From positions 2,666,001 through 2,730,000 of the forward strand of contig NC_089443.1 in NCBI RefSeq assembly GCF_026210795.1: a DNA stretch of 64,000 nucleotides, given 5' to 3'. The translations under genes and the position numbers were made by a program. Source of the DNA: Rhizophagus irregularis. Lineage: Eukaryota; Glomeromycota; Glomeromycetes; Glomerales; Glomeraceae. The notes below the pieces were generated by a model. The model did not search any database and was not told the origin of the DNA. It was given only the letters and a program-made list of their open reading frames with translations. Every line of letters starts with the position of its first letter. Position 1 is the first letter of the stretch. This document shows, piece by piece, positions 1 to 64,000 of the stretch.

Positions 1-500
1 AACAAGTGAAAGTTGAAGAAAACCAGTTACAGAAATATAATTATAAAATTTTTTGGCAAATATGACTTGTCATAAAATGAAAGAAAATATTGTATTTATG
101 ATATTTCTGTTTGTAAAATGGTTGAAACTTATTTCGCGCGCGAGATGCAAAAAATGCTTTTTTTTATTATCGCTATTATCCCCGAATTTTATTAGTAACG
201 CAGTGCCGATTTTAGGTGGATCGGCAATTAATACTTTGAAATCTGTAAAAACTACCTAATTTTAAGCAATTATTGATTTTTTTTGCGATTTTTCAAATTT
301 TTTAGTTTTCTAAGTTAAATAACTTTGCGGAAATAAATTTTGATGCTTTAAAATGATTTGTGCCACCCCCTAAATTACATATTCTGAATGTGTACAAAGT
401 GTTTATTTTTAGATTATTAAGTAAAATCAGGTTTTCAATTAATCTATCGTTCACATGTGGATTAGCAATTAAATATTATACATAATAATTAGTATTATGT
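1..500. other. AT-rich stretch without a gene
   Basis: No gene, RNA or repeat structure is visible. The only open frame (53-259) is low-complexity and has no recognisable motif. Confidence 0.6.
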
Positions 501-635
501 AATTATCTTGGCTTCTAGTGATTCAATTTGAACAAACCTTTTTTTGTTTTGTAAAGCTAGATTTATAGAACTAAATGAGTGCTATAAATTAAAAAAAAGT
601 TTATTAAAATTGGATCACTAGAAGTCAAGATAATT
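501..635. repeat. Pseudo-palindromic repeat module, copy 1
   Basis: The left arm, TTCTAGTGATTCAATTTGAA, is the inverse of the right arm around 611-633 (TTGGATCACTAGAAGTCAAG). The spacer is T/A-rich. It is the first of two near-identical copies in tandem. No coding capacity. It resembles a short MITE or an independent hairpin module. Confidence 0.75.
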
Positions 636-667
636 GCATTATAATAATTATTATAATGTAAATACAA

Positions 668-800
668 ATATCTTAGCTTCTAGTGATTCAATTTGAACAA
701 ACTTTTTTTTGTTTTGTAAAACTAGATTTGTAAAGCTAAATGAGAGCTATAAATTAAAAAAAAGTTTATTAAAATTGGATCACTAGAAGTTAAGATAATT
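668..800. repeat. Pseudo-palindromic repeat module, copy 2
   Basis: Near-identical to the module at 501-635, in the same orientation, with inverted arms around 671-690 and 776-800. It lies directly upstream of the retroelement insertion at 825, whose 15-bp target duplication starts at 810. Confidence 0.75.
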
Positions 801-824
801 GCATTATAATAATTATATAAAAAT

Positions 825-1929
825 TTTATTTTTATTTTTATTTTTATTTTTAAATTTCAAGTGATCAAGATTACAGAAAGGTAGACAAGAACTAATACAA
901 AATCAGCCAAACGCTACCCTATAACTACGCTATAATCAAACCGCCCGTAGACAGTGCTACCAGGGTGCTATAAAACAAACCTGTGAAGGTCTAACCAAAG
1001 CTTTTTCAACCACTTTAAACGTAACTAATAGCACTGTGTGAAACCATTAAAATTTAATTCTCCTAATGACTATATATTATGGATAACTAACCTATTTCAA
1101 AAAGACCTCAGGAAACTTTTTAGTGTTGTGCAGTCCAGCTGATAGAAAATTTTTTAGTGTCGTGCAATTCCCAAAGGGACAATTCTTCGACCTAAGATCT
1201 ACCTAGATAAGTCAATCCAATGATAGTCTAACATGTGACCACCTTGATTGGCATACTAAAAAAACTGCGGTACCCAACCTGTCACCTCCCTTATCATCCA
1301 AGTGATCATCGATTTTTAAAATGTAACACCAAGCCACCATGATGATCAAATTTTCCAGTATTCCCCAACCCCCCAAAGAAAATAAGGTTACACTGAAAAA
1401 AATGACCAAGAAAAACAAAAAGCAAAAAATAAAATCATAAATCTCAGGAAAACTCGAAGTGTAATGAGAAAAACCTGAGTAAAAAATACCAAACATACAC
1501 CTCAACTCTGTCTCCTTATTTTAGAAAACTAACTCCCCCGTTAACAATATCAACTAGCAAGAAATACGTTGGTCAGGAGCTCCTTCCAAGAAATAACAGT
1601 CCGGCCTGCGAACCACTTGGCCAGTTAGACTTTAAAGGCGTAGGAACCAAGACGCACTACTTTTCAACCTTTCAGAAAGCTTAGAGGAACGTTCATATGA
1701 AACTGCCATCTTACATTATTATTGGTAACTCCAAGACTCATGATAACGGTCCTAACTCAATATAAGCTGTAAGGAGTTCAGGCGAAACTAAAGACCTCAG
1801 TAATAATTTCATATAACGTCGAAAAGTCCTTTTACTATCACCTAAGGCAAAAAATCCTCATATTTTTCATCCATGTCTTTTTGGGAAAAAATGGGCAGAG
1901 CCCAATAGGAGAGAAAGTACAATGATCCC
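825..1929 (-). mobile_element. Non-coding retroelement (SINE-like or LINE-derived), copy 1
   Basis: A 1.1-kb island of higher GC than its surroundings. It is flanked by a perfect 15-bp direct repeat, TAATTATATAAAAAT, at 810-824 and 1930-1944. Read on the minus strand it begins GGGATCATTGTACTTTCTC and ends in an (AAAAT)n tail at 825-855. A long target duplication plus an A-rich tail is the signature of target-primed reverse transcription. No long open frame exists; the 97-codon frame at 1212-1505 has no recognisable motif. It is related to the element at 14725-15889: similar 5' ends (GGGATC..., then a CCATTTTTTC block) and shared internal words such as TTTGATCATC and CTTGGTGTTAC. It could be a SINE or a non-autonomous LINE derivative; I cannot tell which. 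Confidence 0.75.
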
Positions 1930-1944
1930 TAATTATATAAAAAT

Positions 1945-2235
1945 AATTAAATTACTTACATTTATATTTAGATATATAAATGTCACGTGATATATATAGA
2001 CCTGATCTGGAGCTTGACTTCCCCCATCCCCTTTCAAATCAGCTAATTTCTGGCATGCCCCTTTCAGTATGTTATTTATCTATATCACGTGATTCATTAA
2101 TTTTATTGTTTATTTTCGCTACATGATTTTTTGTTATATGATTTTATAAACATATATGATTGCATCAGCCTGATGTTTTTGTGGACTTAGTTTTTATTTC
2201 ATCCGTAACTTCTTTTGATTTATTCATGCTTGGTA
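1945..2235. other. Gap with two CACGTG palindromes
   Basis: No gene. TCACGTGA occurs near 1983 and 2086. The same 8-mer recurs elsewhere in the window, including upstream of the remodeler gene. Possible bHLH-type sites; no proof of function. Confidence 0.3.
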
Positions 2236-3197
2236 CAGTCAACTCTCTTTATAGTCACACATTTGGGACAGTCCATATTTGGTGATTATAAAGAGATGTG
2301 ACTATATAAAAAATTTCTTATATTTGTATATCATAATTCTGGCCAAAAATTAACATAATTTTAGCCAGAATTATACTTAAAACTTTATTGTGTCGTAACT
2401 TCGCCAATATTAATCGTAGAGAGATGATCTTACCGCCATTCGATTCGTCTTGATGAGGCGGTTCTAATGGTATAAAATACGTCGAAATCCAATTACTAGA
2501 TTAATTTCCGAAATTAAAAAAATATTAATGGTTTTTGTGTAATAACTCTGCCAATATTGATCCTAGAAAGACGATCTTACTACCATTCAATTCGTCTTGA
2601 TGAGACGAATCTAATGGTATAAGATACATCGAAATCCAATCACTAGATCAATTTCCGAAATTAAAAAATATTAAATGGTTTTTAAGTAATAACCCCGTCA
2701 ATATTGATCACAGAGAGATGAGCTTACCACCATTCGATTCGTCTCGATGAGGCGATTCCAACGAGCTATAAATCGTCTTTTTACAATCACTAGGTACTGA
2801 GAAATCTAGCAAAATGTTAAATGGCGCAGTAAACCGTAAATCAAGAAATATTATAATGCTGATGTTTAACATTTTGTTGAATAACTCGTCAGCCAGTGAT
2901 CGGAAAAGGATAAAACTACCACCATTCGATTCGTCTCAGTGAGACAATTCTAACAAGCTATGATACATCTTTGTACGATTATTAGATGCCAAGTTATTTA
3001 ATATATTCTTTATATAACTGTGATTATAAACGGTTCTTTTTAATATAAGATTTTTGAGGATAGGTGTGATAGTGACTATAGATAGATTGTGACTATATAG
3101 GATAGATTTTAATAATAAAGTGTTTTGAACATTCAACTGGTGTGACTATATAGTAGAATGTGACTATAACGGGAGTGACTATAGAGGGAGTTGACTG
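2236..3197. mobile_element. Tc1/mariner-type non-autonomous element
   Basis: The TIRs begin CAGTCAACTCYCTTTATAGT; the right end reads ACTATAGAGGGAGTTGACTG. It is flanked by TA on both sides (2234-2235 and 3198-3199), the TA target duplication of Tc1/mariner/pogo elements. There is no transposase reading frame; the interior is mostly four diverged copies of a hairpin module (2395-2965). Confidence 0.85.
2395..2965. repeat. Four tandem copies of the CGTCTC/GAGACG hairpin module
   Basis: The roughly 150-bp units each carry a wording like CCATTCGATTCGTCT, TGATG, AGACGAAT...AATGG, which folds into a stem, followed by AATCACTAG. Cores lie near 2435-2470, 2582-2612, 2728-2760 and 2918-2950. The units have diverged by substitution and small indels. 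The same module occurs in other elements in this window. Confidence 0.75.
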
Positions 3198-4763
3198 TAT
3201 ATAGTATTTATAACATGTCAATAATTTGGCAAAAGATTATAAGTGTTGAACAAGATTCTCTAAACTAACTAAAAAAAATAATTTTATTAGAGATTTATCT
3301 GATTCTTCTCAACTGAAAAAGCTATTGAAATGAAATTTATAAAGAGTAATTATATTAATATTAATAAAGTTTTCAAATAAAGTTTGCTCACATTTCGAAC
3401 TTGTGTTTTTATGTTGGTAATACATAGGTTATGTATTGGAAAATTATATACATACCAGAAATAATATCAAAATTTTTCTTTGCAAAATTTGCTGATGACT
3501 ATTATGATTTTTTTATTTTTAAATATTTGTATACAGTGCATAAAATTTATTATTGAGCTTCGCAAATATAATCTATAATTAACAATAAACTTCTGAGCTT
3601 GTGAGATCGATCACCTGAAATGTACAATACAGTATTTGGAAAATTCTTGCAGATAGAATAGGCTATATGACGTATATACTGTATATAATGGGTCACAGTA
3701 CTTCAGATATTTTGCAAAAATCGGGGTTTGACACTGTACCCTTGAGTACTAAATAAAATGTTTTTTTGCAAATATCTCATGATCTATCAGTTCAATTTGA
3801 AAGATTATTTTTTTATTTTGAAGAGTCAATGAAAGCTATCAAACAAAAAAAAAAGATGGTTTAAATTTGATCACTAAATCATGAGATAATTGTAAAATAT
3901 TCTCCAGGTACTATACAATTCTATAAAATTTTTCAAGAAAAGTACTATATATAGGAGGTACTATAATCCGCGATATACAGTATTTTGCATTATTTTACTC
4001 AATTTGCAATTTATTATATTTTTGCATTATCTGATATCTATGCTAATTATAAAATCATTTTATTAATTTACAAGGGATTAATGAATGATGAAATATTGTA
4101 TGTAATTACTAGCGAAAATTGGAAGAATTTTTCTTCTACAAAATTTACAAAAGATATAAAAGCAGGCATTTTATATTTTATTCATTTATAAACTCTTCTT
4201 TGAAGTTTTGCTTCTGCAGAAGATAATCCAGCTAGTTTAGCAAAATATTTTATTGAAAATAGTGTAGATCCTTGTACCTTTACGCTATTAGTTGTAGCGT
4301 TCGCAGTAAAATTCGTTTTATTTCTGTGATCAGTGGAATTGAACCTGCGACCTCACCATACTCAGACTATATGAGGGAGTGCGAGAAATAATTGTAAGCC
4401 ATCTTCTCAAAAAAATTTATTTTTGAAGGAATCTATTCATCGTTGATAAAATATAACAAGTTATATTGTATTCAACATTAACAATTTTGAGAAAAAATCA
4501 ATTATATTATAGATGGCTTTAGAGTGTTGTCTATTACTGTGCCATATGATTATGTGATATGTAACCTTTATCATAGAAAGTGCTGGAAACTAACTAGAAG
4601 CTAGGGTGATACCAATGATACTTGTGATATGATATATGTCATGTTACAACCAAAGGCAAAGGCATTGTGCATATACTTTGACTCCCGATATACTTGTAAT
4701 TAAACAAAAAAAAATGTAACAAAAAGATTCTAATATTAGTAAAATCACATTTTTAGCTTCAAT
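3198..4763. other. Gene-free stretch with degenerate repeats
   Basis: No credible gene. A diverged copy of the pseudo-palindromic module lies at about 3768-3895 (inverted arms ATCTCATGAT near 3774 and ATCATGAGAT near 3884). A tRNA-like B-box is at about 4335-4345. The frame at 3985-4191 (68 codons) is AT-driven. Confidence 0.5.
4318..4400 (-). other. Possible tRNA-derived fragment
   Basis: On the minus strand the word GCAGGTTCAATTCC resembles the T-arm and internal B box of a tRNA gene. I cannot build an acceptor stem or a full cloverleaf around it. At most it is a decayed tRNA or a tRNA-derived SINE head. Confidence 0.2.
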
Positions 4764-5007
4764 TAAGGTTACTTGCCGAAATGTAGGGGTTTAGGCAAGA
4801 TGGTGTTTCACTGAAAAGCGAAATTCTGCCAAAACTATATTAAAGTTATATTAAAAAACTGGCAAAACTTTGGAGAAAGGCAAAACTGCTGAAACTTATT
4901 ATAAATGCCAAAACTGCCAAAACTCTGCCAAAACTATAATAAATCTATAGTAAAATTTTGACAAAACTAATTGTAGGATTTTGAAAAGGTTTAGACAAGC
5001 AACCTTA
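4764..5007. mobile_element. hAT-type MITE (TAAGGTTGCTTGCC family), copy 1
   Basis: A 244-bp element with TIRs TAAGGTTACTTGCC and GACAAGCAACCTTA. The perfect 8-bp target duplication GCTTCAAT lies at 4756-4763 and 5008-5015. The interior is built of repeated GCCGAAACT/GCCAAAACT words and is non-coding. An 8-bp duplication points to hAT transposase mobilisation. Confidence 0.88.
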
Positions 5008-5745
5008 GCTTCAATATTAACAGAGTTATACACTTATACTATAAAATATATTTTTTCTTTGGTATTTAAAGTTTATTTGTAAGTTGTATTAGTATTATTT
5101 AAGATCCTTATTTATTACTTATATAATAATATAAAGAATCCTATTCAAACTTTTTTACTATAAATTTCAATAAATACTTTTATTAATATATATTACTTTT
5201 ACAAAACTACTAAAAATATATATTATTAGTTAATATATAAATAAATTATAAATAGTAATAAAATTATACTAATATAAAAATACAAATAGTAGAAAAGTCT
5301 TAAAAAAATAGCTAAAATAATTAGTAAAAAAAAGTAGGAAGATTATAAAGTAATAATTAAATTATAGAAATTAGATTAATTAGATTATAAATATTAGATT
5401 ATAGAATAGTAATTAAATTACAAAGTAGTAACTAGATTATAAAGTATTAATCAGATTATAAAGATTAAAAATGGGAATTAGATTATAGAATAATAATTAT
5501 ATAGAGTGGTATGTCATTTAATTAGATTTTTTTTATTGAAATAAACTTAACAATATAAATTTTATTAAATTTGGATTATGAATTAGTTAAAAAATAGTGG
5601 TATATAGTTTAAATTTTAAAAATATTTTAAAATAAGCAATTTTTGAAAATTTTATATAATTATTAAGCAAACTTCATGAATAATCTATATATAAATTATT
5701 TGAAATCCTTATTTTATATATTATATATTTAGTTTAACTTTATAA
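5008..5745. other. AT-rich stretch without a gene
   Basis: Simple T/A-rich sequence with short direct repeats of the type ATTAGATTATAAAG around 5360-5500. No coding signal. Confidence 0.6.
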
Positions 5746-5800
5746 TACAGAGGGTGATCAGAATTATCTGGCCACTTTTCAAATTGAAATAATTTATATA

Positions 5801-5936
5801 CCGTATTTTGCGGTATATAAGCACCCCATTTTTGCACTTGATGCCGGCCAAGATCCTCATAATTTTGGCCAAAATCGCCATAATTCTGGCCAGGTGTACT
5901 TACTTTCGGGGGGTGCTTACTTACCGCAAAATACGG
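5801..5936. mobile_element. Palindromic MITE nested in the 5748-6794 element
   Basis: The TIRs are CCGTATTTTGCGGTA plus a following AAGCACCCC block, inverted at the right end (GGGTGCTTAC...CCGCAAAATACGG). It is flanked by TA. The interior has the recurring words TTTTGGCCA and TTCTGGCCA. It is too short to encode anything. Confidence 0.75.
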
Positions 5937-6304
5937 TATATATAATATAACAATAATAAAAATTTAAGTTAAACAAATTCATTATATCTTTGTTTACTAA
6001 TTCAGATAAAATTTTAATAATAAATTCTATTTCCATTTGCAAAAATAACTCCCCAATTCACAGAGATATGCTATTGATAGATTTTTTATAATATTCTGGA
6101 GGAATACCTTTTAATGCAACTTTAACATAGTACTTTTCAAGTAGTTTTATCAGAAAATTTAATAAGGTATGCAAGCATAATGTTGAAAAAGTATTATGCC
6201 ATTGTATTACATATTAATTACAGGTATTATGCAAATGTAATACTATGTAAATTATAAATTTTTTGAGTTTGCAAAATTCGTGAATTTTAAAATTTAAAAT
6301 TGTA

Positions 6305-6560
6305 TGTTAAGGTTATTTTGAGATCTAGTGATTGAAATTTTGAAATTTTGGGTTCATCAGATTCGTCTCATTGAGAGGATTTGAATGGTAATAATTTAAT
6401 GTTTGTAGGATCGATATTCATCACATGATTACTCTCTAAAAGCCTAAATGTCATTTACAATACTTTCTGATCCTGTGATTGAAATTTTCCAATTTATAGC
6501 TTTTTTGATCCATCTCATTGAGACGATTTGAATGGTGGTAAGCACAGGTCGATCAGATCG
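6305..6560. repeat. Two hairpin-module copies inside the Tc1-type element
   Basis: Cores TTCGTCTCATTGAGAGGATT (near 6362) and CATCTCATTGAGACGATTTG (near 6512) match the module at 2395-2965. Both are followed by GAATGGT and by GATCGATATT-type words. Confidence 0.65.
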
Positions 6561-6796
6561 ATATTGGCGAAATTATAATATTTTTAATATTTTTAAGTTT
6601 ATTTACACAAAATTGTAAAATTTATAAAATTCATACAATAGGGTGACTTCATATTTTTGAAAAATATGAAGCATTGGAATTTGTTTATTGTGATTATAAA
6701 TACGAAATTATATCTTATTTATATTACATTAACACATCATGATCAACAAAATTTTAGCAAAATAAACTGGCCGGATAATTTTGATCGCCCTCTGTA

Positions 6797-7369
6797 TATT
6801 GTAATAAAATATTTTTAATATCTATTTAAATAAAACTTATTTAATGTAAATTATACAATTAATAAATATATTTATAAATCACATGACTGGTAGCTTTATA
6901 CTCAATTTTTATTATATATAATATATTGATTGTATACTTCTTTCATAATAAATTTATACAAAATTGGATCTTAATAATTCTAATATTATTATATATTTTT
7001 TGGGATCTTTTATAATTAATAAATTTATGATAATGTTAAAATTAAATACATTTATTATTTTATTATTAGCATCTTTCTAAAATAAAATCTTTTAAGTTTG
7101 ATGTTCTTAAAAAGAACAAATTTTGATTTTTTTGATTATATACAAATATATATGTATATGTATATATATACACACATACATAACAAGTCTTGACTAACCA
7201 ATAAATAAAAAAATTAGTGTTATAAATGTAAAAGCTCTATATAAATATCTATAAATAAAAGCATAAATAACGAATTTTCAATTATATTATTCTCCTTGTA
7301 ATTCATTCTAATGTAATGTATATATAGTATATGTATAATTTAAATTTTCTAATTATTAAACTTCTAATA
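6797..7369. other. AT-rich 3' flank of the hydrolase gene
   Basis: No gene. A short TA/TG/CA microsatellite (ATATGTATATGTATATATAT) lies near 7145-7180. The 3' UTR of the minus-strand hydrolase probably ends here. Confidence 0.5.
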
Positions 7370-9505
7370 TTAATGCCTAACCTGAGACATTCTTCTTCTT
7401 GAGTTTCTTGTCTTGGTTTTATCTTGATTTGTCATTTCTTTTTCATCTCTTTTCTCTTTCAATTGACTTCCAACCACTACACCTCCGTGTCCTTTACAAC
7501 ACTCCTTAATATCTTTCAATATCTTTACACATAAAGGTCTGGTTGGAACTATAAGGTCAATTTTTGGACTAATATGTTTAACATGATCATAAATGTTTAG
7601 TTTTACTGATGGGATTCCCGCTGAATTAAGTAAAGAATAGAAATTATGTGTCGTTGTTACTGGATTAAATGTATCCTATTGACGAATTACAATTTTTTTT
7701 AAAAAAAAGATTATTATTATTTATATTAGGAAAATTTTAGAATTAAATATAATAAACAACACTATACCTGATCTCCGTGAAATAATACAACTTTACGCGG
7801 TAATAACATTTTTAATTGTTCACGATTATGAACATTATTAAGCGCATAATTTAATAAATATGCTGGCGAACATTGAAGGAAAGCATCGGATTTATTACCC
7901 ATAACTCTTGGTAAAGCATGAACTTGTTCGAGACCTATGTGTATATTTTATCGATAGGATTTTTATTAATTTACAATACTTTCATTGTTATAGAATATCA
8001 TTGTTAGTAATTCATACCTCTTTGATACAAATATGCATAATAATATGTTATATCATAAACCCCTGAAAACCTAACAAGAACAAATAAAGTATGACTTAAA
8101 CCTAAATTAAAATATAATCAAATCACGTGATAAATAGCAAATTCTTACAGGATTAATCCATGAACTCTTGGTGATCCAGTCTTCCTAATATTATTGTCCC
8201 ATAAAGGAATATTTACGTTAGTGTTATTTGGGGGGAGAACATTTAAGGTGGCACAGACATCGTGAATGACAGTCAGAGCCGATAAAATCGAACCAGCACC
8301 ATGGCCCATAAGGTAAATTTGGGATGGATCGCCTCGGAATGATCTAATACCCAATAATTCATTAATTACACGTGATTTAGTGATGATGCGCCACAAAGAA
8401 AATTTAGATACCTAATATGAGTGTGTGCCCAATAAATACACAGCTGAATATCCGTAACCATCTCAGCGATCTTGCCCTAAATAACATTTAAATTTTATGA
8501 ATTTTTTTATAAGATTGCGAGATCGCGTAAAGTTTTAGTCTTATTAATATTAGTAATATGTATACTTACGATAGGATAGATGGTTATATCAGGAACGATT
8601 ACAATGTATCCCTGACTTTGAAGATTATGAGCTACTGGCATGCAAGTATCTTTGTTTCCTTTTTTTAAATTAATTAATATAAATATTAGCAAATAAACAA
8701 GGTGTCTAGACAAACGTGCCAAAACGTTATTATAGTAGAAAGCAAACTCACCAGAATTCCATGATGTTCCAATAAAAATAATTACCGGAATATCATTTTG
8801 TTGTTGGTTTGTAAAAGCAGCATGTCCTGTATTATCATTACATTTCTTATTATTGTTCTTTGATGCCGTAGCCGAAACGTGATCAGGCAGATAAACATCT
8901 AAGCGATTTCGGGGTTTAGGACCGTAGCGAATATTTTTCCTAAAGAATTTGAATTAACAAGTTATTCACGAAAATAAGTTTTCATTTTAACATAAATAAG
9001 CGATAATTACCTCACAGATGGTTTCTTCTTTCCATCACTTGATAACTTATGCCATCCATATTGAAGTATTGACGGTATGAAGGGACCTGTCAAATTTTCG
9101 TACATACAAGTGAGAAGGTAAGAGGTTACCTTATACACTCGTATCGGATTTAAAGGAACTTTTGGTTGTGATTGAGGAGCATCAGTTTGAGCTAAATAGA
9201 AAAAAGATTGTTAATCATCAATAAATATTTGATCATTAACGATTTATTGTCCGAAAGATGAATAAGATGATACAATACCATACAGTAGATAAAAAATCCA
9301 GCATAAACAATAAGAATAGACTTTTTAAAAGAAAAAAATTCGAAAAAAAAATTAGTTATTTGTGCTTTTTTTGAAAAAAAAAATCGAATATTATTGATGA
9401 TAAAGTCGGTGAATATTTGAGTTTTGAAAACATACAAACTATTACTGATACGACTGGAAAAAATACCCAAGCTAATATAATATTCTTGATAATTTTTCGC
9501 TCCAT
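7370..9505 (-). CDS. Secretory alpha/beta-hydrolase-fold protein lacking the canonical catalytic serine
   Basis: My splice model gives nine exons (9436-9505, 9011-9191, 8752-8939, 8570-8658, 8412-8476, 8149-8343, 8018-8070, 7768-7934, 7370-7675) joined in frame into 437 aa with GT-AG introns. Exon 1 encodes a basic-then-hydrophobic leader (MERKIIKNIILAWVF...), read as a signal peptide or anchor. The block IRYGP..RNRLDVYLP (residues 87-102) and overall layout resemble prenylcysteine methylesterase/arylformamidase-type hydrolases. Odd: the oxyanion HGGxW motif is IGTSW (140-144) and the nucleophile elbow GxSxG is GHGAG (211-215), so serine is replaced by glycine. Candidate acid and His remain (Asp335 or 337 in GDQD; His370). 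It may be a pseudo-enzyme with a binding or structural role. The lysine/arginine-rich C-terminus is unusual. I would not assign a substrate. Confidence 0.83.
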
Positions 9506-11241
9506 TTTCAAAGTTACGAAAGAAGCGAATAAAAAGTATTATTGTTTACTTAATAATTTACCGGGTTTGTTTTTTTTAAAAAGCATAAAAGACGAATGTT
9601 TTTTCTTTATTATTATTTCAAAATATAAAGATTTATGGTACAAAGAGTTAAAAACGAAGGAGGAGTTTAAGGAGAGAAACTTATAGATGCAGTAAATAAG
9701 GTAAATAGTAAATAAATAAGTGATGTTTGCGATACAAGTACCTTATGGTACATTCAGTTATTTGAATTATTTGAATTCGGCTATGTCGCGCTAGTAAGTC
9801 ATATATAGTATATAGAATAAATTCAACGTCATAAATGTACATAATCGCCACTGCACATACCATTTGAATGATCAATGCTCACAAATTTCACGAGGGTTTG
9901 TTGTTCTATTTGTATCACGGAATGTTTGCGGAGTTAGTTATTTGCACGGTGTGGTACGAAAATTTCAAAAAAAGGGGAAAGATTGTTTCGGCTGTGAAGG
10001 CGAAAAAAAGTTGACTTCTTTGGAAAAATTTTATTGTTTTTTGAGGTAACATGAAAAAACAATAATTGATCGACCAAAGAATACTATGAGTTAATCCCTC
10101 TAGACGGGTTGCGTGGAACAAAAAGAAAGAACAATGAGAATGTTTGCTACACCAAATACTGAACATATATGGGCAAGTCAAAATGAACGTGACGTAACGA
10201 AAATTTTTAGGGGTTTGAAATTTCAGTGGCTACACTCAAAATGTGGGGACATTTTTTTTTTTCATTTAACATAAGTGGTCGACCAATAGAAACTTCCCAA
10301 TTACTCGAAAGGCGTTAAATAGATTAACGAATTAAGAAATTTATTCCGATTTTCCCAGCTTTTTTTTTTTCATATGGTAATATTAGTAATATTAGTTAAT
10401 ACAACACTTATTTTTTTTGCCGCTGATATAAGATTGTTGTGCATTAATTAAAGGCTGGCAGTGACCGATTAAAATAAAGATCAGTAGAGAAATATAACGG
10501 TAAAAGATTTTTCAGCTGATAACTTTATCAAAAAAAAAAAATATTTTTTTTAACCTGCATAAATATATGTATGACTAATTGAGTAATTGATTATGAGTCG
10601 AACTAAAATATAGTATTCTCAACATTGAAAACGTTTATCTTTATTTAGTTGTATATAAATAATCCCTTGCAGTTTTTTTGTTTAAAAATCATATGAATTT
10701 TATTCAACATTAAACAGTAAACAAACATTAGCCACGGAAATTGGTATGAAGCCATGAACTATAATAAAAAATAAAAAATAAATAATAAATAATTATTATA
10801 ATTATAAATAATTATAATAATCATATCAAGCGAACAATCGCTTATTATTTTGTCTTATTGTAACAAAACTAATAAATAAATAAATAAATAATAGAATAGA
10901 ATATATAATAAATATCGAGTTTATCAACCAGATATTCTTACATAATACAATCTTTTCTTTTTTCGTCTATTAATCCATAGAGCACGTAATTCTATTATAC
11001 TCTTCTCTTGCATAGGATAATCAGTTCCATAATTAGTCATATAGATTAAATACAAAATAAAGTTTTCCGGTTTACGCAATTACATGCAGCTTAATACGTC
11101 GTCCAATCTAAAACTTATTTTCTTTATCTGTAATTAAATGAAAAATCTTATCAATAAACCAACGATGGTTAGTTTGTAATTTATTTATACGCAGCAGATT
11201 TACGTTTGATAACCGATTATTGTGTACGATTATCATTTCAT
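9506..11241. other. Intergenic region between two minus-strand genes
   Basis: It carries the promoter side of the hydrolase gene (just right of 9505) and the 3' flank of the DsbA-family gene. Overlapping frames near 9417-10181 on both strands lack motifs. AT-rich simple sequence covers 10740-10910. No repeat boundaries seen. Confidence 0.5.
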
Positions 11242-12064
11242 CTATTCCTTTGAAATGTTTTCAAAAATTTCAAGCCAGATTTTAGGCCCTTGACCGCCGG
11301 ATACATCAAATCTAATTTCGTCATAAAAATTTTTTAAAATAAAAAACCACTTTATTAGTAAAAAAAAAAAAATATTAATACGAAATTTTACATTTCGAAC
11401 TTTCTACATACTTGTTATTAATAGTAAAATGTGGTACACCGGCAATTCCTTTTTTAAGAGCTTGTGATATCTCATCTTTAACTTGTTGCATTCCTTCTTC
11501 ACTCTTCAAGAATTGCAATACTTTTTCTTTATCTAAACCAACAGACGCTGCAGCTTCCGAAAGAACATCATAATCTGCCGGACTTTTGCCTTCCTCATGA
11601 TAATTATGAAATAATACTTCTACTATTTCTTCGTGTTTTCCTTGTGATTTTGCATAATTGATTAAGCGATGTGCATCGTAAGTTTGAGCTACAACTCCGT
11701 CATGATCGAAGCTAATCCCGATCTCTCTGCCTGATTCAATTAGTATCGCTGCATTGGAGTTAAATGTTGATTCTCCAAATTTTTTCATTAGTATTTCCTT
11801 TTTAGACTGGGGTTCCTTTGTTAGCGATGGATCTAACAAATAAGGAAACCACTCGATTTCAAAAGAAAGATTTGGATATAGTTCTTTCGATTGTTTAATT
11901 GCTTCCTCGAGTCTTCGTTTTCCAACATAACACCTACCATAATTAAATAAATATATTAATTGGCTTGCTCGAATTTTTTGAACTGAAATTGCGTAAGCAC
12001 ACCATGGACAAATTACATCAGATACAATATCTATATGGACCGTTTTCTTATTTTCATTGGACAT
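11242..12064 (-). CDS. DsbA-family thioredoxin-fold oxidoreductase (FrnE-like)
   Basis: Three exons (12003-12064, 11412-11933, 11242-11311) give 217 aa. The start is the only Met upstream of the HIDIVSDVICPW strand. The active-site CPWC lies at residues 19-22 and is followed by YVGKRRLEEAI, the typical FrnE/2-hydroxychromene-2-carboxylate isomerase-like layout; the cis-proline loop is GVPHFTIN. The family performs thiol-disulfide exchange or glutathione-linked reactions. There is no signal peptide, so a cytosolic location is likely. Intron 1 (11934-12002) is 69 nt, in frame and free of stops, and interrupts the CPWC motif. Intron 2 (11312-11411) uses a GTATGT donor and joins to a 23-codon last exon ending ...FDVSGGQGPKIWLEIFENI. 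The fold and CxxC call is firm; the substrate is unknown. Confidence 0.9.
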
Positions 12065-14707
12065 TTTTGAAAGTTATTACTACTCTTTATTATAATTTTA
12101 ACGGTTTATATATAGTTGAAAATATTTCACTTGTGAATTTCAAGCGATTAAATATTTTTTTCAATAACAATAGTTATCTTTTTTTATAATAACATTGTTT
12201 TGCTGAAATTATTGTTTCCCTATTGATTGTTTTAATTGTGTAATACATCACATGCCTGAAAATCTTGTATGCCGATTTATTGCCTATTACAAATGTATAA
12301 AAAAAAACAGTAAAAATTATATATTTTATAGTTAAATCTACATTACCTAATATAATGTTGACTTACCAAAATAAAACAAAATTATAAAAATTATATATTG
12401 AAAAGATTAAAACTAATCTAAAATTAAATCTTCATCTAAAATAATAATATTAAAATAATAATAAAATAAATAAATTATATTTACAATCTACCTTTTTTAT
12501 AGCAAATTTTAATATAACAAATTATTATTGTAGCATTTACAAATAGCATAATCATATGAAATATTAAGTAATTTTCACTATATTACATGATTTATAATTA
12601 TTTAAACTTTTTCATTTTTAAAAAAAAAGTAAAAAAAAACAAGTTTTTTCAATATTTTTAATACATTATATATTATATTAATTAAAAATATAATAAAATT
12701 ATAATATAAATGAATAAAAATATGTAGAATCTTCTTTCTTCTGATGAATATTTTATTAGCAGGTAGATTTTACCATAAATTTATTTATTTATTTTTTTTT
12801 TTATTAACTGCAATGCATTTGAAGATTTATTAAATCATAAAATGCTATAGCAAAATTACAATAAATAAAATATAACCCTAAATTATAATCTAATATAATT
12901 GACCTCAAAACCACTCATCATTCTGAAAAGCATCTCATATATACACTGTCAGGTGAAAGTTTTTGCTCAGAGGGTAGGATTCATTTAAAATAGCCCATCT
13001 TAGTATAAACACCTCTTTTTTTCACAAGATATCCACAGGACTTACTATACTATAGCTAAAATGCTAAATAAAAAAGATTTTTGTCCTATAAAGTAAGTAA
13101 TAAACAACCAGATTGTTCCTTTTACATACATCCAACTAGGACCAGTATTAAGCAATTCATTTAACTAAGTTGTAGGATCCATTAGGTACAACATAAAAAG
13201 TCAAAACCAACTAGTTATAGACAGAAGAGTTCATACAACAAATTCTAAAAACTATCTGTAAACTCTATTCATAATATAAACATAGTACAAAATAAAAATA
13301 TAAAAATAAAGAAAAAAAAACAATAAAATTGAAAAAGAATATAAAAGTAAAAAAACTATAAACTCTATATATAAAGACACAAAAAAACTGAAGAACAATA
13401 AATCTATCAGAAAGTTTATTGCAGTCCCTCTTCTTTCTTGAAGTAAAGAAACCACCAAAAATAAAATTTAAATATATATATGAAATTTGTTTAAAGATAA
13501 ATCTAAAATTAGTTTCACAAAATTGGATAATACCATTAAAGTCATTGGAAAATCCAAAATTAGTTTTCCAATTTACCCTATAAAAAATTTTTATCTGAAT
13601 ATTTCCTAATTTCCATTATTTCTTCGTATCTTCTATAAAAATTCTGTGAAAATGATACATTCACAGATATCCGTGTTAGTGAGATGAAAATTTTTATGAT
13701 TTAAGACTATTAATTCCATAAAATAATATATTCACAGAAAAAATATGAAAAGATAATATAGATCAGATTTTTTACAGGACTAAAGTAATACAAAAAAGCG
13801 AGAGAGTATCAAAATCGGTAATTATTTGTTGTATCATTAGAAAATTCTGAAATGTGTTTAAGAATACATTCAATAATGCATATAATCTAATTCAGAATTT
13901 TTAAAGAGCATTTTGATTGGTAATTTTTGTTGTTGCTTAATCAAAAAATGTAACTGTGTTGTTTTTGTGAATTTTATAAAGGAGATATTGAAGATTTACA
14001 CTTGAAATATTTCAGTAACTAGCAAAATTATCTTAAAAATAAGTTTTAAATAAGTGTTTCTTATGTTAAAAAGCATTTATATACTTTTTAATAATAGCAT
14101 GATCAAATATTTTAAAGAATAAGAGCTTGTTAGTATATAGAATATTGTTGTATAAAAATTTTACAAAGTTTTTATTAATAAGAAATTTGTCAATAACTCT
14201 TTTCATATTGTAAGTTCAGTTTTTCTGCTTAAAAGGTTTACTTAATAGTATTCATATCTTGTTATTATTTCCAGGCTTGCTTATTCTAAACAGTCAGTAC
14301 TAATATCTTTTCAGATCGTCTTAAGTTCAGAAAAAAAAGAAAAAAATGTGTAAAAAGTGTCAAAGAACATTAATTAAAAGTTTAAAACTATACTAAAATA
14401 AACCATTAGCGGTTTTTTTTACATTAGCGCTATACTTGAAGTATAATAAAATAAAATAAATAACCATAAACTACCATAAAATTTATTAAATTTATATATA
14501 AAGCATAATATAAATTATATTCTAATGAAATTCATTAGATAAATCTCCAGCCTATAGAATTCATTATAGTAAGGGTAAACTGTAGTTTGATAATAAAATT
14601 AATTGCATTTTAATTGTATAATAAATTATTATACAATAAGAATTATTTTTAGTTGATTATATAATAAGTTAGAATTATGTATATTATTACTCTATTTGGC
14701 ATTTAGT
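12065..14707. other. Long AT-rich stretch without a gene
   Basis: No credible coding region. At 12900-13230 and 13600-14340 the composition is less AT-biased, suggesting old decayed insertions, but I see no TIRs or target duplications. The frame at 13252-13458 is a low-complexity hydrophobic translation. Confidence 0.5.
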
Positions 14708-14724
14708 AAAATAATAATAATACT

Positions 14725-15889
14725 GATTGGGATCGACTACATTTCTCACCCGCCGATCACTTAGCCATTTTTTCAGCGGAAGTTGCTGAAGGAAAAACTT
14801 GGTTTTTCTCACTTAAGTGATTGTAGAGTGCTTTTATTATTTGTTTTAGACTTCTTGTGCATTCTTTTCGAAGACTCGAATGGGCCTTTAAGCTCAAAGT
14901 TTTAGTGGAGTTACAAAACTATAGAGCAGTTCGCAAAAGTAATTTCTTTGCGAAGCTTTTTTCGCTGGGTTCCTGAAAGTTGTAACAGTTACATATTGAG
15001 CGGGCTTTGGGCTTTGGCTATCTAGTATGAAGTTTTCCTGTTGGTTTCTTTACTTTTAGAAGTATTGAGAAAGTTTTTCCTATGGAGTATTAGTTGAAGT
15101 AAAGGTGGCCACTTGGGAAGTGGGCTTTTTTTTGTTATTAGTTGTTGTTTGAGGGGTTTGAAGTGGTAGATGGAGGCTTGGTATTTATTACCCTTTTTAC
15201 TCAGTTTTTCCTTAGGAATTTTCTAAGGTTATGACTTTCCTTTTTGTTTTTTAGTTTTTTTCATTTTTCTGGAATTTTGGCGTTTTTACTCTTAGTTTTA
15301 TTTTGGGAGAGCTGGAAGTATTGGAATGTTGATCATCTGGGCTGAAGGTTTGGTGTTACTTAACTTTTTTGGATTTATGTAGATCGGTCCATTTAGGAGG
15401 GCTAATGGGATTGGTGGATTTTAGTTTTTAATTTTTACTAATCAAAGTTGATTAGCAGTGGAATTGTCAAAATTAGATTCATTAAATTACATTAAAGCGT
15501 AATAGTTAAACCTGGTGTATCCACCTGAATATGATGAAGGCTAAGATTATGTAATGTGACCTATGGTTTTCATCCCAGAACGTGCTAACTCTTTGTAGGA
15601 CTACACCATGGTGAATTAGTGTGTACAGTAAGGCTGCACATTTTAATAAAGGATCATGATGTCCTTTGGAGGAACCCTGTGGGAATCATAGGGGGTTTGA
15701 TTTTTACATTCCTTTTTTTGTTTTTAATGTATTTATAATGGTAATACAGTTCATATCGGGGTAATTTTGACTTAAAGGTCTACCTGTATGTGGGTATGAT
15801 CTTATTTATTTTATGTAAATATGTTGTGATTATTGTAATTACACCTTAAATAAAGACGACCGACCTCCTTTGAGTATAAAGGAGAAAAA
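14725..15889 (+). mobile_element. Non-coding retroelement (SINE-like or LINE-derived), copy 2
   Basis: A 1.17-kb GC-enriched island flanked by a 17-bp direct repeat, AAAATAATAATAATACT (14708-14724 and 15890-15906). The 3' end has an AATAAA-like word (TTAAATAAAG near 15847) and a short A-run. No long open frame. It shares 5' wording (GGGATC...TAC.TTTCTC, then CCATTTTTTC) and several internal blocks with the element at 825-1929, but the two have diverged strongly. Target-primed integration is inferred from the duplication and tail. The parent LINE is not identifiable from this window. Confidence 0.75.
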
Positions 15890-15906
15890 AAAATAATAAT
15901 AATACT

Positions 15907-16264
15907 AAATAATTCTTTATATTATTTAATTAAAGTAAAGCTATTAAATAAAAATCAAAAAGAAAAAGCCTTTACTTGCTTTTATATTTTTAATATAATA
16001 TTAATAATGTCAAATCTATTATATTAAACTTATAATTATATTTAATCTAATAACTAATAATCCTAATATTTAGCCAATAAAATATGTCAATTTTTTCTTA
16101 CTATAATAAAATAATAATCAATTAAATCCTTTAAATTTTTTATAACAAATTTGACTTTTTTGTTATATTAAAAATAAAATATATATAATTATTACAATAT
16201 AAAATAATTTTATTTTTTTAAACTTTTAATTAAAAAATTTGGTTATACAAAGTATAACTACATA
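15907..16264. other. AT-rich gap
   Basis: Simple AT-rich sequence; nothing recognised. Confidence 0.5.
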
Positions 16265-16455
16265 CAGTCAAACCTTTATATAATGATATGTCGGGACATA
16301 TATGAAATTTTTAGAAAATATCGTTATATCAAAGTTATACCGATATTTATATGTCCTCAGTCCTCACATATAGTGGGAAAATAAAATTTTATCGGTATAA
16401 CAAGTTTTTAATAGTATATCGGTATATCGAATATCGGTATATCGAGGTTAGACTG
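16265..16455. mobile_element. Short Tc1/mariner-type MITE
   Basis: 191 bp, TA-flanked (16263-16264 and 16456-16457), with TIRs CAGTCAAACCTTTATATAA and, from the right as reverse complement, CAGTCTAACCTCGATATAC. Internal repeats of ATATCGGTATA. Non-coding. Confidence 0.8.
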
Positions 16456-16976
16456 TATAGAAAAGACTTTTATTTTTATTAAATAATAAAAATATTTAAA
16501 TAATATTAGTATTAAAATATATTTATAAACTAAAAGAAATAAAAAGAAAATAAAAAACAAAAATAAAAATATAAAAGAAATAAGTAGAATTCTAAACAAT
16601 ATATATAAAAAAAACAGTTAATAATAAAGTAGAATTCTAAATAATATATATATAGATTAGATAAAAATTTTATAAATAAACTATTTTCAATTTTACTAAA
16701 TAAACTCTTACATTACTAAGCAATTTATTTTGTAATTATTTTATATTATAAATATTTAAAAAATATATATAGATTAGAAAATTTACTAAGATTAATAATT
16801 AAAAATTATAAGTGTAATTTTAATATTTATTAATGATAAATTATCATTAATTACATGATTTATAAAAAAATTTATATATATTTATTTTTTTTTATTTTTT
16901 TTATTTATAGTATATCTGATTAAAACTTTATTAAAATTTAAAATCATATAAAATTACAAATATAAGAAAAATCCCA
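16456..16976. other. AT-rich gap
   Basis: Simple AT-rich sequence with a duplicated word GTAGAATTCTAAA near 16585 and 16628. No gene. Confidence 0.5.
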
Positions 16977-17403
16977 CTTCTACTGAGCATAGTGGACATC
17001 CCTATTTTATCACAATTTTGCCGATCATTTGCCGATCATTTGTTGATCACTATTTTATCATATCACATTTAATATTAGATTTTTTTTAAAGTTAATCTCA
17101 GTTATCTCAGCATCCAGTGATCAGAATTTTATGATTTTTAGCTTGTTAGAAAGCTTAGGACTTGATGAATCCGATCATCTTTATTTTACAAAATTTGGAG
17201 TTATATATCTTGAGATATTTGCATTCGGAATCTTCTAATTATTTTATTATATAATTTATCTTATTAGTTGGAGTAATTATACAAATTATACAATTATAAT
17301 TCATTAATTTTCATTAATCAAAATAAAATATTAATTTTTATTATTAAAAAATTTCAATAAAGTGACTTTTGCAATTTAATAAAAATTATTATATTAATAC
17401 TAA

Positions 17404-20400
17404 TTATATATCATTATAATTTAACCATTGTTGATACATTATATCATATTGATTTTCTACATCACATTCTGTTCTTTCTAATATGTTTTCAATATTCTCT
17501 TCTTCATCATTTTCATCATCATTATTATTTTCCTTTTCAAATAAAGGGATTTCATTTTCTTTTAATGAATGTCGACAATCTTTGATCCAAACTCTTAATA
17601 TTTTTCACCCTGCAATAATGATAAATAATCAAAACAAAAATTACATTTATCATCATATAAAGTACTTAAACATTCTTTATGAAAACTGTGTCCACAAAGT
17701 AAAACAATTCCATTAGATAAATCTATACTATTTGATAATAAACAATTATTTGCATCACAAAATTTATCATCTGCTGGTATTTTTTGTGTATTCCAGCCTA
17801 AAGGAAGTACCTTTACATCCACTTCAATATCAAAACTTGGAAGATAAAATTTTGGATATCTATCATTATTAATTTGTTTTGTATTTCCTATATTCTGATG
17901 AATCTTATCAAATATTGAGAATAAAAATAATGAAACCTTTTTTTCTAAAGATTTTAATTCTTTAATTTGAGACTTAGCTGGATTTCTCAAATTAACAAAA
18001 GAATTTTTAAAAGGATTATTATTTCTTTCAGCATCAATAATTTTTGCTTTTTGTATAATTTGTAACTCTGAATTCGATTCTGCTGTTTGATGCCTTAAAG
18101 AGTTATGAAAATTTTCAACAAAATAATCATTAAAAATTGGTAAATTATTTTTTAAAATATTAATTATTGGATGATTTTTTGAAGTCCAATAAAATACATC
18201 ACTTAAAAACATAAGTGGTGCTTTATTATAATTATGTCTTCTCAATCTTTGAACTAATATCCAAATTTTTACAGTACTTTCTAAATATCCTTCAAAAAAT
18301 CCACTTCTAAAAAGTATTGCATATATATCCAAAGTAAGTGGAATAGAATTATCTAATAAATCTATCATCATTTGATATTCTGCATCTTTTAAATTTCCAA
18401 ATCTTTTTGTAACAATATCACGAATATTTTTCCATCCATGATAAGTTAAATGTAAAATAAGATTGATTACTGTTTGTTTTAGTTTTTGAGATAATATTTT
18501 TTTATCTCCAAATAAGTTATGATATAGCATCTCAAAAAAGAAATGATATGTTTTAAATAGTATTTCTCTGCTGTTTAAAGAGACATGAAGTGGACCTATC
18601 ATAGGAATTAAATTTAACACTTGCTCTAGAACTCCAGAATTAATGCCTTTCTTAATTCTAAGTGTTATAGCTCTTCTTATATTTACTTGTCCTGGCCAAT
18701 CAGCAATTACAGGAATGATAAAATTATTTAAATAATTTTCTTCAATATTTTCTAATCTTTCAAATGCTTTAAATACATAATCTAAACATTCAATATAATC
18801 CTTAAGTACTATGTAAAGGATGCAAAATAAAGTCTACTAATTTGCTATTAGACATTGATCTTAATTCATGGTAATTTTGAATTCTACCATCATAATTATG
18901 AATATTAAGTAGTTCAACTCTATTTTCATAAGAATCTTCAATTAAAAAATTTTTCCATAATTCTTTTTACATATAATAACTTTTACCTAATTGATTCATA
19001 AAATTATTTTTAATGTTATTAATAATTAATCCAGGATCAATTCCTTTAGGATTATGTATTGAAAAATTATTTAATGAATAAAATGGTATTTTTGGAATTT
19101 TAGTATTTGTATTCAATAATATTGTTACAAAATGATAAATATTGTGAGTTTGTAACAATGTTGGTTGATTACGCCTATGAATATTATGGTAATCATCTAT
19201 ATTAAGAATAAACATATTTTCTATATTTTGTAAACAATAATTATCTACAGTTTGTTGGTGTTCATTTGAAATAAAATTTTTTTTACGATTTACTGTTTTT
19301 CTTGTTACTGAAACTCCTATATTTGCCAATGTATCAATAGAAGAAGAAGAAGCTCCAGAAGTTTCCAAGTATGATCCAATATCAACTTTAATTCCATTAA
19401 TATATTTATTATTAATGCTAGCTAAAAAATAACATAAAGAAACTAATTTTTTTTTGTTGTTATTATTTGTTGTTTCAGATTTAGTATTAGGATTAGTTCC
19501 AACATATAATTCATCAAAAAATCCAATTAAATCTTTATCAGCTGTTTCTAACATAGTTTTAAAAGCTATTGGATCATAAATAGGTTTAAGATTTAATCTA
19601 TGTTGATTATTATAAAGAATATTAGACATTTTTATTATTTTACTACTTAATTTAATTTCACTTGAAATTTTTAATTGTGTCATAATTTCTTGATAATCTG
19701 ATTCAAATTGTTGTAATTCTTCTCCAGTATATAAGATATCTTTTCTAAATAAATAAGTATAATTTCCTATTTTTGATATATTGTCATTATTATTTTTTCT
19801 AGAAATTGGTGCTTTATATTCTTCAGTTTGTAAATATTGAGAATCTTTATCAGTTTTTTTTTTACACATACTGCAAATCATTGCAAGTTCATCTAATTCT
19901 AATACTTTAATTAATCTTGTTGGAACTTTTTGAAGACTAAATTGTTTGCTTGTATTTTTTGATTGATTTAAGTATTCATCATGTTTTGGATGTTGACAAG
20001 TTTTTATTTGTTTAGTTTCTATTGATTCATTTTGTATAACTTCTATTGATTCATTTTGTATAACTTCTATTGATTCATCTTGTATAGCCTCTATTAGTTC
20101 ATCTTGTATAGTTTCTATTGATTCATCTTGTAAATTATCATTATCATTTAAATTGTTTTTTTTAATTGGAATAGGTGCTTTGTATTTTTCATTTTGTAAA
20201 TATTCAGAATCTTTATCAGTTTTATTTCTACACATACTACAAATTTCTGAAGATTCATTTAATTCTAAAACTTCAATTAATCTTTTTGGAACCTTTTTAA
20301 GATTAAGTTTGCTTGATTTTTTTTTTGTATTTTTTGATTGATTTTTATATTCATCATGTTTTGGATGCTCACAACTCTTATTATAATTAATATTTCTAGT

Positions 20401-20571
20401 TTCATTTAAAATAAATTGATTGTAATGTATTTGGCATAAATACATTCCAACTGAAATAATTAATTTAGTAGATTTTGGTATTTTAGTGTTATAAGTGATT
20501 GGCTTTATTCTTCCATTACATTCAATGGAATCAAAATTGCAAATATTTGAAAAAGTAGAAGTGTTATCCAT
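17404..20571 (-). pseudogene. Broken glomeromycotan RING-finger family gene, candidate transposase
   Basis: The frame starts at 20571 and is open for 534 codons. It contains two tandem Cys/His modules (CEHPKHDEY...CSMC at residues 67-114 and CQHPKHDEY...CSMC at 192-236) joined by five QDESIE-type repeats. Then follows a core with NIDDYHNIH, GPLHVSLN and VENFHNSLRHQT, and a C-terminal RING-like finger (CDANNC...CGHSFHKEC...CNFC). I recognise this as a large Rhizophagus family with no assigned function. The acidic and His-rich core words could form a DDE/RNase H-type active site, which is inference. Three lesions: a TAA stop at about 18967, a frameshift near 18812, and a one-base frameshift near 17605 in an A-run, after which the C-terminus continues in another frame to 17404. 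Alternatively the first break could be spliced out. Length without breaks is about 1,050 codons. Confidence 0.75.
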
Positions 20572-20801
20572 TTTTTATAATTAAAAATTATGAAAGTATT
20601 TAAAAAAATATTGTTTTTTTATTTTAGATTTTCTAATTTTGCTAAAGCAATTTTTTTGTCTATTTATAAAAAAACTGATTAAATATAACACATAGAAAAC
20701 TTTTAAAATAATTAATTTTATCTTATATTTTTAAAATAGTAAACAAAAATAAATTTTAGAAAATATATAAAGTTTTAAAATCAAATAATCATATATTACT
20801 T

Positions 20802-21145
20802 AAAATTGACTAAATATAACATATAAGTAAGTTTTGGTTTCAAGCGAATTAGGATGCCATTTTTTTACCATATATTTCTAAATGGTTAACAAATATATAA
20901 TGAAAATTTCAAAGTTGGCTTAAAAGTCTGTGGCTTTGTACAAAACTTTGAAGTCTAAAAATTGCAAATTTATTAAAATTGACTAAATATAGTATATAGG
21001 TAACTTTTGGTTTCAAGCGAATTAGGATGCCATTTTTTCACCATATATTTCTAAATGGTTAACAAATATATGATGAAAATTTCAGAGTTGGCTTAAAAGT
21101 CTGTGCTTTGTACAAAGTTTTAAAGTCTAAAAATAGTAAATTTCC
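20802..21145. repeat. Tandem duplication, about 175 bp x 2
   Basis: Two consecutive copies start at AAAATTGACTAAATATA (20801 and 20976). Each contains GGTTTCAAGCGAATTAGGAT and TTTCTAAATGGTTAACAAAT. It lies in the non-coding right half of the 16986-21548 transposon, upstream of its gene, so it could be part of the promoter. Confidence 0.8.
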
Positions 21146-21557
21146 TAATTAAATACTAAAAATTTATATATAAAATTAATAAATATCAATTTTAGTAATG
21201 AAAAAGGTTTATTATTTTATTCTATATCGTTAAAAAACTTAAATTTATCAATTTTTATAGCCCGGCCGAATGTATATCGGTGTAGCCAAGGCTGCCAAGC
21301 CAGATCGGCCGATTTTATATAATGTGATAATTCATAATAGAAATACAAAATCGTGAATATCTTGGCATATAGTGATCCAAAATTAATGAAAATACCACCA
21401 TTTGACTCGTCTCGATGAGGCGAATCCAATGAGCACAACTTTATCAAAATTGGATGACTGAATTTCGAGATATTGTTTATTGAAGTTTGAAAAATATATA
21501 TGATCAGCAAAATGATCGGCATGGTGATATAAGCATGTCCGCTATGCTCTTCTACTG

Positions 21558-21778
21558 TGCAATAAAAATCTCTAAGCATACTTAATTTATATATTTATTA
21601 AAAATATTTTATTTAAGAATTAATTTAAATTTCATCTCAGATGATTTTACTAATAAAAATTAATTAATTTTACCTTAAATGAATTTAATAATTAAAAATT
21701 TTAGTTTAACTGCAAGTGATTTTTAAATTTTTTCACTCTAGATAAATTTAATAATTAAAAATTTTTATTTCATCTAAG
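21558..21778. other. AT-rich gap
   Basis: Contains loose repeats of AATTTAATAATTAAAAATTT. No gene. Confidence 0.5.
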
Positions 21779-21910
21779 GTGATTTTTACCTTATTTTGTA
21801 TTACATTTTTATTGATACAAATATGTAATAATTTTTTTCTTGCAGAATTATTATTACTTCTATTAAATAATTTATACAGTGATATTTTAAATTACGCTTC
21901 TTTTACTATA

Positions 21911-22143
21911 ATGGAATTAGATTGGAAATCATTTATAAATTTTCCAAAAGATATTGAAGACATTCTTACATCACCAAACTTTTTTACTGAAAGTGGTGTA
22001 AACTGTGAAATAAAAAACACTATTATATCTTCTAACTATAACTTTTTTATTGAATTAGAAGTAGAACCTATAAACTCAATTATTGATAATACAAATACTT
22101 TTGACTATTTTAATAATAACTCAAACTTTTCTATTTATCAATA
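21911..22143 (+). pseudogene. Hypothetical protein fragment cut by a MITE
   Basis: A frame beginning at ATG 21911 (MELDWKSFINFPKDIEDIL...) has ordinary amino-acid composition. It is preceded by a good acceptor (TTTCTTGCAG at 21836-21845), so it may be an exon of a longer gene. The open frame runs on to 22231, but the bases after 22143 belong to a TA-flanked MITE, so the genuine C-terminus is lost. No family recognised. It could equally be chance. Confidence 0.35.
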
Positions 22144-22631
22144 CAGCTCGCCCTTCTACAATCACACCCCTCGACCATCCAATGGTGCGATTATAATGAG
22201 TGCGCTTTATTGTGGAGGGTTAAATATATAATCACACATATATAAATTTTTAAAAAATTTTTAAGAAACGCGATTATATATATATATATATATATAAAAT
22301 AATTAAGTAAAAAAGTTTATATGTAAAATATACTTAAAACCATCGAATTTTTGAAAAATAAAAACTTAAATTTTTCCTCATGTGTAAAACAACAAAATAA
22401 TAAAATGAAACGCACAGTTATTTTATAAATCACGTGATTTGTGTGCTTATGCAGGGGGAAATTTACATATATTTACTATAATATGGGGCCGACATTTGGT
22501 GTGATTGTACTTATAACTAATAAAGTGATTATAAAAGGGGTATTTTATATATAAAAAAATCTGGACTAAAAAATGTGTGCCTTAAGGAGGGGAGTTCTTA
22601 TATGGGAGGTGCCTATAAAGGGGGTCGACTG
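22144..22631. mobile_element. Tc1/mariner-type MITE
   Basis: The right TIR as reverse complement is CAGTCGACCCCCTTTATAGG. The left end, CAGCTCGCCCTTCTACAAT, is a diverged match. TA flanks lie at 22142-22143 and 22632-22633. It contains a (TA)n run near 22276 and a TCACGTGA palindrome near 22432. Non-coding; it interrupts the frame at 21911. Confidence 0.7.
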
Positions 22632-22633
22632 TA

Positions 22634-23654
22634 TAATCTTAAAGATAGATCTATAAATTGTACTGTACAGTAAGTTTCAATAAAAGTTTATACAGTATAG
22701 TACAGCTTTTTTCTCAAAAATAAATAATTGGCTCAAAAATCTTAAATTTAGCTTTATGAAAAATATTAACAATATGAAAATAAAACTTTAAAATAAAATT
22801 TATAATTTTTTTATTAAATTTATTAAACAAATACAATAATAGTAATATTGTCTATACATATAATCTTTTTACACAAAAAAAAAATTAAAGATTAATATCA
22901 TTAAAAAATTCATAAATATTTAAGTTATCTTGATAAAAATTTATGTGTAGGTAGTTTCACAGATAAAGTAATTAAACATATTACCTTCTTGTATTAAAAT
23001 AATAAAGTTGAATGATTTAAACAAATTTTTGAAATTGCTATTAAAAGATTAGAATTAATTTTTAAATCTAAACCAAAATAAAGATAATTTAATAAAGAAG
23101 CATTATTTTTAATAAAAGGAAAAATTTCAAAAGAAGTTTATTGAAAAATACTTCTAATGAACAACTTATTTAATTTTCCAAATCCTATTTTATTTAACCA
23201 AAATAACAAAATTACATTATAAAGTGAAAAAAATGTATGGCATAGTATATTTATGCAAAAAAATCTATATCTCCACAAATATTTAAGCTAACCTAATAAA
23301 ATTATTATTTGAATAGTCCTATACCTGCTAAACAACTTTAAGATCTGTTTATTTAACCAAAATGATAAATGTTATCAGGATCCCGAATAATATTAATATA
23401 ACTTACAAATAAACTTTAAATACTGAAGTAAAAATACATTTTATGATATAACTCTGTCAATATTGAAGCTAAGAATTCGATATTACTATCATTAGAATCC
23501 ATTCATCAAGACAAATCTAATGATATAAATTTTATTAAAATCGAATCACTGGTTGTGTTAAAAACAGGGGTATATAGAATAACAAATTTTGAAAATACCT
23601 TTGTAATACGCAATTTTTGAAAAATTTTAATATAAACTCTATGCAAATTCAAAT
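22634..23654. other. AT-rich stretch with a truncated palindromic repeat
   Basis: No gene. From about 23370 to 23650 there is a copy of the repeat seen at 53047-53340 (AGGATCC near the left end, a hairpin-module relic CATTCATCAAGACAAATCT near 23500, ATAAACTCTATGCAAATT at the right). The LINE begins where this copy breaks off. Confidence 0.5.
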
Positions 23655-26600
23655 GTGAGTTGTCCCTCCTTCCCCATCCCTCATCTTTGGTCTTCTGTTT
23701 CAGATTTAACGGATAGTTTTCCTACTGATCATTTTTTAATTACAGCGCATTTTGATTTTTTTGCGCTTCGTGACCAGCATGTGCCCAGTTATCTTAAGCA
23801 ACAATAACGTAGCCGTACATGCTTTGATTCCCATTCTGCCATTACTGAACAAAAGGAAGCTTTTACTGCATCAGTTTCCTTTTTATTGCCTGACATGTTC
23901 TCTTCTCCCCCTACTTTGACTCTAAATCAAATTTGGCACAAGTTCAAGACTGCTTTGCTTGCAGCCGCGCGCTCTCACTTTTCCAGGAAAACTATCTCTT
24001 TAATGAAACCCAAAACCATTCCTCATGAGTTACAACCTTATGTTTATTTGAGCCATAGTTTAGATTATTTCACAATGTCCTTAAAGAAATTGTCATCTAT
24101 TACCCGTTTAACGGTTTTGTGGTCTCAATTTTTCAATAATTTTGAACCTATTTTCAATAAATTATTTCCTAATCATTCTGGTCTCCTTAATGGTCTTTCG
24201 CATCCTTCACAACTCTTGACGGTTTTCGACTCTTCAAACCTCTCTTATAATGAATTTTTAATTCAATTTTGAAAATCTTTACAAAAACTCAAGCGGTTCA
24301 GTAATGCCTTGGAATTTAATAAATTCAAGACCGCTTCCATGAAATCAGCTATTTCAGAAAGGAATATTAATTTTTATGAAAATAAAGGCAAATTCATTTC
24401 TAGCTCTTTAAATCGAGAAAGACGATGTATTATCCTGAACTGAGTCCTGGTTGTAGATACTCCTGATTATCCTAAACTGCTGGTTGCTCCTGAAGAAATT
24501 AAAGATGCAGCCATCTCACATTTTCAGAATATAGTCGGTTTCTCTGTCTTTCCGTTTGATTCCCTTTCCTCTCTTCCTTCACAATGGCAAAAAAGATACT
24601 CTCCATTAGAACAGTTTCATGAATCTTTGTATGATTCTGTAATGTCACATATTTCTATTTCAGATTTACGTAAAGTCATTTTGGCCTCTCCCGCCTATAA
24701 AGCTCCTAGTCCCTCTGCTATTCCGTATGAATGGTTCAAACTGCTATTGGACACTTCCCTTCAGTTCTTGTGTGAGCTTATAAATCACTGCCTCGACCTC
24801 TCTGATATTCCCGAAGATTGGTGTTCTGCCTCTATTGCTTCTATTCCCAAACCTCATGAATTTGATGCTTTACTAAAAAATACTCGACCAATTACCTTTT
24901 TGAAAACTGCCTGGAAATTATTAGTTAAAATTGTGAACAACAGGCTTTCCAACATTCTATCTTCTCATCATGTACTTCAAGGCAATAATTTCGCTGGTTT
25001 ACTTGGTTCTTCAGTTAACACTTCGATCAACGTACTGGATGGTATTATTAAGAGTCATAGACTCTCCCGCTCTTCACAGGAACTTTGGATTTTGAGCCAG
25101 GATATCTCCAAGGCGTTCGACTCTATCGATTTATGAATGTTGCGTTTAGCTTTTAACCGTTCACGGTTTCCTGATAGTTTATCTAATTTTATTATTAGTT
25201 TGTTTACTAATAGGAAAAATCAAATCTTTACGCCTTATGGCCTTACTCTACCCTATAATGTTCTCATTGGAATTGATCAAGAAGAAGTTATTTCTCCACT
25301 TTTATGGACTATATATTTTGATCCACTACTTACAGAACTATCAGATTCTGCCATTTTTTCCTATTTATAGTCTTCCAATATATCTTAAGACATACTTGCT
25401 CTTAATGACAGTGAACGAATAGATCTTGCCGTTCCAATCATACAACTCACTTATATGGATGATTCCATGCTTGTCTCTGCTTCTTTGGATGGTCTTCAAC
25501 ATCTTTTATCTATTGCTAGAGATTTTTATTTCATCAATAATATTACTGCGAACTTTTCAAAATACGAATTAGTTTGCTCTTTATCCAATGCTTCTCTGAT
25601 TACGTTTTCACTTTCTTCTGAATTCCCAACTCTAGTGGCTAATGTGGATTTTCAATTAACTCCCTTAAAGCTTTCTTCTTCGTTTAGATTTCTTGGGGTC
25701 TGGTTCAATCTTCAAGGTTCTCCTTCCTTTGTAGTTTCTCAAATTAAAGATATATACCGCACCTTTGTCCAGATAGTTCGATTTAAGAAATTGACTTCTT
25801 CTCAGTTAGCTTATCTACATTCCGCTGTTATCCTTCCCAAGATCCACTTCCGATCACAGGTCATTTTCATACTGGAAGCTACATTGACTCGAGCTATTAG
25901 CTCCTATTATGGTCTTCAAAAGAAGCTTCTATCAGTTTCCCGTACCTTTCCTGCGTTAGCTTTTTCGTCTAGCTTATTTACTAAGGACACTAATCCCTAC
26001 ACTTACCTTTATCAAAGACTTATCTTTCGCCTTATGGCTTGGGTCTCTCTGTACACCTCTGGATCACTTTATTCATATTGGGTAGCTATCACTTTCCGCA
26101 CCCTTCAAGCAGCTTTGAAATGGCCCTCCTCTTTGGATAATATTTCCGATTTCTCTAAATAGAACTCTAGCCAAAGATCGATTTCTCATAATTGGATTTT
26201 TCAAACTTTACGAATTCTTGTCGAAAGTGGTTTGAATATTAAGCTCCCTTCTACTCTCTGTCTGGACTTAATGCCAGTATCTTCCATTCCCCTGGTTACT
26301 CTATTATCTGAACTTGCAAATTCTGAAAAACCCACTTGGCTTTTTTCCTCATTATGGTGTTTTTTGCAAATCGTTAACCCATTTCATCAGTTTGTTTTTA
26401 CTTGGATGGATCTCAAAAGAATGAATTTGATTCCGAAGACTGGAAAAATTCCTTCTTGGTTTACTCGTCTTACTAGTATTCCTAATTTAATTCACTACTT
26501 ACCAGCTGTGGATGTACCTTTAGTGTATCCTCCTCATTTCCTGAATTTACAAGATTCTGCTCTTGCCACTATTGATGAACATTCCCGTTTAAAAGCTCGT

Positions 26601-26807
26601 AATCGGTACTATTGGATTGCTGGATTGGATGCTTCTAATTCCTTGATTTTTGGATGTATTTTCTATACTGTTGATATGCATAAAACTCGTATTGTGTATT
26701 TCACACATTGGACCACTTCTTCTTCTAATTAATTCATGATTTCTCCCTGTCCAGAATGCTCTTTACATGATGTTACAATTGTGGATGGTCCTCTTCAAGT
26801 GCGATCT
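23655..26807 (+). pseudogene. LINE ORF2, endonuclease end and reverse transcriptase
   Basis: Recognisable reverse transcriptase blocks in order: KAPSPSAIPYEWFK (near 24700), ASIPKPHEFDALLKNTRPIT (near 24840), WILSQDISKAFDSIDL (near 25086), GIDQEEVISPLLWTIYFDPLL (a degenerate QG..SPLL block near 25270) and the catalytic TYMDDSMLVSA (YMDD at 25452-25463). The frame is broken by a TGA at 24270, a TGA at 25134-25136, a TAG at 25368-25370, a TAG at 26160-26162 and at least one frameshift. The catalytic aspartates of YMDD and DISKAFD are intact, so inactivation came from truncating lesions rather than loss of active-site residues. Confidence 0.85.
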
Positions 26808-27179
26808 CACTGGTCAAAATAGTCCAAATCGGCCAAAATTCAACCAGCCGATTTTAAGCTAATTTATGGTCTAATGCTGGTCGAACTTTAGCTGATTTTT
26901 TGGCTGCAGTTCGCTGCCACTCGCCTAAAGTTCGGCTTGAAATTTCGGCCAAAATTCAGTTAACATTCGGAACAATTTCAGATAGCAAATTTTGGTGAAT
27001 AGTTTTCCGAATGTTACTTAATTTATGTTGCAAATTTGTACTAAATTTATTTACTAATATTCAGCCACAACTCATTTTATTTAATATTCGCAATAAATCA
27101 CAACTTTATTTATAAATGCATATTACAAATAAGTATTACTAATCTACAATTCCACAATCACATAATTCATGTATTCGTA

Positions 27180-29530
27180 TATACTTACGAATCTTGATCT
27201 TTTGGAAACCCACCGAAACTATAAAAAAAAAGAAAAGAACGGTTAGTAACCGTTCCATAATATTAAAAAAAGCAAAAAAACCCAAGATTCTACTTACGAA
27301 TCTTTGGTTTTTTTCTGTTTATCAGAACCCACCCGAGACACCAAACCTATAAAAAAGAAAAAAAAAGAGCGGTTATTAATAACCGTTCATAATAATATTA
27401 AAAAAAAATAAAAAATAAACCAAGATTCGTAAGTACGAATCTTGGTTACACTTTTCTAAAGATCCCGAAAACTACAAAAGAAAAGAACGGTTATTAGTAA
27501 ACCGTTCGTAGTAATAAAAAATAAAAATAAAAAATAAAAAAAGAACCAAGATTCGTACTTACTTACGAATCTTGGTTTTCCGTTGTTCTTCAAAAGCCCA
27601 CTGAATCTAAAAAATAAAATAAGAACGGTTTATCGGTAACCGTTTGTTAATATTATAAAAAAAAATAAAAATAAAACCAAGATTCGTACTACGAATCTTG
27701 GTTTTTTCCATTCTTCGGAAGACACCGACCTAAAAAAAAAGAAAAAGAACGGTTAGAAACTGTTCGTAATAATAAACAAAAATAAAAAAATAAAGATTCA
27801 TACCGAATCTTTAGTTTTTTCCGTTCCTTGGAAAGACAGAATCCACCCGAACCTATAAAAAAAAAATCAAAAGAACGGTTAGTAACCGTTCCATAACATT
27901 AAAAAAAAGATTCGTAAGTATATTACTTACGAATCTTTATCTTTGGGTTTTTGTTCGTCGGAAGTCCACCGCACCTAAAAAAATAAAGAAAAGAACGGTA
28001 TTAGTAACCGTTCATTAATAAAATTAAAAAAAAAAGAAAAAATTATAAAGTAAAGATTCGTACTTACGAATCTTTATCTTTTGGGTTTTCGTTCGTCGGA
28101 AGCCCACCGCACCTAAAAAATAAAGAAAAAAACGGTTATTAGTAACCATTCGTAATAAAGAAAAAACAAAAAAAAAATTATAAAGTAAAGATTCGTACTT
28201 ACGAATCTTTATCTTTGGGTTTTCGTTTTTCGGAAGCCCACCCGATCCTAAAAAAAAGAAAGAATGGTTAGTAAACCATTCGTAATAATAATAAATAAAT
28301 AAATAAATTAAAGATTCTTACGAATCTTTGGGTTTTCGTTCTTCGGAAGCCCACCTGATCCTAAAAAAAAAGAAAAGAACGGTTATTAGTAAACCGTTCA
28401 TATATTAAAAAAAAACAAAAAAAATTAAACCAAGATTCGTACTTACTTACGAATCTTAGTTTCTTAGTTTTCCGTTCTTCGGAAGCCCACCAGATTCTAA
28501 AAAATAGAAAAGAACGGTTATTAGTAACCGTTCGTAATATTTTTTTAAAAAATAAAAAAAAATCCAAGATTCTTACGAATCTTTGGAATTTTCCCGTTCT
28601 TCGGAACACGGAAGCCCACCCGAACCTATAAAAAATAAAAGAACGGTTATTAGTAACCGTTCGTAATATTTTTTTAAAAAATAAAAAAAATCCAAGATTC
28701 TTACGAATCTTGGAATTTTCCCGTTCTTCGGAACACTAAGTACACCTGAACCTATAAAAAATAAAAGAACGGTTATTAGTAACCGTTCGTAACATTTTTT
28801 TAAAAAAATAAAAAAAAAATCCAAGATTCTTACGAATCTTGGAATTTTCCCGTTCTTCGGAATACGAAAGCACACCCGAACCTATAAAAAATAAAAGAAC
28901 GGTTATTAGTAACCGTTCGTAATATTTTTTTTAAAAAAAAATAAAAAAAAATCCAAGATTCTTACGAATCTTGGAATTTTTCCGTTCTTCAGAATATCCG
29001 ATCCTAAAAAAAGTAAAGAATGGTTATTAATAACCGTTCATAATATTAAAAATAAACAAAAAAAAAAATAACCAAGTTTCGAACTTACGAAACTTGGTTT
29101 TTCCATACTTCGGAAGTCCACCCGAACGGCCGAACCTAAAAAAAATAAAAAAGAACGGTTAGTATTAACCGTTCATATTAAAAATATAAAAAAAAAACTC
29201 CAAAGAATTCGTACTAACTTTGTTTATTTTATCTTTCGGAAAGCCACCCGAACGGCCAAACCTAAAAAAAAAGTAAAAAAAGAACAGTTAGTAACCGTTC
29301 ATATTAAATTAAATTAAAAAAATAAAAATAAAATAAACCAAGTTTCGTACTTACGAAACTTGGTTTTTCCATACTTCGGAATGCATCCACCGAACGGCGA
29401 AGACTAAAAAAAAAAGTAAAAAAAGAACGGTTAGTAACCGTTCATATTAAAAAATAAAATAAAGCTCCAAAGAATTCGTACTTACAAATCTTTGGAGTTT
29501 CTGTACTTTGGAAGCTCATTCCCGAAAGCC
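27180..29530. repeat. Satellite array with two hairpins per unit
   Basis: About 18 units of roughly 115-135 bp. Each contains a palindrome like AAGATTCGTACTTACGAATCTT (20-24 bp), a linker like TTCCGTTCTTCGGAAGCCCACC followed by a CGAACC/CTAAAAAA stretch, a second palindrome of the type GAACGGTTATTAGTAACCGTTC, and an A-rich spacer. The arms vary in concert between units (for example AACGGTTA/TAACCGTT, or GATTCTTACGAATC), which suggests the hairpins are maintained. Open frames on the minus strand (28361-28875) come from the repeat itself and are not genes. Confidence 0.9.
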
Positions 29531-29558
29531 GAACCTATAAAAAAAAATAAAAAAAAAG

Positions 29559-29672
29559 TGAAAAAAGTGGGGGGAAGGGGAAGGGGGAAGGAAAAGGGAA
29601 GGAAGGGAAAGGAGAAGAAGGGGAAACAGGGAAGGGGAACGAAGGAAAGGAAAGGGGTGGGGAAGAAAAAAA
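29559..29672 (+). repeat. G-rich polypurine tract
   Basis: About 110 bases almost without pyrimidines on the plus strand, with many GGGG and GGGGG runs separated by AA or AAGG. It could form G-quadruplex or triplex DNA. The open frame across it (29492-29701) is a low-complexity artefact. Confidence 0.8.
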
Positions 29673-29731
29673 TTATTAAAAGTTTAAAAAAGGATGTATA
29701 AGATGATCCTTTTTTAAACTTTTAATATGCG
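29671..29731. repeat. Inverted repeat next to the polypurine tract
   Basis: The left arm ends AAGTTTAAAAAAGGAT and is mirrored by ATCCTTTTTTAAACTT about 10 bases later, giving a hairpin stem of about 20 bp. It separates the polypurine tract from the right subterminal repeats of the CACTA-type element. Confidence 0.8.
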
Positions 29732-29893
29732 TAACACGTAATGCGTAACGTTTGATTAACAAAATTAATAAATCGACCATAAATCATATATGTCAAAATT
29801 TGGCCGATTTTTAATAATTTACGAAATTTGGCCGAAATGTGTGACAGATCAGCCGATTTGTCACATGACCGAAAGTTTTGATTTCGACCAGTG

Positions 29894-31206
29894 TCTGTTG
29901 GATCTAAATTATCTCATCGATCTTGTTTAACTTTTCTTCCTTCTTATAGATGTTTACAATTATTTCATATGTCTTCGCATATTGATTCTACCTGTAATAA
30001 TATTAATTTATTTTTATCTCCTTTTTTGATATGTTCATTTTTCAAAATTTTATTAGGTTATTCCCGTATATATATTCCTGAATTGTTTTTAGTGAATGCT
30101 CTTCCTGTTATTTTGCCTACAAATGCTTTGGTATCTCATTAACTACCCAATGTCCTTTCTAATCCTGATCTAGGTTTACGCATTGGACTGGAACACCATA
30201 TTTATTTATATGCCAAAAGGAAACTTAACTTTACACATGATGATACGATTGTTTGTGGATAGCTTCAAAAAGATGATGACCTTATCCTTGCCTCTGGTGT
30301 ACCTTCGTGGACTAATTGTCCGCTTTCCACACAAGCTTCTGAACTAGGCCTTATTCTTCATATTCTTCGTCTCCTGCCTCGTAATAGTTCTATTACATTT
30401 TATACCAAGCATCAATATACATCCCTTTTTTCAAATTTTTGCTACTCCTCTCCTGAACGACGTGTTCGGTCTCCTTATACGTCCTTTGGATGGCTATTTA
30501 TTGCTGTACTTCCAACTCCAGTCTTAACTGCACATTTCTACAAATTACGGATATCTCTAATGATGAATATCTTTCCCGTTGTTCTTCGCTTACGGATTCC
30601 CTCGATGTTCCTTTGTTTTCTTTTGGACCCTTGTTAAACATTCCTACTCCCTCTCAAGGTTTACTTGTTGCCTTTTTATGCAATGTTATTCCTCTTATTA
30701 ATGATCCAGTCACGTATTGGCATACTATCTCAGACATGAAAGCTTTCTTTGAATTGCTTAGTTTTTCTAGATTCACTCCATTACGGTCCTCATACTCTGT
30801 TATCGATTGGACTCTTACTTTTGGCCTTTTTAAAGACACCCTTTACCATCGTATGGATGTTTCGCGTATCTCTGCCTCTCTTCGATTCTGGCTTCAGCTC
30901 TGGTTCAATGAACTTCTTTTGATGTTTCGTTTACGACATCGCTACCCGGACTTATACGCGGATAACTCTCTGTGTCCAAATTGTGGTATCTTTATAGAAA
31001 CCCTTGAACACTTCTTTACTTGTTCCCCGAATGCTGACTCCAGTCCAGTTGAAAATAGTCCTCCTCCAATACTTTGTCAATGCATTCTTTTGGAATTAAT
31101 AGACCGATTTTTGAACCGCCTTACTCGAAAAGCTCTATTAGTACTAAAAAGATGGTTTTGGTACCATTTGAATCATTTTGACAAGATGATTCTAATGAAC
31201 TATTGA
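29894..31206 (+). pseudogene. LINE ORF2, RNase H-like segment and C-terminal zinc knuckle
   Basis: Downstream of the inserted transposon the LINE frame resumes. Around 30330-30410 the wording SELGLILHILRLLP...ITFYTK matches the RNase H AE...IYTD region, with the catalytic Asp replaced by Lys. The last frame, 30490-31206, ends with CPNCGIFIETLEHFFTC (30973-31030), the usual C-terminal zinc-binding knuckle of such elements. At least one stop and frame changes separate the pieces. Confidence 0.75.
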
Positions 31207-31379
31207 TCATCTTTCTATGATTACTAAATGGTGAGTTATTGCACAATCAATTAGAAAAGAACTGAAAAATAGAACCATTCAGAGCTTTAATATGGGGGTT
31301 CCATAAGTTAATAATATTAGTTTAGTTTTATATTTTTTTTACTTTATGTATAATCACTAGTATTATTCTAAAAAAAAAA

Positions 31380-31895
31380 GGTAAAAATAAAATTGCATTT
31401 TTATATATTAAACATAAAATTTATTGAAATTTTTGCAACTTAAAAAATAAGGTAAACTATTAAGTTTTGAAAAAACTTTTTTATTTAATAAATAAAATAA
31501 CTACGTTTCCTTCCCCTAATATTTATTAGAGTTAGGAGTTAGGATTAGGGTTAGAGTTAAGGGTTTATTTATCACAATGTATCACACCCTTACGTTCTTA
31601 ATTAATGTTTTGTTATTAAATCCTATTTGTCACCCTTATTCGTCATGGAAAGAATTTCCCCTCCAGTTTAAAATTAGAAATTTTCTTATCTTTTAAGATT
31701 TATTGCTAAATTTCTAATAAAAAAACTAATAATAAAGTGAAAAGGATTTATCTCCTCATTGTACTTTACATGATGAAGTTTTGTACTAATCATTATGGTA
31801 CTGTCAGGTTGTTAATAAACTGCTTGAAGAAATTGAAGAAATAAAGTTTCTTTGTATTAAAAACTATTTTTTGAAAATTATTATTTGGAGATAGT
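31380..31895. other. Gap between the LINE and the small TIR element
   Basis: No gene. It holds a degenerate telomere-like tract (31524-31565) and otherwise AT-rich sequence. Confidence 0.5.
31524..31565. repeat. Degenerate telomere-like tract
   Basis: About six imperfect units in a row resembling TTAGGG (for example GTTAGGATTAGGGTTAGAG). Too short and diverged to be an active telomere; it may be an interstitial telomeric scar. Confidence 0.5.
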
Positions 31896-31904
31896 ACAGA
31901 CAAA

Positions 31905-32515
31905 AGCATAGCGAACATGCTTTTATCACTTTGCCGATCATTCATCGATATTATGTCACATTAATTTTGAAGCTATGGTTAAAGCCATAAATTCTTAGCC
32001 AAACTATACTAACTAATGTCTTTTTAGTAGTATAATTTATGAAAAATAAAAAAAATTATATTGTTAAAGTTAACCTTAAACTGAAATTTTCAATAATTTG
32101 ATATTTGCCTATATTTGCTGATCATCTGCTAATTTGACTTTGGAGCTTCGGGCGAAGCCACAGATTTACGGGCGAAACTTGAAATTTTCAAAATATATTA
32201 TTTAGGTATTCAAGAATCAATAGCCAAAATAATCATGTAGAATTTTAGGTAATCAAAAAGTTATCATTGAGCAAATGTTTATGAATATTATTAAAATACA
32301 CATATAGACAAAATTTGTAAAACTTTATTAACTGTTTAAAGAATTTTTTTTGATAAATTTAATATGCAGTAAATTTAAATGAATGTTAAATTGTCTGTAA
32401 AATTATTATTATGTAGGATTTTCAACCAAAGTAATTATAACGAAGTGATAAAATTGAATAAATGATCGACAAATGATCAACAAAATTGTGATAAAGTAAA
32501 GATGTCCGCTATGCT
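31905..32515. mobile_element. 611-bp non-autonomous relative of the 16986-21548 transposon
   Basis: TIRs AGCATAGCGAACATGC and, as reverse complement from the right, AGCATAGCGGACATCTT, followed inward by TTTATCAC and GCCGATCAT/GTTGATCATTTG words as in the large element. The flanking 9-mers ACAGACAAA (31896-31904) and ACAGACAGA (32516-32524) match at 8 of 9 positions, an old 9-bp target duplication. No coding capacity. The right end is 148 bp upstream of the gamma-tubulin complex start codon, so it may overlap the promoter. Confidence 0.85.
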
Positions 32516-32663
32516 ACAGACAGACGTATAACTAACGTACAGTACTACAGCACCATACGATCTTAACGATCTTATATGGGTATTAATGCTGCGCCACTGA
32601 ATTAGGTTACAACACAATCGTATTTAACGCGAAACTCTTCACGAACAAAATAACCTTTTAATC

Positions 32664-35600
32664 ATGTCCAGTTTCTATGGTAACCCAAGTTTTGCAAGTT
32701 TAAAAAACTCAATTCCTCAAGCTGCTGATGGAGAAATTGGACGTATTTCGCGTACTCTCGCTCGTTTAGTTAAAACCATTTTACGCGAAAGTTCAAATAC
32801 AGCAAATAAGGCAAGCTGTAAAGGCACTCCTACCTCTGAGGTAGGTAAAAACGCCGAGCTGTCATCACGTCAACAGCAAATTTTCGAATATTGTATGAGG
32901 ATATTGGGCAGGTAAATTGCCCTAGACCTTTACAAATTCAAGTACGAACTACTCAGTTCAGTCTTGCTTTTTTTACGTCGAAAAGCAAGATAAAACCAAC
33001 AAAAATGTTTATTAACTTAGTTTGTTTCTTCTATCAGTCGAATGACTCCTTCGGTAGTGAGTGATGAACTACATGTATCCGATCTTATTAAAAAAAAATG
33101 TAGGTATCTTATATCTTTTCTTTTCTTTAGTTTTCTTTTGATTTTTTTTATTTCTTAAGTTAGCATTATTTAATTAGTGGCTCGTGAACACAAATCGTCG
33201 GCAAAAGCTTTACGATTCGCAAATTTATTCTCTAAATTGCAATCTCAGGTGTGTAAAATTAATGTACTTTTGTCCGTTACTATATTTGAGCTTACAATTT
33301 TCATTGCTTTTCATTAGACAACTATAACGAGGAAATGGTCAATATTGTATTTTTTATTATCATTAAGCGATCAATCTAACATTAGTGAAGTAGGCAAAGT
33401 TATGAACACATCAGTAAATTTTAATTTAACCATATTTTCGGTGTTCAGACTTTACATTATTAAGAATTTATTTGATTTCTTCAATTTTAGCCTATTGAAC
33501 AAGCGTTTTCATATCGTGGTTTACAAAATTTATCCAATTTTCGTAATATTGAAACAAATAAACAACCATATGAAGAGGAGGCAAATCGATTCATTCCAAA
33601 CGTTCCCTCTTCATCTAAGGTTTCTACTATTAAAGTTTCAAAAGAAGAAGAATTGCCTCCTAGAATCATTTTGATAAAGCAATTAGCAGAATTTGAGAAT
33701 TGTAAGTTACTATTTTAGTCGTTATCTGATTTTATTCAAAATTCTAATTTTTTTTTTTTACAATTATTCTTAGCTAATATCGAAGTGTCTGAAGAAATGT
33801 TGTTACGTGACATTGTATTTATATTTCAAGGAATAAATGGACAATTTATTAAATATAATGAAGAGAGCTTATCATATATAATCGATCCAAAGGTATGCAC
33901 AAATAATTATGGACGTTTATTTCTAAAGAATATATTATTGTCTTCATTGATAAATTCATAATTTTTCAAACAGTTAGATATTAATCGAACGACACGTGAC
34001 CTTTTACATAGGCTTACAGAATTAGGATGGCTCTACAAACGTGTCAATGAGTTCGTGTCTTTAAATGTAAATGATCCTTCTATTGGACTTGTTGGTCAGG
34101 TAATTATCATAGTTACCTTTAACTTATATTGAATCATGAAGAATTAAAATTTAATATCATATGAAATCAATCAGGCTTTCTGTTCCGCCCTACAACGTGA
34201 ACTGACCGAATATTATAAATTCATTGCTGTTTTGGAAGCTCAAGTTACAAAACAAGTTAAAGGGCAACAGATTCCTTCTCAAGGACTTACCTTAAAACGT
34301 CTTTTGGTATGGACACAAGAGTCACTTTTAAAATTACGTATTATGTCAGTTCTTGTTGATTGTTGTAAAAAACAAAGAGGTGGAGCATTGGTTTCGACGA
34401 TTTATAATTATACGAATCATGGAGATCCATTCATTCAACAATTTATTAACAATACACTTGAAGAGGTAATTATTGTAAAAATAGATAATATTTTACATTT
34501 GGGATACCACCACCTTTATAATGTTTTCGATAAAATATTATAGGTATCGCGCCCATTCTTTGAAATGTTGCAACGTTGGATATATGAAGGCGAATTGGAA
34601 GATCCTTTTGAAGAATTTTTCGTTGCTTGTGATCCTAACGTTTTAGAGGAGAATTTGTGGCAATTAAAATATGAATATCGACAAAATATGCAACCAACTT
34701 TTATTAGCACATTACTTGCAAAAAAAGTAAGGACTTGATTATGTTTCTTCCAGAAATGAATAATAAATTAATCACAGCTTTCATTCAGATATTTTCCATA
34801 GGAAAATCCCTTAACTTTATTCGTTATAGCTGTCATGATAGTGATTGGGTAGTTACCAATGGGAAAGCAAAGGGAGCTGATAAAAGTGACTATTCATATT
34901 TTTTTTGATATTATTCATTAGGATGATTATACTAATTTGACAGTTTATGGAACCTAAAACATAGTGTTGAAATACGGTGATATTATAGCACTTGAAAGTT
35001 CTATTGACGCTACGTATACCGCTACAAGTCAAAGGCTATTGAATATATTATTTACTAAATACAAACTCGAGAAACATTTGACTGCTTTGAAGCAATATTT
35101 ATTACTTGGCCAGGGTGATTTTATACAACACTTAATGTTTCAACTGGGGTAAGTTTTAATTTTATATCACGCTCTTGTATAAATTAAAATTTTATTTATT
35201 TATTTTTTTAGACCTGGCCTTTCAAAACCTTCGAATACTCTTTACCGTCATAACCTTACAGGTACTTTAGAAGCCGCTATTCGTGCATCAAATGCACAAT
35301 ATGATGATCCCGACATTCTTCGAAGGTTGGATGTTAGACTTCTTGAGGTTAGATAAGATAATAGCACTTAATAAGAAATTTTTTTATTATTTTGACACAT
35401 TTCTTTAAATAGGTCTCTTCCGGCGATATTGGCTGGGACGTTTTCAGCTTAGATTACCATGTTGATTCTCCTATAAACACAATTTTCACACCACAAGAAA
35501 TGCAACGATATCTTAAACTGTTCAATTTCCTTTGGCGCTTAAAACGGGTCGAGCATGATTTATCATCGGCTTGGCGTCGTAATACGACTAGCGCACGGAG

Positions 35601-36582
35601 TTTATATCAAATTAAAGGTATAATATTATAAGTTTCACACTATCATTAACAAATGTTGATTTTTTTATTTATTTTATTTTACTATTTTTAGAGATTAAAA
35701 AGGAAGTAAATGCTAGTAGATTAGTTTGTAGTGAAATGATACATTTTGTGTATCAATTACAATATTATATCTTATTTGAGGTAGTATATTTTTAATAACT
35801 TGCAAACACGACGTGATTATTAATATTATTTATTTAGGTTATTGAATGTTCTTGGGACGAACTTGTAACTGAAATTGAGATTGGTAAAAAATCTGGAGAT
35901 TTAGATTCTCTTATTGAAGCCCACAATAAATATTTAACGAATGTCACAACAAAATGTTTTCTAGGCACCTCAAATAATCAGGTAATTCACATATGTTATT
36001 AATATTTGTGATTTTTAACTAATTTACTAAAAAAAAAAATTATTATTAAGAATTATCTATCAAGACTCTTGAAAATTATAGGCCATATATTACAGTACAA
36101 GAATGTATTGGTAAAGTTTTTATATAAAACAAATGTTTATTTATTTAAATTTTTTTAATCCCATTTTTGTATCATATTTCCAATTTGGATAATAGGACGA
36201 ACTTCATAATTTCGCCTTGAAAGAAACCAGCATTGATTCTTATACGCCTAAAACAGAGAGAATATGGGGATATTCCAATTTAAATAAATCTTCAAATCAA
36301 AACGTCAGAGAAAATTTTAAACCGATCAAGGAGCGTTTAGAAGAAGTTGCTGGATTATTCAAAGTAAATTATATTAAATTTATTGTTTTAATTTATGAAA
36401 ATCATTAAATATTATTATAAAATTAGGGAGAAGTGGTAAATCTATTGACGACTTTGTCTCATCATCACGATACGGATTTGAGATTTCTTAGTGTTAGGCT
36501 CGATTTCAATGAATTTTACCAAGAAGTTAGCAAAAACAATGGAAATAACGTAAACAGTGGGAAAAGAATGGGTGGCAATTAA
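32664..36582 (+). CDS. GCP3: Gamma-tubulin complex component 3 (GCP3/Spc98/Alp6)
   Basis: Eighteen exons join in frame to 876 aa, close to other GCP3 proteins (784-907). Exons: 32664-32911, 33038-33099, 33178-33248, 33318-33398, 33491-33701, 33774-33892, 33974-34099, 34175-34465, 34544-34726, 34789-34885, 34965-35148, 35212-35347, 35413-35617, 35692-35780, 35838-35981, 36051-36110, 36196-36363, 36427-36582. The N-terminal GRIP1 domain starts near residue 225 ([19 protein letters not shown]). [20 protein letters not shown] and [17 protein letters not shown] are GCP3 hallmarks that separate it from GCP2. The GRIP2 gamma-tubulin-binding half starts near 497 ([40 protein letters not shown]-like region). 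It works in the gamma-tubulin small complex that nucleates spindle and cytoplasmic microtubules. Splice phases are consistent throughout; exon 11's acceptor is the least certain. Confidence 0.95.
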
Positions 36583-36694
36583 TTTAACATTTCACAAAAA
36601 ATTGTTTAATGTAAATTTAAATCAACTAATACATATTGACCAAATAATGCACTGCCACACAAAATTTATAAAATTTTCAATAAAATAATCTTCT

Positions 36695-37021
36695 TCATCT
36701 TTCTATATTATTAAAATTTTTATAACAATTGAAACATAAATGATGTGTCAAATGCTTTTGACCACAGCCTGGACAATTAACTATATTTGTTTTATCTTTC
36801 AACCCTTTATTTGCGGAACGCATTCTTTTCTTTGAATGAGAAGTCTTTTTCTTCGGAACGGCCCATAAAATTGGTCCTAATATTTCAGCCAAACCTAATA
36901 AAGTACCAGTATTCCTTTGAGATTCTTTCCAAAATGTTTGCATAAAGATTGAAAGTGGTCCAGAAGTTGAAGTAGAAATTAAAGCATGATTATATATGCT
37001 AATATATTTACTTGAAAACAT
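36695..37021 (-). CDS. mrpl32: Mitochondrial large-subunit ribosomal protein bL32m
   Basis: An intronless 108-aa frame. Residues 55-68 (AVPKKKTSHSKKRM) carry the bL32 signature, followed by a zinc ribbon with two CxxC pairs (CPGC at about 83-86 and CFNC at about 97-100). The N-terminal half is the extended presequence-like region typical of mitochondrial L32, which in yeast is cut by the m-AAA protease before assembly. The gene converges with GCP3 (112 bp between stops) and diverges from the ribosome-silencing factor gene, with which it shares a 206-bp intergenic region. Confidence 0.93.
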   Translation of the reverse strand: MFSSKYISIYNHALISTSTSGPLSIFMQTFWKESQRNTGTLLGLAEILGPILWAVPKKKTSHSKKRMRSANKGLKDKTNIVNCPGCGQKHLTHHLCFNCYKNFNNIER

Positions 37022-37227
37022 CCTTATTTCCTAAAAATATGATAGAAATGAAACATGAAATAAATAAATAACCATCAGAATATGTTTTAGAGACTTCAAG
37101 TACTTACAAAAAGAACTATTCAAACCATTTGTGGATGTCGTATTATGCTTATTGATAATTAATTTGTATAACTAAGCCATTATTGATAATCAGTTAATCA
37201 GTTCTTTTACTTTGATAAATTTTAGTT
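37022..37227. promoter_or_regulatory. Short shared region between two divergent mitoribosome genes
   Basis: 206 bp separate the start codons of bL32m (minus) and the RsfS homologue (plus). Both products act on the mitochondrial large subunit, so a bidirectional promoter is plausible. No particular factor site recognised; the sequence holds short direct repeats of CCATT and TTGATAAT. Confidence 0.5.
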
Positions 37228-38141
37228 ATGATACGAAGAAAAGCTATTTCAACTTTTTCGAAGATAACTTACTATAAAAGGCCATTAAATTTTTTATTAT
37301 ATTCTAATATAGTTCCAAAACCAAAAATAAATTTCGTACGAAGACAAGTTTATTTTTCCACACAATCAAATGTTAAAGGATTTGCTAGCCAAGTAGAGGT
37401 AGAAGAGGAAGAAGTTGAGGAAATAGATAGATCGTTATATCCGGAACTTTTTCCAGAACATAATGACATGGATGACACTTGGTTTGTTGATCCAGCTTAT
37501 GAAAATCCACAAGAAAGTGATTTCGTACCGTTATGGCAAAGAAGAGCAAATTCACTTTCAGATAAACTTCCCGATGTAAAAATGAATAGTGATGATCATC
37601 AACGAACGAAATTTTTGGAAATTATAAGATTGTTGGAGGAAGAAGGTGTAGAGAATATAACTGTAATTGATGTAAGGCAAAAATGTGATTTTACTGATTG
37701 GATGATAATAGGTGAAGGAAAAACTACGAGACATTTAGGTGGAGTAGCAGATGGACTTTATAAAATGGCAAGTATAATTAATATATGTGTTGAAATTCTA
37801 AATTTTAATATTTACATTAAAGTTTTTTTTTATTTTATCAGTTGAAAAATGAAATACAAATCCAGAATTCAAATTCAGCAGACTCTTTATTACAAAGTTA
37901 TCCAATTATTGAAGGACGTGATTCAGAAGATTGGATATTGATAGATACAGGATTAATTTTTGTACATCTTTTTACTTCTGAAGCAAGAAAATATCATAAT
38001 TTAGAAGATTTATGGGAAAAAATTCCTTCATATTCTTCTAAAGATGAATTTAAAAGTATTACCAATGAAATGGTTAAAGAATTTAGAGAATTTAATCCTA
38101 AATTTGCTAAAAATCCTTCTTTGTCATTTGAATTAAAATAA
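37228..38141 (+). CDS. Mitochondrial ribosome-silencing factor (RsfS/MALSU1 family)
   Basis: Two exons (37228-37767 and 37842-38141) encode 279 aa. The basic, Ser/Thr-rich N-terminus suggests a mitochondrial presequence; an acidic linker follows. The RsfS domain starts near residue 130 with EIIRLLEEEGVENITVIDVR, then DFTDWMIIGEGKTTRHLGGVAD, and exon 2 supplies EGRDSEDWILIDTGLIFVHLF and LEDLWE. The family binds the large subunit near uL14 and regulates subunit joining or assembly; in ascomycetes the same domain is the N-terminal part of Atp25. The intron has a GC-AG boundary (ATG|GCAAGT ... ATCAG|TTG); the nearby GT donors break the frame or add residues the family lacks. The divergent neighbour encodes bL32m. 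Confidence 0.93.
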
Positions 38142-41100
38142 TAAAAACAACTGTAATATTAAATTTAATTATTATATTATTCTTTTTGCCTTATATATTA
38201 TTATTACCTTTACATTAGTTAATTTTTAATTTTTACATCTGCATTATACAGTATAGATAAGCATTATTTTGTATTTGTAACTTTATGCATTAGAAAAGAA
38301 TTACTAAAATAAAGAACAACTTATTATATTGATATTAGGACTTATAGTATTGAAAAATTATATTAATATATAAATCTATTTTAAACATTATCATTATTTA
38401 TAATTTCCATTTTTATTTTAAAATTAAAATAAAATCCACTATTATTTTTAATTAAAAGTATTTTTTCAAGTTTCTTTAAAAATCTGCTAAGTTTTACTAA
38501 AATCTTTTGGTTATTATTTATTTATTTTGATCTTAAATTTATTTTTAAATATATCCTTTTGCTTTTTATATTAATAAACTTTTATACAATCTTTAAATTA
38601 CTAGCTTATTAAAAATACTAAAATACTAAAAACAACTATTAAAAAACAAAAAAATACAGCTTATTTATACTAATAAAAAAAATAGATAGAAATAAAAGAA
38701 TAGTTAGAAATTATAAAAATAAAATAAAAAAGTATTATCTGTTATTATTAAAAAAATTTTAGAATTTATAGGAATTGGTTTTTAGAAATGAGGTTTTTGG
38801 AAATTAGTTTATAAGTTATAAAAAAAAATAAAAGATAAATAATAAAAAAAATATTAATAAAGTTTATACAAATAATATAATAATAGTTTAAAATTATACA
38901 AATCAAATAATATTCATAGTATTTATAATAAAATATAATTTATTTTTGTAATTAAAGAATTAAAAATCATTATTATAGAAATTAATTAATAATCATATTA
39001 ATTTAAAAATAATGATAACTAAAGTTTTTTTTTATATAATGATTAAAGTTTGGAATCAGATGGTATATTTGATTTCAAATTTGATTTACACCCGATTTTT
39101 GATAATTCAGTTTAACCAAATTTATATTAGAAAACGGGAACTGTTGTAAGTCCAGAGAAAGGTATAATAAATAAAGATGTAGCGATATTCTACTAATTAG
39201 CAGCATAACACCTTGAAATTCTGGTAATTTTCTGCTAATTAGCAGCATAACACCTTGGAATTCCAGTAATTTTCTGCTGATTAGCAGCATAACGCCTTGA
39301 AATTCCTGAACAGAAAAACTTACATGATTGAAAATTTACACGTTATTTTTATAGATCATCATAGTGTATAGACATATATAGTCCTTCACTTTGCTCTGGA
39401 CAATTACAAAACTAGTTTGCATTTAAAGTAAATGTAACTGAATATTCAATTTGGTTTAATATTGAAACTTTATAGTGTTAGCAATTATAAAATTTAAATC
39501 ACATGACTATGGTTAAATAGTTTAAACATTAAGTAAATTATATTTTACAAAATTTTTATTATAGACCTACAAAATTTTGTTTGTATTACATAAAGTTTGT
39601 AATTCTACCTGAATTATAACTTGGCCAAATTTATGTCAATTACATTTAATTCTAGCCAGAATTATTAAATATAAACCAGTTATGTAAATTGGTTATTCGA
39701 TTTCAATTAGGTTAGCAAAACCAGTTTGAAATGAATTGAACTGGTTGCATTCAGTTTAAATTCAGTTTTTGAAAATAGAACCAGTTCTAAACTTTAATAA
39801 TTAATATTTTATTTTTTAAAATTCTTTTTTTTATTACAGTATATTATTTATAAATTTATATACAGTATATAAAGTGATAAATTATTTTAATAGTTATTCT
39901 AAATAATAATAGAATTCTATTTTATAAAATTTTTTAAATCAATATAATTCCAAAAATAAAAAAAAAATAAAAATAAAAATCAATCTATACAAGTTTATAA
40001 AAATACTTAGTAATTTTCATATTGCATGAAAGTTTATAAATTTCTGATGAAATTGTTCAAATTTTTTTTTATTTAAAAGCTAATCCATTGTAGATTTTAA
40101 ATTTTAAATAAAAAAAGGATATTTTATAGTATAGAAAAAAATTGTCTAATTGTTAATTATGACAGCTTTTTAAAATTATTTTTGTATATTTGTGTACATA
40201 TAGATAGGTTTTAAAATGTCAAATATATAACATTTTTAATTACATTTTAAAAATTACAGTTAATTAGCTTTTATATAAAAAAATTTTATTAAAATCTATT
40301 GAAAATTAATAGACTTTTGTATATCTAGAAAAATGCCAATTTTATTGAAAATTACTAATAAACTTGAAAAATAATAGTAAAATATAGTAAAATAAGTAAT
40401 TTTTAAGATATATACAAGTCTATTAAATTTTAACAGATTATAATAATTATTTTTTTATTTGAAAAATAATCAAATGTAATTGCTAAAAATGCAAATAAAA
40501 ATGGTCAACATATTCGAAATTTTAAAAGTTATCTATATGTAAATAAATATATAAAATAATTTCAAAAAGTTATTATATTTTATAATTAGATAATTTTTTT
40601 TTATATTTTAAAAATATTTTTTTTTATTTAAAATATAAAATCTATGAAGGATTATCTTTTAAATAAAAAAAAATTTAAGTGATTTCATCAAAAACTTATG
40701 TATTTTTATGCAATATGAAAATTACCAAGTATTTTTAAAAAAATCTGGTAATTTATTGTAGGTTTGTATGTTATTTTATGTAAAATCCATTTATCTGATA
40801 TATTTCAAAAATTAGATTGTATAGAATCTACTTATTTATAATAAAAATTGTTGTAAAAAATTAGCCTTTTACTTTTTTTTTTGCTATAGCACATTTAGTA
40901 GTTTATTAAAAAAAAGTTATATTAACAACATATATATGATAATATATAATATAAAACTAAACTAATTTTTTAATTATTAAATCACTTGTCATTCAATGAA
41001 TAGACTTTATGTATATACTGTTAGATGAATTTTAAACTATTAGAGTAAATTCAGTATGTAACTACCCTTTTTTAGAGAGAACCTTTGTAGGTATTTCTTC

Positions 41101-41976
41101 AAATAAAGCAGTCTAAACTTTATTATTCCAATTTAGCAAAGCTTATTCGTTAAAGTCAATTGATATGTTACCATTATATACTTCTTTTATATCTTGATTT
41201 TGAATGTAATAATTTGACTTTATTTCTCTAGGTTTATCAGGATTTCAAGTTATGTTATAGTGGAGAAAATATCATAAATAACTATTTTGTGAATATTCAC
41301 CTTATTTTGTAATATATATTTGGTCATAATAGTTAAAATCATTTTTTTCAGTATAAGCTTAAACTTCATAATTTTCTGCTATTATAGTTTATTAAATATT
41401 TTACTTTTATTCAAAGTTTTGTGAGTATTCTAGATATTCATAGAAGAAGGTGATATAAATCAAAAATCATTAAAATTAAAATCTGAAACTATTTTGAAAT
41501 AGATAACCTGTTTCTTTTCTTTTAAAGTATATGGTTATGCTTATATATTCAATTTTATTAATATTGCAGAAGGTACAATTGGTGATTAATATTTAAGCTT
41601 TTCAATAATTTTCATTTCAGTTAGCTGAAAATCTGATATTCTTAGATTCCTATTGGATGTATTTATTATTGCTTGTTACTTACATGATATCTTTTCTTTT
41701 TTTCTTACAAAATCTTTTGAAATTTTATATAAAAACTCTGGCAAACCTTGCTTATTTATAAGATAGGTCACCCCCAGGCCTAAGGTAAAAATCATATATA
41801 AAATTCTTTGCAGATTCTACTATAAAAGAAAATTTTATGTTATATTGTTATGATTTTTTTTCTTTTTAGCTAATTAACCAATAGAATTTAAGAAAAAAGT
41901 AAGGTAAAAACTATTAGTAAAGGGCCAATTTTTTATGGTGACCTTTATTATAATAAGTAGTCCTCTCTGCCTATAG
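38142..41976. other. Long AT-rich stretch without a clear gene
   Basis: Mostly simple AT-rich sequence. From about 39060 to 39800 and 41040 to 41970 the composition is richer and suggests decayed insertions or gene remnants, but I cannot support any reading frame. Confidence 0.5.
39190..39305. repeat. Tandem repeat, three units of about 50 bp
   Basis: Three copies of a unit containing TAGCAGCATAACACCTTG and AATTTTCTGCTAATTAG. The copies differ by single substitutions. The open frame through it (39075-39290, minus) reflects the repeat. Confidence 0.8.
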
Positions 41977-42048
41977 ATCTTTGAAGATATAGAAAAGAAA
42001 GATAAAGCTTTAGAAGTTATCGCCAGAATATATCCAGTTGAAGTTCAG
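41977..42048 (+). other. Possible isolated exon
   Basis: A 72-base frame (24 codons, IFEDIEKKDKALEVIARIY...) is bounded by a good acceptor (CCTATAG) and a donor (GTAAAA) and has ordinary coding composition in an otherwise non-coding stretch. It may be the remnant of a host gene next to the CACTA-type locus. No family recognised. Confidence 0.25.
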
Positions 42049-43139
42049 GTAAAATGCTGACCAATCAAGTGCTACTTGATTGGTAACTTTTTTGATCGGT
42101 CGCCTGATTTATTCAATAGTTAGAAATTGGTGTACACATTCAATCGAGTATCAATCAGATTAATACCTGATTGATAACTATTTTTTAGTTTAAATTTACC
42201 AATTGCTCTCTTTAAAACAAATAGTGACCGATTGTTAGTAATTTATAAATTTAAAATAAATTGTAATCCGATTGTTAGTAAATTATAAATTTATTTATCA
42301 GATAACTTATTTTAAATGTAAATGAACTCTGTTTTATTACAAATGAAATTGTCTATTAATTGGTATGACTGCCATATAAGTAGTTGGATTTCGTGTGCCA
42401 ACTGTAAATTTACTAGGTAAGAATCGATTGTATATGTTATAAATCAGCATGATGGTATCTCTAGATAATTCGTGGAAATCATATTTCTACAATTCAACGT
42501 TGCAACTTTTATCATCCCAATTGCCGATTCTGCAATGAAATCTTGTTTTCTCATTTGGTGCCCATAAATACCAGTTGACAAAAGCAAGCTGATGCATCTT
42601 AGGACTGATTGGCAGCTGAACTGTATGTTCAAAATAATACTGAACATAATAAGGGTAAATGTCTATGGACTCATCGTCCTGTATAAATTTGGCCAGAATA
42701 TATGAAATTCTTTGATATCGGGGTGCACTTTTTGACCCAAAAATTTTGGCAGCAATTCATCAGTAGCAATCCAAATACGACTAAACTAAATTACGATTAG
42801 TAATACAACGATTAATTGATTGGAATCTCCTAACGATAAATCACTCGAAGCTAAATCAGCAATTGATGTAAAATTCCAATCATATATATCATTATAATAT
42901 TTCACCAATAGTTCACATGTGGCATTTGGTAACAATACTTGATTTCTTAGAGTAAGCATCTCTCCCGAAAATTTTTCGCTACCAGTAGTAATTGTGTTAT
43001 CGATATTTTGATGAAAATTTTGCATAAAATGGTAAAGTTCATTAAAATCAAACCCATCATAAGCTGCCAAACTTCCAGTTGTTAATCAAGATTGAACCAA
43101 AATTAATGCATTCATCAATTTTGCATTATCTGATTGGGC

Positions 43140-43361
43140 TAAGGTTGCTTGCCAAAACCTCTCCAAAATCCTGTGATAAATTTCAGCAAGATTTTACTAT
43201 ATGTTTACTATAGTTTCGGCAGGGTTTCGGCAGTTTCGGCAAATGGGAGTTTTGGCATTTCGGCAAAGTTTCAGCAGGATTTTTAATATAATTTAATATA
43301 GTTTCGGCATTTTCCATATAAGTTTCGGCAGTTATTAAGAAAGTTTCGGCAAGCAACCTTA
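43140..43361. mobile_element. hAT-type MITE, copy 2
   Basis: TIRs TAAGGTTGCTTGCC and GGCAAGCAACCTTA; 222 bp, inverted relative to the other copies; many TTTCGGCA words. The flanking 8-mers GATTGGGC and GATTGGAT match at 6 of 8. Inserted in the Tnp2 pseudogene. Confidence 0.8.
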
Positions 43362-43835
43362 GATTGGATGGATATTAAGCTGTCTAACTGCAAATTTTGC
43401 ACAATGATTCGCAACAATTCTAATTCAATAGTATGTTTACTATTAGGAAGGGAACCTATTTAAATAATAAGTTTATCTGTTACCAATTTGCCAATTAGAA
43501 ATTTTGATTTTCAACAATCAACGTGTTTTACCTAATACGCCATTTATTCATTCAATGAATAACACTAGAATAAATAAAGTGGTCCATAATCTTGGCAGCA
43601 TTCAATGATGTGAAGAGATAAATGGATATTTGGAGTTATTTTCTCCTGTTCGTAATTTTTCTCAATTAAACGAGCTACTTGGTGCAGTTGGTAATGAGCT
43701 TCAAGCAGTGTGCTTTTGTTAATAATTCGACAAACAAGCAAAGTACAGGCTCTTACAAAATTTGCTAAAATTTTCTGATCAGCCTCGTCCAAAAGATCCT
43801 ACATAATCAGTGTTACATAAATCATAATAAACGAC

Positions 43836-44079
43836 TAAGGTTGCTTGCCGAAACCTAGGGGTTTAGGCAAGATGGCGTTTCGCTGAAAAGTGAAATTCTG
43901 CCAAAACTATATTAAAGTTATATTAAAAAACTGGCGAAACTTTAGAGAAAGGCAAAACTGCCGAAACTTATTATAAATGCTGAAACTGCCAAAACTCTGC
44001 CAAAACTATAATAAATCTATAGTAAAATTTTGACGAAATTAATTGTAGGATTTTGAAGAGGTTTAGACAAGCAACCTTA
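43836..44079. mobile_element. hAT-type MITE, copy 3
   Basis: 244 bp with TIRs TAAGGTTGCTTGCC and GACAAGCAACCTTA, and a perfect 8-bp target duplication TAAACGAC (43828-43835 and 44080-44087). Very similar to the copies at 4764 and 48472. Inserted in the Tnp2 pseudogene. Confidence 0.9.
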
Positions 44080-44848
44080 TAAACGACCTCCATTAATCAG
44101 CTGTATATCTAAAAAATCCTTCTCCAGTTGTTATTTTAGAAGGTATCTTTCCTAAATCAACCGGAACTTAGATTTTTTTTGCTCTTTTTTCCATCAATTT
44201 AAGATGGGTTTTTGTTATTTTCCCGCCATCTATTCACAACCTTTTCACGATCTAATGCGCGATTCACAAAAATAAATTATGCATTAGATCAACCACAAGA
44301 AATCTAATCAGGTTGAAATACGGCAATCTTAACAACTCTGACCAACGTACGTGAGTTTTGGAAATATATTTTTTTCTTTCATACTTAGATTTACACAACC
44401 GCCAACATTCGGCATTACGTCGATGTTCATTTAGATCTTTTTGCATGAACTACTCAGTCATGTCATCAAACCCTCCGTAATTAAGCTTTCTTTCGCTGAT
44501 ATTAGCTATTTTATAGCATCGATGGCAGCCAACTAATGCTGAAATATGATTGCATAATTTTCTAGCAGCCGGTATGTCATTGCTGCAGCAAATTACTACC
44601 ATCCGGATTCTTTTACCAGTTGGATGCAAATTGGTAGAAGGTAAATTAACACCATCCCAGAATTCTAACAATTCGTTAATAATTAGACTAAAATAATGAT
44701 TTATCTTGTGTAATTTTACCTCTTCTGGTTCTGGTAGAAGTCCAAGATATAGCATATTTTCTCATTTAAATCTAATATCACGGGGAAGATTATATATGAC
44801 TCTATAGATAATACCAGAGCTGTAAGCTGACGAATTAAATGATTGGAA

Positions 44849-45493
44849 CAGGATCCCAGACATCACATATATAACTCACATTTGAGTTTTAGCAAATTCA
44901 ATCAAAATTAGGTTAAACTCATAATTTTAGATGTAGCAAATTGATTGAAAATTAATCAATATATAATTATGAGCTTTTAGCAAATTGTATTGATTTTACA
45001 AAATCATATTTTATATTTGAGCAAATTGGTACTTTTTTTTTAAATTTAACTTATCCTTTTTTTTAACTTTATAAATAATATTTTTAAAAATATTAGTTTT
45101 AGGGTCTGGGTTATATTTTGGCCAAAATTAAGTATAATTCCGGCCAAAATTAAGCATAATGCGGGCCAAAAACCGTCTGTTTAGTTTCGCAACATTTTAT
45201 TTTTTAATATTAATTAATTATTTAATTTATTATTTTTATTAATTATTATTTTATCTATAATCTACATATTTTAATTATAAAAATTGGCAGTTTAATTTAT
45301 ATTAATCATTTATTTTTTTATTGATAATAAAAGAAAAGATTATTAACTCATATTTTGAGTTTTAGCAAATTAGTATAGATTTGAAATGTGATAATTTGAT
45401 TTTTAGCAAATTAGGTCTATTTTAGCAGGAGCAAAAAGTACTTAAATTTATGCAGATCAGTTATAAGTTATATATGTGATGTCCAGGGTCCTG
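44849..45493. mobile_element. 645-bp MITE with 6-bp target duplication
   Basis: TIRs CAGGATCCCAGACATCACAT and, as reverse complement from the right, CAGGACCCTGGACATCACAT. The target duplication TTGGAA (44843-44848 and 45494-45499) is confirmed by the interrupted transposase, where it doubles a Phe-Gln pair. Interior words TTTGAGTTTTAGCAAATT and TTTTAGCAAATT recur in inverted arrangement. Non-coding. The superfamily is uncertain. Confidence 0.85.
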
Positions 45494-47589
45494 TTGGAAC
45501 TAGTCTAAATTAATCATGATTCTAAAATTAAAATCGGCTGTCTCATTTGTAAAAAATTGAGTATCCGGGTTGTCTAGGAAAGACGGAAATGTTTTCCATA
45601 CTTCTCCATTATAAATATCGGTATATAAATTTGCTATATTAACCTGATTTGTCCATTTTTGAGTGACTCTACAAAATCCAGTTAGGACCCCGAGCAATAT
45701 ATGTATAGGTAACAATATCGTTTACTTAGTCACATGCTATTTTAGCCACAGTTAGAGGTTAGATTTGCGTGAAATTAATGATATTTTTTGCCAATGTCAT
45801 ATTTTTCATTTGCTTATTTTCACAGAATTTTTGAAAAGTTATATATTATAATTGCTTATTTATTAAGTAAATTTAGTATTATTTAATAATGCATTGTATA
45901 ACATTTAACTATATAAGCGATGGTATTATGCTAATATGTAAAAGTTAATAGGAGATAAAAAAAATTACTAAGATGGATATTTTAGCTAAGATGATATTAC
46001 TATTGAAAAAAGTGAAATTGTAAATCATAAATGCGAGAAAATTTGATCAAATAATTTTTGTAAAATATAATATTATAAAGTCATATGGTTAGATTGCTTA
46101 TTTTTGGGTAATTTGTGAAGTCACATGTTGAGTTTGCTTATTTATCTTAATAAAAATCTTGCGTAGAGCTATTATAAAAATTTTGACCTTTCTTGTTACC
46201 TATATATATATTGCTGTAGGTCTATCCAGCGCTGATACATTGATATTATTTGGGATGCAGAGAAGGTACCAGAAATAACATTTTAGGTTTTCTGGCAAAT
46301 CCCTTAATTATCAAGACCTTATTTGTTAATTTTGCTCTGCAAACTTATCTTTTGCTGTGCTTTGGATGATTCAGAAATTCCACATGGATACATCTGAACT
46401 CTACATTTTGATTTTGTATCAAAATTTCTGAAACTTTATACAAAGTATTACAATCTGGACATACTGCGTATGTCTTTTCCTGCTTAACGATCTTTAAAAG
46501 TTTTTTCACCAAATAAGATGATGTAGGGAATTTTCCAAATTGTCATTTATCAGCATCTGATAAAACTATCTTAAAAAATTTAATAAGTTTATTGATGGCG
46601 ACATCAGGAAGACGAAATCTCGCCTGATATTTGAATCTTCACAAAAGTATCCATAAATTGTTGAAATCAATGTTTATGTCAAGATTTCTAAGATCTGATT
46701 CATAATCATAGTCATTAAAATTGGGAGCTGTAAATTGTTCGATCAGAACTTCATCTACACTTAAATCACAGTCATCATCTCCAGATACTTCAGAAGTTTC
46801 ATCATCATCTTCTGTTAAGGATTCGTTAGTATCACTTTCTGTTAAAAACCTGTCGGTCAAAGAACTATCACTATCATCATCATCAGGAATCATATCATCA
46901 ATCTTATTAGTACGCTTTTGTCTTCCTGGTCTCTCTGGCATTAGTTCATTATTGCTTAGAGGTGATTTATCATCATCATCTGATGAATATTCTACCGCTC
47001 TAATTCTTCTTTTTCTTCATCGTTGGAGATTTATCACCATCATCACCATCATCATTATCATCACCATCATTATCATCTGATGTATTCTCTACCGCTTTAA
47101 TTCTTTTTTTTCTTTTTTCATTTGGAGATGATTCTACACTATACAGTTCGTTCCTGGTACCTTTTAGTTGAGAAGAACTCTGAGATCCAGAAGCAATTGT
47201 TTGAAGTATATTAACTTCTTCTTGATGTCTTCTGAATATTCTGGGATCCACTAACTTACCACTACTACAATGCAACAAATAATTGCATTTGACAAATTTT
47301 CTAGTTTTAGGTGCACTATCAGTAATTTTTGTACGATCTTTATTAATGCGATTTTTCTTTGATTTTGTCATCTTCAATCCATCAATTTGTAATCAAAATT
47401 TCCTCAAAATACATCAATCAGTTAGCTTATTTACAATTAATTCTTTAAAATATATCAATCAGTTGGTTCGCAAGAGAATTTGATCAATTGGCTTTGCGAT
47501 TAATTATTATATACATCAGAATTGAATTGTGTGAATATTACCACAATTAGATAAATTAAACTATTTATTTTAATTGATTAATAAAGAGA

Positions 47590-47880
47590 TTGCAAAAATT
47601 GATACAATTTATTTCTAAATATATCAATTGATTTATTTTTTTATTTTTAAATATACCAATAGTATATAATTTATTAATCTTGCAAAAATTTGATACAATT
47701 TATTTTTTAAATATATCAATAGTATATAATTTATCCTGAGAATTTGATACAATTTATTTTTTAAATATATCAATAGTATATAATTTATCCTGAGAATTTG
47801 ATACAATTTATTTTTTAAATATATCAATAGTATATAATTTATTAATCTTGCAAAAATTTGATACAATTTATTTTTATATT
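47590..47880. repeat. Tandem repeat between divergent pseudogenes
   Basis: Five units of 55-66 bp sharing AATTTGATACAATTTATTTT and AAATATATCAATAGTATATA. It lies in the gap between the divergent transposase and accessory pseudogenes, where their promoters would be. The minus-strand frame through it (47633-47866) is a repeat artefact. Confidence 0.85.
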
Positions 47881-48106
47881 ATACTATTTATTAATCGGTA
47901 AAAATGATGAAATTGATTTATTTAAGTTTAATCATAAATATCAATGGTTTATAAAAGTTTATTTTAAACTATTAAATAAATATATATATATAAGTCTAAT
48001 TTTTAGACAGACTTTTTTTTTTCTCTTGCTCGTTACCAATTTTTGTAAAAAAATCCTATATTATTCTATACATAAAAATTTACCAAAATTGTAAATACAT
48101 TCAAAT

Positions 48107-50502
48107 ATGAATAATAAAAATAAAAAAGTCAAAAAGTCAAAAAAATTTAAAAAATGTCACCATTCGGATAGTGATTTAGATAGAAAATCTGATAAGCAGA
48201 GTAGTACCAAACAAGGGTAATTTAATTTGGTTGATTTTTATTAAATTCTTTGATTTCTCAATATATTACTTATTCTTCACAATCAATATCTAATGAAAGT
48301 AATCCTGAGTTAAGACGTACAAAAAGACGATGATCAGAACCTACGAAAAATAAAAGCCCGCTTTAATTAACATTGTTTAGAATAAGAAAAACAGTAGTAT
48401 ATTTTGAAAATTTATGTTAATCATATGCGATTGAATTCAATATATCACGAATCTAAAGGATGTGAAATAATTAAGGTTGCTTGCCGAAACCTAGGGGTTT
48501 AGGCAAGATGGCGTTTCGCCGAAAAGCGAAATTCTGCCGAAACTATATTAAAGTTATATTAAAAAACTGGCGAAACTTTGGAGAAAGGCGAAACTGCCGA
48601 AACTTATTATAAATGCTGAAACTGCCGAAACTCTGCCGAAACTATAATAAATCTATAGTAAAATTTTGACAAAACTAATCGTAGGATTTTGAAGAGGTTT
48701 AGACAAGCAACCTTAGAAATAATGAAAGGCAAAAAGCCTATTTTTATTGATTTAGTTGACGAAGATGACGAAGGAAATGATGATACAATTCAACAGAATA
48801 AAAGAAATAATGACCAATCGACTCAACAGAATGAGAAAAATAATGATTCCAATGAATCCGGTATGTAGTTATATGAAAAACTATCACAAATCAATTTAGT
48901 TTTAACCCGATTTTCTTTTGTAGCTTTACAGATGCAGATTGAGGAGTTGACTCATCTGCTTAAGTCTGTTACAAAAGGAAAGCAGAAGGTAACTGATCTA
49001 AAAGAAAATATTATTGACTGGTCCAACGTGGATCTGGAAACTCAAGGTCCAAAGAGCCAAAAGAACTAATAATCTAATACGTAACCAGGTCATTAAATAA
49101 GCCTAAATATGTGCAAAAATACGGTATACCAGAATTATTAAAAAGCATGCGAAGCAGACTATCTCTATCTCCATCCCCATCCTTTTCCTCTTCATCTTTA
49201 TCAACTTCATCCTCACCATTCTCAAAATCAGCACCATCCTCAAATTTATCATCATTTTTTCATTACGAAAAAATAAATAGGGATCAGAGGAATGCTTTAA
49301 GAGTACCGTATTTTATTTTAATTCGTTTTAATTATCCGAATTGCTGCTAATCAATTATGAACCGTATTTTATTTTAATTCGTTTTAATTATCCAAATTGT
49401 TGCTAATCAATTATGATAATCTCATGATTAGGGTAAAATAGTCAGAATAATAGACTGACTTCCAGACGATAAAAGTCTAAATATAAAAAGAACCTTTAAA
49501 AGTCAACAAAAAAAAGTGAATAATATCATTCCGATTGTTCAAAAATTAATTAATAAGAAGTTCTTTCAGGTGACCGATGGCATTATTAAACATGTCATTC
49601 ATGAATATTATCAGCACCAACAGGAGGAACTTCTTAATGCAAGACGAGGTGCAAATTGGGTAGAAAATGATAAAAAAAGGTGGCACGCAAATTCCTGACA
49701 AAGTGATGTAAATATTAAATTATTTTGTTTGATATTACCTTTTCTTATTAATAAATATTTCCTATTATTTATTTAGAAACGTGAAAGAAAATCAAAAATC
49801 ATCGACAAACTAATCACATTAAAAAACCGATTGGTAGATAAATTCTACAATGACGAGCTCCGACCTGTTCAGACCAAAAATCGATATCACAATCCAGAGG
49901 AATTAGAGACCGATGAAGACAATTCAAAACAAATCCATCTATATCGATCATTTGATTGTCAAATGTAAGATCGTCATCTGGGATCTCAAATGGAAATTGT
50001 TTTCTGTAAGTATTTGAGTAATTTATACCAATCGGTGTATCTTAATTTAATACTATTTTTATTTGTATAGCTATGTACATTTCTTCAAAATTATGTTGAT
50101 AGTGCACCTTTATCAAAGTCTTAACGTGTAAGAAATTAGGAGTATGGTAATTACGTAACTAACGAAATCGATGCACCAATTAACGTTCCACGATAAACTA
50201 AAGATGGCTACAATGGATTCCTAAAACAGCTTATCGAGAAATATAGTGGGAATAAATGCTCTCCTCCAGAAGAAGCTGATGAAAACTAGGATCCACCAGA
50301 AGAAGATGATCAGGTCAGAGAAGATAAAAATCAAGAAGTTGTTGCCAAAAATCAAGAAGAAGTTGAAAAAAATCAAGAAGAAGTTGAAAAAAATCAAGAA
50401 GAAGTTGTCAAAAATCAGGAAGATGAAAAGGAGGATCAAAATAAAAATAAAAGAGGTATTAGTGTTGTTTCCTCTGAATATGATAGTATCAGCAGTGAAT
50501 AG
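48107..50502 (+). pseudogene. Accessory gene of the CACTA-type locus, broken
   Basis: Exon-like frames in order: 48107-48220 (MNNKNKKVKKSKKFKKCHHS...), about 48724-48860 (KGKKPIFIDLVDEDDEGNDD...), about 48924-49070 (ALQMQIEELTHLLKSVTKGK...), 49517-49698 (NNIIPIVQKLINKKFFQVTD...), about 49779-49965 (KRERKSKIIDKLITLKNRLV...), and a last part with repeated QEEVEKN units ending SVVSSEYDSISSE at 50502. Good acceptors and donors separate several of them. Stops are visible (for example near 48332 and 50287), and a MITE lies at 48472-48715. Charged, coiled-coil-like composition suits a DNA-binding partner such as the second protein of CACTA elements; this is inference. Confidence 0.55.
48472..48715. 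mobile_element. hAT-type MITE, copy 4
   Basis: 244 bp with TIRs TAAGGTTGCTTGCC and GACAAGCAACCTTA, and a perfect 8-bp target duplication GAAATAAT (48464-48471 and 48716-48723). It keeps more CG dinucleotides (GCCGAAACT) than copy 1, so it looks younger or less mutated. It sits inside the accessory pseudogene. Confidence 0.92.
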
Positions 50503-50912
50503 TGAAGTAGTCAAATTATATAAATAACAATTTTAGCAATATCGGTATTTCAATAAAACTGATTTTTTAGTATATTAAATATTTTAAATATTTTAAATAA
50601 AATTGTAAATTTTTGTAAATTTTTAAATAAAAATGTATGGCAATCAGAAGATTTCTTATTGTTATAAATTTATTAAAAAGCTATAATAAATCGGTATACT
50701 GATATGTCAAATAGTAAATATTCTATTGGTAACTATTAATACCCAATTGTATTCTATTGAATATCCCGATTAGTACCTGAGTATCCTCCTTTTGCGCCAT
50801 CTTTTGGCAGCAATCGGATTTACCGATTGATGAAAATTTTTAAAAAAATAGGAACCAATTGGGTGGAATTCGGTCATCTGATTGGTCCCTGATTTGACAT
50901 CGTTCGACTAGT

Positions 50913-51254
50913 GTTCATCTATAAAGATAATTTGTAATCATTCTATATGTTTAGTTTCAGTTCTAAGATAGTTTGAAAAATACCAGTCATATTAATAGAA
51001 CAGAAACTTTGCACCATTTTTTTGAATTAAGAAGACTGAGAAATATCTTTATATTTTTAAAGTAAAGGTGTTAGTAGAGAAACCCATTTTTTATAATATT
51101 TTTTATTAAAATATTATTGCTGAAATTTGGTAAAAAAATAGTTTATGCAATCGATAGAAAGAATTTTTTTTAAATTTTATTGGTTAATTAATTAAAAAGA
51201 AAAAAAATTATAACAATATAATATAAAATTTTTTTTATAGTAAAATTTGCAAAA
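50913..51254. other. AT-rich gap
   Basis: No gene and no recognisable repeat. Confidence 0.5.
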
Positions 51255-51956
51255 AATTTTATTAGAGGTTTGAATAAATCAGATTAGGATGAGTAACCCA
51301 ATGGATTGATCTGAAAAATTCAGGTCAGGTAACAAATTTAATGATCCAACTTCAAATCAAGTCAGTCACAAGCTAGATACCTGACCTGACTTATTGACCT
51401 GATATATTTTAGATTAAAAAAAGACATTTTGTCATTTTTTATAAATAAAAAAGTGCCAATCTGTTTTTTTTTTACCTGAATCTAACGTTTGTTTATAAAA
51501 ATAATAATGAAAATATTTTTTTTAAATCAAAAATGTCAAATCTGACATATTTCATTAGAAGAAACAAAAAAACTTTTTTTTTTACTAGTTAAAAATGTTG
51601 AACCTGATGTTTTTTTATTAAATAAATAAAAAAAACGTTTTTTTAATGAAAAATGTATAACCTGACATTTTTTTATTTAATGAATCAAAAAAAATATTTT
51701 TTAATGAAAAAATGCTGAACCCAATATTTTTCCATTAAATGAATCGAAAAAAAAACATTTTTTTATTAAATAAATAAAAAAAATGTTTTTTTAATGAAAA
51801 AATATATAACCCAACATTATTTCATTAAATGAATCAAAAAAAAACATTTTTTTAATAAAAAAATGCTGAACCTGACATTTTTCTATTAAATGAATCAAAA
51901 AAATATTAAACCTAATATTTTTCCATTAAATAAATCAAAAAAATGTCAAACCTGAC

Positions 51957-52453
51957 TAAGGTTGCTGGAGAAACTAGAGGGTTTTGGCAAGTTGGCAAAA
52001 TGCCGAAATAGCAAAACTTTGCTGAAACTATATGAAAGTTTTATTAAAAAGTTGGTGAAACTCTGGAGAAAAGCGAAATTTGACGAAACTTATTATAAAT
52101 GCTGAAACTAAGGTTGTTTGCCAAAACCTAAGGGTTTAGGCAAGATGGCGTTTCGCCGAAAAGCGAAATTCTGCCGAAACTATATTAAAGTTATATTAAA
52201 AAACTGGTGAAACTTTGGAGAATGGCGAAACTGCCGAAACTTATTATAAATGCCGAAACTGCCGAAACTCTGCCGAAACTATAATAAATCTATAGTAAAA
52301 TTTTGACGAAACTAATCGTAGGATTTTAAAGAGGTTTAGACAAGCAACCTTAGCTGAAACTGCTGAAACCTTGCCAAAACTATAATAAAACTATAGTAAA
52401 ATCTTGGAGAAACTAATTGTAAAATATTGGAGAGGTTTAGGCAGGCAACCTTA
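51957..52453. mobile_element. hAT-type MITE, copy 5 (middle of nest)
   Basis: TIRs TAAGGTTGCTGGAGAAAC and GAGGTTTAGGCAGGCAACCTTA. The flanking 8-mers AACCTGAC and AACCTAAC match at 7 of 8. It is itself split by the copy at 52109-52352; without it the length is about 245 bp. Confidence 0.85.
52109..52352. mobile_element. hAT-type MITE, copy 6 (innermost of nest)
   Basis: 244 bp with TIRs TAAGGTTGTTTGCC and GACAAGCAACCTTA, and a perfect 8-bp target duplication GCTGAAAC (52101-52108 and 52353-52360). Inserted into an older copy of the same family. Confidence 0.92.
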
Positions 52454-52800
52454 AACCTAACGTTTTTCCATTAAATAAATTGAAAAAAATGTATAACTGA
52501 CGTTTTTTTCATTAAATAAATTAAAAAAATGTTTTTTTTCATAAAATAATTGTAAAAAAATGTTTGGGATTTTTTCTTATAGTTTTATATATAAAAATGC
52601 CGAAATGTTTTTTTTGATCCAAAATATCAGATCAATGGGTTAAATCAGGTACTTGAACTGACCTGTAATATTCAGGTCAGGTCATCAAATTTATGACTCC
52701 TTTTGGATCAGATCAAGTCAATTACCTAACTTTACCTGACTTATTCAGAACTCTAAATTTTATTTATAATTTTTATCTTAGGCCTAAGAATGATCAGAAT

Positions 52801-53043
52801 TAAGATTACCTGCCTAAACCTCTCCAAAATTTTATGATTAGTTTCTCCAAAATTTTACTATGATTTTATTATAGTTTTGGCAAGGTTTCAGCAGTTTCAG
52901 TATTTATAATAAATTTTGTCAGGTTTCGCTTTCTCTAAAGTTTCACCAATTTTTTAATAAGATTTTCATATAGTTTTAGCAAAGTTTCGCCATTTTGGCA
53001 TTTCACCAACTTGTTAAAACCCTTAGTTTTTCCAGTAATCTTA
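52801..53043. mobile_element. hAT-type MITE, copy 7 (degenerate)
   Basis: Reverse orientation, with ends TAAGATTACCTGCC and TTTTTCCAGTAATCTTA. The flanking 8-mers ATCAGAAT and ATCAAAAC match at 6 of 8. It belongs to the same subfamily as copy 5 (shared GGAGAAACTA/TAGTTTCTCC words). Confidence 0.75.
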
Positions 53044-53046
53044 ATC

Positions 53047-53340
53047 AAAACCCTAAATATCTTTCATACAACTTAGATGTAATATATAGTAAAATGCATT
53101 TTTAGTAATAATTTGGTTAATATCAATACTAAAAATGTGATTTTATTATCATTAGATTTATCACATTAGAATGAATCTAACAAACCTAAATTTGTTAAAA
53201 TTCAATCACTAACTTAAAAATAAGAGTATATATGATAAGAAATTTTAAAAATACCTTTAAAATATGCAATTTTGATCAGATAAACTCTATGTAAATTTTA
53301 ATATAAGTTGTATAAAAGATGTTTAGGATCCTGGATGATC
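53047..53340. repeat. Palindromic repeat with hairpin-module relic
   Basis: Shares blocks with 23370-23650: CATTAGA...AATGAATCTAA near 53150-53185, AATACCTTTAAAATATGCAA near 53250, AAACTCTATGTAAATT near 53283 and AGGATCC near 53328. The end words suggest a TIR element with AGGATCC termini; the left border is not clear. Confidence 0.55.
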
Positions 53341-54500
53341 TATCTTATAAATAAACAGAATCCTAATTTGCATACGTATTATAAAATTTAGGTATTTATA
53401 TAAAAAAATTATTATTTTTGTATTAAACCAATAATAAACTTCATGAATTTTATTTATTTTTACAGTTAAATGAATTATAATTAAAACTTAAACTTTATTA
53501 TATTAAAATAAAAAATTCATATATAATTTCAGAAATTCCTTTATTAGATAATTTCTCTATTAAATAATGTTTAATTTAATTATTTAATAAAAATATTAAA
53601 AATTTTTTTTTACCATTATTCATATATATACTATTTTATTGTAAGCTTTTATAAATAAAGAAATCCTAAAATTCTATAAAATACTAAAATAAAATAAAAT
53701 AAAATAAAAATATGTAGTAGTTTATTTTTAATATAAAGAAAAAGTTTTATTTTTATTTTATAAGTATAATAAAAGTAATAAAAAATGAAGCTAATATTAA
53801 AGTTCATATAATATTTAAAGATATATTATTGATTTTTAAATCTGATAAGTTTAATTAATACTAAAAAGAGATATATTTATTTGAATTTATAATGTTTATT
53901 ATGCAATTTAAAAGTTATTAAAAACTACAAAAAATATGTTAAAGATAGATTTAAAATATATTTAGAATAAATATAATACTTTTTTTTTCAAAAGTACAAT
54001 TTATTGTTATTTAAAAAATAGTAACAAGTAATAATATCTAAAATAGAGAAGTTATTAAAACTATCATTTGATAAATTATTAAAAGTATATTTTAAAAGTT
54101 TTTTAAAATTTTTAAAATTTAAATATTCTTATATTAGCTATAAAGATATTATTTATATAATAAAGCTATCTTATATTTTTATTTGACATTAAGTAAAAAT
54201 AAATATAAAATAAATTAATAAATATAAAATTTATTTTATTATATACTTATATATATTAAATAAAGTTTTTACTAATAAAAAGTTTATTTGTAATTCTTTT
54301 TATTTTTGTATTTATCGTTAAATATTTTTTTAATATTTAGTATTGATCATTTTAGTATCTACTTAATAAAGTAATTTTTTATAAATTTTACTAATAAGCT
54401 ATCATATATGGTATTTATAAGCATAAGAAAATTTACTGAAATAGTAAAATACAATATAAAGCTTTACTTTATTTTGCTGCATTTAATATTTAGAGTAAAT
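53341..54500. other. AT-rich stretch without a gene
   Basis: Very AT-rich simple sequence including an AAAAT run near 53690. No coding signal. Confidence 0.6.
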
Positions 54501-54503
54501 TTA

Positions 54504-54646
54504 TTTACCGCATCCTGCGTTATAACGCATCCTTCCTTTTTTGTAAATTGTTTATGTCGATCTTTAGTTTATACACTGCACCCCCTTAAAATGGCAAATG
54601 ATAAACATAAAAATATATATAAATTTGTAACGCAGGGTGCGGTAAA
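54504..54646. mobile_element. 143-bp MITE
   Basis: TIRs TTTACCGCATCCTGCGTTA and, as reverse complement from the right, TTTACCGCACCCTGCGTTAC; TA flanks at 54502-54503 and 54647-54648. The open frame 54408-54677 crosses it and is not a gene. Confidence 0.8.
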
Positions 54647-54891
54647 TACATTATTTCTAATATTTATTATATTATAAAATATAAAAAATATTAAAATAAA
54701 ATGTATTATTAAGAAAACTTAAAGGAAAATAAATTTTTTATCATTTAAAAAGCAGTTATAAATATAATTAAAAAGAGTTTTTTTTAAAAAAAATTTAAAT
54801 TATTATTATTATTATATATAAATATATATACTATATATAAGTAATATAACAATAAAAATATGGAAAACATAGTTAAAAAAGTTTTCAGTTA

Positions 54892-55373
54892 CAGTCAGAC
54901 CCCCATATAGTCACCTAATTGGTTCCTATAAAATCAGTGATTGTATAAGGGGTGCTTATATACAGGTACTATATCTTAATTTTGGCCGAAATTAGTAAAT
55001 TATAATTTATAAAATTATGTGGTCACTATGGATATTTCCTTTTTTGGTGATAGCCATTCCACAAAAATTTTTGCCAATTTTGTGTTGGAATGTTATGTAA
55101 CATTAATTCCTAAAAAGGAAAGAAAAAATTATATGTTTCGTAATTCTGGGCGAAATTGCTTTTTGGCTGAACTGCCGAAATTATGATGTGATTAATAGAG
55201 GTCTAATCACTAATAGAAATGATATATCCGTTTAGGATTATGCGGTGATAGTGATTATAGTTAAATTGTGATTATAGAAGGGTAATTTGATAGTATTTAA
55301 AACCGTTTCTCAAAATCGAGTTCTTATAAAGAGATGTGACTGTATAGGGTGTGACTGTATGGAGGTCTGACTG
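54892..55373. mobile_element. Tc1/mariner-type MITE
   Basis: TIRs CAGTCAGACCCCCATATAGT and, as reverse complement from the right, CAGTCAGACCTCCATACAGT. TA flanks at 54890-54891 and 55374-55375. 482 bp, non-coding; contains TTTTGGCCGAAATT-type words also seen in other elements here. Confidence 0.87.
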
Positions 55374-55584
55374 TATATTGTTTAGTTATTAAAGAAAATA
55401 TAAAAGCTGAATTTAATTCTTGATATAAAAAAATAAAAAAAATAAAAAGAGTAAAATTAACAGATAATCTTGCAGTAAAATTGAATTAGAATTTAAAATA
55501 TAATATTTTAATAAATATTATTTTTTCATGTTTGGTAAATTATTCTTTTTAGCTAAACTATTATTCTTATTATATAATTCTATA

Positions 55585-56011
55585 CAGTCAACTCTGGATA
55601 TAACGAACCCTCCGTTCCAGGAGGTTTAGTTCAGTATATAGTGAATTCGTTATATAATATACCGAACTAGTTTTCTTTATAGCAATTTAGGCCAAATTTG
55701 TAATGCTGGCCAAAATTATAATTTCTTTTAACATAAATTTTCGAAAAAATTACTAGTAATTCTGGCCAGCACTATAAAATTGGCCTGGACTACTATATAG
55801 TCACATGACCGTTCGTTATAGAAAGCATAAAGTTATTATATAGCTGATATATAGGGGCTGGTTAAGTTTGGTTTGGATGCGTTATATGGTGTTTTATTAT
55901 AAAAGTTCGTTATATCCAGTGAAATTATTTATAAAAAATCGGTTCTGGAAATTATGATTCGGTATAACGAGGTTTCGGTACAAATAGGTTCGTTATAACC
56001 AGAGTCGACTG
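55585..56011. mobile_element. Tc1/mariner-type MITE
   Basis: TIRs CAGTCAACTCTGGATATAAC and, as reverse complement from the right, CAGTCGACTCTGGTTATAAC. TA flanks at 55583-55584 and 56012-56013. 427 bp, non-coding; several GTTCGTTATA words in both orientations. Confidence 0.88.
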
Positions 56012-56013
56012 TA

Positions 56014-57013
56014 ATTATTTCTTTATATAATTAGATGGTTTAGTTATCTTTATTTTTAATAGTTTCTTTATTTTACAAATCATTTTATTAAATCTCATAT
56101 TATAATGTTTTATCTTTAAATATTTTTTAATTAGAATTTTTTATAAGAAAATTTCTAAGTTTACATGGGATATTTGTACACAGGTCATATAAATATAATT
56201 TTTAATAGACTAATTTTTTGTTTTTTAATTTGAAATTGAATGCTACCAACATTATACTCTTTTACTTTTTATTCTTATTATATTATAGATAAATATATGT
56301 ATTTTCACCTGCTCTGCAAGTTTACTTAAAGCATTAAAGGAGGTTTTGAATGCCGTTTTTAATCTACTAATATGACCCGTGTTTAAACACCCCATGTACA
56401 AATAGAAATTGCCTTTTTATAAATATATTAGGATAAATTCAGATGAATTTTAAATTAAAGATAAATTTATTAAAGTAAATAATCTGTTAAATTTTCAGAT
56501 ATAGATTATCATCTAAATTTAATTAAAGCAATTTAAATTAAATTTAGATAGTTTTTAAATATAAAATTGGATTATTAAATAGAAATAATTAATTTAAATA
56601 TAATATAAATATTAAATTTTAATTTTAATTTTTTTTAATATAAAATAGATTAGAATTTTATTTTTTTTCTTTTTTTCTTTATATTTTTATTTAATTTGTA
56701 TAATAAAAAAGGAGTTTTTTAAAATGGAAAATTACTAATCAATGATAGATTTAATTAAAAAGTAATAAAATTGTCTAAAAGTCTTTATAAATTAGTTATA
56801 TGATAGTTGATAAATAAAGTAATGTATAATAATAGACTAATAAATTACAAGTAACTTTATTTTTTACTATATATTTATTAATAAGATTATTTAATTTTAA
56901 AAATTATTTATTATAATTAAATATTGATCCCTATGAAGGTAAATAAAAAAAAAAAATTTAGAATTAGATTTTAATTTGTTAAAATTTTCAATTTTTAATA
57001 TTTATATTTATTA
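56014..57013. other. AT-rich stretch without a gene
   Basis: Nothing recognised; a small GC-richer patch at 56300-56400 has no structure I can name. Confidence 0.5.
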
Positions 57014-58014
57014 TTATCGCCGTTTTCAATTTGGTTGAAACTGCGGCTTGTCGATCAATTATAATAAAAAGACCGAAAACTCATAATTTTGTGAAACTGT
57101 ACTAATAAAGCATCACGTTTTACATATGAACATATAAAATATTTTGATTGACGCATCATGCTAAGCCACTCCTGTATTATTTTTATTATTTTTTTATTTT
57201 CGTAATGTTTTAATGGGAGATTACTAGCGATTCAACTCCAACTGAATATATTAAATGGGAGTATAATAGCAGTCCCTCACTGAAAACTGTAACTTCACAC
57301 TAAATATTATTGTTTTTTTTTTATTTAACTGGAGTATTTAACTGAATATACTTATTAAATAATAATAAAGTACTTGCCAGTATTTTAGATTGCAAAGTTT
57401 AACATTATTTTAAAGGTAAACTAAGTTTATTATTATTATATTGGTAATATTAACTGATTTTTATTTTTATTCATTTTATTATAGATCTTGTTAGATAAAC
57501 AAGATATTTTTATATACAGCTAGAGATAAATATTTATATCTATAGATAAATGCGGTGGGTATTTGAGTTAGGGCAATTTTTGGATTATGATTAAAAAAAG
57601 ATTTGTTTCTTTCAAAAATTAAAAATTCATTTAAATTACAAATTAACAGAACACTAAGATTTTGATTTTTTTTTTTAAAAAAAAATCATTATAATTATAT
57701 AAACTTTAAATCTTTAAATAAAAAATTATTCAAATCAAATTACAGATAATCGAAATATTATAAAGTAGTAATTATTGTTTTTAAATGGTTGGTGAAATTT
57801 TCTAATTATTGTAAGGTTGTAAAAGGCATAATGTTAAAATTTTTTCTTTTGAACGTTTGAACACGAAAAATAATTTTTTTATTCAGTAAATTATTATGTG
57901 TTTAAATTTCATTGGCTGATCATTGTTGATCAACATGTGATGTAAGTGTTTTCGGTATTTTATTATTTTTATTTATAATTTAATCAGTTTCAACTAAATC
58001 GAAAATAGCGATAA
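57014..58014. mobile_element. 1-kb TIR element, unclassified
   Basis: TIRs of about 30 bp: TTATCGCCGTTTTCAATTTG, continuing GTTGAAACTG, and, as reverse complement from the right, TTATCGCTATTTTCGATTTA, continuing GTTGAAACTG. The interior is non-coding and AT-rich. The flanks are simple AT sequence, so no target duplication can be scored. Confidence 0.75.
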
Positions 58015-59100
58015 ATAATAATATTATTATTTTAATATAATTAAAATTTTATTTAAATATATATAAAAATATAAAAAAATATTATACTATTAAGATAAAA
58101 ATAAAATTAATTAATATTTAATTTGTTTAATAAAAATAATTAAATAACTAAAAATATACTTATATAGTAATATAAATAAATATTTATAAAAAAAAAATAT
58201 TATAAAAAATTTTAGAATATAATTATTCCATTTAAACGATTAAATATAACCAGTTTATTTATAAATTTAGTAGCTTATAAAATACTACTAATCTATTAGT
58301 AATTTAGTATATACATATAATTCAAATTTAAAATTATTACAGTAGTTTCAAATTTCAAATTTCAAAATATTACTATTAGTAATAATTATTATAATATTAT
58401 TTTATTAAAATTGAAGTAGAATTTTAGATAAAATCAAAATATCATAAAATAAATTCTACTTATTAATATTTACTAATACTAGTATAGTAAGAATTACTTG
58501 TATATTAAAATATAGCAATATCTAATCCAAAATCCTAAATTTTAATTATAGTTCAAATTTTCAACCTTTTAATAATAATCTCAATTTTAAATTTTAAATT
58601 ATATTGAATTTTAGCAACATATATATACTAATGGCTAAGATCAAAGTATTTAAAAAAGTTAAATAAAATAGAAAAATAGTTGCATATTTTAAAATCTGGA
58701 AATACTTCATATAGTATTAAATATTAATTTCAATTAGAATAAAGAATCTGCAAATGATATTAGCATAATCTTTTAACTATGAATAGAAGAAAATTTTTTC
58801 ACGAAACCTTTTACTTAAAACCAAACTTTAAAATTAAAGTCTTAATAATATTTATTATTAATTTAATATTTATAAAATTATAGTTTAAATTAAACAAATT
58901 ATATTTAAAATAATAAAAATAATAACAATTTGAAAAATTTATAAAAATATATAATATTAAATACTATAAGGTGAAATATAATTATCATATTAATAAAATT
59001 AGATTAATCATACTATTATTAATAATATAGAAATATTTATATATATATTTTTGCAATACGTAAGTTTATTTAAATAAAATTTTAAACATTAGTCATTTAT
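58015..59100. other. AT-rich stretch without a gene
   Basis: Simple AT-rich sequence. No coding or RNA signal. Confidence 0.6.
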
Positions 59101-59212
59101 GTTCCCATCCAAAGAGAGTGGCTATTCTTCGCATTTCTAATGGTTTATTTATATTATAAATGTTCTGTGATTTCTATTACTCTATTCTGTTCTAGCATTC
59201 TTCTATTTGCAA

Positions 59213-59220
59213 TCACGTGA
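59213..59220. promoter_or_regulatory. TCACGTGA palindrome upstream of the remodeler gene
   Basis: A perfect CACGTG-core palindrome (TCACGTGA) 724 bp upstream of the LSH start, within the less AT-biased 59100-59940 region that probably holds promoter and 5' UTR. CACGTG is the consensus for bHLH factors such as Cbf1. The same 8-mer occurs at other non-promoter places in this window, so the assignment is weak. Confidence 0.25.
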
Positions 59221-59943
59221 CTATATAATGTTCGAACGTGTATTTTTGTGTCTGAATACTTTTCAAAAAAATAAAAAAAAGTAAGTACTAATGATAAAGT
59301 ATTCTCAATTTATACGTTTTGTTTGTTCATCATTTTTTTTATTACAAAGTCAACAATGTGAATTAAGTTCTCGAATTTATTTATTTATTTATCTGGTTTT
59401 TCCGTCCAAACAAATTCCTTATTTCATTCACATAAAAGATTCTTAAATCATTTATTTATATTATGATATAAATATTCTGACCGAGTTTTTTAGTCATTGC
59501 ACAAATATTGAGCTAATTAATCATTTATTAACCATTCTTAGAAATTTATTTTAATTCAAATATATCAAATATAGCCGCATCAAAATCCATCGTACAAAGT
59601 TATTTGTCATTTGGATCTAATGATATAAAGAGTGTTAGGCCATGCGCATAGTCTTACGTCTCACGATTCAAAGAAGTATTATTATTAAATCAAAGTTTAT
59701 TAACGTGACTTCATTCTTGAAAAGGAAATCAGAAAGTAATTCCGTGCATTTTTATTGTTAAAAAAGAAAATTATCAAGTGAATTATATAATCAGATCAAA
59801 TCAATATAAAAAAAATATATATATTTTCCTCCTCGCAAAGTTACTTTAACTTCTTTTATAAACCCCTTATAACTCAGTGACGCGCCACATTATTTTGAAA
59901 TAAGAAAGTCCCAGACTATTCTTGACGACTTTTCAGGTTCATA

Positions 59944-63892
<3,949 letters not shown>

Positions 63893-64000
63893 AATTTGAG
63901 AATTGATAAACTCGTAGGTTTTTATTTTAATGGACAGATACAATAATTTTAATAGTAATAAAATGTAATTAATCTCTTCGCTAATAAACAAAAATAATAT
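63893..64000. other. 3' flank of the remodeler gene
   Basis: A short AT-rich sequence following the stop, with AATAAA-like words (TAATAAAATG near 63955). Probably 3' UTR. Confidence 0.4.

Follow-up and report, generated by a model that had tools for sequence, protein, structure and literature searches.

The window, a 64,000-nucleotide stretch of the Rhizophagus irregularis genome, contains an element with terminal inverted repeats (TIRs) enclosing one long gene, together with a short copy that has the same ends (Table 1). A preliminary description of this DNA had reported the inverted ends and a perfect 9-bp direct repeat, and both were confirmed, with CTTCTACTG lying outside AGCATAGTGGACAT and ATGTCCGCTATGCT. 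Four matches to the 14-bp terminus (at most two mismatches) were found in the window against an expectation of 0.21, and none of 100 shuffles gave four; the two that do not belong to the long element are the ends of the short copy. The single long gene of that description is real, but its window copy is a pseudogene, with a stop (TAA near 18967, at a Q of the intact copies) and three 1-base insertions (near 18805, 17616 and 17569). Short pieces of the two subterminal repeats reappear within some non-autonomous copies.

Table 1. Features of the element and of its short relative, in window positions
Feature	Position	Strand	Remarks
DNA transposon	16986-21548		inverted ends AGCATAG(T/C)GGACAT and perfect 9-bp target duplication
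Left 9-bp target site duplication CTTCTACTG	16977..16985	.	
Left terminal inverted repeat	16986..17036	+	outer 14 bp AGCATAGTGGACAT (16986-16999), imperfect to ~50 bp
Right terminal inverted repeat	21498..21548	-	ends in ATGTCCGCTATGCT (21535-21548)
Right 9-bp target site duplication CTTCTACTG	21549..21557	.	
Very probable transposase gene, pseudogene in window copy	17407..20571	-	intact in L001, L002, L006 (1054 aa)
N-terminal C2CH-like Cys/His cluster	20425..20541	-	C11, C18, C46, H49 of L001; no Pfam match; window place from tblastn offsets
NIDDYHNIH	19177..19203	-	putative first catalytic acid (D459/D460)
IADWPGQ	18687..18707	-	putative second catalytic acid (D624)
GPLHVSLN	18573..18596	-	putative counterpart of CxxH motif (H662, N666), not an acid
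VENFH	18105..18119	-	putative third catalytic acid (E819)
C-terminal RING-type finger	17634..17759	-	window place from tblastn offsets
Two subterminal direct repeats	20766..21105	.	167 nt each, 88% identity, starts 173 bp apart
Non-autonomous copy (MITE), 611 bp	31905..32515	.	ends as in 16986-21548 element; flanks ACAGACAAA / ACAGACAGA, 8/9

Copies, ends and duplications across the genome

Three copies (L001, L002 and L006) each hold the gene as one uninterrupted, intronless ORF of 1054 aa, which in L001 is the sole ORF of at least 100 aa. DNA identity among L001-L004 and L006 is 99.85-99.93%, and the family is recently active. The protein is under purifying selection, with dN/dS (NG86) of 0.25-0.45 in all six pairs among four ORFs. 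The family occupies at least ~68 places in the genome, a lower bound obtained with one query. A relative with both TIRs and an intact 920-aa ORF, 69% identical in the best segment, was found in an independent soil contig, which probably comes from a related fungus; the lineage has been seen so far only in this genome and that contig.

The 14-bp terminus has 183 exact matches in 146.7 Mb, its reversed control none. Loci were picked by terminus or protein (L001-L030), or by terminus pattern at known protein-match places (L046 and L047). As short copies, the first 20 were taken from a set of 26 pairs of facing termini (608-1203 bp) within 100 listed places of the 183. Where both ends could be compared, perfect 9-bp duplications were present at 34 of 41 loci, all 34 differing from each other, and 38 had at most one mismatch; L005 (one end lost), L035, L036, L037, L039 and L041 stand outside the 41, and the end search rewarded duplications, so that L031-L034, L038, L039 and L042 do not count as blind. 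TIRs were found at both ends in 19 of the 24 gene-bearing loci, at one end in three (L005, L037, L041) and at neither in two (L035, L036), while L002, L008 and L043 have both TIRs without a 9-bp duplication. The preliminary description had proposed asking whether copies of the family share TIRs, and the answer is favourable: both ends and a duplication (at most one mismatch) occur at 16/24 gene-bearing loci.

It is also clear that gene and ends vary together. The ends are variant in L031-L034, which show 68-76% identity to the C-terminal ORF in the window, and a ~50%-identical subfamily has a different terminus, AGCATAGGGAAAGTTT, with nine exact matches in the genome (control 1), every one of which adjoins a family gene. 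In L046 and L047, fetched on the AGCATAGGGAAAGTTT pattern, the duplications match at 9/9 and 8/9 positions, and each group of family members, down to ~40-50% protein identity, comes with its own form of the ends. An empty site was found for the one member covered by this test, L034, whose flanks joined with one copy of the duplication give a gapless 400/400-base match at two paralogous sites (C5:3739807-3740206, 98.5%; C7:1628914-1629313, 95%). The RING genes could instead be an ordinary host gene family, with a TIR match at the window member by chance, given that RING is a common host domain and that the family is described in the preliminary description as very large. This is scarcely credible in view of the 34 different duplications, the gapless empty site and the constant company of AGCATAGGGAAAGTTT and family genes.

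L034 interrupts a repeat of which uninterrupted paralogues exist. Short copies fall into two sets or more, with 183 and 137 exact terminus matches. The large copies L009 and L010 have the ends of the window element but no RING gene, as expected for non-autonomous copies.

The RING-tailed protein as candidate transposase

Conserved acids at D459/D460, D624 and E819 suggest a DDE core. With fixed patterns, in which substitutions are not visible, the first, second and third acid motifs were found in 20, 22 and 21 of 23 loci respectively; invariance rests on a nine-member alignment. The DDE words proposed in the preliminary description survive in part, as NIDDYHNIH fits the putative first acid, but GPLHVSLN contains no acid and sits at the place of the MULE CxxH motif, and ADWPGQ is the best candidate for the second acid. 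As third acid E669 (LN(S/T)RE, invariant in 9/9) was ranked behind E819, whose surroundings resemble those of the third acid in a MULE, a likeness noticed after the fact. Eight candidate ligands of the RING finger can be named in L001 (C938, C943, C959, H961, H964, C967, C976 and C979), and the N-terminal C2CH-like cluster is a probable DNA-binding finger. The spacing of that cluster resembles THAP; a THAP identity was rejected, with no Pfam THAP match in the five pieces scanned.

Pfam scans of family members returned no transposase model, only sub-threshold RING and stray matches. PF10551, the MULE transposase domain, was not reported in the nine members of alignment A1 (E up to 5) or in L043 (E up to 10) with the HMMER filters on, which remove most matches above E 0.1; the same model does detect MULEs elsewhere in this genome. 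The KDZ domain PF18758 occurs at 23 places in the genome, none in fetched family loci, and was not reported in the members scanned. PF20231 (DUF6589) was likewise not reported in the members, and a genome search with it was blank, as were its controls. DUF6589 proteins resemble the family in having a G-L-F-H-x2-M-N-like motif after an acid. NCBIfam gave two unrelated weak matches only, the PDB sequences gave nothing for the window's C-terminal ORF, and viral contigs gave 32 pattern matches, none of them a relative. The A1 profile drew 12 PDB sequences, none better than E 0.45, whose names mark them as RING-type ubiquitin-ligase proteins. Matches to HEPN_RiboL-PSP (at best 9.3e-5 and 22.8 bits, where the cut-off is 28.4) were judged to be chance because they fall below the cut-off and in only 2/9 members. 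AlphaFold2, run with two window pieces added in each case, gave a mean pLDDT of 29.7 for the whole L043 protein and 36.0 for its segment that spans the first acid through GPLH.

At a probability of roughly 0.87, 16977-21557 is one gene-disabled copy of a family of autonomous cut-and-paste DNA transposons that has the RING-tailed protein as its transposase. The protein is very probably the transposase of this 9-bp-duplicating TIR element since gene and ends travel together, duplications are present and L034 has an empty site, and the same suggestion in the preliminary description is thereby strongly supported. An unrelated autonomous transposase within the same ends, the refuting case named there, was not seen, and no ORF of 100 aa was found in L009 or L010. 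An unseen second gene acting in trans may be an alternative mover. The RING gene could also be a captured passenger and the elements with AGCATAGYGGACAT ends moved in trans by a resident MULE transposase: MULE domains are abundant in this genome (150 matches scored of 407 first-look candidates), MULE duplications measure 8-11 bp according to the available part of PMC6446971, and L009 and L010 share the ends without the gene. Such an origin is improbable, however, as L001 has no long ORF besides the RING gene, which is retained with diverging ends down to ~40-50% protein identity and is under purifying selection, and of the 150 MULE places scored among the 407 candidates none lies inside the fetched family loci.

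If the RING-tailed protein is the transposase, its N-terminal Cys/His fingers would probably bind the ~50-bp inverted ends, and a DDE core formed by the three acids, presumably of RNase H-like fold, would cut the element out. The excised element would be joined to its target with a 9-bp stagger, giving the 9-bp duplications, and the enzyme would also mobilise in trans many non-autonomous copies of ~0.6-1.2 kb. The RING finger would most likely serve assembly or contact with a host factor.

Relationship to known transposons

The comparison of the 9-bp duplication with Mutator-like elements made in the preliminary description holds, the length falling within the MULE range. The protein has no PF10551 match and a glycine in place of the CxxH cysteine. 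Further points of likeness to MULEs are the TIRs, the single ORF, the presence of zinc fingers in its product and the existence of non-autonomous copies. Around the putative third acid, VENFHSSLR is similar to RVESINGVIK in a MULE of this genome, and the H-x3-N part of CxxHxxxN is preserved in GPLHVSLN; both likenesses were noticed after the fact. Rehavkus, which the available part of PMC13359780 places within the MULE superfamily, is described in that of PMC6446971 as having a 9-bp duplication, a minisatellite ahead of the 3' TIR and one ORF, with a PHD finger. The duplication and the single ORF are common to both, and in the window element the single gene encodes a zinc-finger-like tail and two subterminal repeats are present; these are just two 167-nt units near one end as against a minisatellite, and the finger has weak RING matches as against a PHD finger. 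The family could be a distant offshoot of MULE, or of Rehavkus as the MULE outgroup, which is compatible with the RING protein as transposase and is held here as a tentative possibility. Against it are the failure of Pfam to give a MULE match, the C-terminal RING-type finger, the glycine (G659) in all nine aligned members, with His and Asn kept, and the 164 residues between the first two acids, compared with ~60 in one MULE of this genome. Profile alignment of the core with hAT, MULE and KDZ (KDZ n=1) from the same genome gave nothing above reversed controls, as did the positive control of hAT against MULE, and a family-hAT alignment was spurious on inspection. The RING lineage is best described as working like a MULE, and it may be remote kin.

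Other comparisons can be drawn. The KDZ (Kyakuja-Dileera-Zisupton) transposons of fungi likewise have large transposases with cysteine-rich parts. The aphid Ghost MULE, according to the available part of PMC6446971, has a RING zinc finger in a separate short ORF beside the transposase ORF and yielded neither TIR nor duplication, whereas in the Rhizophagus family the transposase-like protein itself ends in the RING and the element has clear ends. Duplications of 8 bp for Zisupton and of 5-8 bp for hAT, as given in the available part of PMC12730594, differ from the 9 bp of the RING family. The family, compared here with Rehavkus through the published description of the latter, is likely an undescribed lineage of TIR transposons. 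Whether it amounts to a new superfamily of eukaryotic DDE transposases, with a C2CH-type N-terminus, a built-in RING tail, 9-bp duplications and well over 100 short dependants, is an even bet.

A new superfamily, if true, would provide a large orphan RING family with a function and explain some of the Rhizophagus repeats that are unclassified, and possible targets for ubiquitination by its RING are the transposase itself and a host silencing factor. Unclassified repeats make up 32% of the R. irregularis genome, or 24% without repeated genes, in the available part of PMC8647823, and ~30% in that of PMC11075540, where the classified share in one strain is reported to have risen from 12% to 36% on curation. 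The present transposon family, whose copies are up to 99.9% identical and whose protein has no Pfam transposase match, probably explains the orphan RING family as well as two or more sets of short copies, in a fungus that was long thought to be asexual. Both transposase biochemistry and mobility of the element are directly testable, because copies with intact frames exist.

Copies, target duplications and movement

The preliminary description had placed a single long gene inside the window element, and such a gene is present, but the window copy of it is broken by a stop codon and three one-base insertions. Intact copies were found when the genome (a 146.7-Mb assembly in 32 contigs) was searched.

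Features of the window element and of a short copy in the same window
Feature	Position	Remarks
TIR element, 4563 bp	16986-21548	inverted ends
Outer 14 bp of the ends		left AGCATAGTGGACAT, right AGCATAGCGGACAT; pairing weaker out to about 50 bp
9-bp direct repeat CTTCTACTG		directly outside both element ends
Short copy, 611 bp	31905-32515	ends of the same kind

The terminus AGCATAGYGGACAT gave 183 genome matches (93 and 90 by strand) and the reversed control none. Among the 100 of these places listed were 26 neighbouring facing pairs of 608-1203 bp and nine facing pairs spanning 4.5-6.6 kb; a tenth long pair was rejected as an element, its ends lying 81 kb apart. The full copies L001-L004 and L006 are 99.85-99.93% identical to one another and 99.49-99.56% identical to the window copy (gaps not counted). 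An intronless single frame of 1054 aa was found in L001, L002 and L006, there was no read-through of L003 or L004 in one ungapped tblastn piece, and at seven loci the open frame reaches 900 aa or more. Short and long copies have about 40-90 bp of their ends in common, and some short copies also contain short pieces of the subterminal repeats.

A perfect 9-bp duplication was present in 34 of the 41 loci with both ends compared, all 34 being different, and 38 of the 41 had at most one mismatch; no 9-bp duplication was found at L002, L008 or L043. The preliminary description had raised the question of whether shared termini and 9-bp duplications flank the family copies, and this was borne out at 16 of 24 gene-bearing loci (the window, L001-L008, L031-L043, L046 and L047), where both TIRs occurred with a duplication of at most one mismatch. 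Three more had both TIRs without a duplication, three had one end only (L005, L037, L041) and for two (L035, L036) no ends were found. Among the 23 gene-less loci, defined by the lack of a protein match (L009-L030 and the short window copy), every one had a duplication, perfect at 20 and with a single mismatch at the others.

An empty site was sought for one member, L034, whose insertion site is an open frame that reads, from its sequence, as a LINE gene. When its flanks were put together around a single duplication copy, the resulting sequence matched C5:3739807-3740206 at 98.5% and C7:1628914-1629313 at 95%, in both cases over 400/400 bases with no gap, and three more places at 68-75%. The filled site is GTGCCATAT and the two close empty sites are GTGCCATAG, which demonstrates movement of this family member.

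Divergence of the gene together with its ends

With the C-terminal ORF of the window copy as query at least 105 genome matches were obtained, corresponding to at least 68 places when merged at 2.5 kb. Relatives 68-76% identical end in AGCATAGCGAACAT or a variant of that terminus, or else in AACAGGGCGGACAT. The last had 137 genome matches (control 0), mostly in ~0.6-kb pairs, and the two ~3.8-kb pairs among the 100 places listed both contained a family gene. Relatives 46-52% identical have the terminus AGCATAGGGAAAGTTT, with nine exact genome matches vs one for the control, and family genes lay within about 3.5 kb of all nine. In L046 and L047, chosen because of this pattern, the duplication copies agree at 9/9 and 8/9 positions respectively, and L040 and L039 have further, different AGCAT-type ends with perfect 9-bp duplications. 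Gene subfamilies and terminus variants thus diverge together and, because a passenger gene should not track the ends like this, the RING-tailed protein is very probably the transposase of the element, as the preliminary description had proposed.

In all six pairs of four long ORFs (L001, L033, L034, L043) dN/dS was 0.25-0.45 (NG86); YN00 gave 0.13, from one of the six pairs. L043 is the contig VBAS01000141.1, assigned to a Bacteroidetes MAG from soil and likely to be fungal contamination there; it carries an intact 920-aa relative (69% in the best segment) between AACAGGGCGGACAT ends. The ~50% subfamily may have introns, given that coding pieces of L037, L038 and L046 fall in different frames that partly overlap; L001 is intronless.

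The protein and its likeness to known transposases

In the protein, a C2CH-like N-terminus is followed by a long middle region and then, at the C-terminus, by a RING-type finger for which eight ligands are candidates. In Pfam scans of family members, RING matches and, in two of nine members, a HEPN match stayed below threshold, other stray matches were weak, and no transposase match appeared; comparison of the core profile with other transposases gave no signal, nor did the positive control. The conserved acids sit in DDYHx(I/L)H, (A/C)D(W/F)PGQ and VENxHS, found at 20, 22 and 21 of 23 loci respectively, the last pattern missing the window copy, which reads VENFHN with the E present. D459/D460, D624 and E819 may make up the catalytic acids of a DDE enzyme; for the third of them the invariant E669 is a possible alternative. 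GPLHVSLN, one of the acidic/His words of the preliminary description, contains no acid. It keeps the H-x3-N of CxxHxxxN in MULEs of the same genome, glycine replacing the cysteine of CxxH in 9/9 aligned members; RVESINGVIK of one such MULE resembles the family's VENFHSSLR. Both likenesses were noticed after the fact.

MULE groups are described with duplications of 8-11 bp, among them Rehavkus with 9-bp duplications, a PHD finger and a minisatellite, and Ghost with a RING in a separate ORF (PMC6446971); Rehavkus is placed within the MULE superfamily (PMC13359780). Duplications are given as 8 bp for Zisupton and 5-8 bp for hAT (PMC12730594). Transposons of R. irregularis have been described with a large unclassified fraction (PMC11075540, PMC8647823), which curation shrank (PMC11075540). 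The main texts, supplements aside, contain neither 'RING' nor 'target site' (both papers), nor 'MITE' or 'TIR' (PMC8647823), and the element may sit under another name in their repeat libraries. No such element was described in the titles and abstract beginnings searched; priority is not established, since Repbase was outside that scope.

Unusual copies and neighbours

L009 (on C2), non-autonomous and 4.66 kb long, has the same ends. At 2206-3604 it repeats, ~11 times, a 130-bp unit resembling a short exon flanked on both sides by splice sites; the units are perhaps a captured repeat gene. The 6.6-kb L010 (C1:6825539-6832177) has both ends and a perfect duplication and no ORF of 100 aa. L041:5464-7001, immediately downstream of a family gene, appears to encode a hAT-type transposase, part of which gave 137 genome matches as query, split pieces included. 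At L039:1663-8136 two tandem transposase genes lie within a single pair of AGCAT-type ends, and the 9-bp duplication there is perfect.
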